A DNA stretch of 64,000 bases from Aequorivita vitellina (lineage in GTDB: Bacteria; Bacteroidota; Bacteroidia; Flavobacteriales; Flavobacteriaceae). The notes below the pieces were generated by a model. The model was not told the DNA's origin. It worked only from the letters and a program-made list of their open reading frames with translations, and made no database searches. Of this stretch, positions 1-64,000 are shown in pieces; position 1 is the stretch's first letter; each line of letters begins with the position of its first letter. Location of the stretch: the NCBI RefSeq assembly GCF_022008365.1, contig NZ_JAIRBA010000011.1, forward strand, positions 1-64,000, in the 5' to 3' direction. Both the position numbers and the translations under genes were made by a program.

Positions 1-161
1 AAAATATTGGTAAATAAGAGTTATAAATGAAGTTGATTTTTAATTGGGAGAATTTGCTTTAAATGGACGAGCGGGTTGTTTACAAACTAAAAGAGATGTT
101 ATTCCTGCAGCTTAATTTTGGGATGGAATGTTTCTACAACTAAACAATTTATACTAAAAAG
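1..161. other. Short region at window edge, nothing recognised
   Basis: No gene can be supported here. The plus strand has only short open stretches broken by stops (for example a 26-codon ATG frame from about position 63). No RNA or repeat is recognised. Confidence 0.5.
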
Positions 162-461
162 TTATCTTCTTATTTCTTTGCTCAATTTTTCCATTTTGTT
201 AGATAACTCAAATATATCGGTAAGTAGAATATGAACGGCATCTTCACTTAATACGCCACGTTTAAGGTCTTGAGGAACTTCAAGTCTTTTGTCTGCCATC
301 ACGTCTTTTATATATTGCGATTCGTAATATTTTTTTAGTGTATTTAAATCATTTAAGGAATCGGCAAGCTCATTCATTGCCGTATCAGACTTTTCAACTA
401 CAATAGTGAGTTCGTCTAATATGTTCTCCATTTTGGTAATACGGTCTATTATAGTATTCAT
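162..461 (-). CDS. DUF4298-type small coiled-coil protein
   Basis: A 99-residue soluble protein, almost entirely helical and charged, with no signal peptide or membrane segment. The segment from about residue 44 to 80 has a paired tyrosine (KKYYES), then the phrase DLKRGVLSEDA and a C-terminal LLT..EL helix. This pattern matches the DUF4298 family as I remember it; the family has no assigned function. It lies 97 bp downstream of the FtsX-type permease on the same strand and could be co-transcribed with it, but nothing ties their functions together. The family name rests on motif recognition alone. Confidence 0.7.
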   Translation of the reverse strand: MNTIIDRITKMENILDELTIVVEKSDTAMNELADSLNDLNTLKKYYESQYIKDVMADKRLEVPQDLKRGVLSEDAVHILLTDIFELSNKMEKLSKEIRR

Positions 462-558
462 AAGTAACTTTTTGTTTTGAATTTTTTTATGTTTTGTTTG
501 TTTCAGGTTGTAGAAGCGTATTAAAATCGAGTTTAAATAAAATTTAACTAACTACCCC

Positions 559-3102
559 TTACCCACTCTTCCGAAGCACTTCTAATGGCGAACTTCGCAA
601 AACCTCTCGAATATTGCTTAAGCCAATCCCTAAAACCAAGAGAGCGATTCCTGGTAGAAATATTAAAAACGGAGTTAACGAGGGCGCAAAGGGTTCTTCA
701 AAAACAAATACCGCCAAAAGCAGACTGCTAACGAGCGCCAAAAGGATTCCCAAAAGGCTACCCAAAATTCCTAGGAATAGATATTCTAAAGCGGTAATAC
801 TGAGTATCTGTTTGTTTTTAGCACCTAAGGTTCGCAATAAAACGCTTTCCTTTATTCGCTGATACTTACTAGTACGCACAGAGCCTATTAAAACTATAAT
901 CCCTGTTAGGATGCTAAAAAAGGCCATAAAATTAATGATCCACGATACTTTGTTTAATATATCTTCTACCACGGTGTACATCTGCCGCAAATCGATGACC
1001 GAGACATTCGGGAATTTGTGTACCAAAGCGCGTTGCAACCTTGCCGAGCTGGCTTCTGTTGGAGCATAGGTTGTTAGCACGTGGAATTGTGGCGCACTTT
1101 CTAAAACCCCATTGGGAAAGAGCACGGTAAAATTGGGCTGCAGGTTTGCCCAATCTACTTTTCTAATGCTTTTTACAAGCGTGGGCATCAGTACGCCTTG
1201 AACGTTAAACACTATAGAGTCGCCAACGGTTACCTTGGCATCTTCGGCAAGATTTTCTGAAATGGAAACTGGCACAATCCCATCGCCCGTATGCGATGCC
1301 ACCCACTCCCCTTTTACTATTTCTTCAGAATCAATAAGATTTGACCGATAGGTAGTTCTAAATTCGTGACTTAAAACCCATCCTTTAATTTGGGTGGTGG
1401 TATCGGTTCGCAGCTTGTTTACCAATTCATTTTTTATGCTGTGCATACGCATAGTAACCAGCGGGATATTGTCTAACACCTCTAGTTCATTGGTCTTAAA
1501 AGTGTTGGCTACCTCGGCAACTTGATCGGGTTGCACGTCTAAAGTTATCAGGTTTGCACTTTCGGCAGTATCTCCTAAAGCGGTTTTATCGAGTAAAATA
1601 TCCTTTGTAAAATACAACGTACTAATTAAAAATGTACCCAAACCAATGGCAACCAATAATACAATGGTTTGATTGTTAGGACGAAATAGATTCAGCAAAC
1701 TCTGCCGGGTAGTAAACCCTGCACTTTTTGGGAAGTAGGTTTTAATCAGTTTCATCGTACCAATAGCAATCCCTGCCAAGATACCGAAGGTTACCATAAT
1801 TCCGCCGATAAAAGCCAGTGCAAACAACCAATCTTGAAGCAACCAATAGGAAAATGCATATAAAAACGCGACAATCACCGCAATGGCGATATACCGTGCC
1901 TTTGCGGATTGCTTTGAGGTATCGCCACTAACCCGCAGCACTTCTAACGGCGAAACGTACCAAGTGCGCAACAAAGGTAGCAAGGCAAATAAAACCGACA
2001 TCACCAAGCCTAAAAGCACGCCCATAATTACGGGTTGGGCGCTAATGCTAATGGTTAAATCGAAGGGCAAAAACTCCTTTAATACAATGGGAAAAAGTTC
2101 TTGAAGCCCTACTCCTATTGCTGTTCCAATTATCCCTCCTAAGATTCCTATTCCCGCAATTTGAATTAGGAATATTAAAAAGCTTTGTTTTCTAGATGCC
2201 CCCAAACATTTTAAGACGGCAATGGCTTTTATTTTCTCTTTTATGTAAATATTTACCGAACTGGCAATCCCTACACAACCTAACAATAGCGCTATAAATG
2301 CAGTTAGGTTTAAAAAGGACCCCACATTTTCGTACCGTCGCCCCAGTCTGCTGCTCGTGCTGGTATGGGTGTCTAAATCGGCGTTTTCGGCTTCCAGCAT
2401 GGGTTGCAAGCGTTCCTCCAAGGCCAGTAAATCTACCTCGGGTTGGTTGTAGAAGAACTCATATCGTTTTCGGCTTCCAAACTGTAATAATTCGGTGTCT
2501 TCAATAAAGCGATATGGAATAATCACCAAAGGCGCCACCGAACTCGAAACCGCTGTATTACCCGGAATAGCGTTTAATGCGCCAGCTATGGGAAGGGTTA
2601 TTTCGCCCACTTTTATTGAGTCGCCAGGGTGAAGATCGTACTGCAACATTAAAGTAGCATCCACCAAAGCCCCACCTAAAGTTTGATATGAAGTAGCAGC
2701 CATAACAGGCTCTGTTTCAAGTGCTCCATAAAATGGAAAGTCGCCTTGCAAACCCCGAATACGCACTAACTTGGTGCCCTTATTTTTCGGAAAAGCAACC
2801 ATAGAAACAAAGTTTACTTCGGAAGCATCAGGCTTTAAAGAATCGATAATTGCTTGCGCCCGCCGGGTAGGAAGCTGATTGGTATCAATACGGAAGTCGG
2901 CACCCATCAACGATTTTGACTGCCGTTGAATGTTATCTGTAAGGTTTTGGCTGAATAGCTGTATTGAAACCACGGCGGCAATTCCCAAGATAATGGAAGC
3001 CATAAAAAGCAGTAAGCGCACCCTACTCGCCTTGGCATCGCGCCAAGCCATTTTAAACAGCCACGCAGCATTGATAGATGATTTTAACTGAGACTGTTTC
3101 AA
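559..3102 (-). CDS. ABC transporter permease, FtsX/YbbP type
   Basis: An 847-residue inner-membrane protein. One membrane helix lies near the N terminus (about residues 28-50), followed by a large extracytoplasmic MacB-like region. An FtsX helical block is at about residues 265-395 and a second FtsX block is at the C terminus (about 725-840). Both blocks end in a phrase of the form SPLEVLR, so the protein carries two internally repeated FtsX units, as in YbbP-like permeases. Its ATG overlaps the end of the upstream ATPase gene by 4 nt, so the two are very likely translated together. Transporters of this kind usually move lipids, lipoproteins or peptides or act mechanically; the substrate cannot be read from the sequence. 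Confidence 0.88.
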   Translation of the reverse strand: MKQSQLKSSINAAWLFKMAWRDAKASRVRLLLFMASIILGIAAVVSIQLFSQNLTDNIQRQSKSLMGADFRIDTNQLPTRRAQAIIDSLKPDASEVNFVSMVAFPKNKGTKLVRIRGLQGDFPFYGALETEPVMAATSYQTLGGALVDATLMLQYDLHPGDSIKVGEITLPIAGALNAIPGNTAVSSSVAPLVIIPYRFIEDTELLQFGSRKRYEFFYNQPEVDLLALEERLQPMLEAENADLDTHTSTSSRLGRRYENVGSFLNLTAFIALLLGCVGIASSVNIYIKEKIKAIAVLKCLGASRKQSFLIFLIQIAGIGILGGIIGTAIGVGLQELFPIVLKEFLPFDLTISISAQPVIMGVLLGLVMSVLFALLPLLRTWYVSPLEVLRVSGDTSKQSAKARYIAIAVIVAFLYAFSYWLLQDWLFALAFIGGIMVTFGILAGIAIGTMKLIKTYFPKSAGFTTRQSLLNLFRPNNQTIVLLVAIGLGTFLISTLYFTKDILLDKTALGDTAESANLITLDVQPDQVAEVANTFKTNELEVLDNIPLVTMRMHSIKNELVNKLRTDTTTQIKGWVLSHEFRTTYRSNLIDSEEIVKGEWVASHTGDGIVPVSISENLAEDAKVTVGDSIVFNVQGVLMPTLVKSIRKVDWANLQPNFTVLFPNGVLESAPQFHVLTTYAPTEASSARLQRALVHKFPNVSVIDLRQMYTVVEDILNKVSWIINFMAFFSILTGIIVLIGSVRTSKYQRIKESVLLRTLGAKNKQILSITALEYLFLGILGSLLGILLALVSSLLLAVFVFEEPFAPSLTPFLIFLPGIALLVLGIGLSNIREVLRSSPLEVLRKSG

Positions 3103-3788
3103 ATTGCTGTTGTTGTTTCGTTCGTTAAAATCTTCCCGCCTTTTAGTCTTAAGATTTGCTGGGTTCTTGCGGCTAAATCTAAATCGTGGGTAATAATAAC
3201 CAACGTTGTACCTGCTTCTTTATTGAGATTAAGCAGTAATTGTGTTATTTTTTCGCCAGTTTCTTCATCTAGGTTTCCCGTTGGCTCATCGGCAAATAAA
3301 ATTGAGGGATTATTTGAAAAAGCTCTCGCTACCGCAACCCGTTGCTGCTCCCCGCCCGATAGTTGTGACGGATAGTGATGCACCCGATTGCCCAAGCCCA
3401 CTTTTTCCAAAAGCTCCTTTGCTCTGCTCACGGCGTTTTTGGCGCCTTGCAACTCTAAAGGCACGCTTACATTTTCAAGGGCGGTCAATGTTGGTAGCAA
3501 TTGGAAATCCTGAAATATAAACCCTACTTCTTCGTTTCGTAGCTGTGCGCGTTCATCTTCGTTGAGGGTGTTTAAATTGCGACCGCACAATGTTACGGTG
3601 CCTGCATTGGGCGTGTCTAAGCCTGCTGCCAAGCCCAAAAGCGTGGTTTTTCCGCTTCCCGACGGTCCAACAATGGAGAATGTTTGTCCCTTTTCTACTT
3701 CAAAAGAAACATTTTGAAGCACTGTTAATTGTTTAGAACCACTTTTATAAGTCTTCTCCAGCCCGTTTATCTTTAATATCTTTGTCAT
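3099..3788 (-). CDS. ABC transporter ATP-binding protein, LolD/YbbA type
   Basis: A 229-residue cytoplasmic ATPase of normal length for the MacB/LolD/YbbA class. Visible motifs are Walker A GPSGSGKTT (residues 41-49), the ABC signature LSGGEQQRVAVARA (from about 143), Walker B LFADEPTGNLD, and the switch histidine in ITHD. It pairs with the FtsX-type permease, whose start overlaps its stop by 4 nt. The phrase EPTGNLD is typical of exporters of this class. The YbbA/YbbP assignment is inferred from the long double-FtsX partner. Confidence 0.92.
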   Translation of the reverse strand: MTKILKINGLEKTYKSGSKQLTVLQNVSFEVEKGQTFSIVGPSGSGKTTLLGLAAGLDTPNAGTVTLCGRNLNTLNEDERAQLRNEEVGFIFQDFQLLPTLTALENVSVPLELQGAKNAVSRAKELLEKVGLGNRVHHYPSQLSGGEQQRVAVARAFSNNPSILFADEPTGNLDEETGEKITQLLLNLNKEAGTTLVIITHDLDLAARTQQILRLKGGKILTNETTTAI

Positions 3789-3880
3789 TTAAATACAGTT
3801 AATGGCGTTTCTTCCGTTATATAAATTAAGACCTTCAAATTATTTGCGTCTTTAACTTAGCGCCTTTGCGTGAAATATTT

Positions 3881-3913
3881 TTGCGCCATTTCGAGAAACA
3901 ACACTTAATTTTG
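3881..3913 (+). promoter_or_regulatory. Bacteroidetes-type promoter for the SGNH hydrolase gene
   Basis: TTG at 3881-3883 is followed after 22 nt by TAATTTTG at 3906-3913. This fits the phylum consensus TTG-N17-23-TAnnTTTG and lies 33 nt before the ATG. Confidence 0.6.
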
Positions 3914-3946
3914 TAACCTCATTTTATCATAATAATTCTCGACAAT

Positions 3947-4702
3947 ATGCCGAAGTCCAAAACTACACAAAGCCTTTTAAATACAAGTGTTTACAAACAT
4001 CGAAACCTCTTAAAGTTTTGTTATTTTCTACTTGCTTTTGCCCTATTATCCTGCGGAAATGACACGAAAACGAAAAATGCGGGCGATGCGAACGAAAACG
4101 CCACGACTGCGACTGAAACTTCTGAAACTACTTCAAATAAAACCATCTTGTTTTTTGGCGATAGTATCACGGCTGGTTATGGCTTAGACGACACTAACGA
4201 TGCTTTCCCGGGAATTATTCAGAATAAAATAGATTCGTTGGGATTGCATTATCAAGTTGTAAATTCGGGTGTAAGCGGTGAAACAACGGCTGGCGGTAAA
4301 AGCAGAATCGATTGGATTTTAAATCAGGATATAGAAATATTCGTTTTGGAGCTCGGCGCTAACGACGGCCTGCGCGGCGTTCCAATTTCTGAAACCAAAG
4401 CAAACCTACAAGCAATTATAGATGCTGTAAAAGCTAAAAGTGCAGCTATAAAAATCGTTTTGGCGGGGATGCAATTGCCACCCAATATGGGAGCCGATTA
4501 CACAACACAATTTAAAGCAATATTCTCTGATTTGGCTTCGGAAAACAATTTGGCGTTTATTCCTTTTATCCTAAAAGACGTTGGCGGTATTGCCGAATTA
4601 AACCAGAACGACGGCATTCACCCTACCGCTGAGGGACATAAGATTTTAGCTGAAACTGTTTGGGAGGTTGTTTATCCGATTTTAGTTGCTTCGGAGAAAT
4701 AG
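3947..4702 (+). CDS. SGNH-family arylesterase/lysophospholipase lipoprotein (TesA-like)
   Basis: A 251-residue protein with a long basic N terminus, a hydrophobic segment and a lipobox LLSC (residues 33-36), so it should be a lipoprotein anchored at Cys36. A low-complexity linker rich in Thr, Asn and Glu follows. The catalytic region shows SGNH blocks: GDSITAGYGL with nucleophile Ser73, a GxSG-type glycine (SGVSGETTAGG), the Asn block LGANDGLRG, and DGIHPTAEGH with the Asp/His pair. This is the TesA/arylesterase subgroup, which hydrolyses ester or thioester bonds of small lipids. It stands alone between divergent and unrelated genes and has its own promoter. ATG 3947 is the only ATG before the lipobox. 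Confidence 0.88.
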   Translation: MPKSKTTQSLLNTSVYKHRNLLKFCYFLLAFALLSCGNDTKTKNAGDANENATTATETSETTSNKTILFFGDSITAGYGLDDTNDAFPGIIQNKIDSLGLHYQVVNSGVSGETTAGGKSRIDWILNQDIEIFVLELGANDGLRGVPISETKANLQAIIDAVKAKSAAIKIVLAGMQLPPNMGADYTTQFKAIFSDLASENNLAFIPFILKDVGGIAELNQNDGIHPTAEGHKILAETVWEVVYPILVASEK

Positions 4703-4942
4703 TTTGTTTTCGAAATATATTGAGTTTATTTGTTAGACCTAACAGTATAATGGGTTGATATTCAGGGTGTTTTTCGGCTTATATCTTATGCCTAACGGTA
4801 TATAATTTTGAAAAGGTTTTGTTTTCTATCTAGAGGCAATAATTGCCGAAATCAGTGAACTATGCAATTATACCTAATTATCGGGTTGTAAATTATCTAA
4901 AATGGAAAAGTTTAAACGAGTACCTATGTCAATTGTACGCAG

Positions 4943-4950
4943 TATATTTG
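4943..4950 (+). promoter_or_regulatory. Candidate -7 box before the DEAD-box-like gene
   Basis: TATATTTG matches TAnnTTTG exactly and lies 40 nt before the ATG at 4991. No TTG at the right spacing was found, so it is a half match. Confidence 0.35.
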
Positions 4951-4990
4951 TCAAAATTAGTACGCTAATTCTTCATCTGTAAAACACATT

Positions 4991-5608
4991 ATGCCTTTTA
5001 AAAAGTTACACGCCGACATTAAAGAAAAGTTAGCACAACTTGAAATAACTACGCCTACTCCCTTTCAAAGTGAAAGTATTCCAATTATAAAAAGTGGTGC
5101 TAATGCGTATTGTATCGCGCCAAACAATAGCGGAAAAACCACAACACTTATACTTACCACCCTTCAAAAATTAAAATGCAGAGCCATAGGGCATGCGCCG
5201 CGAGCAGTGGTTTTAGTAGAAAATAAAGAAATAGCGCTGAAGTTGTACGAGCAGTTTTTGTTTTATACAAAAAACACCTCCCTACGTGTATATGTAGGCT
5301 ACGAAGAACTGCACGTAGATGTTCAAAAATCGGAAATAGCTATGGGTACAGACATCCTTATTTCTACTCCCAAATCTATGAATAAGCTATTTTTAATGAA
5401 CGGTGTAAGCATCGCCGATTTAAAACTGTTTAGTATAGACGATGCCGAGTTTCTAACTCAAAAATCGGCTTATGCAGCTATTTTATCTATCACCCAAAGC
5501 ATTCAAAAATGCCAGTATGTGCTTTATTCCGAAAAAATGCACCCGATGTTGAAACGGTTTGAGAACTTTTTTATGGCATATTCAAAGAAAGTTGTTATCA
5601 CTTTATAG
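4991..5608 (+). CDS. Half-size DEAD-box-like protein (RecA1 domain only)
   Basis: A 205-residue cytoplasmic protein covering only the first RecA-like domain of a DEAD-box RNA helicase. A Q-motif-like segment (TPTPFQSESIP, from about residue 21) precedes a good Walker A APNNSGKTT (residues 43-51). The later motifs have decayed: motif Ia is APRAVVLVENKE, motif II reads IDDAE in place of DEAD, and the SAT motif is replaced by LYSEK. The second helicase domain with motifs IV-VI is absent, and the following DNA holds no remnant of it. It could bind ATP, but unwinding alone seems unlikely; a regulatory or RNA-binding role is possible. The frame is intact, so the gene looks maintained. Confidence 0.75.
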   Translation: MPFKKLHADIKEKLAQLEITTPTPFQSESIPIIKSGANAYCIAPNNSGKTTTLILTTLQKLKCRAIGHAPRAVVLVENKEIALKLYEQFLFYTKNTSLRVYVGYEELHVDVQKSEIAMGTDILISTPKSMNKLFLMNGVSIADLKLFSIDDAEFLTQKSAYAAILSITQSIQKCQYVLYSEKMHPMLKRFENFFMAYSKKVVITL

Positions 5609-5635
5609 TTATTTGTTAATCATTGTTGTCCGATA

Positions 5636-5834
5636 AAAGGAATGACCTACTCTGGAGAACCCGATATTATATGTAGTCCCTACGGGACTAGGCATTGAGG
5701 AGGGTATTATTTTTTACCCATATTTAATGCCTAACGGCATACTACTCCTGCTGGGCAAAATACTGGTAATTAATAGATCGCACCTAAACAAATGTCCGTA
5801 GGGAAAAAATATGATTTTTAACCGGACAATAATG
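5636..5834. repeat. Dispersed ~200-bp intergenic repeat, copy A
   Basis: This 199-bp stretch fills much of the 484-bp gap after the DEAD-box-like gene. It aligns along its whole length, with many substitutions, to 17935-18136. Shared landmarks in order are AATGAC near the start, GCATTGA, a block around TTTAATGCCTA.CGGCAT, a block around AACTAATAGAT, and AATGT...TAGGGA. It contains small palindromes such as GTCCCTACGGGAC and ATGCC..GGCAT. All frames are broken by stops. Shorter related fragments occur near 4775-4830 and 18740-18796. Confidence 0.6.
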
Positions 5835-6092
5835 CAAATTCTAGTTACCCTCTCTTTACGTTTTAAAAAGTCAATAGATTAGTAAGGTGCATATAATGCG
5901 CACTTTATGAATGGCTATTGCTATTTACAGTACCTTCGTCTAAAGTTTTAAATTTGGTTATCACTTATGTGCTCGATGCTAAATGAAGAACGAATAACTA
6001 CCTCTTCCAAAATTTTAATTTAAAAAATCAATTTTTTTTCCGACATTGACCGTTCAAATCTTAAAATATTACAAACTTTAAAAATAGCTACA

Positions 6093-7436
6093 ATGGCAGA
6101 CGATTTTGATTTATTAGAAACGGATAAGAATTCCAGTCAAGACAAGGTTGATATTAACTGGGGCAAGGCTGTAGACCAGATGAAGAGCAAGCTGGCACAG
6201 GAAGACGACCCCGAGGTTAGACAGCGAATTTTAAACGCAACCTTAGACGACGTTGTAGGAATGGCCGAAAAAGACCGAGGTAATTTATTGGATGCCATAA
6301 AAGACCTAACAGATTATCAAGATGAAGTAGGGATTGTTTTTGAAAAATTCAGCACGCTCAATCCCGATGAGCAAAAAGTAATAGATCAAGCCGTAAAAGA
6401 ACTTGAGCGTGCAAAAATGGAATTGGAAGATGCCGAAAATGTAACCGATAACTGGTGGAATAATCTTTGGGGCCGGAAAGCGCGAATTAAAAGAAAAGAG
6501 CAGGAGCTTGCCGCTGCGCAAAAAACCCGTGATGGCGCCGATTTAAAGGCGAAGCAAATGTTTCAAACGCGTATTGAAAGCGCTGATGTGCAAACCTTGT
6601 TAAACGAACTTTCTTATAAAAGTCAAGCCGCGGTAGATAGGCTTAAAAATCGAGAAGTTGAAATAAAAGAGGTTGAAGAAAAACTGCAAGTAGCAATAGT
6701 TGAAGCGAGTAAAAACCACACAAAAGCCTTGGAAAAAAAGGAGGAAACCGAAGCGAAATTAGAGGAGCAATACGCGCTCTTAAAGCAGTCGCGACAAGCC
6801 TTGGAAGAAATTAGCGACAAGCAATCGCCAGAATACAGCGAAGCTATTGGAAAGGTAACAACAATTGAACAAAAGGTTGAAGAGTTGGAGGGCCTTAAAA
6901 ACGCCTACACTACCCTTGCCGCGAGTAAAGATAGTTTTGTTCAAAAACACAATCTTACTATAAAAGTATTAACCTCCTTACGCAGCAATTTACAAACCCA
7001 CCGTGCAAAATTAAAGAGCGATACAGACGAACGACTTAAATATTACGACGGCTATGTGGTGGCCTTAAAAGCGAGAACAGACCAAGAGTTTGCCGCAATT
7101 TTGGAGCACTTGGGAGTAAAAACAGATGAGCATATTGGCGCAACCTTAGCGTCTATGCACAGTGCAAGTGCTAAGGCAAGACAAGAAATGATGGACAATA
7201 TTCCGGTTCACGAAAAAGTGATGCAAGGTGTGTACTCCAGTTATGCTGAATCATTACAGGAAATTAGAAAGAAAGATAGTGAGATCCAGAAAAATTTCGC
7301 CGACCGTTACGGTATCGATATGAAAGAGATCTTTGAAGAATATTACGCAACGGATGCCAACGCTCCTTCGGGAAACAACGACAATCCCGCCGAGAAAAAA
7401 CCAAAACCAGATGTACCGGACGATTTGCTTAGCTAG
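6093..7436 (+). CDS. Long coiled-coil protein, first gene of the AAA cluster
   Basis: A 447-residue, very charged, soluble protein without signal peptide or membrane helix. A predicted long coiled coil runs from about residue 85 to 330 and is broken by a tryptophan-rich hinge (NWWNNLWGRK, about 122-131). A globular helical part follows and the tail is proline/lysine-rich (about 425-447). I do not recognise a named family with confidence. The layout recalls TelA-like or other helical-bundle scaffold proteins found beside ATPases in stress-response clusters, but that is inference only. It starts a run of six same-strand genes. A TAAATTTG box at 5949-5956 is a weak promoter candidate. The 244-bp gap after it carries an inverted-repeat element. 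Confidence 0.75.
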   Translation: MADDFDLLETDKNSSQDKVDINWGKAVDQMKSKLAQEDDPEVRQRILNATLDDVVGMAEKDRGNLLDAIKDLTDYQDEVGIVFEKFSTLNPDEQKVIDQAVKELERAKMELEDAENVTDNWWNNLWGRKARIKRKEQELAAAQKTRDGADLKAKQMFQTRIESADVQTLLNELSYKSQAAVDRLKNREVEIKEVEEKLQVAIVEASKNHTKALEKKEETEAKLEEQYALLKQSRQALEEISDKQSPEYSEAIGKVTTIEQKVEELEGLKNAYTTLAASKDSFVQKHNLTIKVLTSLRSNLQTHRAKLKSDTDERLKYYDGYVVALKARTDQEFAAILEHLGVKTDEHIGATLASMHSASAKARQEMMDNIPVHEKVMQGVYSSYAESLQEIRKKDSEIQKNFADRYGIDMKEIFEEYYATDANAPSGNNDNPAEKKPKPDVPDDLLS

Positions 7437-7507
7437 TTTTTAAACTTTAGACGGTAGTCGGTGGTGGGAAGTTGACACAAGTTAAAAAAACGTAAGACTA
7501 AATGACG

Positions 7508-7585
7508 TAAGACGTAGGACTAAATGTGTTTGAATAAGTTTAGTCATAAAGCTTTCAGCGAAGCAGTTTTAAGTCCTACGTCTTA
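7508..7585. repeat. Long-loop inverted repeat in the 7.4-7.7 kb gap
   Basis: A 14-nt arm at 7508-7521 (TAAGACGTAGGACT) is perfectly complementary to 7572-7585 (AGTCCTACGTCTTA), with a 50-nt loop. It lies next to the 54-bp inverted-repeat element and is probably part of the same mobile or junk repeat rather than a terminator, because no T-tract follows. Confidence 0.6.
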
Positions 7586-7633
7586 TAGCGTCCGCGTGTC
7601 GCCGAAGCTTTAGTGGAGGCACAAGCGGTCCTA
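7580..7633 (+). repeat. Left copy of a 54-bp inverted repeat bracketing five genes
   Basis: This 54-bp stretch matches the reverse complement of 14406-14459 at 49 of 54 positions. The core is AGCGTCCGCGTGTCGCC followed by AAGCTTTAG. The two copies point toward each other around genes 7681-14375. Confidence 0.75.
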
Positions 7634-7680
7634 AAGCGCAGCGATCTTACCTCTAAAATCTCAAATCTGAACAAAAAAAA

Positions 7681-8736
7681 ATGTCACTAAATTCCATAGT
7701 TACTCCTTTAGACAGTGCTATTCTTGAAACCAAGGATCAGTACAAAGTGTATTTTAAGATAGTAAACCACGCGTTTAAAAATTTGCAGGAGGCGATGGCG
7801 AAAAAAGGTATTTGCACCGAAGTAGAAGTCACTTTTATAAAACAATACTGCGAGCTACTCACCTATTCCTTGGAAGCCTTTAGAATAAAATACCTGTTTG
7901 ACGATGAGGAAAAAATGCGAATAGACCTTACCGAATCTGGTTTTCCCAACTATTTAGAATTTAGATACCTTATAAACGACCTCGGTTTAAAACACGAACA
8001 TTTAAACAAGCTACCGGAAATAGAGACAGTTAAAAAGGAATTTTTAGAAACCCTTTTAAAAGATCGGCAGCCTATTTCAGAAAGAAAACTGCAGCAAGCG
8101 GCATCAATTATTTATTACACTTCGGTAGATCAGCACTATATTTTTAGACGATTTATTCAGGGTAAAATTGTAAGCAATGTAAATAAATCGGAAGGAGAAT
8201 ATACCGTAAGTTGGAGCTTTTACGACATTACTTTAAACCGCGCGTTTATCTGCTTCTTAAATTTCGATTTGTACAAAGAAACACTCGCAGAATACACCGA
8301 AAGAATTTACGAGGTGCTGGAAACCGTTGCAAATAGAAGCATGAGCTTAGATATGATGGCTTATGCTATCGATAAAAAGCTGCCAAAACTACTTCCAAAA
8401 AAATTACGGGTAATGGATTTTGGTCCGTTGCACAGCATTTTCGCAAAAGATGAACTCGATATAACCCACGTGCTGTTACAAGGCATAGTAGATAAAACAG
8501 TGGCTATTTCGGCTTACGCAATTTCAATTACTATAGATGAAATAATAAGCTCGGGCAATTTTACCGAAGGCTCAATTTTTAACAGGCAGGAATTGCAACT
8601 TTGGGAAAGTAAAAAGAGCCAAAAATATTTGTTTACCTCCCATCGCGTTATGCAACTTTTATACGATAAAATCCCCGAAACCCTGCGTTCACTAACCATA
8701 GACCCAATTGAAATCCCCGAATTAAAATTAAATTAA
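7681..8736 (+). CDS. Unknown soluble protein of the AAA cluster (351 aa)
   Basis: A 351-residue protein of mixed helix and strand composition without signal peptide, membrane segment or recognised enzymatic motif. It is rich in Leu, Ile, Tyr and acidic residues. Its TAA overlaps the ATG of the AAA ATPase by one base (TAATG), so the two are translationally coupled and probably act together, perhaps as a complex. The ATG at 7681 follows an A-rich stretch, as is usual in this phylum where Shine-Dalgarno sites are weak. I do not recognise the family and assign no function. Confidence 0.75.
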   Translation: MSLNSIVTPLDSAILETKDQYKVYFKIVNHAFKNLQEAMAKKGICTEVEVTFIKQYCELLTYSLEAFRIKYLFDDEEKMRIDLTESGFPNYLEFRYLINDLGLKHEHLNKLPEIETVKKEFLETLLKDRQPISERKLQQAASIIYYTSVDQHYIFRRFIQGKIVSNVNKSEGEYTVSWSFYDITLNRAFICFLNFDLYKETLAEYTERIYEVLETVANRSMSLDMMAYAIDKKLPKLLPKKLRVMDFGPLHSIFAKDELDITHVLLQGIVDKTVAISAYAISITIDEIISSGNFTEGSIFNRQELQLWESKKSQKYLFTSHRVMQLLYDKIPETLRSLTIDPIEIPELKLN

Positions 8737-10688
8737 TGGAACACAACAGTACATTTCCCATAAAACTTTCTGAACTAGAAGCACTTCGCGATGAAGCTAC
8801 TTCCTATTTAAAAGGAATTCAATGGGAACAAGGCAGCAAAGCCAAACGCCGCGATAAAAATGTGGCAGATACTTCAATTATGATGTATTTGGCAAAGGCG
8901 AATGGAACGGCCAACAACGAAGTTATTTCAATATCAAAAACCATTTTAGCGTTAAAAAAACGATTGCTGCCAGATTCAATTGCCATTCCACTGCGATTAA
9001 ACCAAGCGCTTTTGGCGTTGCAAGAGGGGTTGACGATGGCTGTTTGGCTACGCGACAATTATGCTGATGCTTCGGGTTTGTCTGGCCTAAGCGAAAAGCT
9101 CTCAACTTTAGATACTGGGCAAAGACACGAATTTGACAGCAAACAGCAAACCGCCACGGCATTTATGCTTTACGGTTGCGCTTACCGAATTTTATACGAT
9201 TTAAAACCAAGTGTTTCAGACGATTTGGCGGTAATGAAAAACAAGTTTGCCGGCATCCCCGAATTGTCGCTTATGTCGCCATTAAAGGGCATTTCGTGTA
9301 TGTTGTTTTACTTCGACAAATACCTAAATCACCCAGAAATTATTACGAGCGATGAAGATGTTGTAATTTTTAGCGTTGTATTTTTTGAAGCTATTATTGT
9401 TGAAATTCAAATGCGTATTGCTTCTTTAGACTTCACCGAAACCATTGAAGATAGAACCTATAAACTTGAAAAAAGTGAATTTGCCATTTCGGGTTGGGAA
9501 AACACCATGGAAGGCACTGCCAAAAGTGTTGAATTCAATAAAATACAGTTTGAAGAAATTGTTGGAAACCGCGATGCGAAACATTTTGCGCGCCGTTTAA
9601 CCGAACGCATGTTGAGTTATGATTTTGAGGCAAAGAAGAATCCGTTTCAGGAATTGGGCGGGTTTATGCCCGTGTTTATGGGCTACGGAATTCCGGGAAC
9701 AGGAAAAAGTATGCTTATTGCGGCAATCGCCACCCGATTAAAAATGCATTGCGACAATCTGGATATTCCGTTTCTTTTTCACCCAATGCCAGATACGCTT
9801 ATTTCGACTTTTCAAGGTGGTAGCGCCGAAAAAATGGTGCAATGGATGAAACCATTAAGCGATCCCACAAAATTAATATTCGCGCCAATTGACGATGCCG
9901 AAAACAATCTGCAGGAACGTACTGCACAGGGCGTTTCGGCTGGTGTAAAAGAAGTAATCGGCGTATTTTTAAGATATACTGAAGGAGCTTACGCCATAAA
10001 TTATGGTAATAGCAGCATCGGGCTTTTTACCAATTTGCCCGAAATGTTAGATAAAGCGGTTATAAGTCGCGTGCAAGGCAGATTTAAAATTGACGGGGCA
10101 CGTACGATTCCAGATTTTATAGACCAAGATTACCTTTGGTGGCGCAAGTTTGAAAAAACAATGCCCGATTTTGTGAATATGACGAATCCTGAAAAATACA
10201 CTTTTTTAAGCGAGCAGGGACTGGTTCAGAATTTGGGTGAAATATTAAATCAGAGTGAAAAGCCAACTGATGCAAAAGTTTTGGAAATTTACGAGCGCAC
10301 GGAGAGCAAGTATAACACCAATCAGCATTTGTTTTTCGCGGAGTTGTACAAAAATATTCAAAAGGAATTTGCCTTTTTCTCTTCACGGGATATCCGGAAT
10401 ATTCAGAGTGCTATTTCCTTGCGATTATCAGATTTCGATTTGCCGAAAGAATGGTTTGAAGACCCGACGCTTTATTTCAAAAAAGATTACGATACCAAGT
10501 TTAAAATGTTGCAGGACTTAATGAAGCAGAATATGAAAGGACTGAATTTTAGCGATATTAGAAGACAGGAAACGGTGCGCTATTTAGACAATGTTGCCAC
10601 CATTGCGGATACCGATTTTAAACGACAGGTTGATAATAGAATTGCCGAAATGAAAGTGCAACTAGCCGCGCGAAAAGAGTTTGAATAA
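8736..10688 (+). CDS. AAA-family ATPase with long N-terminal domain (650 aa)
   Basis: About 280 N-terminal residues of unknown helical character precede an AAA module. Walker A is GIPGTGKS near residue 320 (within GYGIPGTGKSM). The Walker B region reads LIFAPIDDAEN near residue 380-392, where the second acidic residue follows an Asp pair. A sensor-1-like Asn occurs in LFTNLPEMLDKAV, and SRVQGR supplies an arginine-finger candidate. The C-terminal ~150 residues form a helical lid-like part. AAA proteins of this layout remodel protein or membrane complexes with ATP. The coupled upstream gene and nearby coiled-coil and membrane proteins suggest its targets are within the cluster; this is inference. 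No protease or helicase domain is fused to it. Confidence 0.85.
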   Translation: MEHNSTFPIKLSELEALRDEATSYLKGIQWEQGSKAKRRDKNVADTSIMMYLAKANGTANNEVISISKTILALKKRLLPDSIAIPLRLNQALLALQEGLTMAVWLRDNYADASGLSGLSEKLSTLDTGQRHEFDSKQQTATAFMLYGCAYRILYDLKPSVSDDLAVMKNKFAGIPELSLMSPLKGISCMLFYFDKYLNHPEIITSDEDVVIFSVVFFEAIIVEIQMRIASLDFTETIEDRTYKLEKSEFAISGWENTMEGTAKSVEFNKIQFEEIVGNRDAKHFARRLTERMLSYDFEAKKNPFQELGGFMPVFMGYGIPGTGKSMLIAAIATRLKMHCDNLDIPFLFHPMPDTLISTFQGGSAEKMVQWMKPLSDPTKLIFAPIDDAENNLQERTAQGVSAGVKEVIGVFLRYTEGAYAINYGNSSIGLFTNLPEMLDKAVISRVQGRFKIDGARTIPDFIDQDYLWWRKFEKTMPDFVNMTNPEKYTFLSEQGLVQNLGEILNQSEKPTDAKVLEIYERTESKYNTNQHLFFAELYKNIQKEFAFFSSRDIRNIQSAISLRLSDFDLPKEWFEDPTLYFKKDYDTKFKMLQDLMKQNMKGLNFSDIRRQETVRYLDNVATIADTDFKRQVDNRIAEMKVQLAARKEFE

Positions 10689-10716
10689 AGTAGTGGCAGT
10701 GTGCAGTGGCAGTAGC

Positions 10717-10775
10717 CAGTAGCAGTAGCAGTAGCAGTAGCAGTAGCAGTAGCAGTAGCAGTAGCAGTAGCAGTA
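10717..10775 (+). repeat. CAGTAG hexanucleotide microsatellite
   Basis: Nine perfect copies of CAGTAG plus a partial CAGTA, preceded by looser relatives (CAGTGG, CAGTGTG) from about 10691. It ends 15 nt before the first usable start codon of the next gene, between two genes of the AAA cluster. Confidence 0.95.
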
Positions 10776-10790
10776 AAATAAAGAAAATAT

Positions 10791-12095
10791 TTGTGTATTG
10801 GTGGTGGTAAAAATGAAATATCTCAACTCATAAACTTTAACTTTTTGGATAAATTAAAACAAGCGGGATTATTTGGCGATGGCCTTGTAAAAATAAATGG
10901 CAGTTTAGTTAAACGTTATAATGGCTGCTTGGCTTTGCTTGGGGTTTCGGCAAGTAAATTGTCAACGTTTTCAATAGATGCAAACGGGTGGAGTCCGGAG
11001 ATTGCCGAAGAAAAAGACAACAATTTTTATTTGAATATTGGTGAAGCAAACGCCAATGCCATAATTATTTCGCCACAACAGGAAGGGAAGCCGGTTTTTA
11101 TGCCCTACCACAGTTTTGACCGCAATTTAATGGATGCCGTTTTTGCTGCGTATCGCAAGCAGATAAAAGATATTACGAAAGATTCGGCTATCGTGGTGCA
11201 ATTAGACCAAAATATAGACGCCTATTACGAAGCATTTGACTTGCTGAATTACAATAAAATAGCAATAAGTTTTCAGTTGCTCGGCGACCTGCAGGAAAAA
11301 CAAAAGGAACAGAACGACCTTATAAAGCTATTTGAAGAAGGTAATAATTTCATCAATCGTGAAATTCATCAAAAGCTAATCGATTCTGCCAATAAATACG
11401 GTGATTTGCGCCATCGAAAACTTAAATTAACCGATTTAAGCTTAGCCATTACTTCCTTTTATACCAAAGCATTTGGAGGGGTTTTCGTGTTGCGGGATTT
11501 CATAAAACCCATCCTCGTTTTTGAATCGAAAGAAACTTTTAATCAAGCCATAAAAAACACTACCTACGATGTTTTATTGTTTCATATAGAACACGAAGAA
11601 TTGCTCGCCACACTTAAACGCGATATAATCACAGAGATTAATTATTTAAAAGCTGCAAAAACGGCACGGTACGAGCGCATTAAAAAGCATCTTTTTTCTA
11701 CGTATTTAAGTAAAACGGCACATTCCATTTGCGATATATTAAACAGCAAGTTATTGTTTAAAAAGTATTTAAACGAATTACCTGTTGCCGCGCAAAAACA
11801 AATAATGTGTGTTGAAATATACAATCAGAAAAAAGCCGTTGAAAACAATTTAGTGCCTGAAAACATGATAGAGCCCTTTTATATAAAGGCTTTGCAGGAA
11901 CCACATTCGTCGCTTCAACCTGAAAATCAAGAGATAATCTGGCAACTTTTAACTAAAGTTATGCCTGCAGATCCGGTACATTTATATTGGTACGACAAAG
12001 AAAAATTTTACAAACAATTTGCTTTGTGGGACGATAGTTATAAAGATTGGGCAATAGATTGTATCTTAGAAGAACTAAAAAACGAAACACCATGA
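10791..12095 (+). CDS. Unknown protein of the AAA cluster (about 434 aa, no ATG start)
   Basis: An open frame of 434 codons starting at TTG 10791. An in-frame TAA at 10779-10781 prevents a longer protein. The only nearby ATG (10813) is in another frame and gives six codons. Translation therefore begins at TTG 10791, at another rare codon slightly downstream (the conserved-looking sequence begins near NFNFLDKLKQAG), or the original start was lost next to the CAGTAG tract. The protein is soluble, helical and charged, with no recognised motif. Its stop overlaps the next gene's ATG by 4 nt (ATGA). Function unknown; probably a partner of the AAA ATPase. Confidence 0.7.
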   Translation: MCIGGGKNEISQLINFNFLDKLKQAGLFGDGLVKINGSLVKRYNGCLALLGVSASKLSTFSIDANGWSPEIAEEKDNNFYLNIGEANANAIIISPQQEGKPVFMPYHSFDRNLMDAVFAAYRKQIKDITKDSAIVVQLDQNIDAYYEAFDLLNYNKIAISFQLLGDLQEKQKEQNDLIKLFEEGNNFINREIHQKLIDSANKYGDLRHRKLKLTDLSLAITSFYTKAFGGVFVLRDFIKPILVFESKETFNQAIKNTTYDVLLFHIEHEELLATLKRDIITEINYLKAAKTARYERIKKHLFSTYLSKTAHSICDILNSKLLFKKYLNELPVAAQKQIMCVEIYNQKKAVENNLVPENMIEPFYIKALQEPHSSLQPENQEIIWQLLTKVMPADPVHLYWYDKEKFYKQFALWDDSYKDWAIDCILEELKNETP

Positions 12096-12616
12096 CTTTT
12101 GAAATCATAGTTTTTATCGCCGCCGTTTTATTCGGAATTATCTTGTATTGGACAGAATCTAAAAGCAATCGCCTATACCGATTTTTTAACAAACTCACAC
12201 ATAGCAAAGAGTTGCAGATGAAACCTGAAAGCCGAAAAGGTTTTGTACACCAGCAAGATTTCTTAATGCGGTTGGTTTGGATTACGTTGTTGTATTTAAT
12301 TGCAGCAGCGGTAATTGCGGTGGTTTTACCATTTGTGGTTAATTATATTCAATATTTTATTTCGGCAATTGTAGCAACCCTACTCGGTACATATATCGCT
12401 TCATTATTTCTTTTTGCACGCGATAAAACCAAAAAAGAAAATCTTGAAAAAGCTTTTAATAAAGGCAAAGAAAGTATTGACGAATTTACGCAGGACATCC
12501 GCGATAATTTTGAATCGGAAGAAGAAATTGAGCCAGAGCCAAAACCAAGTACAGAGCCTGATGAGCCGAAGTTAAGTGCACGGGAAAGGTTGAAAAATAA
12601 AGGGATGATTAAATAG
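12092..12616 (+). CDS. Two-helix membrane protein with acidic tail (174 aa)
   Basis: ATG 12092 overlaps the previous stop by 4 nt, which supports this start over a longer reading from 12047. The protein has a membrane helix at residues 2-18, a basic stretch, and a strongly hydrophobic hairpin at about 65-115. It ends in an acidic, proline-rich cytoplasmic tail (repeated EPEPKPS-like text) that finishes with a short basic helix (ARERLKNKGMIK). The tail resembles a docking segment for a soluble partner, so it could bring the ATPase or coiled-coil protein to the membrane. No family is recognised. Confidence 0.7.
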   Translation: MTFEIIVFIAAVLFGIILYWTESKSNRLYRFFNKLTHSKELQMKPESRKGFVHQQDFLMRLVWITLLYLIAAAVIAVVLPFVVNYIQYFISAIVATLLGTYIASLFLFARDKTKKENLEKAFNKGKESIDEFTQDIRDNFESEEEIEPEPKPSTEPDEPKLSARERLKNKGMIK

Positions 12617-12697
12617 ATTTTAGACATTAGACTTGTGATATGAGACCTGACGAAAAGCTGGTGTGAGGAAGAAAATTATTAAAACTTGAAACTCATT

Positions 12698-12705
12698 TAA
12701 TTTTG
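12698..12705 (+). promoter_or_regulatory. Candidate -7 box before the 552-aa membrane protein
   Basis: TAATTTTG fits TAnnTTTG but lies only 11 nt before the ATG at 12717, and no well-spaced TTG was found. A transcript from it would be nearly leaderless. Confidence 0.25.
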
Positions 12706-12716
12706 AATTGATTAGT

Positions 12717-14375
12717 ATGAAAAAATATTGGCAAAAAGGGCCTAAACAAAAGAGAATAATTATAATTAGCGGGGTTGTAATGCTGCTTTTACTCTTCTTT
12801 TTACGCGACGATTATCAACCCGTTTTACTGTTTCTGCGTAGGTTTATTTTTCTAATACTAATTGGAGTGCTGTTTTTATGGTTTACACTTTCAAAATTTA
12901 GAAGCGCAGTTAGTGGCGGACGGCGTATTCTTATTTTATTGGGAATTGTTGCGTTTTTTGCAACCAGCTGGTTTTTTGGATGGCAGATAGGGTTGTATAA
13001 ATACATGCAATCATACAATGTATTTAACAACCTGAATTTAGTTGAATTACACGAACTTCCCCTAACACAAAATGAGCGTATTCAGCCTTTTAACAATATT
13101 GTTACTATGGCCTACGAAAGTATTGGCGAAACACAAGAGGTTTCGCATCCACATTTGGTGCGGGTTGACAGTAGCAACCGTTGGACGATGGCCGTCCAAC
13201 CCGCTAAAGAATACACTTGGCAACGTATTAACGACAATACCAAAGAACTTTTTTCGGTAGAAAGCACCTCCCCTTTTCCGCGGTTTTCAGATACTAATAG
13301 AATTCCCGTAATTTTTTCAATTGGAGAATCCCTTGCTTTTAGCAGGAATACGTACAATGCGGTGGTGCAGCGTTTTAATATTTTTCAGCTTTTTAATCTT
13401 GAGCCCGAGCAGGTTTATTATATGAAAAACGACGCTGGAAACTGGGTGCAAGTTGTAAGTTTAATTCGTTGGAAAGGCTTCTTTTTTCCCTACCCAGCCT
13501 ACGGTGGCGTGATGGTTATTGATGCTGGAAAGCACAATTTTTCAGATTATTTGGAACGGATAACCATTGGAAAAGGCACCTATATTCCACCCGACGAAAT
13601 ACAAAATCACCCTTATTTAACACGACAGAACACCTTATCTGAAAGAGTCTCGAGACTCGAAGCACAGTCCTTACAATTTTTAGCTGGGTTTACAGACCCG
13701 TTACCGTGGAATATGGAAACCGCAGTGAAAATTCCCGATTTAGCAGACGATGAAAATCAGCAGCCGTTTGTAACCGATTTTGATTTCAGCGGCATGGCTG
13801 TTGACGCATATAGCGGATTATACCATTGGTTTGGTTTAGAACCCATTGGCGAGGAGCGCACAAGTTTGTCGTTTAGCGTTCTCGTGCCCGCAGATGGAAC
13901 CGATAAATTGTATTACTACAATCACGCGGCTAAAAAAGAAGGATTGGCTGGTGTAAGCGCAATGCCTTTAAAAGTAATTGAATCGAGAAAAGAATACGAT
14001 TGGTCTGTAAACAAGCCTGTAGAATTTAGACCATTTATTAAAGAGATTGCAGGAAGAAAACGCTTGTTTGTACTCTCAACGGTGACTTCAAAACGCGGGG
14101 ACAGTAAAAAGTTTGACGGTGCCGCTACGCCAGATTTAGCATTGATAGATGTGGAATATCGCGATGTGGTTTGGGTAGATGCAAAACAGCCAAGCGAATG
14201 GAATGAAAAAATACTAAAACAATTGGGCGATACTTGGAAAGCTTCCGAAGGGCTTAGCGATAAAGATTTATATCCCGATAAAATTGAAATTGATGTTCGG
14301 CCTATGGTTGAAAAGGATTCGGTTTTAATTGAAGGGGGTGCTGGACGGAAGTTGGTTGAAGGTGATAGTTTGTAG
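12717..14375 (+). CDS. Membrane-anchored protein with large outer domain (552 aa)
   Basis: ATG 12717 is preferred over TTG 12708, three codons upstream. Three hydrophobic helices occupy roughly residues 15-35, 38-58 and 70-90. A domain of about 450 residues follows, presumably in the periplasm, rich in aromatic residues and short strands and with no Cys-based or enzymatic motif that I recognise. It is the last gene of the six-gene run, 100 bp after the two-helix membrane protein. The topology (short membrane base, large outer domain) would suit an envelope sensor or a structural partner to the cytoplasmic ATPase. Function unknown. The right copy of the 54-bp inverted repeat begins 31 bp after its stop. 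Confidence 0.75.
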   Translation: MKKYWQKGPKQKRIIIISGVVMLLLLFFLRDDYQPVLLFLRRFIFLILIGVLFLWFTLSKFRSAVSGGRRILILLGIVAFFATSWFFGWQIGLYKYMQSYNVFNNLNLVELHELPLTQNERIQPFNNIVTMAYESIGETQEVSHPHLVRVDSSNRWTMAVQPAKEYTWQRINDNTKELFSVESTSPFPRFSDTNRIPVIFSIGESLAFSRNTYNAVVQRFNIFQLFNLEPEQVYYMKNDAGNWVQVVSLIRWKGFFFPYPAYGGVMVIDAGKHNFSDYLERITIGKGTYIPPDEIQNHPYLTRQNTLSERVSRLEAQSLQFLAGFTDPLPWNMETAVKIPDLADDENQQPFVTDFDFSGMAVDAYSGLYHWFGLEPIGEERTSLSFSVLVPADGTDKLYYYNHAAKKEGLAGVSAMPLKVIESRKEYDWSVNKPVEFRPFIKEIAGRKRLFVLSTVTSKRGDSKKFDGAATPDLALIDVEYRDVVWVDAKQPSEWNEKILKQLGDTWKASEGLSDKDLYPDKIEIDVRPMVEKDSVLIEGGAGRKLVEGDSL

Positions 14376-14405
14376 GGTTTTAGAGGAAAGAAGAAAGAAA
14401 AGACA

Positions 14406-14459
14406 TAAGACCGCTTGTGCCTGCGCTAAAGCTTTGGCGACACGCGGACGCTTTAAGAC
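14406..14459 (-). repeat. Right copy of the 54-bp inverted repeat
   Basis: Reverse complement of 7580-7633 at 49 of 54 positions. It lies between the last gene of the AAA cluster and thiE. Confidence 0.75.
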
Positions 14460-14528
14460 TTGGGGCGCTTTGCTTTAGGACGTACTTTTGGTCCAAATTA
14501 TTAATGATTTTAAACATAGTTTATAGAT

Positions 14529-15170
14529 TTGATACCGAAATTACATTACATATCACAGGGCAATTCTGCAGAGGAGCATTTAGAGAATATTCAAAAGGCG
14601 TGCACTTCCGGGGCGGAATTGGTGCAATTGCGATTAAAAAATGTTTCGGAAAAGAAGTTTTTAAACGTCGCCAAGGAGGCTCGCGAAATTACCGCACATT
14701 TTCAAACCCGATTAATAATTAACGATAATTACAAAATTGCGAAAGAAGTTAAGGCAGACGGCGTGCATTTGGGGAAAACAGACCCCTGCCCTACTTTAGC
14801 GCGGAAACATGTATACACTTGGCAGCTAATTGGCGGTACGGCAAATACTTTGCAAGATTGCGAAACATTAATTGAAAAAGAAGTGGATTATATTAGTTTA
14901 GGTCCGTTTCGGTTTACAGAAACCAAAAAGAACCTACCCCCCGCATTAGGATTAACAGGTTACGCCGCGATTATTGATGTTTTAAAAACGCAGACGCCAA
15001 TTTTCGGTGTTGGCGGTATTACCGCAGCAGATGTAGTGGAGATATTGGAAACTGGCATTTCCGGAATAGCCGTTTCCGAAGCAATCACGCGCGATTTTAA
15101 TACAATAAAAAAGTTTAATGAATTGCTTAATGCGTCTTCTACTGCTGAGCAACGGTATACGTTTGAGTGA
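14529..15170 (+). CDS. thiE: Thiamine-phosphate synthase
   Basis: A 213-residue TIM-barrel enzyme that joins the thiazole phosphate and pyrimidine diphosphate to give thiamine monophosphate in the cytoplasm. Visible family motifs are VQLRLK near residue 32-37, IINDN (about 64-68), DGVHLG (about 77-82), the phosphate loop GPFRFTETKK (about 125-134) and GVGGI (about 158-162). The usual SCH segment reads GGTANT here. There is no ATG: an in-frame TAG at 14517 leaves TTG 14529 as the start. No other thi genes lie nearby, so this copy is an orphan relative to the usual thiamine operon. Its C-terminal tail (EQRYTFE) is slightly extended. Confidence 0.88.
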   Translation: MIPKLHYISQGNSAEEHLENIQKACTSGAELVQLRLKNVSEKKFLNVAKEAREITAHFQTRLIINDNYKIAKEVKADGVHLGKTDPCPTLARKHVYTWQLIGGTANTLQDCETLIEKEVDYISLGPFRFTETKKNLPPALGLTGYAAIIDVLKTQTPIFGVGGITAADVVEILETGISGIAVSEAITRDFNTIKKFNELLNASSTAEQRYTFE

Positions 15171-15192
15171 GATTTAAAGCAACATTTTTGGG

Positions 15193-16065
15193 TTAGTCTA
15201 CTCCTAAATAGATAAAGGTGTTAAGAATTAATTTATTAACCCTTAATGATATAGCTTCACTCGTTCCACCAGCATTAGTTATAGTATTTGCAGTATGGGT
15301 GTGCGAGCCAGCATTACTAAAACTATAAGTGTGATTGTGGGAAACGGAGTTAGTAAACTTTTCTCTATAAGTACCACCTTCAGCCATTGGGTTATTGGCG
15401 GCTTCAAATTCAGCATTACTTAAATGGATGGTACCTATATCAGTATATTGATGTGTATGGTTGCCTCTATCATTACTGGTAACTGAGTGACTATGTGATA
15501 AAAAATCTGTTGAACCAGAAAAATTAATAACAGGTAAGTTTGAACTTAAAAGTGTTAAACCCGACGACGGATTCCCTACTGTTGTACCAATGGTTTCTGA
15601 AATTGCTCTTTGTTTTAGAGATTTATTTCTGCTATCTGGAAGATGAGTACCAAAAAGTGCTATACTATTACTATTAGCCACTCCGGTAAGGGCGCTCGTT
15701 GCTCTACCATCTAAAAAATACCAACCACCGTGATCTGTTGTTTGAACACTATATTTTATATCACCAACTTCTTCTCGTTGCAAAAAACTCCATTTATTTA
15801 TTATCCAAGTATAAAAACCGGCGCGTTTAAGTGAGCCTGTACCCGTATTGTAAACCATAGTTCCATTTACCAAGGCGACGTCTTGTGGGTTTGTAACTGT
15901 ACTTGTATCTGTAATGCTTTGCAGTGCAACGCGAGGTATTAATATACTGGAGCCTACCTCTAAAGCTGCATTAGGTTGGTTTTTGTTTATACCCACTTGG
16001 GCCCAAGTGGTGCTCGCTATTAATAAAATCGCTATAAGTAATATTAATTTATTTTTCATCTTCAT
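15193..16065 (-). CDS. Secreted tail-collar-like protein, copy 3
   Basis: A 290-residue protein with a signal peptide (hydrophobic core ending STTWAQ, about residue 22) directly followed by the surface-protein phrase VGIN..QPNAALEV. The middle has a collar-like motif GWYFLDGR and LPDSRNK, as in phage tail collar/fibre proteins. The second half is rich in His pairs (HSHS, HTHQY, HNHTYS, HTHT), which bind metal in fibre tips of that class. The C terminus NTFIYLGVD matches the usual IFLG ending. It is the last of three same-strand paralogues separated by 2-3 nt. Probably a secreted or surface fibre; no phage genes are nearby. Confidence 0.75.
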   Translation of the reverse strand: MKMKNKLILLIAILLIASTTWAQVGINKNQPNAALEVGSSILIPRVALQSITDTSTVTNPQDVALVNGTMVYNTGTGSLKRAGFYTWIINKWSFLQREEVGDIKYSVQTTDHGGWYFLDGRATSALTGVANSNSIALFGTHLPDSRNKSLKQRAISETIGTTVGNPSSGLTLLSSNLPVINFSGSTDFLSHSHSVTSNDRGNHTHQYTDIGTIHLSNAEFEAANNPMAEGGTYREKFTNSVSHNHTYSFSNAGSHTHTANTITNAGGTSEAISLRVNKLILNTFIYLGVD

Positions 16066-16068
16066 TTG

Positions 16069-16944
16069 TTATTTTCCTAGAAAAACAAAAACGTTTGTTA
16101 CTAGACTAGACGGTTCTAAATTAATTGTTGTAGGAGAAGGATTAACTGAAGAAATAGTCACGTCATGATGATGGTTTCCTGAACTCGCCGTAGTTAATAA
16201 ATGGTTATGTACCCCGTTGCCGCTAGTTGCAATAATCCTCGTTGCCGAATTGTTATCATCTAATGCATTTCGTTGTTCATTTCGATTGGCAACTTCAATC
16301 ATGTTAGCTCCATAATCACGTATACTATGCTCATGCGTTTTACTGTTCGTTGCGCCTGCATGTCCATGACTTCCACTTGTAGATATGCTTGGTGTTATTG
16401 AAAAAGCAGGCAAATTATTTTGAGTTAATAAATAATTATAACTTCCCCCAGTATTAGAACCAAGTACTTCAGAGCCATTCCTGCCAGTGGCAATGGCATT
16501 TTCGGCATTTGGCAAATTGGAGCCAAATAATGAACTTGCATTTGTCTGCGCAGTAGTGTTTGGTAGGCTTGCAGATGTTCTTCCATTTAATAAATACCAA
16601 CCATCGTGATCTGTTGTTTGTAAACTATATTTTACCTCACCAACACTTGTTTTTGCAAGTGCTATCCACATATTTCCATTCCAGAATAACAAACCGTTAT
16701 CTTTTAAACCAGCAGTTCCATCATTATAAACCATTGTGCCAATTGCAGGTGCCCCACCCGAGTTGGTATTTGTAACAGTTGTGTTATCTGTAGTTGAATT
16801 TAAACTAACAGCTGTTAGTAAAATGCCATTATCTGTAGCAACAACTTCTAATTCTGCATTTGGAGTTGTGGTGTTTATCCCAACCTGTGCTAGTGATGGA
16901 AAAACCACCAAGAGTAAAAGTATATTTGTAAGGTTATTTTTCAT
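16069..16944 (-). CDS. Secreted tail-collar-like protein, copy 2
   Basis: A 291-residue paralogue of its neighbours. The signal peptide ends near SLAQ (about residue 20), followed by VGINTTTPNAELEV. The collar motif reads GWYLLNGR, with LFGSNLPNAENA after it. A glycine/serine/histidine-rich half carries HGHAG, HEHSI, HNHLL and HHHDV clusters. The protein ends NVFVFLGK. The spacing to the upstream copy is 2 nt and to the downstream copy 3 nt, so the three are one transcription unit. Divergence is strongest in the His-rich half, the expected tip region. Confidence 0.75.
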   Translation of the reverse strand: MKNNLTNILLLLVVFPSLAQVGINTTTPNAELEVVATDNGILLTAVSLNSTTDNTTVTNTNSGGAPAIGTMVYNDGTAGLKDNGLLFWNGNMWIALAKTSVGEVKYSLQTTDHDGWYLLNGRTSASLPNTTAQTNASSLFGSNLPNAENAIATGRNGSEVLGSNTGGSYNYLLTQNNLPAFSITPSISTSGSHGHAGATNSKTHEHSIRDYGANMIEVANRNEQRNALDDNNSATRIIATSGNGVHNHLLTTASSGNHHHDVTISSVNPSPTTINLEPSSLVTNVFVFLGK

Positions 16945-16946
16945 AA

Positions 16947-17816
16947 TTATTCCCCTAAAAAAATAAAAATATTTACAGCTAAACTATTGGGTTTAGTGTT
17001 AAAACTACTAGCTGCGCCCGAATAAGTAGCAGTTGCAGTATGGTTGTGTGAACTTGGATTTGTATTAAAATTGTGACTATGCGAACCGCTGGCTCCAGAA
17101 CTGCGGGTACTACTGCTGGTAAATACAGGAACACTTAACGAACCGTCTTTTCCGTAAAACCAATCTGTTGTTCCTTTTTCTTGCCAAGTATGCCCATGGC
17201 GTTCATTATTTGCTGTTGTAGTATTTGGGTGGGTGTGGCCGCCATCATATTCTGTAGTTCCGTTTGCTGAAAAGCTAGGAATATTAGCAGTTGTTAAGGT
17301 TCTAGAGTTACTACCTACAATGCTTGCCAAAGTCTCAGTACTGGTTTTTCCTTTTAGATAACTATCGGCAGCATTTGGTAAAGTTGAGGTTAGTCCTAAT
17401 TGACTTGCCGCAATTTGCGCCGTGGCAGGCAAGGTATTAAGTGCACGACCATTAACCAAATACCAACCATTATGATCCTGAGTTTGTACACTGTATTTTA
17501 AATCGCCTTGGCGAATTCCTTTTATATTTATCCAATTATTGCCATCCCAAAGATAATAACCTGTAGGCGCCAAGCCAGATGCTCCAATGTTGAAAACAAA
17601 AGTACCAGGGGGTAAACTCCCACCTCTTGGATCTACAATTGTAGATACATCTGTATAAGAACTCAATTCCACCCTTGGAAAAAGAATACCTTTATCTGAT
17701 GATTTAACATCTAAAGCAGCTTCTGGCGTGGTTGTGCCAATACCAACTTGAGAAGTGGCAGAGATTGATAGTAGGAGACTTAGAACATAAATAGTAGCTC
17801 TAGTAGATTGTTGCAT
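16947..17816 (-). CDS. Secreted tail-collar-like protein, copy 1
   Basis: A 289-residue protein and the first gene of the trio. The signal peptide ends SATSQ (about residue 22), followed by VGIGTTTPEAALDV. Other landmarks are a collar motif GWYLVNGR, LPNAADSYLKG, His pairs (HTHPN, HGHTW, HSHNF, HNHTAT) and the ending NIFIFLGE. In Bacteroidetes the VGIxTxxPxAxLxV phrase marks the N terminus of many secreted fibre or endosialidase-chaperone-like proteins. I infer an extracellular trimeric fibre by analogy with tail collar proteins; the ligand is unknown. A promoter-like TATATTTG lies 33 bp upstream. Confidence 0.75.
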   Translation of the reverse strand: MQQSTRATIYVLSLLLSISATSQVGIGTTTPEAALDVKSSDKGILFPRVELSSYTDVSTIVDPRGGSLPPGTFVFNIGASGLAPTGYYLWDGNNWINIKGIRQGDLKYSVQTQDHNGWYLVNGRALNTLPATAQIAASQLGLTSTLPNAADSYLKGKTSTETLASIVGSNSRTLTTANIPSFSANGTTEYDGGHTHPNTTTANNERHGHTWQEKGTTDWFYGKDGSLSVPVFTSSSTRSSGASGSHSHNFNTNPSSHNHTATATYSGAASSFNTKPNSLAVNIFIFLGE

Positions 17817-17848
17817 TTTACTTTGTTTAATTCCAATTATAATGTTCG

Positions 17849-17856
17849 CAAATATA
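17849..17856 (-). promoter_or_regulatory. -7 box for the collar-like trio
   Basis: On the minus strand this reads TATATTTG, with TTG at 17881-17883, a spacing of 24 nt, one more than the usual range. It lies 33 bp before the first gene of the trio. Confidence 0.5.
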
Positions 17857-17934
17857 TTAATTTAAAAAATTGAAACGCTGCAAACTAATAAAACCTTTTA
17901 ATCCGTTATGCTAAAAATTTAAAGTTGTACGATG

Positions 17935-18136
17935 AAAGAAATGACTAACTTTAGGAAACTCATATTATTAACAGCCCCTATCCGACTATGCATTGACGAG
18001 ATTCTATTCTCTCACCTATTATTTAATACCTATCGGCATTCTGCCTTATTACAACAAAATTTTGATAACTAATAGATTATTGGCAGGTAAATGTTTCTTA
18101 GGGACAGTATATGTTTTAATCGGGCGATACTAATAC
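17935..18136. repeat. Dispersed ~200-bp intergenic repeat, copy B
   Basis: A diverged copy of 5636-5834 in the same orientation. It occupies most of the gap between the collar-like trio and the next gene. Conserved landmarks are AAATGACTAAC, GCATTGACGAG, a block at TTTAATACCTATCGGCAT, AACTAATAGATT and TTAGGGACAG. All frames are closed. Confidence 0.6.
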
Positions 18137-18283
18137 TCTTTAGATAAATATTAATGAACATTTTCTATTTCAATTGCAATGAGTTTGCAAAAACCTTCAT
18201 TGTTTTCAATAGTACATCACTTATCACATAAATATATTTATCTAATTTCAACTTTAGTATATTGCAGAACTAAAATCATTAAT

Positions 18284-18508
18284 ATGAAATTAAACTTATT
18301 GTCTTGTGATGCACAAAGGCCAGATAGAAGAGCGATAGCCCAATGTATTGCAGAGGTTTCAATGCATATTAATGAATCCTTAGCAAATGAACTTACAGAT
18401 ATACTTTTAGAAGGAGACGCTGTAGATATTGAGGTGGACGATAAAAATTCTGGTTCTGCATTAAGAGCTTTTCGGAAACTTTCTATTGACTACGAAATTG
18501 TTGAATGA
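18284..18508 (+). CDS. Small unknown protein (74 aa)
   Basis: ATG 18284 gives a compact 74-residue acidic protein. The frame also opens upstream to 18179, but that extension is unlike a protein and overlaps repeat-rich DNA. The sequence has an RRAIAQCIAEVS helix, an acidic centre (LEGDAVDIEVDD) and a final SALRAFRKLSIDYEIVE. The pattern faintly recalls small alpha/beta folds of the ribosomal L7/L12 C-terminal kind, but no family can be named. It stands alone upstream of the sensor kinase on the same strand. Confidence 0.6.
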   Translation: MKLNLLSCDAQRPDRRAIAQCIAEVSMHINESLANELTDILLEGDAVDIEVDDKNSGSALRAFRKLSIDYEIVE

Positions 18509-18561
18509 ACGGCACCCATTAATTAATTCTAAACAAACAGTTCTAAGAAAAAAAGATTATA

Positions 18562-18591
18562 TTGTAACGTATTACTAGTGAATTAAATTTG
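18562..18591 (+). promoter_or_regulatory. Promoter for the five-PAS sensor kinase
   Basis: TTG 18562-18564, a 19-nt spacer and TAAATTTG 18584-18591 give a full consensus match. The kinase start lies about 205 nt downstream, so the transcript would have a long untranslated leader. Confidence 0.55.
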
Positions 18592-18797
18592 AAAGCCCCC
18601 ATGTTTAAGATAGGTATTTCTAAAACTTACTTACATTTCTTTTGTATTCATTGCAGCCTTTTTAAATTAGTATTTAAATAATACTATCGCTAAGTCAGTA
18701 ATTTATAATTCAATGATTATGAAAAACTCCGCTCCTACGCCATTTATACATTTTATACGGAATCCTTATTTTTTATTAATGCCTAATCGGTAAAAGC

Positions 18798-21700
18798 TTG
18801 GCCGTACACAAACTCACAAAATCTATTAAAAATAGATACCTGCTATTTTTATGTACTATAATTATAATTATAGCAACAGTTCTATTTATTATACAACGCA
18901 GTATTAATATTCAATCTGCAAATACACAACTTGTACAAATTGCCGACAATCAAAGTTTTCTACTACAGAATATGCTCGCTACGAAAGTAGTTTCAGATAT
19001 TAGGCAAAGCTCAGAAGGTATTTCGGCTAATGTTGAAGAGTTAAAACAGCTGACTTCACAATTTGAAAAATCTCAAAAACAATTAGAGTTACAAGCAAAT
19101 GCATCCTTTATAAATGCAAAAAGTGATTCATTAATTAAAGTCAGTTCACCCATTGCCAACAGAATACTCATTGCGGCAAACGCCATTGTTGAGAGTAATG
19201 AACCGCCTCGAATTAAAAATTTGTACACAGAGATTCAGAATTTAGAGCCTCAATATTCTTTGATAATTAATAGAGTGACTAAAAATCATTTGGCTGGAGA
19301 AGAAGAAGGTCTTTTAAATTTGAGGCATACTATGTATGTTTTTGCCGTTGTTTCAATTTTAATTTTATTGGGAGAATATTTTTTTATTCTAATTCCTACG
19401 TTAAATCAGTTGTTTAAAAAAAACAGACAACTTACCCAAACCAATACAGATTTAGCAATCTCTGAAAGCAAAATAATGGCTAATATGAGAGAGCTTGAAA
19501 AGCTTAAATTAGATTTGGAAACACAAGAGGAATACAATAAGATTTTTATTGAACAAGCCCCTACAGCCATTGCTATGCTAGATAGTGATATGAAATATAT
19601 AGCAGTATCGCAGCAATGGATAAAAGATTATAAAATGCAGGGGCAGCAAGTAATAGGAAGATCGCATTACGATATTTTTCCAGAAATAGGAGACGAATGG
19701 AAGGCGAACCATCAAAAATGCTTGCAAGGTGCAATAGACACCTGTGATGAAGCTCCATTTAAACGTGCCGACGGAAGCATCCAATGGATTTATTGGGATG
19801 TGCGTCCCTGGTATATTTCTAAAGATAAAATAGGAGGCTTGTTAATGCACACTGGTGATATTACAGCATCTAAAGAACGAGATCTCGAAAAACACCGGAT
19901 TCAAAAAATTTTAGATAAAACCAATGAAGTTGCGAGAATTGGCACGTGGGAGGTTGATTTTCAAAAGCAAAAGGTATTTTGGAGCAAAGTTGTGTACGAC
20001 CTGCACAATGTGCCTTACGGAACTCAAATAGATATTGAAACTGCTATTAATTACTACAAAAAAGGCAAAAGCAGAGACACCATAAATAAAGCTATTAATG
20101 AGGCGTTAACACAAGGTATTCCCTATGATGTGGAGGTTGAGTTAGTAACTGAAAACGGAACTGAAATTTGGGCGCGTGTAATAGGGCAACCGGAATATCA
20201 GGATAATGAATGCATTGGCATCTTGGGTGTTTTTCAAGATATAACAAGCTTTAAAGTAGCTCAGTTAGCTTTAAATAAAGCCCATAATGAACTTAAAGCT
20301 GTTTTAAATTCGGGGCCAATATCTATTGTTTCTTCAAATAGAGACGGCTTAATAAATCACTTTAATTACGGAGCCGAAAAAATGTTAGGGTATTCTGCAG
20401 ATGAAGTAATAGGAATAAAGTCTCCAGAAATATTTCATATACAAGAAGAAATGGAGCAATTTTCCTTGGATATGGCTGCTAAGTTAAATAAAGATCCCGA
20501 AGGGTTTGATCCGTACGGAGCGTTATTTGAATTAAACATAAACGACACCCGAGAATGGACTTATAGAAGAAAAGATGGCTCCACATTTCCCGTATTGTTA
20601 ACCGTTACTGCAATTAAAGATGAAGAAGGCAAAAGCCTTGGGCTATTAGGCATGGCACTCGATATTACAGAGCGCAAAAAAGCAGAAAACGAATTACTAA
20701 AGAAAAATTATTTACTGAATTTTGCCGAAGAAATAACGATGATAGGCCACTGGCAATGGGATGTAGTTGCCGATAAGGTGTTGTGGTCTAACAACCTATT
20801 TAAAATGTTTGATCTCGATGAAAACACAGTCGATTTAAAATTTGACAGCTATTTTAATTTCGTTCATCCCGATGATAAGGAACTTGTAGCCGAATATTTT
20901 CAAAAAGCGAAAACTGATAAAGTATTTTACAAGTTTTCGCACCGTATTATTACAGCCAAAGGTGTACAAAAAACAATTCAACTTTTAGGTGAAGTCTTTA
21001 CAAACGACAAAGGCGAAGTTGTTGAAATGATTGGGACAGGCCAAGATATTACCGAACAAAAAATGGCCGAAAATAAATTTAGAGGTCTTTTGGAATCTGC
21101 ACCCGATGCAATGGTAATTGTAGATGAAAAAGGAAATATACAGCTTATCAATAAGCAAGCAGAAAGGCTTTTTGGATACCATATTGATGAATTATTTGAC
21201 AAACCAGTAGAAGTATTAATTCCAAAGCGATATAAAAGCGCAAATAACCATACAAACCAGCGTAATACATTTTTTGAAAAGCCAAAGGCTCGGTCTATGG
21301 GTGCCGGAAAAACCGATGTGTTGTACGGCATAGATAAAGATGGAAACGAAATACCAGTTCAAATAAGTTTGAGTCCGCTGCGCACAGAAGAGGGGCTATT
21401 GGTATCGGCTGCAATTCGCGATATTACGCAGCAATTAAAAGCAGAACGTAAAATTATTCGGGCGAAAGAAAATTTAGAGGTTTTAACCCAACATCTGTCT
21501 GCACAAAACAAGCAATTAGCAGATTTTGCTCAAATTACGTCTCATAATTTACGAGCTCCAGTGAGCAATTTAAATGCACTTCTCCATCTTTACGAAATAT
21601 CGGAAAGTGTCACGGAAAAAGAAGAGTTATTTGAAAAATTTGAGACGGTTATCGAGCATTTAACTTCAACTTTAAACACTTTAATTGAAGCTTTAAAAAC

Positions 21701-22184
21701 GCGAACTGTAAGTAAAAAAGATTTAAAAGAAGTCTTTTTTAAAAACACATTAGATAAAACGAGAGAAATACTTTCGGGACAAATAATAAATACCAACGCC
21801 AAGATAACAACAGATTTTTCCGAAGTTCCTAAAATTAAATATCACAAAACGTATTTAGAAAGTATTTTGCTTAACTTAGTATCTAATGCTATAAAGTATC
21901 GCTCTCCTAACAGGAATCCCGTAATACATATTAAAACGGAAATTGTAGATAATAAAATTAATCTATCGGTAACAGATAATGGGCTTGGAATAGATTTAAA
22001 AAAACACGGACACAAGTTGTTCGGCTTAAATAAAACATTCCACAGACACCCCGATGCTAAAGGCGTGGGACTTTATCTAACAAAAATTCAAGTAGAAACT
22101 ATGGGAGGTACTATATTTGCATCAAGCAAATTGAATGAAGGCACTGTTTTTACAGTAATTTTTAATAGTTCTAATAATGAATAA
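18798..22184 (+). CDS. Membrane sensor histidine kinase with five PAS domains
   Basis: An 1128-residue inner-membrane kinase. One helix at about residues 14-34 and one at about 180-200 enclose a periplasmic sensor of about 145 residues. A short coiled coil follows, then five PAS/PAC units (roughly 245-357, 373-485, 498-628, 635-755, 760-885), several ending in DIT(E/Q/A). The dimerisation helix carries the phospho-acceptor in SHNLRAP (about 914-920). The ATPase domain shows LNLVSNAIKYRS (N box), DNGLGID (G1) and KGVGLYL (G2). The start is TTG: an in-frame TAA at 18777 leaves no ATG option. It overlaps the receiver-protein gene by 8 nt, its probable phosphotransfer partner. Confidence 0.9.
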   Translation: MAVHKLTKSIKNRYLLFLCTIIIIIATVLFIIQRSINIQSANTQLVQIADNQSFLLQNMLATKVVSDIRQSSEGISANVEELKQLTSQFEKSQKQLELQANASFINAKSDSLIKVSSPIANRILIAANAIVESNEPPRIKNLYTEIQNLEPQYSLIINRVTKNHLAGEEEGLLNLRHTMYVFAVVSILILLGEYFFILIPTLNQLFKKNRQLTQTNTDLAISESKIMANMRELEKLKLDLETQEEYNKIFIEQAPTAIAMLDSDMKYIAVSQQWIKDYKMQGQQVIGRSHYDIFPEIGDEWKANHQKCLQGAIDTCDEAPFKRADGSIQWIYWDVRPWYISKDKIGGLLMHTGDITASKERDLEKHRIQKILDKTNEVARIGTWEVDFQKQKVFWSKVVYDLHNVPYGTQIDIETAINYYKKGKSRDTINKAINEALTQGIPYDVEVELVTENGTEIWARVIGQPEYQDNECIGILGVFQDITSFKVAQLALNKAHNELKAVLNSGPISIVSSNRDGLINHFNYGAEKMLGYSADEVIGIKSPEIFHIQEEMEQFSLDMAAKLNKDPEGFDPYGALFELNINDTREWTYRRKDGSTFPVLLTVTAIKDEEGKSLGLLGMALDITERKKAENELLKKNYLLNFAEEITMIGHWQWDVVADKVLWSNNLFKMFDLDENTVDLKFDSYFNFVHPDDKELVAEYFQKAKTDKVFYKFSHRIITAKGVQKTIQLLGEVFTNDKGEVVEMIGTGQDITEQKMAENKFRGLLESAPDAMVIVDEKGNIQLINKQAERLFGYHIDELFDKPVEVLIPKRYKSANNHTNQRNTFFEKPKARSMGAGKTDVLYGIDKDGNEIPVQISLSPLRTEEGLLVSAAIRDITQQLKAERKIIRAKENLEVLTQHLSAQNKQLADFAQITSHNLRAPVSNLNALLHLYEISESVTEKEELFEKFETVIEHLTSTLNTLIEALKTRTVSKKDLKEVFFKNTLDKTREILSGQIINTNAKITTDFSEVPKIKYHKTYLESILLNLVSNAIKYRSPNRNPVIHIKTEIVDNKINLSVTDNGLGIDLKKHGHKLFGLNKTFHRHPDAKGVGLYLTKIQVETMGGTIFASSKLNEGTVFTVIFNSSNNE

Positions 22185-22578
22185 CATCCAAAATATTTGC
22201 ATAATTGACGATGATAGTATCTATCAATATGCTGTTACTGCTACTATAAAAGCTTATAAGTTAGCAGATCAAGTTTTGGTTTTTTCTGATGGAGAAGAAG
22301 CTTTAGATTTTATAAGAGATAATATTGATAGCAGCGAAAACCTACCCGATGTTATTTTACTAGATTTGAATATGCCCGTGATGGATGGTTTTCAGTTTAT
22401 GGATGAATATAAACTAATTAAACCCAAGGTGGGAAAGAAAATTTCAGTTTACATGGTTTCTTCGTCGGTAGATCCGCAAGACGTAGAGAAAGCAAAACAA
22501 ATTAGTGAAATTTCAGATTACATCATCAAACCCATAAAACCGAAAGAATTGGCATCCATTTTAAGCGCAATTGTTTAA
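22177..22578 (+). CDS. Single-domain response regulator
   Basis: A 133-residue receiver domain with no output domain. Acidic residues Asp11-Asp13, phospho-acceptor Asp63 in LLDLNMPVMDG, Ser95 and Lys118 in YIIKPIKP form a complete active site. Its ATG lies 8 nt inside the end of the sensor kinase gene, so the two are produced together. Without an output domain it may act by protein contact or as a relay to an unlinked phosphotransfer protein. Confidence 0.92.
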   Translation: MNNIQNICIIDDDSIYQYAVTATIKAYKLADQVLVFSDGEEALDFIRDNIDSSENLPDVILLDLNMPVMDGFQFMDEYKLIKPKVGKKISVYMVSSSVDPQDVEKAKQISEISDYIIKPIKPKELASILSAIV

Positions 22579-22626
22579 AATGCCCAAATAATTTATATAG
22601 AACAACCAGACATTTAAAAATCACCG

Positions 22627-23337
22627 ATGTATAAAGTTATTACTTATATTATTTTTTGTTTAATTGTATTTCCAGTTAAAGCACAGGATTTGGTTGGAGC
22701 TTGGGAAAGTGTAATCACTTCGGAAACGGGAGAACAATTAAAAACGGTGTTAATTGTTTCTGAGAGTCACAATGCATTTACAACATATAATAATAAAACA
22801 GGAGCGTTTGTTTCAACCCGTGGCGGTAGCTGGAAACTAGACGGCCAAACTTTAATTGAAAAGGTTGAATTCAATACAGATAATCCGGAAACAGTTGGTT
22901 TAGAAAAACGCACACAAGTTTTTATAAACGATTCTGTTTTAAATATTGAAGGAAATGTTTTAAAAATGAATAGAATTGACAACGGCACCCCTGGCAAACT
23001 GCAAGGTGCTTGGTTAATGTCTGGCAGAACCAAGGATGGTGTAACACAAGTTCGCGATATTACCCTGCCAAGAAAAACAATGAAAATCCTCTCTGGCACC
23101 CGATTTCAATGGATAGCGTACAATACCGAAACAAAACAATTTATGGCTACTGGCGGTGGAACATATACCACCAAAAATGGCGAATACACGGAGACGATTG
23201 AATTTTTTTCAAAAGATATTGAAAAAGTGGGACTTCAACTTAACTTCAATTTTAATTTAAAAGATGGAAATTGGCATCACACCGGATTTTCAACAAAAGG
23301 AGATCCGATTGATGAGGTATGGAGTAAGCGGAACTAA
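22627..23337 (+). CDS. Secreted protein with two lipocalin-like repeats
   Basis: A 236-residue protein whose signal peptide ends at VKAQ (about residue 20). The mature part consists of two related halves. Each begins with L(V/Q)GAW (about residues 22 and 125), continues with TGxxVSTRGGSWKLDG versus MATGGGTYTTKNG, and then runs to E(K/T)(V/I)EF and VGL. This internal duplication of about 100 residues suggests two small beta-barrels. It follows the receiver gene by 48 bp on the same strand and may be co-transcribed. No catalytic residues are evident; a ligand-binding role is only a guess. Confidence 0.75.
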   Translation: MYKVITYIIFCLIVFPVKAQDLVGAWESVITSETGEQLKTVLIVSESHNAFTTYNNKTGAFVSTRGGSWKLDGQTLIEKVEFNTDNPETVGLEKRTQVFINDSVLNIEGNVLKMNRIDNGTPGKLQGAWLMSGRTKDGVTQVRDITLPRKTMKILSGTRFQWIAYNTETKQFMATGGGTYTTKNGEYTETIEFFSKDIEKVGLQLNFNFNLKDGNWHHTGFSTKGDPIDEVWSKRN

Positions 23338-23358
23338 CAACTTATAACGAAGAATTAT

Positions 23359-24444
23359 TTACAACCACTTCTTCCGCTTAAAATACCAAATCATTCCAAA
23401 GAATACCACCACCATTACACCCAACAAATAGTAATAGCTGTATTTAAAATGAAGCTCGGGCATGTTGTCAAAATTCATCCCATATATTCCGGCCAAAAAG
23501 GTTAACGGAATAAAAATAGACGCCATAATAGTAAGCACTTTCATTACTTCGTTCATTTTATTGCTTATAGTAGTCATGTACATATCCATAAGTCCCCAGA
23601 TCATTTCGCGGTAAATTTCTACACTTTCATTTACCTGAATAATATGGTCGTATAAATCGCGAATGTATTTATTGGTGCGTTCTTCAATTAACGGGGATTC
23701 TATCTTTTCTAAGCGATTAATTACCTCGCGCAATGGCACTACTGCTTTTCTTATTTTAAGTATTTCTTTTTTAAGTTCCTGAATTTCTTCGGTAATATTT
23801 GGATCTTCCTTTTCGGTAAAAAGTTTGTCCTCCAGCAATTCAACTTTGTTGCTTAAAAATTCAATTACGGTAAAATAATTATCAACTACGGCATCGAGAA
23901 TTGCAAACATTAAATAATCTGCACCTACGCCGCGAATTCGTCCTTTTCCGTGTTCCAAACGTTCGCGTAGGTCGCCAAAAACATCGCCTTCCGCCTCTTG
24001 AAAAGTTAAAACATAATCTTTCCCCATAACAAGACTTATATGCTCGTTGGTGAGTTTTTCGTCGTCGTAATGAAGCATTTTAAAAATAATAAATAGGTAT
24101 TCTTCGTATTCGTCAATTTTAGGCCGCTGGTACGTACTAACAATATCTTCCTGAATTAAAGGGTGCAACTCAAAGTGGGTTCCAAGGCTTATAATATCTT
24201 CAGTATTGCTTAAACCGTTCACATTGATCCAAGTAATATTGGTGGAGTCTTCATAATTAAATGCTTCCTCAATATTATTGGTTTCAAATCGATGGTAATG
24301 TTCTTTTGAATAATCTATTATATCCAGCTCGGTAACCGTAGTGGTTTTTTTTCCAGTATAGGCAACCGTTCCGGGCGAGAGGTTTCTGGCTCTTTTAGGT
24401 TGTATTTTAGTGGGTTGTGGTTTTTTTCTTCTTTTGGTGGCCAT
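23359..24444 (-). CDS. corA: CorA-family Mg2+/Co2+ transporter
   Basis: A 361-residue protein with a large acidic cytoplasmic domain, a long coiled helix (about 180-300) and two C-terminal membrane helices. The selectivity signature YGMN is at residues 321-324, followed by the acidic loop FDNMPE, and the final basic tail FKRKKWL is typical. CorA forms a pentameric channel for magnesium and cobalt. It lies 45 bp downstream of hisIE on the same strand but has no obvious link to histidine synthesis. The N-terminal 30 residues are very basic. Confidence 0.95.
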   Translation of the reverse strand: MATKRRKKPQPTKIQPKRARNLSPGTVAYTGKKTTTVTELDIIDYSKEHYHRFETNNIEEAFNYEDSTNITWINVNGLSNTEDIISLGTHFELHPLIQEDIVSTYQRPKIDEYEEYLFIIFKMLHYDDEKLTNEHISLVMGKDYVLTFQEAEGDVFGDLRERLEHGKGRIRGVGADYLMFAILDAVVDNYFTVIEFLSNKVELLEDKLFTEKEDPNITEEIQELKKEILKIRKAVVPLREVINRLEKIESPLIEERTNKYIRDLYDHIIQVNESVEIYREMIWGLMDMYMTTISNKMNEVMKVLTIMASIFIPLTFLAGIYGMNFDNMPELHFKYSYYYLLGVMVVVFFGMIWYFKRKKWL

Positions 24445-24489
24445 ATAGAAGTTGATTGTTTTTTTAAAGGTAGGGAAAAAGAATAAGGA

Positions 24490-25095
24490 TTATGAAGCAA
24501 TATGGCGCTGCCTTAAAATTTTCTCTACATCACTTAATGAAAATCCTTTGGCTTGAAGCAATATTAAATAGTGAAAAAGCAGGTCGGCACTTTCACTTAA
24601 AAAAAGATCGTCGTCGTTGTCTTTTGCTTCTATAACCACTTCCACAGCTTCCTCGCCTACTTTTTGGGCAATTTTATTGATGCCTTTATTGAACAGGGAA
24701 GCCACGTAAGATTCTTGATTTTCGCTATTTTCTTTTCTTTGAACAATAATTTTTTCCAATGCTGAAAGAAAACCAAAGTTTGCAAGATTAACTTCTCCCC
24801 AACACGTATCCGTTCCTTTATGACAAACGGAACCAGTGGGATTCACCTTTATTAATAAGGCATCGTTATCACAATCTACTGCAATGGAAACCAAATTCAA
24901 GAAATTACCGCTCTCCTCGCCTTTGGTCCAAAGCCTTTGCTTGCTTCGGCTATAAAAAGTAACTTTTTTAGACTGATTGGTTTTTAAAAAAGCTTCTTCA
25001 TTCATATAACCGAGCATCAGCACTTTGTCGGTTATATTATCTTGGATAATCGCTGGCACGAGCCCGTCGTTGTATTTTTTATAATCGATATTCAT
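24490..25095 (-). CDS. hisIE: Phosphoribosyl-AMP cyclohydrolase / phosphoribosyl-ATP pyrophosphatase
   Basis: A 201-residue bifunctional enzyme for the second and third steps of histidine synthesis. The HisI half (about 1-108) shows MLGYMNEEA, FYSRSKQRLW, the metal-binding DCDNDA and the Cys segment VCHKGTDTCW. The HisE half (about 110-201) has SYVASLFNKG, KVGEEAVEVVIEA and SADLLFHYLILL. It is the last gene of the his operon, 5 bp after hisF. Confidence 0.97.
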   Translation of the reverse strand: MNIDYKKYNDGLVPAIIQDNITDKVLMLGYMNEEAFLKTNQSKKVTFYSRSKQRLWTKGEESGNFLNLVSIAVDCDNDALLIKVNPTGSVCHKGTDTCWGEVNLANFGFLSALEKIIVQRKENSENQESYVASLFNKGINKIAQKVGEEAVEVVIEAKDNDDDLFLSESADLLFHYLILLQAKGFSLSDVEKILRQRHIAS

Positions 25096-25100
25096 TTTAT

Positions 25101-25856
25101 CTATTTTCTAACAGGGATTCCCTGAATTTGTAATTCGTTTTTTAACTCTGAAATTGTAATTTCCTTAAAGTGAAAAACACTCGCAGCCAAAGCCGCATCT
25201 GCTTTTCCTATATTAAACGCATCGGTGAAATGATGAATTTTCCCCGCGCCGCCCGAAGCTATAATTGGAATGTTTAATTGGGTTGAAAGTTTTTTAAGTG
25301 CTTTATTTGCGAAACCGTTTTTAGTGCCATCGTTATCCATTGAAGTGAAAAGTATTTCGCCTGCGCCGCGTTTTTCTACTTGTTTTGCCCAATCGAATAA
25401 ATCTAATGCAGTTGGCACCTTCCCTCCTACCAAATGCACTTTCCAATTGCCGTCGATTAATTTTGCATCAATTGCTACAACAATGCACTGCGAACCAAAT
25501 TTTGAAGCGAGATCATTTATCAATTGCGGATTTTTTACTGCAGAAGAATTTATCGAAACTTTATCGGCGCCATTGTTTAACAAAATTTCAACGTCTTCAA
25601 CCGAAGATATCCCACCCCCAACTGTAAAGGGAATGTTGATAGTTTCGGCCACTTTTAAAACTAGATCAGCTAATGTTTTTCTGCGTTCTTCAGTTGCTGA
25701 AATATCTAGAAAAACCAGTTCGTCCGCACCATTTTCGGAATAGAATTTTGCCAATTCTACCGGATCGCCAGCATCCCGCAGATCAAGGAAATTAATGCCT
25801 TTTACGGTTCTGCCGTTTTTAATGTCAAGGCAAGGTATTATTCGTTTAGTTAACAT
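25101..25856 (-). CDS. hisF: Imidazole glycerol phosphate synthase, cyclase subunit
   Basis: A 251-residue TIM barrel that uses ammonia from HisH to form imidazole glycerol phosphate and AICAR. The catalytic aspartates lie in [11 protein letters not shown] (Asp11) and VVAIDAK (about Asp130), and the phosphate-binding glycines in VGGGI and ASGGAG. Its start overlaps the end of hisA by 11 nt. Confidence 0.97.
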
Positions 25857-26604
25857 TTAAAATGAAGTTTTCAAGTTGTTTTAAACTAATTCTGTTTTCA
25901 TAAATGGCTTTGCCAATTATTGTTGCTTCGCAGCCTATTTCTGCAAGTTTTGGAAGCTCTTCGAAAGTTGATATTCCACCAGAAGCTATTAGTTTGATTT
26001 CGTTGTCATTAGGTCTTCGACTGCGCCCAGACTGACATTCTGTAATTATTTTTTTGTACAAATCAAAGGATGGGCCTTGTAACATGCCGTCTTTGCTGAT
26101 GTCTGTGCAGATTACATAGCTAATTCCTTCTTCAACGTATTTTTGAATAAAGGGAACTAATTTTAAATTAGAATCTTCGGTCCATCCGCTAATTGCTACC
26201 ATTTCATCTTTGGCATCGGCGCCCAGAATTATTTTTTCGCTTCCGAATTTGTCTAACCAAGTTTTAAAAATTTCAGGGTTTTTCACTCCAATACTGCCAC
26301 CGGTGATTTGGTGCGCACCACATTCAAAAGCAATCCTTAAATCTTCATCTGTTTTCAAACCGCCACCAAAGTCAATTTTTAAGGACGTTTGTGAAGCTAT
26401 TTCATCCAAAACCTTATGATTTACAATGTGCTCGCTTTTGGCACCGTCCAAATCTACCAAATGCAAATATTGAAATCCGTGTGCCTCAAACTGTTTTGCA
26501 ACTTCTAGCGGATTCTCGTTATAAATCTTTTTTGTGCTGTAATCGCCTTTTGAGAGACGGACGCATTTGCCGTCTATGATGTCTATTGCGGGTATTATTC
26601 TCAT
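25846..26604 (-). CDS. hisA: ProFAR isomerase with an unusual in-frame insertion
   Basis: A 252-residue TIM barrel for the fourth histidine step (Amadori isomerisation). Asp8 in [10 protein letters not shown] and Asp129 in LGADAKD are in the expected places, and the phosphate loops FGGGL and ASGGIS are intact. Between TEC and IKLIASGG (about residues 188-203) is an arginine-rich run beginning QSGRSRRP. It is coded by DNA that resembles an intergenic repeat with core CTTCGACTGCGC. It falls in a surface loop before a beta strand and does not break the frame. The start overlaps hisH by 4 nt. Confidence 0.95.
26015..26040. repeat. Repeat-like segment inside hisA
   Basis: The plus strand reads CTTCGACTGCGC followed by CCAGACTGACATTC. 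The first 12 bases recur exactly at 29501-29512 in the hisC-hisD gap. The text resembles a common dispersed intergenic repeat of flavobacteria as I remember it. Confidence 0.5.
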
Positions 26605-27212
26605 CTTTTGATTTGATTTGAGATATTAGATGTTAGATTTAAAAAATTCTTCAAAATTTGTTCGCCAGCGGTACTGCTTTTTTCAGGATGGAATTGCACG
26701 CCGTAGAAATTATCTTTTTGTAATGCCGATGAGTACTGCAAACCATACTCGCTACTCGCAATTGTTTCCTTGCACAATGGCGCATAGTAACTATGCACCA
26801 AATACATATTTTCGTTTTCTGAAACAGCCTCAAACAAATTAGATTTCAGATTTTGAATTTGGTTCCACCCAATTTGAGGTACTTTCACACTATTTGAAAA
26901 CTTTACAACACCCACATCAAAAAAACCCAAACCTTTTGTATTGCCTTCTTCCGAAGTATTGCAGAGCAGTTGCATTCCCAAACAGATTCCTAAAACGGGT
27001 TGTTTTAGCGTAGGAATAACTTTGTCTAATCCCGAAGCTTTTAGTTTTTGCATTGCGCTGCTTGCCTCACCTACTCCTGGAAAAATCACTTTATCTGCAC
27101 TACGGATTTTAGTTTCATCATCGGTTAAAATAGCTTCTACACCCAGTCTGTTTAAAGCAAATTTGATACTTTGGATATTCCCCGCTCCATAATTTACAAT
27201 CACTATTTTCAT
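26601..27212 (-). CDS. hisH: Imidazole glycerol phosphate synthase, glutamine amidotransferase subunit
   Basis: A 203-residue class I glutaminase that feeds ammonia to HisF. The nucleophile Cys is in [11 protein letters not shown] (about residue 77), the oxyanion and glycine motif is NYGAGN at the start, and the His/Glu pair is in [11 protein letters not shown] near the C terminus. It overlaps hisA by 4 nt. The 79-bp gap to hisB holds short degenerate repeats (TCGTAGCTCG, TCGTAGCTC). Confidence 0.97.
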
Positions 27213-27291
27213 ATTCTAAATTTCATATTTATCACTTTTCATTTCATTTCTCGTAGCTCGTAATTCGTAGCTCTTCATTCGTCGTTCGTGT

Positions 27292-28428
27292 TTACAACAT
27301 TCCTTTCGTCGATGGTAAAATCATTTTTTCAGCATCGCGTTTAACTGCCATTTTTATTGCTTTTGCGAAAGCTTTAAAGATTGCTTCAATTTTGTGGTGT
27401 TCATTGATTCCTTCTGCTTTAATGTTAAGATTAGCCTTTGCGCCATCAGTGAAGCTTTTAAAGAAATGGTAGAACATTTCCGTTGGCATTTTACCAATCA
27501 TTTCACGTTTAAAATTGGCATCCCAAACCAACCAGTTTCTACCGCCAAAATCAATTGCCACTTGGGCTAAGCAGTCGTCCATTGGCAAACAAAAACCATA
27601 GCGCTCCATTCCCAATTTATCGCCCAGAGCTGTATTGAAAACTTCACCCAAAGCAATTGCCGTATCTTCAATGGTGTGGTGCTCATCTACTTCCAAATCG
27701 CCATTTACAGTGATTTCCAAATCCATTTGCCCGTGGCGTGCCAATTGGTCTAGCATGTGGTCAAAAAAGGCAATGCCGGTGCTTATTTTACTTTTTCCGG
27801 TGCCATCAAGATTTAGTTTTATCGAAATATCGGTTTCATTTGTTTTTCGATGAATTTCAGAAACACGTTGCTCAAGTTTTAAAAAATGATATATTTCTTG
27901 CCAATCGTTGGTTTCCAAAGCGATGTATTGCTGAAGCTTTTCAGTATTCACAGATATTTCAGCCGTTCCCAAATTTGTATTATCGTTGATGAAAATCGCG
28001 TTGGCGCCTAGGTTTTTAGCCAGTTCAATGTCTGTGAGCCTATCGCCTATTACAAATGAATTTTGAAGGTCGTATTCTTCTGAAAAGTATTTTTTCAATA
28101 AACCAGTCTTGGGTTTACGCGTAGCTGCTTTTTCGTGCGGAAAGGTGCGATCAATTAAAACTTCACTAAAGCAGACTCCTTCATTTTCAAAAGATTTCAC
28201 AATGAAATTATGCACGGGCCAAAAGGTTTTCTCTGGAAATGATTCCGTTCCCAAACCGTCTTGGTTGGTAATCATTACCAATTCAAAATCTAGCTCTTTG
28301 GCAATTTTCCCGAGATAGGTAAACACTTTCGGGTAAAAAATCATTTTATCGAAAGCATCAATTTGCTCATCCACGGTTTCTTTTATAATTGTGCCGTCGC
28401 GGTCTATAAACAATACGCGTTTCTTCAT
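27292..28428 (-). CDS. hisB: Histidinol-phosphatase / imidazoleglycerol-phosphate dehydratase
   Basis: A 378-residue bifunctional enzyme. The N-terminal HAD phosphatase begins [14 protein letters not shown] with the Asp pair in DRDGT. The C-terminal dehydratase (about 190-378) shows [16 protein letters not shown] and the metal site [11 protein letters not shown]. The frame opens further upstream to 28506, but ATG 28428 overlaps the hisC stop by 4 nt and begins exactly at the conserved domain, so it is chosen here. Confidence 0.95.
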
Positions 28429-29480
28429 TTCAGTTGTTTTAAAATTGTGATTAGTTTTTCGTTTTCGGGAGTTGTTCCAATCGTTATGCGCAGTGTATTT
28501 TCGCAAAGCGGCTGCGAACTTCTATTGCGCACAACTATGCCGTTTTTCAATAATTGCAAGTAGCGTTTTTCAGCATTATCAACTTTAATTAAAATGAAAT
28601 TGGCATTAGTTGGATAAACCTTTTTTATAAATTCTATTTGAAGTAATGCTTTAAGTAATCTCTCCCTATCTGCTTTAATTAAGTTAATTTTACCATAAAC
28701 AGTTCTAATATCTTGCAATTGCTGAAACGCAATCTGCTGCGTGAGTTTATTGATGTTATACGGAGCTTTAATTTTATTTAATACCGAAATAATTTCTTTT
28801 GAAGCATAACAAATTCCCAAACGAATTCCCGCCAATCCGTATGCTTTTGACAAGGTTTGTGTGACAATCAAATTTGGAAAATCTTTCAGTTTTGAAATCC
28901 AGCTCTGCGCGTTCGCAAAATCGATATATGCTTCGTCAATTACTATTATACCGTTAAAGGTTTGCAACAGTCTTAAAATCTTTTCCGAAGCAATTAAATT
29001 CCCTGTTGGATTGTTTGGAGAGCAAATAAATAGGAGTTTTGAGCGCGCATCTGCAGTTCTTAAAATTTCGTCCAAATCAGGCTGAAAGTCTGAATTGAGC
29101 AGCACTTCCCTATTTTCAATATTGCTTAAATTGGCTAATACGTTGTACATTCCGTAGGTTGGCGGTAGCGTAATTATATTGTCTTTCGCAGGTTCGCAGA
29201 AGGCTCTAAAAATTAAGTCGAGTACTTCGTCACTTCCGTTTCCCAAAAGAATTTGATCTATTGGAATATTTTTTTGTTTTGAAAGAATGCTTTTTAGCTG
29301 CCGCTGTTGTGGATCGGGATACCGATTAACATTAGTTTCAAACGGATTTTCGTTGGCATCGAGGAAAATCATTTCGTTATCAAAATGCTTGAATTCATCG
29401 CGCGCAGAGCTGTATGGCTTCATTTTAGCCACGTTTGGGCGGATGAGGGATTGTATATTAAATTTGTTAGTCATATTCAT
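28425..29480 (-). CDS. hisC: Histidinol-phosphate aminotransferase
   Basis: A 351-residue PLP-dependent class II-type aminotransferase. The cofactor lysine is in [14 protein letters not shown] (about residue 212), with SPNNPTGN and DEAYIDF upstream. The start could be Met1 or Met3; both ATGs sit in the same window. A 57-bp gap to hisD contains a repeat with CTTCGACTGCGC. The stop overlaps the hisB start by 4 nt. Confidence 0.96.
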
Positions 29481-29500
29481 TATTTATGGTTTCGACTGCA

Positions 29501-29527
29501 CTTCGACTGCGCAGTGTGACACGCTCG
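29501..29527. repeat. Repeat-like segment in the hisC-hisD gap
   Basis: CTTCGACTGCGCAGTGTGACACGC; the first 12 bases are shared with the repeat-like segment in hisA. A further CGACTGCACTTCGACTGC duplication overlaps it. Confidence 0.45.
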
Positions 29528-29537
29528 ACCCAAACAA

Positions 29538-30821
29538 TTATTTCAAGCTATTTAATCGTAAGGTTACAGCGTTTTTGTGCGCCTGCAAACCTTCGGCTTC
29601 TGCCATTGTTTCTATGGCTTTGCCAATGTTTTGGATTCCCTTTTCCGAAATTTTCTGAAAGGTCATGCTCTTCATAAAACTGTCCAGATTTACGCCGCTG
29701 TACTGCTTAGCATAACCATTGGTGGGCAAAGTGTGATTTGTTCCCGAGGCGTAATCGCCTGCGCTTTCGGGCGTGTAGTTTCCAATAAATACCGACCCTG
29801 CATTTTGAATGTTTTGTGCGAAAAAATCTTCATCTTTTGAAACGACGATGAAGTGTTCCGGCGCGTATTCATTGATGAGGTTGATGGCTTCCGTATTGTT
29901 TTCAACCAAAATGAGTTTCGAATTTGCTATTGCTTTTACGGCTATAGATTTTCTAGGAAGCAGTTCGATTTGCTTTGCAACTTCTTTCGCCACTGCATTT
30001 AAAAGCATTTTGGAAGTTGTAACCAAAATCACTTGACTATCTGCGCCGTGTTCTGCTTGCGATAATAAATCGGAAGCAACAAAGGAAGCATTTGCTGTTT
30101 CGTCTGCAAAGACCAACAATTCCGAAGGGCCTGCCGGCATATCTATTGCAACGCCGAATTTGGTTGCAATTTGTTTGGCAACGGTTACAAATTGATTACC
30201 CGGACCAAATATTTTGTAAACTGAAGGTACGCTTTCCGTCCCAAAAGTCATTGCGGCAATCGCTTGAATCCCTCCGATTTTAAAAATTTTGGTTACCCCG
30301 CAAAGCATTGCCGTATATAGAATGGCGGGGTTTATTTTGCCATTTTTATCGGGTGGGGTGCATAAAATAATTTCTTTGCATCCAGCAATATTGGCAGGAA
30401 TAGCCAACATTAAAACCGTTGAAAACAGTGGCGCCGAACCTCCAGGAATGTACAATCCCACCTTTTGAATAGGCCGTTTTTCTTGCCAACAAAGCACTCC
30501 TTCTACTGTTTCAACCGCTATTCTTTCGGTTTTCTGTGCCCTGTGAAATTTTTCGATGTTTGCTTTAGCTAAATCAATAGCTATTTTCAATTCATCAGAA
30601 ACCTTTATTTCTGCAGCTGCGATTTCTTCTTTCGAAACCAATAACCCGTCAATGGAGACTCCGTCAAATAATTGGGAGTATTTCTGCACTGCGCCATCTC
30701 CTTTTTGTTTTACTTCTGAAAATATTTCATTTACCGTTGCTTCTACATCTGCAATGGTTTGGGTGGGACGTTTTAACAGTTCACTCCAAGTTTCAGGTTT
30801 TGGATTATATATTTTATTCAT
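29538..30821 (-). CDS. hisD: Histidinol dehydrogenase
   Basis: A 427-residue zinc enzyme that oxidises histidinol to histidine in two NAD-dependent steps. Recognisable segments are GLYIPGGSAPLFSTVLM, the metal site DLLSQAEHGADSQ (Gln and His ligands), PEHF with the catalytic Glu/His, and GTNHTLPTNGYA. Length and order match the family. It follows hisG by 52 bp. Confidence 0.97.
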   Translation of the reverse strand: MNKIYNPKPETWSELLKRPTQTIADVEATVNEIFSEVKQKGDGAVQKYSQLFDGVSIDGLLVSKEEIAAAEIKVSDELKIAIDLAKANIEKFHRAQKTERIAVETVEGVLCWQEKRPIQKVGLYIPGGSAPLFSTVLMLAIPANIAGCKEIILCTPPDKNGKINPAILYTAMLCGVTKIFKIGGIQAIAAMTFGTESVPSVYKIFGPGNQFVTVAKQIATKFGVAIDMPAGPSELLVFADETANASFVASDLLSQAEHGADSQVILVTTSKMLLNAVAKEVAKQIELLPRKSIAVKAIANSKLILVENNTEAINLINEYAPEHFIVVSKDEDFFAQNIQNAGSVFIGNYTPESAGDYASGTNHTLPTNGYAKQYSGVNLDSFMKSMTFQKISEKGIQNIGKAIETMAEAEGLQAHKNAVTLRLNSLK

Positions 30822-30873
30822 CTCAGTTTATTTATTTTTTTGCAACTCGTCAATCGAATTCATATTTCATATT

Positions 30874-31731
30874 TTAAAGAATCATTTTTTCAATTGGGCA
30901 TACTAGTATTCCTTCGGCTCCCGCTACTTTCAATTCTTCAATTACTTCCCAAAAGGTGTCTTTATTTACAACTGAATGAATACTGCTCCAACCCTCTTCA
31001 GCTAAAGGAAGCAAGGTTGGGCTTTTCATTCCGGGTAAGATTTTAATTATTTCATCTATCTTTTCATTCGGAGCATTTAGTAGTACATAGCGGGAATCGC
31101 GACCTTTCAAAACCGATTGGATTCTGAAGCGAATTTTATTCAGAATTTTGTCTGCATATTTTGAAATATTCGGCGAAACTGCGAGCACGGCTTCACTTTT
31201 TAAAATAACTTCAACTTCTTTTAAATTGTTTTTAAAAAGTGTGCTGCCGCTACTAACTATATCGCAGATTGCATCGGCAAGTCCTATGTTTGGTGCAATT
31301 TCAACACTTCCATTAATAATGTGCAAATCTGCTTCTACTCCGTTTTCTTTTAAATAATTACGTGTAGTTTCCGGATAACTGGTGGCGATTCGTTTTCCGT
31401 TGAAATCTTCAATAGAATTGTATTTGAAAGTCTTCGGAACCGCGAGGGAAACCCGGCATTTAGAAAAACCCAATCGCCCAACAATGGCAATTTCTTCGCC
31501 TTTTTCAATTAAAAGATTTTCGCCAATGATGGCACAGTCCACCACACCGTCTTTTAAATACTGCGGGATATCGCCATTGCGGAGGTAATATATTTCCAAA
31601 GGAAAATTGGAAGCTGAAGCTTTTAATTGGTCGCGACCATTGTCTATATTAATTCCACAATCTTTAAGCAATGTGAGTGATTCGTCGTGAAGTCGTCCTG
31701 ATTTTTGAATTGCTATTTTTAAATTTTTCAT
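30874..31731 (-). CDS. hisG: ATP phosphoribosyltransferase, long form
   Basis: A 285-residue first enzyme of histidine synthesis, condensing ATP with PRPP. It starts MKNLKIAIQKSGRL. The PRPP site is ADAICDIVSSGSTLFKNN. The extra C-terminal part (about 210-285) is the HisG_C regulatory domain, so this is the long form that does not need HisZ and is feedback-inhibited by histidine. The start lies 38 bp after an attenuator-like hairpin, so expression is probably also controlled through the leader. Confidence 0.96.
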   Translation of the reverse strand: MKNLKIAIQKSGRLHDESLTLLKDCGINIDNGRDQLKASASNFPLEIYYLRNGDIPQYLKDGVVDCAIIGENLLIEKGEEIAIVGRLGFSKCRVSLAVPKTFKYNSIEDFNGKRIATSYPETTRNYLKENGVEADLHIINGSVEIAPNIGLADAICDIVSSGSTLFKNNLKEVEVILKSEAVLAVSPNISKYADKILNKIRFRIQSVLKGRDSRYVLLNAPNEKIDEIIKILPGMKSPTLLPLAEEGWSSIHSVVNKDTFWEVIEELKVAGAEGILVCPIEKMIL

Positions 31732-31768
31732 TTTCTAAGTATTGAATTTTTCGTTGCGTTTAGCGCAT

Positions 31769-31801
31769 AAAAAAACCCGTTTGATTGCTCAAACGGGTTT
31801 T
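31769..31801 (-). terminator. Attenuator-like terminator before hisG
   Basis: A perfect 13-bp stem (31772-31784 with 31789-31801) and a 4-nt loop. On the minus strand it is followed by seven T. It lies between the His-rich leader peptide and hisG, as expected for transcription attenuation. Confidence 0.85.
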
Positions 31802-31831
31802 GAATATTGTTAAGTTTATACAACAGCCATA

Positions 31832-31888
31832 TCACCTCGCGTGAGCGTGGAAGAAAATATGGATATGATGTAAAACTACCTTGTTCAT
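31832..31888 (-). CDS. hisL: Histidine operon leader peptide
   Basis: An 18-codon frame reading MNKVVLHHIHIFFHAHAR and then TGA, with histidine at positions 7, 8, 10, 14 and 16. It ends about 30 bp before the 13-bp terminator hairpin and about 100 bp before hisG on the same strand. In classical his attenuation, ribosome stalling at histidine codons prevents terminator formation. Histidine density and position make chance unlikely. The segment CAUAUC within the codons can pair with GAUAUG at the stop, a candidate competing stem. The antiterminator partner of the terminator is not obvious by eye. Confidence 0.85.
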   Translation of the reverse strand: MNKVVLHHIHIFFHAHAR

Positions 31889-31898
31889 TTTGTGACGC

Positions 31899-31906
31899 CA
31901 AAACTA
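31899..31906 (-). promoter_or_regulatory. -7 box before the his leader
   Basis: On the minus strand this reads TAGTTTTG, a TAnnTTTG match ending 10 nt before the leader ATG. No TTG is found at the standard distance, so it is a half match. It would give a nearly leaderless leader transcript. Confidence 0.4.
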
Positions 31907-32021
31907 AACAAAAATTGTGTTTAATAAACTGTGAATATAAAACTTTAACGGTTTATTAATTTTCAAATCAATTTCTTTACTTTCACGCAAGCAATTTTGA
32001 ACTGCTGAAAAATCAATATTT

Positions 32022-33755
32022 ATGCATTTAGCCACACTCGATTGGGTACTCATCATTTCGTTTTTTATAGTATTTATTGCCATTGGATTAATTGTAGCAA
32101 AAAAGTCTGGAAAAGATTCAAAATCTTTTTTCCTTTCTAATAGAAATATGCCGTGGTGGTTGCTCGGAGTAAGTATGGTTGCTACTACGTTTGCGGCAGA
32201 TACGCCCAATTTTGTTGCGGGAGTTATTCGCGAAGATGGCGTTTTTGGAAACTGGATTTGGTGGAGTTTTCTGCTAACGGGAATGCTAACCGTATTTTTT
32301 TATGCAAAACTATGGCGAAGAAGTGGAATTACCACCGATTTGGAATTTTACGAACTGCGTTATAGCGGAAATAGTGCCGCCTTTTTAAGAGGTTTCCGGG
32401 CAATTTATTTGGGTGTTTTCTTCAATATTGTAATAATGGCAAATGTTTGTTTGGCTGCCATTAAGATTGGGCATGTAATGTTTGGTTTATCGTCTTACGA
32501 AGTTTTGTTAATTGCTTCACCCGTAGTAGTTATTTACTCAGCATTTGGAGGGTTAAAAGGGGTTTTGCTTACAGATTTTGTACAATTTATAATTGCGATG
32601 GTAGGCAGTGTTTGGGCTACTATTTATATTGTAAATATGCCTGAAATTGGCGGAATTGAAAAGCTTCTCTCCACCCCTGCTGTTGCTGCTAAAACTGCAA
32701 TGCTTCCAGATTTTTCGAAACCTGAATTATTGATTCCGTTATTGATTATTCCGTTGGCAGTGCAGTGGTGGAGTGTTTGGTATCCTGGTGCTGAGCCTGG
32801 CGGTGGAGGTTATATTGCCCAACGTATGCTTGCAGCCAAAAACGAAAAACACGCGACCTATGCTACTTTGTTCTTTAATTTTGCACATTATGCCATTCGT
32901 CCGTGGCCATGGATTATCATTGGATTGGCGTCTATTATAATTTTTCCGAATATTGAAAGTTTACAAGCTGCCTTCCCAGATTTGAACCCTTCATTTGTGA
33001 AAAATGATTTATCGTATCCTGCAATGCTAACCTATTTGCCAGCAGGTTTGTTGGGGATTGTAATTACTTCGCTTATTGCAGCTTTTATGAGTACGATTTC
33101 TACACATTTAAATTGGGGAAGTTCGTATGTTGTAAACGACTTCTATGTACGTTTTCTTCGGAAAGGTGCTACTGGCAAAGAACAAGTAGCGGTAGGTAGA
33201 ATTTCTACCATTGTAATGATGATTTTAGCGGCATTGTTAGCATTGGTTTTAGAAGAAGCACGCGATGGTTTTAACCTGTTGCTTTCTATTGGTGCAGGTA
33301 CCGGTTTGCTTTTTATTCTGCGTTGGTTTTGGAGCAGAATTAACCCATATAGCGAAATTGCTGCCATGGCAATATCGTTTATAATTGCCGGTTTCTTTTT
33401 TATTAATGGGAAAATGGAAACCCCAATAATTGAGATGGCTGGACACTGGCAACTTGTGCTAAGTGTTGCTATTACCACTATGGGATGGGTTTTAGTAACG
33501 CTTTTAACCAGACCCTCAAAAGAAGAAACCCTGAATAGCTTTAACAGCCTTATTTTTGGAAACGAATCTAAGTTTAAAGGCTTTGGAATGAAAATTCTCG
33601 GTTTTTTTGCAGGTGTAGTTGGGGTTTATTGCTCACTTTTTGCAATTGGAAACTTTATTTATAGCAATCTTGTTTTAGCTTTTGCTTTAACGGCCGTAGC
33701 TGTGGTTTGCGGGTTGGTAATAATTCGATCTTTTAAAAAAACTGATTTGCAATAA
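32022..33755 (+). CDS. Sodium:solute symporter (SSS family)
   Basis: A 577-residue inner-membrane protein with about 13-14 hydrophobic helices. The first helix begins at residue 8, and family-like phrases are SKSFFLSNRNMPWWLLGVSMVATTFAADTP early on and a GAEPGGGGYIAQRMLAAK loop near residue 258-275. SSS carriers couple sodium entry to uptake of sugars, amino acids or other solutes; the substrate cannot be told from sequence. It is divergent from the his operon and shares its upstream region. Its intergenic side contains TACTTTCA, only a near match to the promoter box. Confidence 0.9.
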   Translation: MHLATLDWVLIISFFIVFIAIGLIVAKKSGKDSKSFFLSNRNMPWWLLGVSMVATTFAADTPNFVAGVIREDGVFGNWIWWSFLLTGMLTVFFYAKLWRRSGITTDLEFYELRYSGNSAAFLRGFRAIYLGVFFNIVIMANVCLAAIKIGHVMFGLSSYEVLLIASPVVVIYSAFGGLKGVLLTDFVQFIIAMVGSVWATIYIVNMPEIGGIEKLLSTPAVAAKTAMLPDFSKPELLIPLLIIPLAVQWWSVWYPGAEPGGGGYIAQRMLAAKNEKHATYATLFFNFAHYAIRPWPWIIIGLASIIIFPNIESLQAAFPDLNPSFVKNDLSYPAMLTYLPAGLLGIVITSLIAAFMSTISTHLNWGSSYVVNDFYVRFLRKGATGKEQVAVGRISTIVMMILAALLALVLEEARDGFNLLLSIGAGTGLLFILRWFWSRINPYSEIAAMAISFIIAGFFFINGKMETPIIEMAGHWQLVLSVAITTMGWVLVTLLTRPSKEETLNSFNSLIFGNESKFKGFGMKILGFFAGVVGVYCSLFAIGNFIYSNLVLAFALTAVAVVCGLVIIRSFKKTDLQ

Positions 33756-33841
33756 GGTTTTAGAGAAGAAGTGTAAAAACTAATCCTAAAAAATTCACTT
33801 TGATTGAGTTTTATTTAAGGCGTACATAATCCTCTAAGCTT

Positions 33842-34312
33842 TTAATTAAATGCAAAGCTACTAAGTACTTTTTCAACTGTTGGTTGATGGTTTTTGAACT
33901 GGCTAAATTCACTAATTGACAAAAACACATATAGCTTTTTATTATATACAATTATATCGCTCCAAAAAATATATTCCATGTTGTTTTCAGTTTTCAGACT
34001 ACTTATTAATCGTTTAAACTTATAACCGTTTTGGTTTTTTATTTCGTCTTTAAGTATACGTACATCGTTATAATTTTTTTTCAAATATCCCGAAACAAAA
34101 GTTTCTCCATAGGTATCTAAAGTGATTTTATCATCTGAATTACCCACTTCCATTCTAATGATGGCGCCATTGCTTTCGGGACTTGATAAAATAAATTCGG
34201 AATTTTGAACACCACTGTCATCAACAGACCAGTCCTTAGGAAACTGTATGGAATACCCATTTTGTTTTAAGCTTCGCCAGTTACTTCTTGTGGATTCATT
34301 AGACGTTAACAT
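33842..34312 (-). CDS. PsbP-like/unknown soluble domain, start uncertain
   Basis: From ATG 34312 the protein has 156 residues. It contains W..LKQNGYSIQFPKDWSVDDSG, a stretch resembling the start of PsbP- or DUF1795-like beta domains, and ends KVLSSFAFN. The frame remains open for 49 more codons upstream (to the TAG at 34460-34462). These include a sensible acidic helix (ELEEQASENSTAQSINNTAKTFQAVEEM) but no ATG, GTG or TTG. The real N terminus, likely a signal or lipoprotein segment, may have been lost, making this a 5'-truncated gene. It could also start at 34312 and be intact. Confidence 0.55.
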   Translation of the reverse strand: MLTSNESTRSNWRSLKQNGYSIQFPKDWSVDDSGVQNSEFILSSPESNGAIIRMEVGNSDDKITLDTYGETFVSGYLKKNYNDVRILKDEIKNQNGYKFKRLISSLKTENNMEYIFWSDIIVYNKKLYVFLSISEFSQFKNHQPTVEKVLSSFAFN

Positions 34313-34531
34313 TTCCTCAACCGCTTGAAAGGTTTTGGCTGTATTATTTATTGATTGAGCAGTGCTGTTTTCAGAAGCTTGTTCTTCTAACTCTGTTTTT
34401 CCATTGGGAAAGTCTTTGTCATATTCCGTTCTTCCGCCGTAGGCAAATAGTTTGATGAACTAACAAAAAATTATAACAATATTCAAATTATTCAAAGCTT
34501 ATTCCTTAAAAACCAGTTTTTAAGTCACAAA

Positions 34532-34556
34532 AAAACCTCCCAAAGAGGAAGGTTTT
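34532..34556 (-). terminator. Terminator after the SPFH protein gene
   Basis: An imperfect hairpin AAAACCTCC...GGAAGGTTTT with one bulged base, followed on the minus strand by a run of seven T. It lies 74 bp past the stop of the SPFH gene and before the truncated gene. Confidence 0.65.
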
Positions 34557-34629
34557 AAATTTATTGTAAAAGATATATAAAGAGGTTTAGACTGCCTTCA
34601 ACCTTATATATATGTAGCTAGGAATTTAT

Positions 34630-35445
34630 TTAGTTATCCCCCAAAATTAAGGGCAAGCCGCTTTCGCCAGAGCCAACTACAACAACTTTGGCATTTGGAG
34701 ATTTTGCTAGCTCTAAAGTTGCATCAATCCCTTTGTCTTGAAGTATTTTATCGGTAAGTGAAGCACTCAAGATTTTGTTTGCATCTGCTTTTCCTTGTGC
34801 CTCTATTCGCACCTTTTGAGCTTCTTTATCGGCGGTTACCAATCTAAATTCGTACTCCAATGATTCTTGTTCCTGTCTTAGTTTTCTTTCAATTGCATCT
34901 TTAATTGTAGGTGGCAGTGTTACATCCCGCACCAAAATTTCATTTAACTGCACATATTGCTTGTCGAGTATTTTTTTGGTTTCTTCAAATATTTCCTCTT
35001 GAATAGCATCACGTTTGGTAGAGTATAATTGCTCTGGTGTATAGCGCCCCACAACGCTTCTGGCCGCACTTCTAATTGCAGGCTGAATAACACGTTGTAA
35101 ATAATCTTCTCCTTTTTCTTGATGTAGTTTTGCCACATCGCTATAAATTGGTTGATACCAAGCTGAAGCATCCAATTTTATTTCGAGACCATTACTGGAA
35201 AGAACTTGCATCTTTTCGCTAAGCTCTTGTTGGCGCACTTCGTAAACAAAAACTCTGTTCCAAGGAGCGATTATGTGAAAACCTTCGTCCAGTGGCGGTT
35301 GATCTGTAACAACTCCATTATTAAATGTTCTGTACAGCACACCTGCGTGTCCAGAATCAATAGTTACTGAAGATTTTGCCACTAAAATAATGAGCAAAAT
35401 AATTCCAGCGATTACGGGTATTGTAAGTTTAGGTAATTTTTCCAT
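34630..35445 (-). CDS. SPFH/prohibitin-family membrane protein
   Basis: A 271-residue protein with an N-terminal membrane helix (about residues 9-24), then the SPFH domain beginning SSVTIDSGHAGVLYRTFNNG, and a long helical region (about 185-235, rich in Glu, Gln and Ala). This is the prohibitin-like layout. Such proteins form large ring or cage assemblies at the membrane and often modulate FtsH proteolysis. It follows the VWA protein gene by 25 bp on the same strand. A terminator lies downstream. Confidence 0.9.
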   Translation of the reverse strand: MEKLPKLTIPVIAGIILLIILVAKSSVTIDSGHAGVLYRTFNNGVVTDQPPLDEGFHIIAPWNRVFVYEVRQQELSEKMQVLSSNGLEIKLDASAWYQPIYSDVAKLHQEKGEDYLQRVIQPAIRSAARSVVGRYTPEQLYSTKRDAIQEEIFEETKKILDKQYVQLNEILVRDVTLPPTIKDAIERKLRQEQESLEYEFRLVTADKEAQKVRIEAQGKADANKILSASLTDKILQDKGIDATLELAKSPNAKVVVVGSGESGLPLILGDN

Positions 35446-35470
35446 TGTATATTTTTCTATGAATTAATTT

Positions 35471-37504
35471 TTAGATAAGTCCGTTATATTTTCTGATAAA
35501 CCATTCTGCAGCGAGGGCGAGAACGATAAGGAAGAGCAGATATTTCCAGTCCAGCAAAGGTACTATTTTTTGTTCACTTTTTTCAACGTTTTGGTAGTTA
35601 GTATTTGCCATTAATGCGCTGATAAGCATATCGCTTTGGATTGCGAAATAGGCCTTTCCATTTGTACTTTGAGCGATGTGTCGCAACTTCGAAACATCGG
35701 CATTTAGAAATTGCTGCTCTACATTAAAATCTAAAATTGTGAAATTGCCACTGCTTGAAACCGCTTCATTTAAAACGGAAACCGTATAATTATACTCGCC
35801 TGCTGGAAGGCTGTTTAGATCTACTTCGTAATAGTTGTTTCGCAAAAGCATTGGGAAAACCGTTTGCTTTTCAGTCTCTGTATTTTTTACTGAAATATTG
35901 AGCGAAGCACGATTGTCGAAAACATAATTTTTATCGAAATACTGCGCCGAAATTTTAATGGGATTATTGTTGTAATAAAAAGTTTCCGAAGACACCTCTA
36001 ACCTACTTCGGCGTTTGTTGGAAGCCAAATATTGAACAAGATTTCCTATAAAATCGTCAAAACTTTGGAAGCTTTCGGTTTCCAAAAAACTACGGGCTCT
36101 CCATCGCCAAAATCCTTCGCCATCCCAGATTGCATCGCGTTTACCGTTAATTTCCATTGTGGCCAATAAGGGGTTTCCGTTGGTTAATCCATTCACGGTT
36201 TGCTCGAGCATTACTTCATTTGGAACGCTAATAGTCAATGCACCAAACTCTGTGTGAAGCGGTGGCAAATTGTTAAAGTCAATGTCTTCAACTGCAAACG
36301 TGCCGTAATTGCTATTCAATTTTGCTTGAACATCTTCACTTGCGTTGGAGGCTTCTTTATTAAAATTATCCTGCGCGCCGTTTAAAAAATACCAATCTGT
36401 TTGCAAGCCAGAAATTACCAAAGTGTTTTTTGAAGTTTTTTCAATTTCAGCAAAAACCGAGGCGAAACTTCTATCGGGTTGATAGAGGATTACAAGCTGA
36501 TAATCATTAAGGAGGCTGACGGCTTCCGCAGGTTTTTTAAAGGTAACCGTACGACGTTCGTTGGTGATTATCGATTTTTTTAACGCGCCCAAATCGGGAT
36601 GCGCAATTTTACTTACAACCAAAACATTGGTGGCTTGGTCTATCACTTCAACGGCAAACTGCTTGCTATTATTGGTTTTGTTTTTTTCATCTGCAAGCGG
36701 AAATATTTGTGCAGTATATTTTTGAAGTCCAACAGCGCTTGCCGAAAGGGTGAAGTTTAAAGTTTTTGAAGTTTCATTTTCAGAAAAAGGAACAGTTGTT
36801 TTGTAAACTGTTGCGTTACCTTGCGTAACCACGAACTCAGATTTTACAGGGTTTGTGCCACTGTACGTTAGGATTACTTCAACTGGAAATTGGTTTTTTA
36901 GAAAAGCGTACCGATTGGTGTTTAGTTGCTCAATTTTTAAGTCGGTGTATTTTATGGAATCGCCCAGAATTACGGGGTAGATGTTATTTTTAAAAGTTGC
37001 CGAAGAAAATTCGTAGTCTGTACCCAGGGTTTGATTGCCATCGGTAATTAGAATTGTTGGTGCCGTTTGGTTTTTAAAGAGGTTGTTTGTTAACGAAAGT
37101 GCTTTTGAAATATTGGTGTTCTTTTCTTTAAAAGAAAGGGAATCGCTTTCGCGGAAATCACTTCCGAAGGAATAATAAGAAAGATCAAATTTATCGTTTA
37201 GCTCACTATTTTCTTTTAAATTTTGAAGTATTTGGGAAACATTATCTTTTTGACCCAACTCCCCTATCGAAGCCGAATTATCAATAAGTACAGGTAGTTT
37301 CGGCTTTTCAATTGTATAGGTTTCGCTTTTAAATTTTGGATTGATTAGTAGCAGTAGAATTAAAAAAAGCGTAACAAAACGCAGCGTGCCAAGAATCCAG
37401 CGCAACGAACCTTTTTGTTTAGACTTATAACCGTACATAAAAACCGCCAGAGCAGCAGATAGTACTCCGGCGAGAATTATGTAAAGTATGGTTTCTGTAG
37501 TCAC
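35471..37504 (-). CDS. Membrane protein with VWA-like domain (677 aa)
   Basis: Two membrane helices at the N terminus (about residues 5-25 and 38-60) and one near the C terminus (about 652-670). After the second helix lies a VWA-like fold with a MIDAS motif DNSAS (about 91-95) and a later TDG (about 154-156). Beta-rich Ig-like regions (about 200-280 and 510-620) fill the periplasmic part, with a glutamine-amidotransferase-like flavodoxin region between them. This matches a group of large Bacteroidetes VWA membrane proteins of unknown role. The spacing to the SPFH gene is 25 bp. Confidence 0.8.
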   Translation of the reverse strand: MTTETILYIILAGVLSAALAVFMYGYKSKQKGSLRWILGTLRFVTLFLILLLLINPKFKSETYTIEKPKLPVLIDNSASIGELGQKDNVSQILQNLKENSELNDKFDLSYYSFGSDFRESDSLSFKEKNTNISKALSLTNNLFKNQTAPTILITDGNQTLGTDYEFSSATFKNNIYPVILGDSIKYTDLKIEQLNTNRYAFLKNQFPVEVILTYSGTNPVKSEFVVTQGNATVYKTTVPFSENETSKTLNFTLSASAVGLQKYTAQIFPLADEKNKTNNSKQFAVEVIDQATNVLVVSKIAHPDLGALKKSIITNERRTVTFKKPAEAVSLLNDYQLVILYQPDRSFASVFAEIEKTSKNTLVISGLQTDWYFLNGAQDNFNKEASNASEDVQAKLNSNYGTFAVEDIDFNNLPPLHTEFGALTISVPNEVMLEQTVNGLTNGNPLLATMEINGKRDAIWDGEGFWRWRARSFLETESFQSFDDFIGNLVQYLASNKRRSRLEVSSETFYYNNNPIKISAQYFDKNYVFDNRASLNISVKNTETEKQTVFPMLLRNNYYEVDLNSLPAGEYNYTVSVLNEAVSSSGNFTILDFNVEQQFLNADVSKLRHIAQSTNGKAYFAIQSDMLISALMANTNYQNVEKSEQKIVPLLDWKYLLFLIVLALAAEWFIRKYNGLI

Positions 37505-37556
37505 TAAGGTGATTTCTGATTTATAGTTTCAGGTTTATAATAACTGCTCACTGCAG

Positions 37557-37577
37557 CTGAACACTGAACACTGAACA
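37557..37577. repeat. Triplicated CTGAACA heptamer
   Basis: Three exact tandem copies of CTGAACA, preceded by CACTGCAG text, in the 78-bp gap between the VWA gene and fabG. Confidence 0.85.
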
Positions 37578-37582
37578 CTTTT

Positions 37583-38329
37583 TTAAGTATGCATTCCCCC
37601 GTCTACGTGCAATACTTGCCCCGTGACGTAAGCAGAAAGGTCGCTGGCAAGAAATACGCAAGCATTTGCTATATCTTCGGGGGTGCCGCCACGCTTTAAC
37701 GGAATACTATCGCGCCAATTTTGTACAGTATCTTGGTCTAGTTTTCCAGTCATTTCAGTTTCAATAAAGCCGGGTGCTATTACGTTGCAACGAATGTCGC
37801 GCGATCCTAATTCTAAAGCAACCGATTTTGAAAAGCCAATAATACCGGCTTTTGAAGCAGCATAATTAGTTTGCCCAGCGTTTCCTGTAACCCCAACAAT
37901 AGAACTCATATTAATTATAGAGCCTTTGCGTTGTTTAAGCATAGTGCGCTGCACGGCTTTGGTCATATTAAAAACCGATTTAAGATTTACTTCTATTACT
38001 TTGTCGAAATCGTCTTCGGAAATACGCATTAACAGGTTGTCTTTGGTAATTCCGGCGTTGTTTATAAGAATATCGATACTTCCAAATTCTTTTAAAACTT
38101 CGTCAGCAAGCTTTTGTGAATCGTCAAAAGAAGCGGCATCACTTTTATAGGCTTTTGCTTTTACGCCTGTTTTTGAAACTTCGTTTGCTAATGCATTTGC
38201 GGCTTCCGCTGAAGAGCTATAAGTAAAAGCCACATTAGCACCGTGTTGTGCAAATATTTCAACGATTCCTTTTCCTATTCCGCGGCTTCCACCGGTTATA
38301 ATTGCTGTTTTTCCTTCTAATAATTTCAT
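37583..38329 (-). CDS. fabG: 3-oxoacyl-[acyl-carrier-protein] reductase
   Basis: A 248-residue short-chain dehydrogenase that reduces 3-oxoacyl-ACP in fatty acid elongation with NADPH. The cofactor loop is GGSRGIGKG near residue 14, NNAG is at about 90-93, and the catalytic Ser (INMSSIVG), Tyr and Lys (YAASKAG) are present. The ending GQVLHVDGGMHT is typical. It is 213 bp downstream of sucD, separated by a terminator, so it is probably transcribed on its own. Confidence 0.94.
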   Translation of the reverse strand: MKLLEGKTAIITGGSRGIGKGIVEIFAQHGANVAFTYSSSAEAANALANEVSKTGVKAKAYKSDAASFDDSQKLADEVLKEFGSIDILINNAGITKDNLLMRISEDDFDKVIEVNLKSVFNMTKAVQRTMLKQRKGSIINMSSIVGVTGNAGQTNYAASKAGIIGFSKSVALELGSRDIRCNVIAPGFIETEMTGKLDQDTVQNWRDSIPLKRGGTPEDIANACVFLASDLSAYVTGQVLHVDGGMHT

Positions 38330-38463
38330 ATAAAAGTCAATTTTTAATTGGTCAAGTTTAAATGCCTACAAGTTACACCGCAAAAAAGCGGGGAACACCT
38401 TGCAGGAAAACCGCTAAAGGCGGGATTCAAATATAACAAAAGGTTGCGGGTTCTCCATAAAAA

Positions 38464-38488
38464 AAGTCCTGCGAATTTTGCAGGACTT
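38464..38488 (-). terminator. Terminator after sucD
   Basis: A 9-bp perfect stem (AAGTCCTGC with GCAGGACTT), a 7-nt loop, and seven T after it on the minus strand. Confidence 0.8.
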
Positions 38489-38542
38489 AAATAGGGAAAG
38501 ACCTACAAAGTTTTTAAAACCTTGCGGGCCAGAAATAATGTG

Positions 38543-39415
38543 TTAGCCTAAAACTTCTTTTACTTTTTTACCAATTTCCGCTGGAGAATCTACAACGTGA
38601 ATTCCACATTCGCGCATTACTTTTTTCTTTGCTTGAGCTGTGTCTTCACTTCCGCCAACAATGGCTCCGGCGTGCCCCATAGTACGTCCTGCAGGTGCAG
38701 TTTCGCCGGCAATAAAGCCAATTACCGGTTTTTTGTTACCACTATTTTTGTACCATTTGGCTGCATCAATTTCTAACTGACCACCAATTTCACCAATCAT
38801 TACTACCGCTTCACTTTCAGGGTCGTTAATTAGCATTTCCAAAGCTTCTTTGGTTGAAGTGCCAATAATAGGATCGCCACCAATACCAATTGCGGTTGTA
38901 ATTCCAAGGTCTTGTTTTACAACTTGATCTGCCGCTTCATAGGTAAGCGTTCCAGATTTTGAAACTATACCAACTGTTCCTTTTTTGAAAACGAAACCTG
39001 GCATAATTCCAACTTTAGCTTCGCCTGGCGTTATAACACCTGGACAGTTAGGCCCAATTAGGCGACAATCTCTGTCCTTTAAATAATCAGATGCGGTAAT
39101 CATATCTTTTACCGGGATACCTTCTGTAATCGTAATTATTACTTTAATATCTGCATCGGCAGCTTCCATTATAGCGTCGGCCGCAAATGCTGGGGGAACG
39201 AAAATAATGGTTGTATCGGCGCCAGTTTTTTCTACGGCTTCAGAAACTGTGTTAAAAACAGGTCTGTCTAGATGCTTTTGCCCACCTTTTCCTGGAGTAA
39301 CCCCACCAACCACATTGGTGCCGTACTCAATCATTTGTTCGGCGTGAAAAGTACCTTCACTACCTGTGAAGCCTTGCACAATTATTTTGGAATTTTTATT
39401 TACTAAAACGCTCAT
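38543..39415 (-). CDS. sucD: Succinyl-CoA synthetase, alpha subunit
   Basis: A 290-residue subunit that carries the phosphohistidine in succinyl-CoA formation in the citric acid cycle. The CoA-binding fold begins IIVQGFTGSEGTFHAEQM, with GGVTPGKGG nearby, and the active-site His lies in GRTMGHAGAIVGG (about residue 245). No sucC is adjacent, so the beta subunit must be encoded elsewhere. A box reading TATCTTTG lies 75 bp upstream. Confidence 0.96.
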   Translation of the reverse strand: MSVLVNKNSKIIVQGFTGSEGTFHAEQMIEYGTNVVGGVTPGKGGQKHLDRPVFNTVSEAVEKTGADTTIIFVPPAFAADAIMEAADADIKVIITITEGIPVKDMITASDYLKDRDCRLIGPNCPGVITPGEAKVGIMPGFVFKKGTVGIVSKSGTLTYEAADQVVKQDLGITTAIGIGGDPIIGTSTKEALEMLINDPESEAVVMIGEIGGQLEIDAAKWYKNSGNKKPVIGFIAGETAPAGRTMGHAGAIVGGSEDTAQAKKKVMRECGIHVVDSPAEIGKKVKEVLG

Positions 39416-39489
39416 TTTTAATTATTTTCTATTAATTATTTTTATTTTTTATTGAAGTAAAATCTATAATTGATTTTTAAGAATTGCCG

Positions 39490-39497
39490 CAAAGATA
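39490..39497 (-). promoter_or_regulatory. -7 box before sucD
   Basis: On the minus strand this reads TATCTTTG followed by GC, a common form of the phylum -7 box. No TTG is seen at the usual spacing. Confidence 0.4.
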
Positions 39498-39525
39498 CGG
39501 TTTTTGATAAGGGTTTTAAAAGATA

Positions 39526-39939
39526 TTATACTTTTACTCTGTGATAGCTTTCGGTGGTATCGTCTTTATCTGTAACAGGTTGGCTTACTTGATAGCCTCT
39601 GTAAAGCATTTCGTCTTTTACTTCCCATATTGCAATAAAGTGGGCAATACCCAACTCTTCGTCGGGATTTTCCATTGTGCGGATGTAATATTTATAACGA
39701 ATGGTTACATGCTTATCGTCTGCAAGTAAATGACTTATCTCTACTCTTAAATCGTTATAAGATCGTCGAACTTCACCAAAGAATTTTACAATGTCGTCAT
39801 AATTCATAATAGAGAGACCGTCTGCACTGTTCCAAATAAGAACTAAGTCTGGGTGAAAAAATCGCTCCATTACGGTTTCATCCCGCAAGATGTCTGATCT
39901 GTAAAAATCTCTAACTATTTCTTTTGCTCTTTTACTCAT
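39526..39939 (-). CDS. NTF2/SnoaL-like fold protein
   Basis: A 137-residue protein with an NTF2-like alpha/beta cone pattern: a helix with IVRDFYRSDILRDE, then HPDLVLIWNSADGLSIMNYDDI and later RYKYYIRTMEN strands. Such proteins serve as ketosteroid-isomerase-like enzymes or as binding domains, so no specific role can be given. Its start overlaps the stop of the LpxD-like gene by 4 nt, which suggests a shared role or at least shared expression with the acyltransferase. Confidence 0.75.
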   Translation of the reverse strand: MSKRAKEIVRDFYRSDILRDETVMERFFHPDLVLIWNSADGLSIMNYDDIVKFFGEVRRSYNDLRVEISHLLADDKHVTIRYKYYIRTMENPDEELGIAHFIAIWEVKDEMLYRGYQVSQPVTDKDDTTESYHRVKV

Positions 39940-40874
39940 GATAATTTATCCAATTTTTCTATAATTTCCGGAATTAGCCTAATAGAAGCTAATTCCTTGT
40001 ATTTTTTTCTGAATTCTTCTGCGGGCGACCCAAAATAAGCTTGATTTCCGGGCAGGGATTTACTCACTCCGCTTTGCCCTGAAATTACTGCTCTATCACC
40101 AATTGTTATTCCACTTGTTATTCCAACTTGGCCCCATAGGGTAACAAAATCGCCTATTAAAACGCAACCAGCAATACCCACTTGCGAAGCAATTAGGCAT
40201 CGTTTTCCTATTATGGTGTCATGACCCACATGAACTTGATTATCTAATTTTGAACCCTCCCCAATTGTTGTAGAAGCCGTTACACCTTTATCTATAGAGC
40301 AAAGAGAACCAAGTTCAACATTGTCTTCAATTACAACATTTCCGCCACTTAAAAGTTTATCAAATTTTTCGGGACGATTTTTATAATAAAAAGCATCGCT
40401 GCCTAATACAGTGCCAGCGTGAATGGTAACGTTGTTTCCAATAACCGTATTATCGTAAATACAAACATTGGAATAAATTAAACAATTACTGCCTATTTTA
40501 ACATTATTACCCACAAAAACGTTGGGCTGGATAAGGGTACCTTTGCCTATTTCCGCAGTTTCTGAAATTGCAGTGTTTGCACTTTGAAAAGGCTTAAAAT
40601 GACGCGTTAATTTATTGAAATCGCGAAAAGGATCTTCAGAAATTAACAATGCTTTGCCAATGGGGCAATCTACTTTTTTATTTATGAGAATTACCGTTGC
40701 CTGCGACTGAAGTGCTTTGTCGTAATACTTTGGATGGTCAACAAATACAATGTCTCCCGGTTGTACGACGTGTATTTCATTCATTCCGAAAACTGGGAAA
40801 GAAGGTTCCCCAACATAATCTGAACCGATTATTACAGCTATGCTTTCAAGAGTTTGGGGAGTTGGGAATTTCAA
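39936..40874 (-). CDS. LpxD-like hexapeptide acyltransferase, second copy
   Basis: A 312-residue protein. An N-terminal LpxD-type uridine-binding-like domain (about 1-95) is followed by hexapeptide repeats forming a left-handed beta helix (about 100-270). It carries the phrases VHVGHDTIIGKRC and GIAGCVLIGD as in LpxD. It is a paralogue of the true LpxD encoded at about 44 kb and less like it than an orthologue would be. It sits within the lipid A gene block between efp and the NTF2-like gene, so a modified acyl transfer is plausible. No direct substrate evidence exists. Confidence 0.8.
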   Translation of the reverse strand: MKFPTPQTLESIAVIIGSDYVGEPSFPVFGMNEIHVVQPGDIVFVDHPKYYDKALQSQATVILINKKVDCPIGKALLISEDPFRDFNKLTRHFKPFQSANTAISETAEIGKGTLIQPNVFVGNNVKIGSNCLIYSNVCIYDNTVIGNNVTIHAGTVLGSDAFYYKNRPEKFDKLLSGGNVVIEDNVELGSLCSIDKGVTASTTIGEGSKLDNQVHVGHDTIIGKRCLIASQVGIAGCVLIGDFVTLWGQVGITSGITIGDRAVISGQSGVSKSLPGNQAYFGSPAEEFRKKYKELASIRLIPEIIEKLDKLS

Positions 40875-40963
40875 AATAAATGTATAATATTAATTATTAA
40901 TTGGAGATGATTTGTGATGAATCGTGAGCTTACACTGTCCTTGCAACTTAAAATTGCAACTAA

Positions 40964-41530
40964 TTAATCTTTCATCCGTTCCTGATACTGACCTTTATCG
41001 GTATCGATTCTAATTTTATCGCCTTCGTTTATAAAAAGAGGCACATTAATTTCAGCTCCGGTTTCAACAATAGCAGGCTTTGTAGCATTTGTAGCTGTAT
41101 TTCCTTTTACGCCTGGTTCGGTTGATGTAACTTCTAAAATTACGTGAGCTGGCATATCAACAGATAGTGGCGCGCCATCTTCAGTATTTATAAGTACGGT
41201 AACTACTTCGCCTTCTTTCATCAATTCTGGAGTATCGAGGATATCCTTCATAAGCTGTATTTGAGCGTAATCTTCCGTATTCATAAAATGATACATTTCG
41301 CCTTCGTTGTATAAATATTGAAATTTGTGTGTTTCAACACGTACGTCGTCAATTTTATGCCCAGCAGAAAAGGTGTTCTCAAGCGTTTTTCCGGTAGTAA
41401 CACTTTTCATTTTAGTACGCACAAACGCAGGTCCCTTCCCTGGTTTTACGTGAAGAAATTCAATAATTTTGTAGATGTCGTTGTTATAGCGGATACAAAG
41501 TCCTTTTCTAATATCTGATGAAGTAGCCAT
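40964..41530 (-). CDS. efp: Elongation factor P
   Basis: A 188-residue three-barrel protein that helps ribosomes through polyproline. The tip loop reads HVKPGKGPAFVRTK, with the modification-site lysine in PGKGPAF (about residue 33). The C-terminal signature NEGDKIRIDTDKGQYQERMKD is intact. It lies between lpxA and the LpxD-like gene on the same strand, a linkage common in Bacteroidetes. Confidence 0.96.
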   Translation of the reverse strand: MATSSDIRKGLCIRYNNDIYKIIEFLHVKPGKGPAFVRTKMKSVTTGKTLENTFSAGHKIDDVRVETHKFQYLYNEGEMYHFMNTEDYAQIQLMKDILDTPELMKEGEVVTVLINTEDGAPLSVDMPAHVILEVTSTEPGVKGNTATNATKPAIVETGAEINVPLFINEGDKIRIDTDKGQYQERMKD

Positions 41531-41566
41531 TGAGTAGGTATAATTTTGAAGTTAATGATTTACGAT

Positions 41567-42352
41567 TTAATTTGAGTTGAAATAGCCTTTCATAATTCCA
41601 CGTTTAGAATTTTTGATAAACTGGAGTATTTCGTCACGTTCTGGCGTGGCTTCCATTTCGGCCTCAATTATTTCAGTAGCTTGTGTAGTATTATAATTTT
41701 TTTGATACAGTAATCTGTAAATATTCTGTATTTCGGTTATTTTTTGTGAAGTAAAACCTCTTCTTCTTAAACCAATAGAGTTAATGCCCACGTAACTAAG
41801 TGGTTCGCGCGCAGCTTTTACAAACGGTGGGACATCTTTTCGCACTAATGATCCTCCTGTAACAAAGGCATGATTACCAATCATACAAAATTGGTGTACT
41901 GCAGTCATACCGGCAAGTACTACGTAATCGCCTACCGTAATGTGGCCAGCTAATGTACTATTATTACTAAAAATACAGTTATCGCCCACAATACAATCGT
42001 GAGCTATATGGCAGTACGCCATAATCCAGCAATTTTTTCCAATAATGGTTTTACCGCGATCAACAGTACCGCGATTGATAGTTACATATTCTCGAATGGT
42101 GGTGCCATCGCCTATTTCGGCTGTAGTGTCTTCATCCTTAAATTTAAGATCTTGCGGAATTGCAGAAATTACTGCGCCCGGAAAAATATTACAATTTTTA
42201 CCTATGCGAGCACCTTCCATTATAGTTACGTTGCTGCCAATCCAAGTTCCCTCCCCTATCACAACATTATTATGAATAGTTGTAAAAGGCTCAATCACAA
42301 CATTTTTGGCTATTTTTGCGCCCGGATGGACGTATGCAAGTGGTTGATTCAT
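41567..42352 (-). CDS. lpxA: UDP-N-acetylglucosamine O-acyltransferase
   Basis: A 261-residue first enzyme of lipid A synthesis. The hexapeptide beta helix covers about residues 5-185, with the catalytic His in MAYCHIAHDC (about residue 120) and HQFCMIG nearby. The helical C-terminal domain begins near GLRRRGFTSQKI. It is 90 bp after the fused lpxC-fabZ. Confidence 0.96.
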   Translation of the reverse strand: MNQPLAYVHPGAKIAKNVVIEPFTTIHNNVVIGEGTWIGSNVTIMEGARIGKNCNIFPGAVISAIPQDLKFKDEDTTAEIGDGTTIREYVTINRGTVDRGKTIIGKNCWIMAYCHIAHDCIVGDNCIFSNNSTLAGHITVGDYVVLAGMTAVHQFCMIGNHAFVTGGSLVRKDVPPFVKAAREPLSYVGINSIGLRRRGFTSQKITEIQNIYRLLYQKNYNTTQATEIIEAEMEATPERDEILQFIKNSKRGIMKGYFNSN

Positions 42353-42442
42353 TTTTATTTGTTTATTGTTTTTATAGTTAAAAATACAGTTGTGCCATTG
42401 GTTTTTTGTTTTGAAACCAATTTTTACACAAATACATTTAGA

Positions 42443-43849
42443 CTATAAATTTTTAGTTTTTACCATTTGTGCCATTAATTCTGCCTCTGTAACTAATTTA
42501 CCATTTGCGTAAGCGTTTCCTTGCATATGTACAATTCCACGGCGAATTGGAGTAATAAGTTCCAGTTTAAAAATTAAGGTATCACCTGGATTTACTTGTT
42601 GTTTAAATTTCACATTATTTATTTTCATAAAGAATGTGAGATAGTTTTCTGGGTCTGGCACTGTACTTAGCGCTAAAATACCGCCAGTTTGCGCCATTGC
42701 TTCAACAATTAAAACACCTGGCATAACTGGTGCTCCTGGAAAGTGACCAACAAAAAACGGCTCGTTCATAGTCACATTTTTAAGACCGACAACACTAGTG
42801 TCCGTCATTTCCATTATTTTATCTACCAAGAGGAATGGCGGTCTATGTGGAAGCATAGCCATTATTTCATTCACATCTTTTACCGGAGGTTGGTTGATAT
42901 CGAATTTAGGTATTTTATTTCGGCTTTCAATTTTAATCATTTTTGAAAGCTTTTTAGCAAACTGGGTGTTTACGTGATGTCCCGGTTTATTAGCGATAAC
43001 TTTTCCACGAATACGTGTACCCACTAAAGCTAAATCCCCAATTACATCTAGCAATTTGTGTCTAGCAGCTTCATTGGGATAGTGTAAGGTTAAATTATCT
43101 AAAATTCCGTTTGGTTTTACTGAAATTGAGTCCTTTCCAAAAGCAGTACGGAGTTTTTCCATCGTGCTATCTGAAAGTTCTTTATCTACGTACACAATAG
43201 CGTTATTTAAATCGCCACCTTTAATTAAGCCGTTCTCTAAAAGCATTTCAATCTCGTGAAGAAAGCTAAAGGTTCTTGCGTTCGCAATTTCATTTTTAAA
43301 ATCGGATATTTTATTTAGTGAAGCATTTTGTGTGCCGAGAACTTTTGTGCCAAAATCTACCATTGTAGTAACTTGGTACTCCTCAGCAGGCATAACTATT
43401 ATTTCGCTTCCAGTTTTTTCGTCTAGGTATGAAATTACTTCTGTAACAACGTATTCTTCTCTTTGGGCTTCTTGTTGAACAATACCGGCTTTTTCAATAG
43501 CTTCAACAAAAAACTTTGAAGAACCATCCATAATTGGTGGCTCTGAAGCGTTGATTTCTAAAATACAATTATCTACTTCTAGTCCCACTAATGCAGCTAA
43601 TACATGTTCAGACGTTTGTATTTTAACCCCATTCTTCTCGAGATTGGTGCCGCGTTGGGTATTCACCACAAAGTTGGCATCGGCTTCAATAACTGGTTTG
43701 CCTTCTAAATCTGTTCTTACAAATTTATACCCATGATTTTCTGGGGCTGGTTTAAAAGTAATCGTTACTTCTTTACCCGTGTGTAAACCTACTCCTGTAA
43801 GGGAAATTTCCTTAGCAATGGTTTGCTGTTTTACCAAACTTTCATTCAT
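42443..43849 (-). CDS. lpxC/fabZ: LpxC-FabZ fusion: deacetylase and 3-hydroxyacyl-ACP dehydratase
   Basis: A 468-residue bifunctional enzyme, a fusion characteristic of Bacteroidetes. The LpxC half (to about residue 305) shows [17 protein letters not shown], the zinc site [10 protein letters not shown], and [14 protein letters not shown]. The FabZ half (about 320-468) shows [14 protein letters not shown] with the catalytic His and [20 protein letters not shown] with the Glu. ATG 43849 overlaps the lpxD stop by 8 nt; a TTG 18 nt further upstream gives a less likely longer start. The fusion ties control of lipid A to fatty acid elongation. Confidence 0.96.
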
Positions 43850-44867
43850 TATCGAGCTTTTTTTCAACTATATTAAACCTTTCCATGATTTTCGGTAGGT
43901 TTTTAAAATATACATAACTTTTATTAAAATCGCCGTAATTTAAGGCTGGAGACCCTTGAAGTGTTTCGTTATCTTTCACGTTTCTACCAATACCTGTTTG
44001 CGCTTGTATTTTTACGTTATCGCCAATAATAATATGACCTGCAATACCTACTTGGCCACCTATTATACAATTCTTGCCAATTTTAGAAGAACCCGCAACC
44101 CCACTCTGGGCTGCAATAACTGTGTTTTCGCCAATTGTAACATTGTGGGCAATCTGTATTTGGTTGTCTAATTTAACCCCTCTTTTAATAAGCGTTGAAC
44201 CTAAAGTGGCGCGATCTATTGTAGTTCCTGGTCCAATATCAACGAAGTCTTCTAAAATTACGTTACCCGTTTGTGGTACTTTTATATATTCACCATTTTC
44301 ATTTGGGGTAAACCCGAAACCATCGGCACCAAGCACAACACCACTGTTTATAACGCAGGCTTTACCTATTACGGTTTCTGAATATATTTTAGCCCCCGTA
44401 AAAATTATTGTTTTATCATCAATAGTTACATTATCACCAATATAAACATTTGGATAAATTTTTACATCGTCGCCAATTTTTACATTTTCTCCTATATATG
44501 AAAAAGCGCCTAAATATACATTATCTCCATATTTGGCACTTTTTGAAATAAAAACTGGTTCTTCTACGCCAGTTTTATTCATTTTTACCTGGTTGTAATA
44601 TTCTAAAAGTTGAGAAAAGGCCTTGTATGCATTTTCTACCCGTATAAGGGTAGTTGACAGATCGTCGGTTGCTTCAAAATCGTTATTTACAATAGTAATA
44701 GAAGCTTGGGTAGTGTAAATATAGTGCGTGTATTTTGGGTTGGCCAAAAAAGTAAGCGAGCCTTTACTTCCCTCCTCTATTTTTGAAAGCGTGGAAACCG
44801 CTGCATCTTCATCGCCATCTACTGTACCATTCAGGATTCCTGCTATTTGGGCTGCTGTAAATTTCAT
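43842..44867 (-). CDS. lpxD: UDP-3-O-(3-hydroxyacyl)glucosamine N-acyltransferase
   Basis: A 341-residue third lipid A enzyme. The N-terminal domain (about 1-100) is followed by a long hexapeptide helix. The catalytic His lies in the phrase [14 protein letters not shown] (about residue 240), and [14 protein letters not shown] is family-typical. It leads the lpxD-lpxC/fabZ-lpxA-efp run. A promoter-like TATTTTTG lies about 100 bp upstream. Confidence 0.95.
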
Positions 44868-44967
44868 TATGAGATTTTATTTTTAATAACTAATGACCAT
44901 GTAATTAACAACTGCAAATTAGCATTTTTTAAATGAATGGATTTTAGGTCGTGGGTTTTCATTCTTG

Positions 44968-44975
44968 CAAAAATA
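44968..44975 (-). promoter_or_regulatory. -7 box before lpxD
   Basis: On the minus strand this reads TATTTTTG, an exact -7 match in the gap between the HD gene and lpxD. The TTG element is not seen at the proper spacing. Confidence 0.4.
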
Positions 44976-44987
44976 GAAAAAAAGGAA

Positions 44988-46232
44988 TTAGCCTCGATAG
45001 CTATCTTTGTTGTTTTTTGGATAACATAGATAGTATTTAACCACCGATGTAGAAAGCGCCTCTAAATTGAGCTGATCGCTCGCTTTTGCAACTTCTATTA
45101 TTTTTCCGTTTTTCTTTAATAAGTTGATGGTGTCTTTCTCCATGCTGTAAGCTTGGTTTTCAAGTTTTCCCGTAAAAACAAAATAAGACGCTTCTTCTAG
45201 GGTGATATTGAATGTGTCTGCTAATTGCTTTCGTTTTTCTTTTATTTTATGTTGTGGGAATACTTTTGACTTCACTTTAATCTTCAACAAATCTCTATTG
45301 AGTAACATTTTCGACAGATTTTTTAATACAAAATCATCGTTGTTTACCCACATCTTCATTGCCGAAATAATATCGTAATCGTCTAATTTTGAAAAAGTAT
45401 CGAGCACTTCTTCTGAAAAGTCATTTAAATTAATGGTGTTTTTCAGAAAAAAATTTAATCCCTTGCTTGCCGGAAGATCGACGCCTTGCGCTGTAAGTTG
45501 TTTGGCACGTTTTAAAACACGCACCAATAATTGTTCGGCAACTATACCGGTTTTGTGAAGATATACCTGCCAATACATAAGGCGACGCGCAACGAGAAAA
45601 TTCTCTACCGAATAAATGCCTTTTTCCTCAACTACCAAAGCATCGTTTTTTACGTTTAACATGGCAATAAGGCGTTGGGCATTTACTGTTCCCTCCGGAA
45701 CTCCAGTGTAAAAACTATCGCGTTTTAAGTAATCCAGCCTATCCATATCCAACTGTCCAGAAACCAATTGATGAAGAAACTTTCGAGGGTGTTGATCCTT
45801 AAAAATTTCAATAGCGAGCGTTAATTGCTTGTTAAACTTCTGGTTTAAAAGCTTCATAAATAACAACGAAATTTGTTCATGGCTAACGTTTTCAACAATA
45901 CTATGTTCCATCGCATGCGAAAAAGGACCGTGCCCAATATCGTGTAAAAGTATGGCTACATAAAGTGCTTCTTCTTCCTTTGCAGAAATTGCAACTCCCT
46001 TAGATTTAAGTACCTGCACTGCTTTTTGCATTAAAAACATGGCTCCCAGCGCATGATGAAAACGCGTGTGATGCGCTCCCGGATATACAATATACGAGAA
46101 CCCCATTTGCGAAATTCTACGAAGTCTCTGGAAATATTTATGCTCCATTAAATAAAAAACCAGTTTGCTGGGCACAGTAATAAAACCATAGATGGGATCG
46201 TTTATAGTTTTAAGCTTTGGAAGGGTTTTCAA
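44988..46232 (-). CDS. HD-domain phosphohydrolase (dGTPase-like)
   Basis: A 414-residue cytoplasmic protein. The HD metal site is seen as HHTRFHHALG (about residue 54-63), HDIGHGPFSHAMEHS (about 98-112) and a later DxxxR-like LDMDRLDYLKRDSF. This is the layout of SamHD1/dNTPase-like proteins, which remove triphosphate from deoxynucleotides. It is oriented toward lpxD, 120 bp away, and diverges from porX. Confidence 0.88.
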   Translation of the reverse strand: MKTLPKLKTINDPIYGFITVPSKLVFYLMEHKYFQRLRRISQMGFSYIVYPGAHHTRFHHALGAMFLMQKAVQVLKSKGVAISAKEEEALYVAILLHDIGHGPFSHAMEHSIVENVSHEQISLLFMKLLNQKFNKQLTLAIEIFKDQHPRKFLHQLVSGQLDMDRLDYLKRDSFYTGVPEGTVNAQRLIAMLNVKNDALVVEEKGIYSVENFLVARRLMYWQVYLHKTGIVAEQLLVRVLKRAKQLTAQGVDLPASKGLNFFLKNTINLNDFSEEVLDTFSKLDDYDIISAMKMWVNNDDFVLKNLSKMLLNRDLLKIKVKSKVFPQHKIKEKRKQLADTFNITLEEASYFVFTGKLENQAYSMEKDTINLLKKNGKIIEVAKASDQLNLEALSTSVVKYYLCYPKNNKDSYRG

Positions 46233-46262
46233 ACTTTAACTTTAAATTAGTAGCTTCAAAAA

Positions 46263-46291
46263 TTGTATGCGATAATTCGGCTATATTTTTG
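46263..46291 (+). promoter_or_regulatory. Promoter for porX
   Basis: TTG 46263-46265, an 18-nt spacer and TATTTTTG 46284-46291 give a full match, about 92 nt before the ATG. Confidence 0.6.
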
Positions 46292-46382
46292 AAGAAAATT
46301 CTTCAAAGTTTAGGAATTACTCACAAATTAAAATTAACTATACTCCTGTAAAATTAAGGAGCACAATGACAAATATACATAT

Positions 46383-47933
46383 ATGAGCGATATAAAAGTA
46401 CTATGGGTAGACGATGAAATAGATTTGCTTAAACCACATATTCTCTTTCTTGAAAATAAAAATTATAGCGTTACCACCGCTCAAAGTGGATCGGAAGCGT
46501 TAGAAGAAATAAAAAAAGAAAACTTCGATATTGTTTTTTTAGATGAAAACATGCCCGGGCTAACGGGTCTTGAAACCCTATCTGAAATTAAGGAACTTCA
46601 AGCCTCCATTCCGGTGGTAATGATTACCAAAAGTGAAGAAGAGTATATAATGGAAGAAGCCATTGGTTCTAAAATTGCCGATTATCTTATTAAGCCAGTT
46701 AACCCCAATCAAATACTATTGAGTTTAAAGAAAAATTTAGACCACAGCCGACTGGTTTCAGAAAAAACAACATCTAACTACCAGCAGGAATTCAGAAAAA
46801 TAGCCATGGATCTTTCAATGGTAAATAGCTTTGAAGAGTGGAAAGACCTATACACAAAGTTGGTGTACTGGGAGCTTGAATTAGAAGATATTGAAGATTC
46901 GGGTATGTTTGAAATTTTAGAATCTCAAAAAACCGAAGCAAACAGCCAGTTTTGTAAGTTTATCGACAAAAATTACCGCAATTGGTTTGAGGATGTGAGT
47001 GAGGCACCAATCATGTCGCACACACTTTTTAAAGAAAAAATTCAGCCTCAATTAACACAAGGCACCCCAACCCTACTAGTGGTAATAGACAATTTACGGT
47101 TCGATCAATGGAAGGCTTTTGAACCTACGGTTGCAAATATTTACAAAAAGACAAACGAAGAACTCTTCTGCAGTATTTTACCAACAGCAACACAGTATGC
47201 GCGTAATGCAATTTTTTCAGGATTAATGCCTAGCGATATGGAAAAACTACATCCCGATCTTTGGCTTAACGATACTGAAGATGGTGGAAAAAACATGAAA
47301 GAACAAGAGTTTTTTGATGCACAGTTAAAGCGACTGGGAATGAAACTTAATTGGAGTTATCACAAAATATCAAGCTTAAAACAAGGTAAAAAGCTAGTTG
47401 AAAATTTTAAAAGTCACAAGGATGAAGACTTAACTGTTGTTGTCTATAACTTTGTAGATATGTTATCGCACTCCAAAACGGAAATGGAGGTTATAAAGGA
47501 ATTAGCCTCAAACGATAAATCGTACCGTTCGCTTACCCAAAGTTGGTTTAAAAATTCGCCTTTGCTAGAAATTATACAGCAGGCAGCACGATTAGGATTT
47601 AAATTAATAATTACCACAGACCACGGAACAATTAATGTAAAAAACCCGTCAAAAGTAATTGGCGATAAAAACACAAGCCTAAACCTTAGGTATAAAACCG
47701 GAAAAAGTTTAACCTATGAAGATAAAGAAGTATTGGCAGCAAAAGACCCGAAATCTATACAATTGCCAACCATTAACATGAGTAGCTCATTTATTTTTGC
47801 AAAGGGCGATTACTTTTTTGCCTATCCCAACAATTACAATCACTATGTAAGTTATTATAGAAATACCTATCAACACGGAGGCGTTTCATTAGAAGAAATG
47901 ATAATTCCTTTCTCTGTTTTTACCCCTAAGTAA
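46383..47933 (+). CDS. porX: PorX response regulator with PglZ domain
   Basis: A 516-residue regulator. The receiver domain (about 1-125) has Asp pairs in WVDDEIDLL, phospho-acceptor Asp53 in VFLDENMPG, and Lys in YLIKPVNP. An alkaline-phosphatase-like PglZ domain follows (about 200-516), with VVIDNLRFDQW and TTDHGTI as metal-site phrases. PorX acts with PorY and SigP to control type IX secretion genes and gliding in this phylum, and its PglZ domain has been described as a phosphodiesterase. No porY lies nearby. It has a full promoter of its own and diverges from the HD gene. Confidence 0.95.
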   Translation: MSDIKVLWVDDEIDLLKPHILFLENKNYSVTTAQSGSEALEEIKKENFDIVFLDENMPGLTGLETLSEIKELQASIPVVMITKSEEEYIMEEAIGSKIADYLIKPVNPNQILLSLKKNLDHSRLVSEKTTSNYQQEFRKIAMDLSMVNSFEEWKDLYTKLVYWELELEDIEDSGMFEILESQKTEANSQFCKFIDKNYRNWFEDVSEAPIMSHTLFKEKIQPQLTQGTPTLLVVIDNLRFDQWKAFEPTVANIYKKTNEELFCSILPTATQYARNAIFSGLMPSDMEKLHPDLWLNDTEDGGKNMKEQEFFDAQLKRLGMKLNWSYHKISSLKQGKKLVENFKSHKDEDLTVVVYNFVDMLSHSKTEMEVIKELASNDKSYRSLTQSWFKNSPLLEIIQQAARLGFKLIITTDHGTINVKNPSKVIGDKNTSLNLRYKTGKSLTYEDKEVLAAKDPKSIQLPTINMSSSFIFAKGDYFFAYPNNYNHYVSYYRNTYQHGGVSLEEMIIPFSVFTPK

Positions 47934-48026
47934 TTAATTATCAAATATTTATTTGGGTGTGTTTTGCAATTTTTCAGCTAATTTCATTACTAATTGATTA
48001 TTAGCTATATTCGCATTGATTTTATT

Positions 48027-48440
48027 ATGGAACGCAACTATACCGAAAATGAAATTAATGAAGTAGCTACCAGCCTGTTAGACCAATCAACATCAAAAAT
48101 TTTTCTTTTTTATGGCGAAATGGGGGTTGGAAAAACCACTTTAATCAAGGAGATGGTAAAGCAGCTTGGGGTGGAAGACCCATCGAGCAGCCCTTCCTTT
48201 TCTATAGTAAATGAATACGAGTCGAACGCAGGTTTAGTATATCATTTTGATTTTTACAGAATAAACAATTATACCGAAGCGTACGACATTGGTCTTGAAG
48301 ATTATTTATACAGTGAAAATTACGTTTTTATTGAATGGCCAGATAAAATAAATCCCCTCTTGCCTGAAAACGCAACTAACATATATATTAAAGCAAACAC
48401 TAACGGAAGTAGAAACATAAAAATTAAGCCTATGAGTTAA
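48027..48440 (+). CDS. tsaE: tRNA threonylcarbamoyladenosine synthesis ATPase TsaE
   Basis: A 137-residue P-loop protein that partners TsaB and TsaD in making t6A37 of tRNA. Walker A is GEMGVGKTTL (about residue 31-40), followed by SSPSFSIVNEY, and HFDFYRI and FIEWPDKI match the family. ATG 48027 is chosen over an extension to 47994, because the family begins just before this point and the extension is unlike a protein. Confidence 0.94.
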   Translation: MERNYTENEINEVATSLLDQSTSKIFLFYGEMGVGKTTLIKEMVKQLGVEDPSSSPSFSIVNEYESNAGLVYHFDFYRINNYTEAYDIGLEDYLYSENYVFIEWPDKINPLLPENATNIYIKANTNGSRNIKIKPMS

Positions 48441-48557
48441 AATTGTAACGAAAAATAAAATATTTAAAATTACTTTTTAGTTGTTCGCCCCAAATCGCAA
48501 TAATTATAAAGCAGGAAGAATATTCCAAAAAAATTTATAAATATAGTAGAAAAATAG

Positions 48558-48590
48558 TTGGTTTTTTTAACTAATTTCATGGTAGGTTTG
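48558..48590 (+). promoter_or_regulatory. Promoter for overlapping module 1
   Basis: TTG 48558-48560, a 22-nt spacer and TAGGTTTG 48583-48590, 32 nt before the lipoprotein ATG. The same box and the same downstream text (AACCTCACAAAAAC) precede module 2. Confidence 0.7.
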
Positions 48591-48622
48591 AACTATTAAT
48601 AACCTCACAAAAACTATATATT

Positions 48623-48763
48623 ATGAAAACTCTAAAGTATTTACTTATCGTAACAATTTTTTCACTTGGAACTTTTGCTTCTTGTACCCCAGAAAGCATT
48701 CAAGATGAACAAACACCCCAACAAATCAAAAAGAGCGACATCATCATACCTAGTAACGGGTAG
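48623..48763 (+). CDS. Small lipoprotein (46 aa), module 1
   Basis: A short gene reading M-K-T-L-K with a hydrophobic core, then lipobox FASC (Cys21) and CTPESIQDEQTPQQIKKSDIII to a TAG. It should be a lipoprotein of about 26 mature residues. The last 59 nt overlap the start of the 170-aa membrane protein in the +1 frame. A near copy with the same length, lipobox and overlap lies at 49601. The conserved mature text CTPExIQDEQTxQQI in both copies argues for real translation. Function unknown. Confidence 0.75.
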   Translation: MKTLKYLLIVTIFSLGTFASCTPESIQDEQTPQQIKKSDIIIPSNG

Positions 48764-49217
48764 TCTTATTGCGCTAATTATAGCAGCAACACCTTATATT
48801 TTTTATTCCTATACAAGTTTCCCACAAACAAAAACGTGGGAAACTATTTTATTTACATACGAGGCCAATTGGTATCAAAAAATTCAGGTATCTGTATGGA
48901 CCATGATGGGTAAATTTGTACCGATTCTTCTTTTGGGTATTTGGTTTATAACCTGCAAGCACTGGTGGTACCACGTAATTCTTATCCCCATCGGTATGTT
49001 TGCTTTTCAATTATTTAGTGTTATAAATGATGATGTAGGAATTACTGATGAAGTTGAAATATGGTGGCTTTTCCCTATAATGCTTATAATTATTCCTTTT
49101 GTCTATCTTATTAAAGCGAAATTGTCGAACGCTTTGACAGAAAAAGACATGAAAACATTTGAAGAAGAGTTAGGGCAGAAAAAATCGTTTTGGGATCAGA
49201 TAAAAGATTTATTCTAA
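48705..49217 (+). CDS. Three-helix membrane protein (170 aa), module 1
   Basis: ATG 48705 lies inside the small lipoprotein gene (82 nt from its start, +1 frame). A longer reading from TTG 48666 would run through the lipoprotein frame and is rejected. Three hydrophobic helices are at about residues 18-36, 66-84 and 88-112, with a fourth near 118-138. The conserved phrase TCKHWWYH and the ending QKKSFWDQIKDLF recur in the paralogue at 49683. No family or function is recognised. Confidence 0.75.
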   Translation: MNKHPNKSKRATSSYLVTGSLIALIIAATPYIFYSYTSFPQTKTWETILFTYEANWYQKIQVSVWTMMGKFVPILLLGIWFITCKHWWYHVILIPIGMFAFQLFSVINDDVGITDEVEIWWLFPIMLIIIPFVYLIKAKLSNALTEKDMKTFEEELGQKKSFWDQIKDLF

Positions 49218-49600
49218 TTGTGAAGTTGATGTAACTATCATATATTAACCTATCTTAGCATTTCCGTATTTATTATTCCTATTTTAAAATAACCTTTACT
49301 AAATATGGAAAATAGACTGCGACAAACCTTCGGTTTGTACAACTTTAACCTAATTTAAAAACAAACTATCAATTTCTAAAAACAGGAAAAAAATAAACAA
49401 CTGCAGCTATTTGCACAGCAAAAATTGTAGCTTTAGGTTTTAACATTTAATTAAAAATTAACACGAAACAACGCTTTTGAACGTTATTTAAATGAATTTA
49501 AGCGTATTAAAACCTGTAAATATACAATTAACATAATTATTAATAATAAGTTTTTTGGGCGTAGGTTTGACTCATATTAACCTCACAAAAACTTATTATT
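49218..49600. other. Gap between the two modules
   Basis: Nothing coding is seen. A hairpin of 7 bp (ACAAACC/GGTTTGT, 49322-49338, loop TTC) follows the first module without a T-tract. Long A/T-rich text, including repeated TTAACATTTAATTAAAAATTAACA, precedes the second promoter. Confidence 0.5.
49562..49569 (+). promoter_or_regulatory. -7 box for overlapping module 2
   Basis: TAGGTTTG, the same box as module 1, 31 nt before the lipoprotein ATG and followed by the same AACCTCACAAAAAC text. The upstream TTG is degraded to ATT. Confidence 0.55.
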
Positions 49601-49741
49601 ATGAAAAACTTAAAACTTATTTTTGTAGCTGCAATTTTTGCCGCAGGATTATTCGCTTCTTGCACCCCAGAAGGAATTCAAGATGAACAAACCACACAAC
49701 AAATCGACGTCAGAACGGTTAAGGTTCCGCCAGCCGGATAA
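49601..49741 (+). CDS. Small lipoprotein (46 aa), module 2
   Basis: Identical in length to the module 1 lipoprotein. It begins MKNLKLIFVAAIFAAG, has lipobox FASC with Cys21, and matches CTPEGIQDEQTTQQI, then diverges to a basic, proline-rich end (VRTVKVPPAG) and a TAA. The last 59 nt overlap the downstream membrane protein, with the same 82-nt offset as in module 1. Confidence 0.75.
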   Translation: MKNLKLIFVAAIFAAGLFASCTPEGIQDEQTTQQIDVRTVKVPPAG

Positions 49742-50216
49742 AAAAAGTTTAATACAAGGAGGCATAATTGTATTTATTATAGCGTGTACTCCTTTTATTT
49801 ATTACGCATACGAAAGTTTCCCAAGCGACACACAAGTTTGGGAAACTTTTTTATTTACATTCACCACCAAATATCCTAACTTAAATCAATACGCTTGGTT
49901 TTTAACCGGAAAAGTAATCCCTGTTATTTTATTATTTATTTGGTTTTTTACTTGCAAACACTGGTGGCACTGGATTATATTGGTTCCACTTTCTATGTAT
50001 ATTTTTCAATTTGTCAACATTTTGAACCAGAATCTAAATGCTGATGAAGTTGAGATTATTTATGTAGTACCAATTATGATGATTGTAATTCCCTTCGTGT
50101 ATTTAATTAGAGCCAAACTCTTTAGCCAAATGCGACAAGACGATTTAAAATCTTTTGAAAAAGAACTTCTCGAAAAACAGTCGTTTTGGCAGCAAATAAA
50201 AGATCTCTTTCGCTAA
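49683..50216 (+). CDS. Three-helix membrane protein (177 aa), module 2
   Basis: ATG 49683 lies 82 nt inside the small lipoprotein gene, +1 frame, exactly as in module 1. The protein parallels the 170-aa paralogue: three to four helices (about residues 26-43, 73-92, 96-118, 124-145), FTCKHWWHW in the second loop, DEVEI, and the ending LLEKQSFWQQIKDLFR. The paralogues share the membrane-facing half and differ most at the N terminus. Function unknown. The start of ald is 57 bp downstream. Confidence 0.75.
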   Translation: MNKPHNKSTSERLRFRQPDKKSLIQGGIIVFIIACTPFIYYAYESFPSDTQVWETFLFTFTTKYPNLNQYAWFLTGKVIPVILLFIWFFTCKHWWHWIILVPLSMYIFQFVNILNQNLNADEVEIIYVVPIMMIVIPFVYLIRAKLFSQMRQDDLKSFEKELLEKQSFWQQIKDLFR

Positions 50217-50273
50217 TCATTCTGTTATAGGTTTAAAAATTATTCCGTAAATTGAGACTGCCAAATTAACATA

Positions 50274-51473
50274 ATGTCAAAACCAAAATCACCCTTTACA
50301 CGGGCACAATTGCTTCCGCAGGAAGAAACACTAGAAATCTCGAAACAAAAAGGAGAACTTTTTATCGGTATTCCAAAGGAAGCATATTTTCAGGAAAAAC
50401 GAATTTGCTTAACCCCCGACGCCGTTAACGCTATTATAAACAATGGCCACCGGGTGCTAATTGAAAATGGCGCGGGTACCGAGGCTGGGTTTTCAGATAA
50501 AGATTATTCGGAAGCTGGAGCCGAAATGACCACTGATAAAAAAAAGGTGTTTGGATGCCCAATGGTTTTAAAAGTTGAGCCCCCCACGCTGGAAGAGCTT
50601 GAATTGATAAATCCAAAAACGGTTTTAATATCTGCTTTACAGTTAAAAACGAGGCAGAAATCATATTTCGAAACATTATCAAAAAAGAAAATAACGGCTT
50701 TAGCTTTTGAATTTATTAAGGATGAAGATCACAGCTACCCCGCCGTTAAAGCACTAAGCGAAATTGCAGGCACAGCCTCTGTACTCATCGCAGCCGAATT
50801 AATGGTAAATGCAAAAAAAGGAAACGGTTTGCTATTCGGTAATATTAGCGGGGTTCCACCGGTTGAAGTAGTAGTTATTGGCGCAGGCACCGTGGGTGAA
50901 TTTGCCACGAGATCTGCATTGGGCCTAGGCGCAAATGTCAAGGTTTTCGACAGCTCCATTACTAAGCTCAGAAAAATTCAAACTAATGTTGGAAGTATAT
51001 TATATACTTCAACCGTCCAACCTAAAAACCTTATGAAGGCTTTACGCCGATGCGATGTAGCCATTGGCGCCGTTAGAGGGCATAATCGCGCTCCCGTTAT
51101 CGTAACAGACGAAATGGTGCGTAATATGAAAAAAGGTGCCGTTATTATTGATGTTTGCGTAGATATGGGTGGGTGTTTTGAAACAACAGAAATGACGAGC
51201 CATGACTCCCCTACTTTTATTAAACACGACGTTATACATTACGGGGTTCCAAATATTCCCGCTCGTTACCCTAAAACTGCATCTATTTCTATTAGTAACA
51301 TATTCACCCCCTATCTATTAGAAATGGCAGAAGGTGGCGGACTTGAAAACGCCATTCGCTTTGACAATGGTTTAAAAAATGGTTTGTACTTTTACCGCGG
51401 AATTTTAACAAGTAAAGCAGTTGCAGATTGGTTTGATATGCCGTATAGCGACATAAACTTGATAATTTTCTAA
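50274..51473 (+). CDS. ald: Alanine dehydrogenase
   Basis: A 399-residue NAD-dependent enzyme that interconverts alanine and pyruvate with ammonia. The family signatures are IGIPKEAYFQEKRICLTPDAV near the N terminus and VVVIGAGTVGEFATRSALGLGANVKVFDSS as the Rossmann loop (about 198-226). The length is slightly above the usual 370 because of an N-terminal extension of about 25 residues. The NAD(P) transhydrogenase alpha subunit is a related family; overall length favours ald. Confidence 0.9.
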   Translation: MSKPKSPFTRAQLLPQEETLEISKQKGELFIGIPKEAYFQEKRICLTPDAVNAIINNGHRVLIENGAGTEAGFSDKDYSEAGAEMTTDKKKVFGCPMVLKVEPPTLEELELINPKTVLISALQLKTRQKSYFETLSKKKITALAFEFIKDEDHSYPAVKALSEIAGTASVLIAAELMVNAKKGNGLLFGNISGVPPVEVVVIGAGTVGEFATRSALGLGANVKVFDSSITKLRKIQTNVGSILYTSTVQPKNLMKALRRCDVAIGAVRGHNRAPVIVTDEMVRNMKKGAVIIDVCVDMGGCFETTEMTSHDSPTFIKHDVIHYGVPNIPARYPKTASISISNIFTPYLLEMAEGGGLENAIRFDNGLKNGLYFYRGILTSKAVADWFDMPYSDINLIIF

Positions 51474-51521
51474 AACAAATTCGGAATAACTTCGAATTAA
51501 AAAAATCCCAAATGTTTAAAA

Positions 51522-51899
51522 ATGAAATTAGCGTATAGATTGGTATATTTTTCCGGAGGCTTTTTAATAGGAATAGCACTTCTATTTTTTATTCTCAGCG
51601 GCAAAAAAACTTCCTGTGCTTACGGTCCTGAAGCTAGAACACTTAAAAATATTCGTCTAAAAGAACGCGCCTTTTCAGAAGAAACACTTCGTATTCTTCA
51701 AGAAAATAAAATGGATACTTCGGTAGTTTCAACACTGCTTAAAGATGGTGACGTGCTTTTTTCTGAAAGTAATACCAATTTAGATTCTTGTAGAATATAT
51801 ACAATTGTTGGTGAAATTTCAGAAAAAAATCTAAAGCTAATCATTGAAAACTGCGAGGAATTGGCCACTGTGCAAAACGTAAAAATAAATACCAAGTAA
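51522..51899 (+). CDS. Membrane-anchored DUF4258-like protein
   Basis: A 125-residue protein with one N-terminal membrane helix (about residues 7-28) followed by a small soluble domain. KKTSCAYGPEARTLKNIRLKER and the later CRIYTIVG and CEELATVQNVKI resemble DUF4258-type Bacteroidetes proteins by memory only. It is 48 bp after ald and ends just before the oppositely oriented proline dehydrogenase. Function unknown. Confidence 0.65.
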   Translation: MKLAYRLVYFSGGFLIGIALLFFILSGKKTSCAYGPEARTLKNIRLKERAFSEETLRILQENKMDTSVVSTLLKDGDVLFSESNTNLDSCRIYTIVGEISEKNLKLIIENCEELATVQNVKINTK

Positions 51900-51912
51900 T
51901 TTTTACGGCTAA

Positions 51913-53085
51913 TTATAGTTTTCGGCGTGCGCGTTCCTTTTTTAGAAGTGTAAGTTCGCGACTCGTCTGCCCTGCTACCGAAGTATTCTCTTCAGCACGA
52001 CGAATTAAATAGGGCATCACATCTTTTACTGGGCCAAAGGGAATGTATTTGGAAACATTGTAACCCTCAGCGCCCAAATTAAAGGTTATATGGTCGCTCA
52101 TTCCATAAAGTTGACCAAACCAAATACGTTCATCACTGCGAGAAATGCCCTTCTCTTCCATCATTTCCATTGCCAAATAAGTGCTCAACTCATTGTGGGT
52201 GCCTATGTACAATTCAATGTCACTTAAATTGTCCATAATGTATTTCATGATTTCATTAAAATTGTCGTCCGTTGCTTTTTTACTTACACATATTGGCGAT
52301 TTGTAACCATTATCAAGTGCACGTTCGTTTTCCTTTTCTAAATAAGCGCCTCTTACAATTTTAAAACCGAGTTTATATCCTTTTAACTGCGCTCTTTTGT
52401 GTAGCTTTTTTAAATAATCTAAACGATCCCATCTATAGCATTGCAGGGTGTTAAACACAATAGGACGCTCTTTGTTGTACTTTTCCATCATGCGCTCACA
52501 AAGTTCGTCTGCTGCGTCCTGCATCCAGTATTCTTCAGCATCAATTAACAAACTTATACCACATTCGTGAGCTGTTTGGGAAACACGGTCGTACCGAGCT
52601 TCAATGTTTAGCCACTGAAGTTTTTCAGTTTCATTTAAAGCTTGTTTTTTAGTTACTTTTTTAAAAACATCAAAACGCCCAAAACCAGTAGGTTTAAATA
52701 CTGAAAATGGCATGGCTTTTTTATTCTGTGCAAAGCGCGTTAACTCATTTACTTTTGCTGCTGTTGCATCAAATTGTGCATCCTCTTCCTTCCCTTCAAC
52801 AGAGTAGTCTAGAATTGAGCAAACGCCAACATCAGATAGTCTATCTACGGTAGACATGCAGTCCGTTTCACTCACTCCTCCACAAAAATGATCAAATACT
52901 GTAGAACGTATTAATCCTTCTACCGGTAAATTTACATTTAGAGCAAATTTTGTAACTGCCGTGCCTATTCGTACCAATGGTTCTTTTGAAATCATTTTAA
53001 AAAGAAAATAGGCTCTTTCCAGTTCAGAGTCACTCTTTAATCGGAAAGCTGTTTCAGTATTGTCAAAAAGGGAATTTGAAATCAT
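51913..53085 (-). CDS. Proline dehydrogenase
   Basis: A 390-residue FAD enzyme that oxidises proline to pyrroline-5-carboxylate. A TIM-barrel domain carries LLIDAEEYWMQ, the Lys of LGFKIVRGAYLEKE, the Glu of GTHNE and RAEENTSVAGQ near the C terminus, typical of PRODH. It is single-domain, unlike PutA. A TATATTTG box 20 bp before its ATG gives a nearly leaderless transcript. Confidence 0.92.
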   Translation of the reverse strand: MISNSLFDNTETAFRLKSDSELERAYFLFKMISKEPLVRIGTAVTKFALNVNLPVEGLIRSTVFDHFCGGVSETDCMSTVDRLSDVGVCSILDYSVEGKEEDAQFDATAAKVNELTRFAQNKKAMPFSVFKPTGFGRFDVFKKVTKKQALNETEKLQWLNIEARYDRVSQTAHECGISLLIDAEEYWMQDAADELCERMMEKYNKERPIVFNTLQCYRWDRLDYLKKLHKRAQLKGYKLGFKIVRGAYLEKENERALDNGYKSPICVSKKATDDNFNEIMKYIMDNLSDIELYIGTHNELSTYLAMEMMEEKGISRSDERIWFGQLYGMSDHITFNLGAEGYNVSKYIPFGPVKDVMPYLIRRAEENTSVAGQTSRELTLLKKERARRKL

Positions 53086-53089
53086 AAAA

Positions 53090-53123
53090 TTGAATATAAA
53101 GTGTACAAATATAGTTAGATTTG
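53090..53123 (+). promoter_or_regulatory. Promoter for aroB
   Basis: TTG 53090-53092, a 23-nt spacer and TAGATTTG 53116-53123. The -7 box is 32 nt before the aroB ATG. On the opposite strand, TATATTTG (53106-53113) serves proline dehydrogenase, so the divergent -7 boxes lie within 18 bp of each other. Confidence 0.6.
53106..53113 (-). promoter_or_regulatory. -7 box for proline dehydrogenase
   Basis: On the minus strand this reads TATATTTG, about 20 nt before the ATG. The TTG element is missing at the expected distance. Confidence 0.4.
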
Positions 53124-53155
53124 ACTTCTGAATATGTGACTAAAATCAATATTTA

Positions 53156-54226
53156 ATGGAAAAAATATTAAATAAAAAAGGAAGCGTTTATTTCAAAGAA
53201 TTAGGATGGAACAAACTCTTACAACATATTGAAAAACAGAAGCCTGCAAAATTATTCATACTTGTTGATAACAACACCAAAACCCATTGTCTGCCTTATT
53301 TTTTAGAAAAATTAGGTGCTGATGAAAATATACCCACCATAACCATCCCTACAGGCGAAGAACACAAAAATATTGCGAGCTGTTTAAAGGTGTGGAATTC
53401 ACTTTCTGAAAAGAATGCAGATCGCAACAGCATAGTTATAAACCTTGGCGGCGGGGTAGTTACCGATCTCGGCGGTTTTGTAGCCGCTACATTTAAGCGC
53501 GGACTTACATTTATTAATATTCCCACTACCCTGTTAGCAATGGTAGACGCTTCTGTAGGGGGTAAAACCGGCGTTGACTTAGGGCACCTAAAAAACCAAA
53601 TAGGCGTTATAAAGCAGCCCGAAATGGTTATTTTAGACACTAATTTTTTAAATACATTGCCAAAAGAACACCTGTATTCGGGGTTTGCTGAAATGCTAAA
53701 ACACGGGTTAATTTATAGTGAAGAATATTGGGAACGAATAAAAAACTTAACTGTTGACAACAAAGTCGAATTAGATAAATTAATTTTTGATTCGGTGGCG
53801 ATAAAAAATGAAATCGTTACCAAAGATCCGTTTGAAACTAACCTACGTAAAACGCTAAATTACGGCCACACCCTTGGACACGGCATTGAATCGCATTTTT
53901 TAGAAAGCAATAGTAAACCAACCTTGCTTCACGGCGAAGCGGTAGCAATAGGTTTAATTCTGGCAACTTTTATTTCTTCAGAAAGCATCGGTTTCCCTAA
54001 AAATAGACTGAATGCGGTTTCCGAAACTATTTTAAATTACTTTCCAAAGGTAAATTTCACCCAAAACGATATTGAACACGTAATAAAACTACTGGTCTTT
54101 GATAAAAAAAATAGCAACGGGAAGGTACTCTTTGTACTCTTGGAGAATATTGGCTGTCCGCACATCAATTGCATTGTAAGTAACGATTTGATATTCAAAG
54201 CTTTTGAGTATTATAAAAATTTCTGA
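53156..54226 (+). CDS. aroB: 3-dehydroquinate synthase
   Basis: A 356-residue second enzyme of the shikimate pathway, NAD- and metal-dependent. Recognisable segments are PTGEEHKN, LGGGVVTDLGGFVAATFKRG, TTLLAMVDASVGGKTGVD, the metal His segment LNYGHTLGHGIE, and HGEAVAIG. Length and start agree with the family. It diverges from proline dehydrogenase. Confidence 0.97.
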   Translation: MEKILNKKGSVYFKELGWNKLLQHIEKQKPAKLFILVDNNTKTHCLPYFLEKLGADENIPTITIPTGEEHKNIASCLKVWNSLSEKNADRNSIVINLGGGVVTDLGGFVAATFKRGLTFINIPTTLLAMVDASVGGKTGVDLGHLKNQIGVIKQPEMVILDTNFLNTLPKEHLYSGFAEMLKHGLIYSEEYWERIKNLTVDNKVELDKLIFDSVAIKNEIVTKDPFETNLRKTLNYGHTLGHGIESHFLESNSKPTLLHGEAVAIGLILATFISSESIGFPKNRLNAVSETILNYFPKVNFTQNDIEHVIKLLVFDKKNSNGKVLFVLLENIGCPHINCIVSNDLIFKAFEYYKNF

Positions 54227-54303
54227 AAATAATCCTAAAAATATTTTTATCTCTTCTATTTTTGAATAGTTTTATAACCACAAATTAAAGATTGAATATT
54301 AAA

Positions 54304-54597
54304 ATGAAGCGAATTATTGTAGATTATAGAAAGCTAACTCCCGAAATACTTTCCTTATTAGTAGATAAATATCCAGACGGATACGATGACGACCACGTTA
54401 TAACTTTCAAAAATGCTAAAAATGAAACAGTTGAAGCCGTGGAAGTTAAAACCGAGGATGCTATTTATCTGGTTAAAGTGAGCTCTCGTTTGGAAATTTC
54501 AATGGCTAATTTTGATGAAGATGATTATGAAGATGCCGATTTTAACGAACCGATTAGTGAAATTCCGGAAAGAAAATTAAAAGACGAAGAGGAATAA
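54304..54597 (+). CDS. Small acidic unknown protein (97 aa)
   Basis: ATG 54304 gives a 97-residue protein; a TTG at 54292 would add four residues. An N-terminal alpha/beta half (IVDYRKLTPEILSLLVDKYPDG) leads into a very acidic tail with runs of Asp and Glu. It follows aroB by 77 bp and may be co-transcribed. It ends with a strong terminator. Function unknown. Confidence 0.75.
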   Translation: MKRIIVDYRKLTPEILSLLVDKYPDGYDDDHVITFKNAKNETVEAVEVKTEDAIYLVKVSSRLEISMANFDEDDYEDADFNEPISEIPERKLKDEEE

Positions 54598-54610
54598 ATT
54601 TATTCCAAAT

Positions 54611-54638
54611 AAAAAAGAGGCTCGAAAGCCTCTTTTTT
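54611..54638 (+). terminator. Terminator after the small acidic protein
   Basis: A perfect 12-bp stem AAAAAAGAGGCT/AGCCTCTTTTTT with loop CGAA. It has T-tracts on both sides and could serve both strands. Confidence 0.85.
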
Positions 54639-54662
54639 TATTTAAAATAATTTACCCTGTAA

Positions 54663-55217
54663 TTAGGCGTGTTGATGTTGGTGCTTTCCTTCTTTAATCT
54701 CTTCAATTAATTTAGAATTGAAAGCTGGCAAATCATCCGGATTTCTACTAGTTACAAACCCTTCATCCACAACCACTTCTTCATCTACCCAATTGGCACC
54801 AGCATTAATTAAATCGTCTTTAATTGAGTTAAAAGAAGTCATTTTTCTTCCTTCTACCACCTTGGCCGAAATTAAAATTTGCGGTCCATGGCATATTGCT
54901 GCCACAGGTTTTTTCTGCTCAAAGAAATGTTGCACAAATCGCAAAGCTTTGTCGTTTCTTCTTAGTTTATCGGGATTTATCACCCCTCCAGGCACTACCA
55001 AAGCGTTATAGTTTTCTGCTGCTACCCCATCGAGCGTATAATCTACATTGTAATTATTACTCCAGTTTCCGTCTGCCCAGCTTTTTATTGTTCCAGATTT
55101 TTCACTTATAATATCCACCTCAAATCCAGCATCTTCCATGGCTTCTTTTGGTGATTTCAATTCAGATTCTTCAAATCCATCTGTCGCTAAAATTGCAATT
55201 CTCTCTTTCATATTCAT
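54663..55217 (-). CDS. DJ-1/PfpI-family glutamine-amidotransferase-like protein
   Basis: A 184-residue single-domain protein. The nucleophile Cys is in VAAICHGPQIL (about residue 110), with an acidic residue in EESEL near the N terminus (about 18-20). Bacterial members act as glyoxalases, deglycases or stress proteins, so its exact role is undecided. The C terminus GKHQHQHA has an unusual His-Gln run. Confidence 0.92.
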   Translation of the reverse strand: MNMKERIAILATDGFEESELKSPKEAMEDAGFEVDIISEKSGTIKSWADGNWSNNYNVDYTLDGVAAENYNALVVPGGVINPDKLRRNDKALRFVQHFFEQKKPVAAICHGPQILISAKVVEGRKMTSFNSIKDDLINAGANWVDEEVVVDEGFVTSRNPDDLPAFNSKLIEEIKEGKHQHQHA

Positions 55218-55317
55218 TTTTTTTTGTTAAACAATCATTTTAAAACGAATATACCTTAGTAAAGCCAACTTATCAATTTTGCGCTATTAATGTTTTATTA
55301 ATCTTTGTTAACAACTA

Positions 55318-56274
55318 TTAAGACTCAGAATTACGAGTTAAGGCTTCAGCTTTATTTTTATCTGCTTCAACTTTTCGTTTATATTCACGAAGTGCTTCCA
55401 TTTCCCTTTCGTATGAAAGGGTTGCGTTGCTGGAAGGCTCTATTTTTATATTTTTTAAAAGCGCCCAATTAACAGTAAATTCAGCACCAAAAAACAATAT
55501 AAGGCAAGTGTAATACACCCATAATAATATAAGTACCAAGCTTCCTGCAGCGCCGTAAACCGAAGCCGGGTCTGATGTAGCAAAATAAAAGCCAATTAAA
55601 TACTTTCCAGCCAAAAATAACAACGCAGTCATAAATGCACCAATTAAATTGGTTTTCCATTTTATTTTAACATCGGGAAGCAGGGTAAAAATTGTAGCAA
55701 ACAACGCAGTAATGATTATTTGTGAAAAAACAAAATTTAAAATTTGCACCACTTGCGAAGATAGATCGGTGTAATAGCTTCCTATTAAGTCGCTTAAGGC
55801 ATTAATCGCACTTGTAACTACTAAGGAGATAAGCAGCAAAAGACCTATTGCCAAAACCATTCCGAAGGATATTGCCCGTCGTTTTAAAGTATCAATAAAG
55901 GTATTTTTTTTAGCGCGAACGCTCCAAATATCGTTTAACGCTTTTTGAAGTTGGAAAAATACACCCGTGGCACCAAATATAAGAACCCCAACCCCAAAAA
56001 TGATAAAAAGCACGGAGTTTTCCGAGAGGGCAGAGTTTACAATCATGGCCTGAACGAGTTCGGCACTACCCTTTCCTATTAGTCCGCTTATTTCGCTGGT
56101 AATTCTTCCTTCTACGGCTTCCCGGCCAAAAAACACACCCGCAAAATGAACGGTTATAATTAATAATGAAGGCAATGAAAATAAAGCATAATAAGCAATT
56201 ACAGCGCTCTTTGCCCAAGGGTCGTTTTTATCCCAACTTAAATACGTGGCTTTTAAAAGTTTAAGAAATCTCAT
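55318..56274 (-). CDS. YihY/BrkB-family membrane protein
   Basis: A 318-residue inner-membrane protein with about six helices, and the family phrases FFGREAVEGRI and YGAAGSLVLILLWVYYTCLILFFGAEF near the end. YihY family members are of uncertain function; RNase BN was an earlier misassignment. A basic C-terminal tail follows the last helix. Its start abuts the stop of the DinB-like gene, so the two are likely in one transcript. Confidence 0.92.
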   Translation of the reverse strand: MRFLKLLKATYLSWDKNDPWAKSAVIAYYALFSLPSLLIITVHFAGVFFGREAVEGRITSEISGLIGKGSAELVQAMIVNSALSENSVLFIIFGVGVLIFGATGVFFQLQKALNDIWSVRAKKNTFIDTLKRRAISFGMVLAIGLLLLISLVVTSAINALSDLIGSYYTDLSSQVVQILNFVFSQIIITALFATIFTLLPDVKIKWKTNLIGAFMTALLFLAGKYLIGFYFATSDPASVYGAAGSLVLILLWVYYTCLILFFGAEFTVNWALLKNIKIEPSSNATLSYEREMEALREYKRKVEADKNKAEALTRNSES

Positions 56275-56790
56275 TTATAAATAACGTTCAATTATAATAT
56301 TACGATGATGAATTTCGTGGCCACAAATTATATATCCTGCGGCAACCACAGACATAGGGCTATTGTTGGCCATTCCATTTCGTTTTAATTGGGCATCACT
56401 AAAACTTTTAAATAAAACAACACTGGCTTTGCGAACAACAGTATATTCCTGCAAAAGCAATTCGGGTGATTTACTGTTCGCCATTGCATTTTCGGCAAAA
56501 ATGTTTTCGTCGAATCCCTCTAAACTTGCCGCATCGATACGTGCAAAATACAGAGCTCTATAAGTAAAAACACGTTCGGTGTCTATTATATGTTGCAGGA
56601 TGTCTTTGGGTGTCCATTTGTTGTTCTGATAACGGTAATCCCATTTTTCTGAAGGTAAATCTTTAAAAAAAGATTCCGTCTCTAACAACCCCTGTTGCAA
56701 TGCCTGCGTTAATGGCGCATCAGGCACTAAATCGATATACTTTTGATAGTATGAATTATAATCTGAAGGAGCAATTTCGGAACGCTTCAT
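56275..56790 (-). CDS. DinB-family metal-binding protein
   Basis: A 171-residue four-helix bundle. The three metal-binding histidines are visible as the first His in DILQHIIDTERVF (about residue 67) and the pair in GHEIHHRN near the C terminus (about 158-162). DinB-like proteins include thiol-dependent transferases such as bacillithiol transferase. Its stop abuts the YihY start. Specific substrate unknown. Confidence 0.9.
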   Translation of the reverse strand: MKRSEIAPSDYNSYYQKYIDLVPDAPLTQALQQGLLETESFFKDLPSEKWDYRYQNNKWTPKDILQHIIDTERVFTYRALYFARIDAASLEGFDENIFAENAMANSKSPELLLQEYTVVRKASVVLFKSFSDAQLKRNGMANNSPMSVVAAGYIICGHEIHHRNIIIERYL

Positions 56791-56811
56791 AGTTTTCTTT
56801 TAAAGATAAAA

Positions 56812-56839
56812 AAAACCTTTGCGGTTGTGCAAAGGTTTT
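56812..56839 (-). terminator. Terminator after the Lrp-type regulator
   Basis: A perfect 11-bp stem AAAACCTTTGC/GCAAAGGTTTT, loop GGTTGT, followed by eight T on the minus strand. Confidence 0.85.
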
Positions 56840-56862
56840 AATATAAATAAAACGTTTTGTAA

Positions 56863-57342
56863 TTATATTTCTTTAAAAATAGAATGTAACAACCTCTTTT
56901 TGTCGTTAATACTCTCTTCCATAGAAATCATTGTTTCGGTACGGCTAACACCTTCAATATCATCTATTTGATAAATAACATCTTTAGCATGTGCAGTATC
57001 GCGAGCCCGTATTTTACAGAAAATATTGAATTTCCCGGTAGTTACGTGGGCTACGGTTACAAATGGAATTTCACTAATGCGTTCTAAAACAAATTGCGTT
57101 TGCGATGTTTTAAAAATAAAAACTCCCACGTAAGCAATAAAAGCATATCCAAGTTTTTTATAATCTACTTGAAGTGAAGAACCGGTAATAATACCAGCTT
57201 CTTCCATTTTTTTAACCCGTACGTGAATGGTTCCGGCGGAAATTTCTAATTTTTTAGCAATATCAGTAAAGGGGATTCTGGTATTGTCAATTAATAGGTC
57301 TAGAATTTTGTGGTCTGTGTCGTCTAATTTAAATTTTGGCAT
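56863..57342 (-). CDS. Lrp/AsnC-type transcriptional regulator
   Basis: A 159-residue regulator. The N-terminal winged helix-turn-helix (residues 5-60) has LDDTDHKILDLLIDNTRIPFTDIAKKLEISAGTIHVRVKKMEEAGII, and the RAM ligand domain follows (about 68-150). Such proteins sense amino acids. Neighbours are a DinB-like protein and an M14 peptidase, so peptide or amino acid use may be its target. The -7 box lies 17-24 bp upstream. Confidence 0.94.
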   Translation of the reverse strand: MPKFKLDDTDHKILDLLIDNTRIPFTDIAKKLEISAGTIHVRVKKMEEAGIITGSSLQVDYKKLGYAFIAYVGVFIFKTSQTQFVLERISEIPFVTVAHVTTGKFNIFCKIRARDTAHAKDVIYQIDDIEGVSRTETMISMEESINDKKRLLHSIFKEI

Positions 57343-57358
57343 GTTTTCTAATTTTTTG

Positions 57359-57366
57359 CAAAACTA
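57359..57366 (-). promoter_or_regulatory. -7 box before the Lrp-type gene
   Basis: On the minus strand this reads TAGTTTTG, about 17 nt before the ATG. The TTG element is not clear. Confidence 0.4.
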
Positions 57367-57373
57367 TGAAGTT

Positions 57374-58540
57374 TTAATTTAAAAAAGAATTGTTTTTATG
57401 AAAAAAGATTATCGATTCATTCGATTTGTCTCTTATTTTTGTAATATTCTCGCCAACTGTTAAATTTCCTTGAAGATTTGTTAAAATTTCAGCTCCGTTT
57501 ACATTCTTTTCAATATAGCCGAAGTAATTTTTTAAACTTCCTATTTCATCTATATATGGCTCAAAATTAATACGATCATCTTTTAACACTTCCCGATATT
57601 GTATTGCAACCGAAACGGGTTTATTATATTGGTCTAATTTTACATTCCTTAAAATAAGATCTTTATAATTTTTAAGATTTTCTGGAATGTCAAAATAAGC
57701 TGCGTGGGTTACTGTACTAGCCTTAGGTCCCACTATATCAAAAACCGATAATAAGGCGTAGAATATATATTCCCTTGTTTTTTCGCGTTGATAATCTTGC
57801 TTTGTGTGTCCCGCTTCAAATAAAATCGTAGGAATACCTTCCATCTGAAAAGTGTCGCCAACACAGGCCGGATTAAAACTATCGTCGTACCTCCCCACTT
57901 GGCCCGGAATATAGGTTTGCAAGGTTTTATTTATTGCAACAATATGCCGCATAGCTACTATTCTAGCTTCAGTTAAAGTTCTATTTTTATTCGCTGCAGG
58001 CGAAAGAAATGAAACTGTTGCAGGTTTGCCATTTTTAAAGCCGTAAATGGAACGTTGATCGTGTAGGTTGAGGCATAAAGATGGTTTAACTGCATCAACA
58101 ACGCGACGCAAGATTTGACTCTCCCGCTGCGATAAAGTTTGTGCATCGCGATTTAAATCAATATTATTTGCATTATGGCGCGTATAATTGCGGGCGCCAT
58201 CTGGATTAAGCATTGGCAACACATAAAATGAATAATCTTTTAAAAATTGATTTATCTCTGATTGAAAGTAATCTTTTTGATTAATAAATTTTATAAAATC
58301 GAAAATAGCTTTTGTTGTTGTTGATTCATTTCCGTGCATTTGAGACCAACCCAAAACAATTTTTTTTCCATTCCCAATTTTAAGCATGGGAATGTCTTCA
58401 CCCAATTCGGAATGACCTACCACGGTTAATTCAAAATTCAACTTATAATCGTTTAGCAGCGGATATATAGTATCTAAAAAAACATACCTGCCACTTATTC
58501 GCGATTCAAAATAATCTTTATACCAATGCGCTATTTTCAT
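57374..58540 (-). CDS. M14 zinc carboxypeptidase-family protein
   Basis: A 388-residue peptidase without signal peptide. The zinc site is HGNE (about residues 69-72) with the later His in NLHDQRS (about 160), the substrate Arg/Asn segment is NNIDLNRDAQ, and the catalytic Glu is in TILFEAGHTKQ (about 238-241). No signal peptide means a cytoplasmic role or processing by another route. It is 31 bp upstream of the Lrp-type gene on the same strand. Confidence 0.88.
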   Translation of the reverse strand: MKIAHWYKDYFESRISGRYVFLDTIYPLLNDYKLNFELTVVGHSELGEDIPMLKIGNGKKIVLGWSQMHGNESTTTKAIFDFIKFINQKDYFQSEINQFLKDYSFYVLPMLNPDGARNYTRHNANNIDLNRDAQTLSQRESQILRRVVDAVKPSLCLNLHDQRSIYGFKNGKPATVSFLSPAANKNRTLTEARIVAMRHIVAINKTLQTYIPGQVGRYDDSFNPACVGDTFQMEGIPTILFEAGHTKQDYQREKTREYIFYALLSVFDIVGPKASTVTHAAYFDIPENLKNYKDLILRNVKLDQYNKPVSVAIQYREVLKDDRINFEPYIDEIGSLKNYFGYIEKNVNGAEILTNLQGNLTVGENITKIRDKSNESIIFFHKNNSFLN

Positions 58541-58771
58541 ATCTAAAATAATAGTTTACAAAGTTAAACAATGGCTTGTTTACAATTGTAACCGAACGAA
58601 TACGTGTGTTTTGATTACAGGCGTAAACCCGATAACGCGGTTTTTTCCAATCTAAAACATCAAGAATAGACCAATGCGTTAAATCAACTTCAATAAATTT
58701 ATTTTCAGTTAGATAAAGCACATTAATTAAAGTTAGATTATAAGCATAATTTGATTATATATGATTTGTTT

Positions 58772-58801
58772 TTGCGGTTCATTAATTATAAATTACATTT
58801 G
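58772..58801 (+). promoter_or_regulatory. Promoter for the Xre-type regulator
   Basis: TTG 58772-58774, a 19-nt spacer and TACATTTG 58794-58801. The box lies after the first possible start (58761), so it supports ATG 58833 as the real start. Confidence 0.65.
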
Positions 58802-58832
58802 TAACCATCAAATCTTCTTAAATAGTGTTACA

Positions 58833-59249
58833 ATGGTAAACAGCGCGCAATTTACAAAAAGACTCGAAAAAATTCTGCAATATTACAGTCTCACTGCGGC
58901 TGCATTTGCCGAAGAAATTGATTTTAACCGCTCCACCATTTCACATTTATTGTCTGGAAGAAACAAACCAAGTTTAGAGTTTGTAATGAAACTTTATGAA
59001 AAATTTCCCGAGGTAGATATGGATTGGTTGCTATTTGGAAAAGGAAATTTCCCTACTCCATCGCAAAATGATGTAAAGGAAAATGTAACTAAAAAATCGA
59101 CTGTCTCAGAAAAAAAACCAATCGATCTTTTCTCAAACGAAACAATAAGGCAACAAGTGAAAATGGAGCACAGAACCGAAAATCAAAAACAGATTGATAA
59201 AATCGTGATCTTTTATAAAGATGGAAGCTTTAATGTTTACCAAAACTGA
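58833..59249 (+). CDS. Xre-family HTH regulator
   Basis: A 138-residue regulator. The helix-turn-helix is at residues 8-60 (LTAAAFAEEIDFNRSTISHLLSGRNKPSLEFVMKL), followed by WLLFGKG and a charged linker. The C-terminal KIVIFYKDGSFNVYQN is a short strand-rich tail found in this group. ATG 58833 lies 32 nt after a consensus promoter box. The target is unknown. Confidence 0.88.
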   Translation: MVNSAQFTKRLEKILQYYSLTAAAFAEEIDFNRSTISHLLSGRNKPSLEFVMKLYEKFPEVDMDWLLFGKGNFPTPSQNDVKENVTKKSTVSEKKPIDLFSNETIRQQVKMEHRTENQKQIDKIVIFYKDGSFNVYQN

Positions 59250-59292
59250 GTCGTTTACAGTAATTTTTCGGAAATTCGCATAAAAATTGATT

Positions 59293-59664
59293 ATGCGAAT
59301 TCTTTTATTTTTATTCGGTTGTTTTTTGTTTAGCGGTTGTTACGAATCTGAACGTAATTGTAGCGATTTTAAAACTGGAACATTTGAATTTGAAGCCCTC
59401 TCAGGCACCGAAGTATTTACAACTACTATCACTCGAAATGACTCTATAGAGGTAGATTACTATCAAGGAAAGACCGATTCGTCTTCAATTAGATGGATAA
59501 ACGATTGCGAATACGTACTAACAAAAATAAATCCAAAAAATCAGGCTGAAAAGAAGGCAATTCTTATTAAAATTTTAACCACTAGTAAAGATGAATATAC
59601 ATTTGAATTCAGTGAAGTTGGGAAGGTTAAAAAAAGTAAAGCTACTGCCAAAAGAGCTAAATAG
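59293..59664 (+). CDS. Small lipoprotein (123 aa)
   Basis: ATG 59293 is preferred over TTG 59287. Lipobox FSGC at about residue 16 follows a hydrophobic segment. The mature part is a beta-rich domain with RNDSIEVDYYQGKTD and a basic tail. It is 43 bp after the Xre-type gene. No function is assigned. Confidence 0.75.
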   Translation: MRILLFLFGCFLFSGCYESERNCSDFKTGTFEFEALSGTEVFTTTITRNDSIEVDYYQGKTDSSSIRWINDCEYVLTKINPKNQAEKKAILIKILTTSKDEYTFEFSEVGKVKKSKATAKRAK

Positions 59665-59749
59665 CACGACTTGTCATTTCCTTCTTAAACTTTAAAATTT
59701 AATTTACTAGTCCCCATTAATTGGGTGGTAGCCAAAATTTAAAATAGCT

Positions 59750-61807
59750 TTAAAAAAAGTATTTTCCCAAAATAGCAAAAAGGGTTTCTTGTTCTATAGG
59801 TTTTGTTAGATAATCGTTCATACCCGCTTTAATGCCACGTTCAATTGCTTCTTTGGTAGCATCTGCCGAAAAACCCAAAATGATGGCTTTATTCCCTATC
59901 TTTCTTAAATGTTGAACAATTTCAAACCCATCTTTGCCGGGCATGTGTACGTCCATAAATATGAGGTCGTATTGTTTTGAAACGCATTTTAGCAAAGCTT
60001 CGTCGCCATCTTTAGCAATATCTGGTTTAATACTTTTTTTGGACAGAATTTTTTCCAAAATCCTACAGTTTAAAAGATTATCGTCTACAATCAAGACATT
60101 TAAGTGACCTAAGTTTCTAAATTTCTTTCTACTTACCTTTTTATTTTGAGGATCGACCGTTGGAAATTTCAGAAAAACTTTAAACGTTGCTCCTTCTCCT
60201 AATTTGCTTTTTACATGAATGGTGCCCCCCATTAACTCAACCAGCATTTTAGTAATGGCAAGGCCCAAACCACTTCCCTGGTGTTTTTTTGTAATGCCAA
60301 AATCGAGTTGTTTAAATCGTTCAAAAATAACTTCTAACTGCGACGGATCTATTCCTACACCTGTATCAGTGATTCGAAAATTAATTTGAAGTTGGCCATT
60401 CACTTCCTTTTCCTCATAATAAACAGTTATGGCGCCTACATCTGTAAATTTTACAGCATTGCTTATTAAATTTGTAAAAATTTGCTCGGTACGTGAAATA
60501 TCGCCCATTACAACTTTGGTATCTTCAATATCGGCAAAATTAGTAGTTAGCTGTAGGCCTTTAATTTTGGCTGCTTGTGTGTATATTTCTACAATGTGTT
60601 TAAGTGTGATAAACGGATTGAAAGTTTCTTTTGTCAATTCTATTTTACCAGATTCTATTTTATCTATGTGAAGAATATTGTTAACTAGATTCAATAAAGT
60701 TCGCGAAGAGTTTTGCATTAGTTTTAAAAATTCTTTCTCGCTTGCTAAAAGCTTCTTACCCTCTAATATTTCAGAAATACTAAGAATAGCACTTAACGGG
60801 GTTCTTATTTCATGGCTCATATGCGAAAGGAACTGAGTTTTGGCTATTGAAGCTTCTTCGGCTTTAAGCCGCTCCTTTTTCAATTCTTCATTAAGGGTGT
60901 TAAGACGTTGGTTTACTGCCTTATCCTTTTTTAACTGGTATTTGTCTAGCATATAGAAATAATACAGCAACCCAATTAAAAATGAAACAAAAATGCTAAG
61001 TGCGAGAATAAAATTTTGCAGTGGGGTGGCTTTTAGTTCACTTTTAGAGTCGTACATAAACTCAAAATTCCACGTGCTACTCGATCGGTTAGAAAATGGC
61101 CTCAGTTTTTTAACGTAGACTTGGTTTTTTTTAAAAATAGCTGGATTAGGTTCGTTGTAACTATAAAAAGTTTTACCCGTATTGTCTTTTATTAATATAC
61201 TGAAAATGTTTTGTTTAGAACTAATATTATCAAATTGGCTTTTAAAATCCATCCCTGCCGAGACAGTGCCTTGAAAAGCATTGTTATAATAAACAGGTAC
61301 ATCTACTAAAAATGCCTTGCCACTTTGTGTTAGGTCTAACCACGAGGTTATATTTGTTAACGTGTCTTTAGAATTTGCAAACCAATCTGGATACCGGTAC
61401 GATAATTTTTTAATATCTAAGTTTAGCGCCTTCCTGTTGGGTTCTAAAGGATTTATAAAATTTATAACCCCGGTACTATCAATAAAAAAAACAAACTTGA
61501 TTGACTGGTTTTGTTTTAAAATGCGTTCTGAATCAGGTTTAATAAAGGTTTTGAAATTTCCATTACTCTCTACAATTCGGTCGCGTAACCCTTCGAGAGA
61601 ATGAATATTGTGATAAATAATCTTTTTAAAATCTTGGTAAGTAAGGCTGCCAACAATTTCTAGTTGCCTGAGCTTGAATTGCTTTTGTTCATTGATAACT
61701 CGGTAGTAGCTAACAACACTTATCGCCGTAAAGAAGAAAAATAAAACGAGCGAAAAGATGACAATTTTGTACCTCTTGTAAAATGAATTGAGTTTGGCTG
61801 TCAGCAT
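59750..61807 (-). CDS. Hybrid sensor histidine kinase with receiver
   Basis: A 685-residue membrane kinase. Membrane helices at about 16-36 and 265-287 bracket a periplasmic sensor domain of about 230 residues. A dimerisation helix carries the phospho-acceptor in MSHEIRTPLSA (about residue 331), the ATPase domain shows NLISNAVKF (N box) and DTGVGID (G1), and the C-terminal receiver has Asp in DLIFMDVHMPGKDG (about 617). It has no visible partner gene nearby. Confidence 0.92.
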   Translation of the reverse strand: MLTAKLNSFYKRYKIVIFSLVLFFFFTAISVVSYYRVINEQKQFKLRQLEIVGSLTYQDFKKIIYHNIHSLEGLRDRIVESNGNFKTFIKPDSERILKQNQSIKFVFFIDSTGVINFINPLEPNRKALNLDIKKLSYRYPDWFANSKDTLTNITSWLDLTQSGKAFLVDVPVYYNNAFQGTVSAGMDFKSQFDNISSKQNIFSILIKDNTGKTFYSYNEPNPAIFKKNQVYVKKLRPFSNRSSSTWNFEFMYDSKSELKATPLQNFILALSIFVSFLIGLLYYFYMLDKYQLKKDKAVNQRLNTLNEELKKERLKAEEASIAKTQFLSHMSHEIRTPLSAILSISEILEGKKLLASEKEFLKLMQNSSRTLLNLVNNILHIDKIESGKIELTKETFNPFITLKHIVEIYTQAAKIKGLQLTTNFADIEDTKVVMGDISRTEQIFTNLISNAVKFTDVGAITVYYEEKEVNGQLQINFRITDTGVGIDPSQLEVIFERFKQLDFGITKKHQGSGLGLAITKMLVELMGGTIHVKSKLGEGATFKVFLKFPTVDPQNKKVSRKKFRNLGHLNVLIVDDNLLNCRILEKILSKKSIKPDIAKDGDEALLKCVSKQYDLIFMDVHMPGKDGFEIVQHLRKIGNKAIILGFSADATKEAIERGIKAGMNDYLTKPIEQETLFAILGKYFF

Positions 61808-61860
61808 CTCTAAAGTTACTAAAAAATATTTTTTTTATAATAACTTTCTGAGTGCTATTT

Positions 61861-62295
61861 TTACAAGGTGTCTTTACTTTTTAAAATTGTATTTTGTTCT
61901 TCCATCAATTTTTCAATATTTGATAAAAGCTGAATATTCTTAGGCGTTTCTACCGTTTTGTCATGAGGATCTTCAGATTTTTTCTTGAAGCGATTAATGA
62001 ATTTAATAACCACAAATATTGTAAAAGCAATAATAAAAAAGTCAATTAATGCTTCCAGAAGTTCACCGTAACCCACTGCAACTTCGGCTGCGGTGTCTGA
62101 GGCAGTACGCAGTACATATTTTTTATCAGAAAGCTTAACACCATCTGTAAGCATAGATAGTGGGGGCATTACCACTTTTTTTACAATAGTGCTAATTACA
62201 TTATTAAAGGCGGTACCAATGACGATTCCCACCGCCATGTCTATCATATTGCCTTTTATTGCAAAGTTTTTAAACTCTTGAAAGAATGTAGCCAT
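61861..62295 (-). CDS. mscL: Large-conductance mechanosensitive channel
   Basis: A 144-residue inner-membrane protein. The first helix with the phrase NMIDMAVGIVIGTAFNNVIS is at about residues 14-38, followed by KKVVMPPLSML, and the second helix is at about 78-100. The C-terminal coiled helix is typical. It opens on membrane stretch to release solutes under osmotic downshock. Confidence 0.96.
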   Translation of the reverse strand: MATFFQEFKNFAIKGNMIDMAVGIVIGTAFNNVISTIVKKVVMPPLSMLTDGVKLSDKKYVLRTASDTAAEVAVGYGELLEALIDFFIIAFTIFVVIKFINRFKKKSEDPHDKTVETPKNIQLLSNIEKLMEEQNTILKSKDTL

Positions 62296-62371
62296 AGATT
62301 AATTTCTGGATTAGAAAAATACAAGTTTAGGAAACTTTCTGCAGATAGAAAAGTGAAAGTAACAACCAACC

Positions 62372-63067
62372 TTAAATACGGCCGGCTATTCGGTCTTTAG
62401 CTAATTGAAGTACGGTGTGAAATTGGTCTTCCAAGTTCATATCTGAATTATCAATTTCAATAGCATCAGATGCTTTACGCAGCGGCGAATCGTCGCGTGT
62501 AGTATCTATATAGTCCCGTTCTTCAATATTCTTTAAAACATCGTTAAATTGAATATCGTCGCCACGAGCTACCAATTCCTGGTATCTACGTTGGGCGCGT
62601 TCTTTCGCAGAAGCATTCATAAAAATTTTTAATTCGGCATTCGGAAAAACCACCGTGCCAATATCTCGTCCGTCCATTACAACGCCTTTTTCCAGTCCCA
62701 TTTTTTGCTGTTGGGCGACCAACTTTACGCGTACTTCGTGAATAGTCGCAATGGGACTTACAAATTCTGAAACTTCCAAGTTTCTAATCTTGTCTTCTAC
62801 ATCTTTCCCGTTTAAAAAAATGTGTGCTTTATTCCAAGCAGCTTCTTTTAAAAATCGCAGATGAATTGACGGAAGTGATTCTTTTAATTTTTCAACATCA
62901 AAATGGTTATCTGAGATTATTCCTTGTTGCATAGCGTAAAGTGTGACAGCCCGGTACATAGCACCGCTATCAACATAAACATATCCTAAATAATCGGCCA
63001 GTTGTTTGGCTACCGTACTTTTTCCCGTCGAGGAATACCCGTCTATAGCAATGGTAATTTTTTTCAT
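62372..63067 (-). CDS. cmk: Cytidylate kinase
   Basis: A 231-residue P-loop kinase phosphorylating CMP and dCMP. Walker A is GYSSTGKST (residues 9-17), with VDSGAMYRAVT and MDGRDIGTVVFP characteristic of the family. Its ATG overlaps the stop of porQ by one base (TAATG), so the two are translationally coupled, an arrangement seen in Bacteroidetes. Confidence 0.97.
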   Translation of the reverse strand: MKKITIAIDGYSSTGKSTVAKQLADYLGYVYVDSGAMYRAVTLYAMQQGIISDNHFDVEKLKESLPSIHLRFLKEAAWNKAHIFLNGKDVEDKIRNLEVSEFVSPIATIHEVRVKLVAQQQKMGLEKGVVMDGRDIGTVVFPNAELKIFMNASAKERAQRRYQELVARGDDIQFNDVLKNIEERDYIDTTRDDSPLRKASDAIEIDNSDMNLEDQFHTVLQLAKDRIAGRI

Positions 63068-64000
63068 TATTGAAAATCTATATTTAACCCAAAAAAGCTT
63101 GATGAAGCTGCAGTACTGTATTTTGAGTAGGAGTAGCTCAATCGCATTTTATTCAATTTAATTCCAAAACCGGCACTTAAGCCTGCAAAAGCCCGTTTTT
63201 CTTCAATGCGAAGTTCTTCCCCCCGTCTAAAATTATAACCCAAACGAATATTGAAACCGCTTTCTGGGAAAAGTTCAATTCCCACAATGGCGTGTCTAAA
63301 AGTATTATCTATAAAATTAATGTTTTCTTTGGTAACATTTCCTTCCAAATCGGTTTCTTCTCTCGATGGATTTGAAAAAGCGACGTTCCATTGTTGCATA
63401 TTTTCTAAAGTGAAATGCCAACGTATAGGTACATTTTCTAATGTCTGTGAAATTCCGAAGATAAGCTCAAACGGCAATGGTTCGTAGGTTTCGTGGTAGG
63501 GCGTAAACTGCGTTCCTAAGTTTCTGGCAACTCCTGTAATGTGTAAGTCCCATGCTTCGTAAACGTACATAACTCCTACATCTATAGCGCCTCCGAATGA
63601 ACCGTAGTTCTCTAAAGTTGAGGAAATAAGCTTGACGTTTATTCCAACGTGAAAATTGGTAAAGGCAATGTTTCTGGCGTGCCCCATGGAAAGCGCCACC
63701 TCGCTGCCACTGAAACTGCTTGTTGGGTTTCCGGCTTCGTCGTAACCATCAAATTTTCCGTAGTTTACATAGGTAATTCCGGTGTGCAGCACTTGTGTGC
63801 GTCTATCCCATAAATAGGCGTAAGCAGCCGTTCCGTAATTTACGTCGCCAATATAATTGGTATAGTTAAGTGATAGCTGGTTGTCCATTGCCCAATTAAT
63901 ACTAGCGGGGTTAAACAGGGCTTGGGTAGGGTCATAATCATAGTTAGTAACTACTTTTCCGCCAAGCGCAGCCATGCGTGGACTATTCACTAAGTTTAGA
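63067..64000 (-). CDS. porQ: Type IX secretion protein PorQ (N-terminal part missing)
   Basis: An open frame running to the window edge, 311 codons visible, so the start and signal peptide lie beyond 64000. The first ORF-style start (a GTG at 63990) is internal: the text upstream continues LNLVNSPRMAALGG, the PorQ/PorV beta-barrel start. The barrel-like strands and the ending AASSSFFGLNIDFQ fit PorQ. PorQ helps attach proteins to the surface after type IX export. It overlaps cmk by one base. Confidence 0.88.
   Translation of the reverse strand, partial: LNLVNSPRMAALGGKVVTNYDYDPTQALFNPASINWAMDNQLSLNYTNYIGDVNYGTAAYAYLWDRRTQVLHTGITYVNYGKFDGYDEAGNPTSSFSGSEVALSMGHARNIAFTNFHVGINVKLISSTLENYGSFGGAIDVGVMYVYEAWDLHITGVARNLGTQFTPYHETYEPLPFELIFGISQTLENVPIRWHFTLENMQQWNVAFSNPSREETDLEGNVTKENINFIDNTFRHAIVGIELFPESGFNIRLGYNFRRGEELRIEEKRAFAGLSAGFGIKLNKMRLSYSYSKYSTAASSSFFGLNIDFQ

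Follow-up and report, generated by a model that had tools for sequence, protein, structure and literature searches.

Overlapping genes for a secreted peptide and a membrane protein, with a terminator-like hairpin inside the larger gene, in Aequorivita vitellina and related Flavobacteriaceae

The tandem modules and their neighbours

The window, i.e., the whole 64,000-nt stretch of Aequorivita vitellina DNA that was analysed, contains an overlapping gene pair twice in tandem. In both copies, the distance from ATG to ATG is 82 nt, and the overlap of 59 nt is in the +1 frame. Each pair is preceded by the sequence TAnnTTTG, which we take to be the -7 box of a Bacteroidetes-type promoter. The features are listed below.

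48027..48440, + strand: tsaE, upstream neighbour of the modules (Pfam TsaE, 8.3e-36)
48583..48590, + strand: copy 1, presumed -7 box TAGGTTTG, read from the sequence; TTGG at 48558-48561, 21 nt upstream of the box
48623..48763, + strand: copy 1, small ORF, 46-aa lipoprotein-like secreted peptide (lipobox FASC, tail end PSNG)
48705..48763, + strand: copy 1, overlap of 59 nt in two frames (+1), both constrained in relatives
48705..49217, + strand: copy 1, large ORF, 170-aa putative membrane protein of the same family as copy 2 (ATG at 48705, stop at 49217)
48816..48845, + strand: copy 1, hairpin in the membrane ORF (10-bp stem, 10-nt loop)
48846-48855, + strand: copy 1, T-tract ATTTTATTTA directly 3' of the hairpin
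49562..49569, + strand: copy 2, presumed -7 box TAGGTTTG, read from the sequence
49601..49741, + strand: copy 2, small ORF, 46-aa lipoprotein-like secreted peptide (tail end PPAG)
49683..49741, + strand: copy 2, overlap of 59 nt in two frames (+1), with constraint in relatives
49683..50216, + strand: copy 2, large ORF, 177-aa protein (ATG at 49683, stop at 50216; structure model, mean pLDDT 71)
49812..49850, + strand: copy 2, terminator-like hairpin in the membrane ORF (15-bp stem, 9-nt loop), running into the T-tract
49847-49856, + strand: copy 2, T-tract TTTTTTATTT at the 3' side of the hairpin
50274..51473, + strand: alanine dehydrogenase/PNT family gene, downstream neighbour (Pfam AlaDh_PNT)

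The initial annotation had described two modules with a box, a common leader, a 46-codon ORF, an 82-nt offset and a 59-nt overlap, and its coordinates proved exact. The leader ACCTCACAAAAACT is common to both copies. A search of the organism's own genome for TAnnTTTG followed after 8-18 nt by ACCTCACAAAAAC returned solely the two module sites. The membrane proteins of the two copies are 51% identical. The nearest named relatives are from Aequorivita, with up to 88% protein identity. The hairpin of copy 1 begins 52 nt after the peptide stop and folds with -14.9 kcal/mol (z -6.1); for copy 2, the corresponding values are 70 nt and -20.3 kcal/mol (z -7.9).

The structure model of the copy 2 protein, of moderate confidence, displayed four long helices, presumed to span the membrane; a small beta-hairpin separates the first two, and short helices follow at the C-terminus. 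The initial annotation did not recognise the family of either protein, and curated families and solved folds were equally silent. The copy 2 model matched no PDB fold at E 0.001, the membrane-family profile matched no PDB sequence, and the four window proteins yielded nothing above the curated cut-offs of Pfam, NCBIfam and PADLOC. Matches below the Pfam and NCBIfam cut-offs were dropped. Among 37 relatives searched against Pfam, a single member gave one weak match (0.0016). No account of this peptide/membrane-protein pair was found in a literature search of partial coverage.

Two further observations concern the window itself. A response regulator with a PglZ domain (46383-47933), presumably PorX-like, lies directly upstream of tsaE and the modules. 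On the minus strand at 15193-17816, three adjoining related ORFs of about 290 aa share, by eye, a QTTDHDGWYLLNGR-like stretch; the single one scanned had no Pfam match.

Conservation of the pair and coding in both frames

Because a shared offset within a duplication could be due to descent, the decisive test of the overlap lay in homologues outside the window. The membrane protein was detected in 275 of 397 sampled Flavobacteriaceae genomes, and a profile search across 296 genomes of the order recovered it from 18, of which 16 belong to the same family. After removal of 22 of 322 tblastn frames (score <80 or frame >330 codons), the homologue set comprised 300 membrane ORFs from 272 loci, with some species represented twice. 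A peptide-profile search placed the peptide gene upstream of 289 of the 300. The genes overlap in 236 cases and are separate in 43; 10 membrane ORFs have no assignable ATG, and 11 lack a peptide match. Frames are broken or unassigned at L069, L098 and L099. The +1 frame is used by every one of the 236 overlapping pairs; the 43 separate ones are spread over the three relative frames (19, 14 and 10). Only overlapping cases were used to train the peptide profile, which is a possible bias; it recovers separate genes in all three frames and is thus not tied to one of them. The overlap is exactly 59 nt in 125 of the 236 pairs and 50-71 nt in 222, with start-to-stop distances ranging from 47 to 131 nt.

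We measured synonymous change as the fraction of unchanged-residue codons that differ, using 48 independent pairs with the exact 59-nt overlap. Inside the overlap, this fraction was 0.207 in the peptide frame and 0.081 in the membrane frame, as compared with 0.454 elsewhere in the membrane gene. The preceding part of the peptide gene was also low (0.257), which the overlap does not account for. In 15 separate, more diverged control pairs, the values were 0.49 for peptide tails and 0.548 for membrane genes. The reduced synonymous change supports dual coding. The frequency of residue change in the overlap was 0.28 for the peptide frame and 0.40 for the membrane frame; hence, the peptide is the more constrained product, and the N-terminal tail of the membrane protein is more tolerant. 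It is hardly credible that only one gene is real and the other frame merely open. By reasoning rather than computation, a 59-nt open stretch in another frame should be common by chance in a genome, but chance would not place all 236 overlapping pairs in one frame or lower synonymous change in both. The initial annotation would have been refuted had no homologue kept both frames open; both frames are in fact open and constrained in many relatives.

The locus is syntenic. The tsaE gene lies upstream of 203 of 211 membrane ORFs, and, within the stretches examined, the alanine dehydrogenase/PNT gene lies downstream of 153 of 211. Of 18 loci titled Aequorivita, 16 retain the tandem double pair; among the other two, L033 is truncated by the end of its contig, and the full-length L049 has one pair. 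For a quick tree, the 273 distinct membrane proteins were thinned to 225 (<80% identity). One clade of 149 rows held 145 overlapping pairs, and another of 58 rows held 43 separate and 10 overlapping pairs; overlapping rows also appeared on deep branches. The root is the midpoint, and we make no claim as to whether the overlapping or the separate state is older. In 40 genomes without a membrane-gene match, the best listed peptide-profile match was 4.9e-8, in a 122-codon frame, and the others listed were no better than 1e-6 and lay for the most part in longer frames.

Some long proteins, among them products of open frames of about 320-450 codons, show weak similarity to the membrane family, in many cases over two or three places, like fused copies. 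They occur, for instance, at L126 and L158 (minus strand) and at L190 (plus strand, opposite to its pair). In several genomes, they are encoded on the opposite strand near the pair.

The initial annotation called the small product a lipoprotein. The lipobox is present in both window copies, but the term does not hold family-wide: by our own pattern for a lipobox-like site, 133 of the 236 overlapping peptides have one and 103 do not. The latter look like ordinary secreted peptides. Many relatives' peptides read MKTKK-hydrophobic-AQA-...-PTHG, which to our reading would be of the signal-peptidase-I type. The motif A/S-Q-A/S occurs in 52 of 98 non-lipid overlapping peptides, which is only suggestive of the Q-rule described after signal peptidase I cleavage in Bacteroidetes (PMC5837995, in the part cited).

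At the C-terminus, the peptides carry a motif of about [IV][DE]K-xx-I-xx-P-xx-G, with a terminal Gly in 67 of 70 lipo-type rows and 63 of 98 other overlapping rows. In 10 of 215 peptides, every one from the separate class, a tail unit such as VDKTKI occurs two to four times over; tandem-unit tails (e.g., VDKTKIPSQAKKQSF) are seen at L163, L169, L223, L225, L254 and L255. At L197, L198 and L211, several near-identical small lipoprotein genes stand in a row upstream of the membrane gene, in sequence containing some N bases. The repeated units and the rows of peptide genes point to the tail as the probable working part. The peptide and the membrane protein probably work together, and the peptide would presumably be a ligand or subunit produced in larger amounts than its membrane partner.

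A secretion signal, a short mature part, near-identical repeated units in several species and an adjoining partner in 289 of 300 cases would also suit an intercellular signal, i.e., a pheromone- or bacteriocin-like precursor with the membrane protein as processor, receptor or immunity partner. We regard this as unlikely. The conserved neighbours suggest a housekeeping locus rather than a mobile weapon. Between tsaE and the dehydrogenase gene of the window, no further gene was recognised. Furthermore, a single unrepeated unit together with a lipobox, as seen in many peptides, would hold these on the cell.

Promoter, translation starts and the hairpin in the membrane gene

Of 162 overlapping divergent loci, 151 have TAnnTTTG no more than 110 nt ahead of the peptide ATG, where shuffling predicts 12.7. 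Its spacing to this ATG was 33-44 nt in 140 of the 151 and 36-40 nt in 117. The complete TTG-N17-23-TAnnTTTG arrangement was present in only 34 of the 162 loci. The leader is conserved in relatives too. A promoter of the membrane gene's own is not general, with TAnnTTTG lying between the ATGs in 16 of 162 loci.

The two starts differ in context. A occupies positions -3, -12 and -13 at 95, 78 and 95% of the peptide ATGs, versus 44, 45 and 25% of the internal ATGs. According to the cited portion of PMC6847099, A at these positions promotes initiation in Flavobacterium johnsoniae. Shine-Dalgarno-like four-mers stand ahead of 4 of the 163 internal starts and of none of the 163 peptide starts, and the internal start sits in a fairly low-structure stretch. 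In all 157 cases examined out of 163, the membrane frame is closed by a stop within the peptide gene, upstream of the internal ATG, and in 100 of them the open membrane frame has no ATG, GTG or TTG ahead of that ATG. Only 2 codons, at the median, separate the peptide stop from helix 1 of the membrane protein, so the absence of a start codon between these points (0 of 157) is a weak result. Up to the helix-1 proline, 66 of 157 have a start-like codon, of which 11 are ATG. The consistent in-frame stop and the kept ATG disfavour a programmed frameshift fusion; a shift inside the overlap itself may still occur.

The structure profile peaked about 140 nt past the internal ATG, where a stem is followed by a T-tract inside the membrane gene. 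By a rule requiring a stem of at least 7 bp, three GC pairs and six T of eight, a terminator-like hairpin was found in 152 of 168 divergent overlapping pairs, versus 17 expected after codon shuffling; this count left out one of 47 separate rows and 10 rows without a peptide. The GC-containing stem and T-tract of intrinsic terminators are thus seen in these relatives as well as in both window copies. The hairpin lies a median of 72 nt past the peptide stop in the overlapping rows, and its stem reaches at least 9 bp in 146 of 168. The 16 rows without a site include the deep-branching L202, L212, L213 and L260. In separate pairs, 34 of 46 have a terminator-like site in the gap between the genes (a raw count, with no shuffled baseline), and 9 of 46 have one in the gene, versus 3 expected. 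The 10 overlapping rows of the mostly separate clade have the hairpin in 7 cases (e.g., L103_3480, L164_3827 and L185) and lack it in 3. Overlap and internal hairpin therefore tend to occur together, with exceptions. A stricter terminator scan of 48400-50300 returned none, its loops stopping at 8 nt where the present hairpins have 9-10, and RNAalifold alone gave 5 inner pairs only.

Covariation was assessed on 103 chosen sequences of 160 hairpins, the exclusions comprising, among others, overlapping members of the mostly separate clade. In this set, 94.1% of 1206 cells pair, and changes on both sides affect 100 cells, versus 19.9 after shuffling; sliding the stem register lowered pairing to 64.1% or less. 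Full pairing of two facing codons is possible in 124 of the 161 overlapping rows, where shuffling gave a mean of 55.5 and at most 70; of the 16 separate rows, 2 allow it. The coupled residues follow the stem: Phe/Glu in 48, Val/Asp in 43, Val/Asn in 24 and Leu/Glu in 8 rows, with Val/Glu (6) and a few others off the rule. In a strict protein register, at least 9 of 12 pairs are kept in 126 of 161 overlapping rows, versus 106.9 with shuffled partners, an excess much smaller than on the 103 chosen sequences, partly owing to rows misplaced by the anchor; among separate rows, 1 of 16 keeps as many. These register-dependent counts lost 42 of 225 rows (31 of 47 separate rows) to a required protein motif, and one earlier hairpin count lost 49 of 225 to the same requirement. 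A DNA operator was considered in place of an RNA hairpin; the one-sided T-tract and the common G-U pairs (32 U-G and 39 G-U wobble cells at two stem pairs) favour RNA.

In leader-peptide attenuators, a small ORF and then a terminator precede most of the main gene. The present order of small ORF, terminator-like hairpin and bulk of the main gene is alike, and two starts of unequal context on one stretch would fit a device in which the small ORF is merely cis-acting, its translation controls termination, and the peptide has no job of its own. This is nevertheless decidedly improbable. The small ORF encodes a conserved secreted product: besides its signal peptide or lipobox, it has a conserved tail and a C-terminal Gly. 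Peptides of non-overlapping genes keep the tail, some with internal repeats, and several peptide genes stand in a row at three loci. Furthermore, the main gene here starts upstream of the terminator-like hairpin, inside the small ORF.

The transcript ending at the hairpin might instead be a small regulatory RNA, perhaps with a dual function through the peptide. The box-to-T-tract unit of about 273 nt (copy 1) or 295 nt (copy 2) and the conserved leader would suit this, and read-through sRNA/mRNA isoforms are known elsewhere, as described for IsrK in the cited part of PMC4825925. The peptide frame is, however, under protein-level constraint, and Rfam gave no match near the gathering score over 47900-50400; a hit to RalA (21.3 bits against a gathering score of 170) was dropped. 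We consider such an RNA very unlikely.

Proposed mechanism, known systems and a second family

With these results in hand, we propose that each copy is probably a module with two products. Driven by a strong Bacteroidetes promoter and helped by a favourable start context, the peptide, secreted or lipidated, would be made from a short mRNA ending at the terminator-like hairpin inside the partner's coding sequence. The start codon of this partner lies inside the peptide gene in the +1 frame, and read-through transcripts with weaker internal initiation would give a smaller amount of the four-helix membrane protein. Peptide-frame ribosomes would halt before the hairpin, whereas a ribosome started at the internal ATG could unfold it, tying read-through to translation of the second frame. 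Through its C-terminal motif, the peptide may act as a ligand or subunit of the membrane protein. From the sequences, we infer that the hairpin terminates transcription and that the promoter and both starts have the strengths their sequences suggest. The order promoter-peptide-terminator-membrane gene is also found where the genes are separate.

The initial annotation had proposed that the overlap couples a surface lipoprotein with its membrane partner or keeps the two in a fixed ratio. A linked peptide/membrane-protein pair with a set ratio is a sound reading, but the lipid anchor does not extend to the whole family, and the surface location is putative. That account lacked the conserved hairpin as the likely ratio control; its place inside the larger gene suggests a built-in means of setting the product ratio. 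Coupling in the sense of termination-reinitiation is unlikely, since the start lies 59 nt before the stop (47-131 nt in relatives) rather than within a few nucleotides of it; coupling is most efficient at -4 to +3 nt, according to the cited part of PMC12548453.

The arrangement resembles that of phage spanins, in which a small lipoprotein gene overlaps a membrane-protein gene out of frame. An i-spanin has one N-terminal helix and a periplasmic domain; our partner is modelled with four long helices. O-spanins are outer-membrane lipoproteins; a lipobox-like site occurs in both window copies and in 133 of the 236 overlapping peptides, and is absent from the other 103. Here, moreover, the small gene comes first, and no lysis genes are near, the flanks being tsaE and the alanine dehydrogenase gene. 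As far as the cited part of PMC6139136 goes, spanins such as lambda Rz/Rz1 and the P2 overlapped type pair a small lipoprotein with an inner-membrane protein from overlapping out-of-frame genes, and two-component spanins exist in embedded, overlapped and separated versions.

In the coat-lysis pair of the RNA phage MS2, too, the second gene starts within the first and the overlap is long. There, no transcription terminator is involved, whereas a terminator-like hairpin lies inside the second gene here. For this pair (-50 nt), ribosomes on the first gene are proposed to unfold the RNA for the second (PMC12548453, part cited). The present hairpin also differs from ORF-internal termination in E. 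coli in that it would serve an overlapping second gene, and in being conserved across many genera with linked amino-acid changes. In the E. coli case, premature RNA ends within coding sequences have reportedly been taken as regulation.

A third, divergent pair in the organism's own genome has the same arrangement.

G000:C131, about 128268-128949 (L106:1492-2176): lipoprotein and membrane-protein genes of the third pair
L106:1166-1240: tRNA-Met beside the third pair

Its +1 overlap is 83 nt, and it has an internal terminator-like hairpin (z -5.3). The lipoprotein tail resembles that of the first family; the membrane protein does not, and its helices are our own reading of hydrophobic stretches rather than of a model. 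A further small ORF overlaps the end of this pair. In a search limited to the +1 relation, a small ORF with an SC-lipobox overlapped the second-family gene at 20 of 20 same-genus loci (80-89 nt) and at 7 of 7 more distant loci (59-92 nt). A terminator-like site was found in 24 of 27, at 73-88 nt in 19 of 20 same-genus loci and at scattered positions in 5 of 7 distant ones. At the 20 same-genus loci, which are close relatives, two facing codons always match: GAG with TCC in 17 and GAA with TCT in 3. Homology of the two membrane families is not claimed (hhalign probability 0.65% and 5.8%).

A bolder reading, which we hold only tentatively, is that the frame choice of the leading ribosome decides the fate of the transcript in at least two membrane families, and that the terminator dictated paired residue changes. 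Peptide-frame ribosomes would let the hairpin end the mRNA, and second-frame ribosomes would pass and extend it. Such a device would be widespread in flavobacteria, and the dictated changes would be Phe with Glu and Val with Asp or Asn. If true, it would join conserved out-of-frame coding, a terminator inside a conserved protein gene and RNA-driven residue coevolution; we know of no case that combines the three. A protein-contact method could misread such coevolution as a contact, if this reading holds.

The locus would provide a new secreted-peptide/membrane-protein pair. A 46-residue secreted product of an overlapping gene is the type of gene that gene callers lose, and a bias of gene callers against overlapped genes has been stated for spanins (PMC6139136, part cited). 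The pair also offers a testable case of the choice between two close starts in bacteria that hardly use Shine-Dalgarno sequences.
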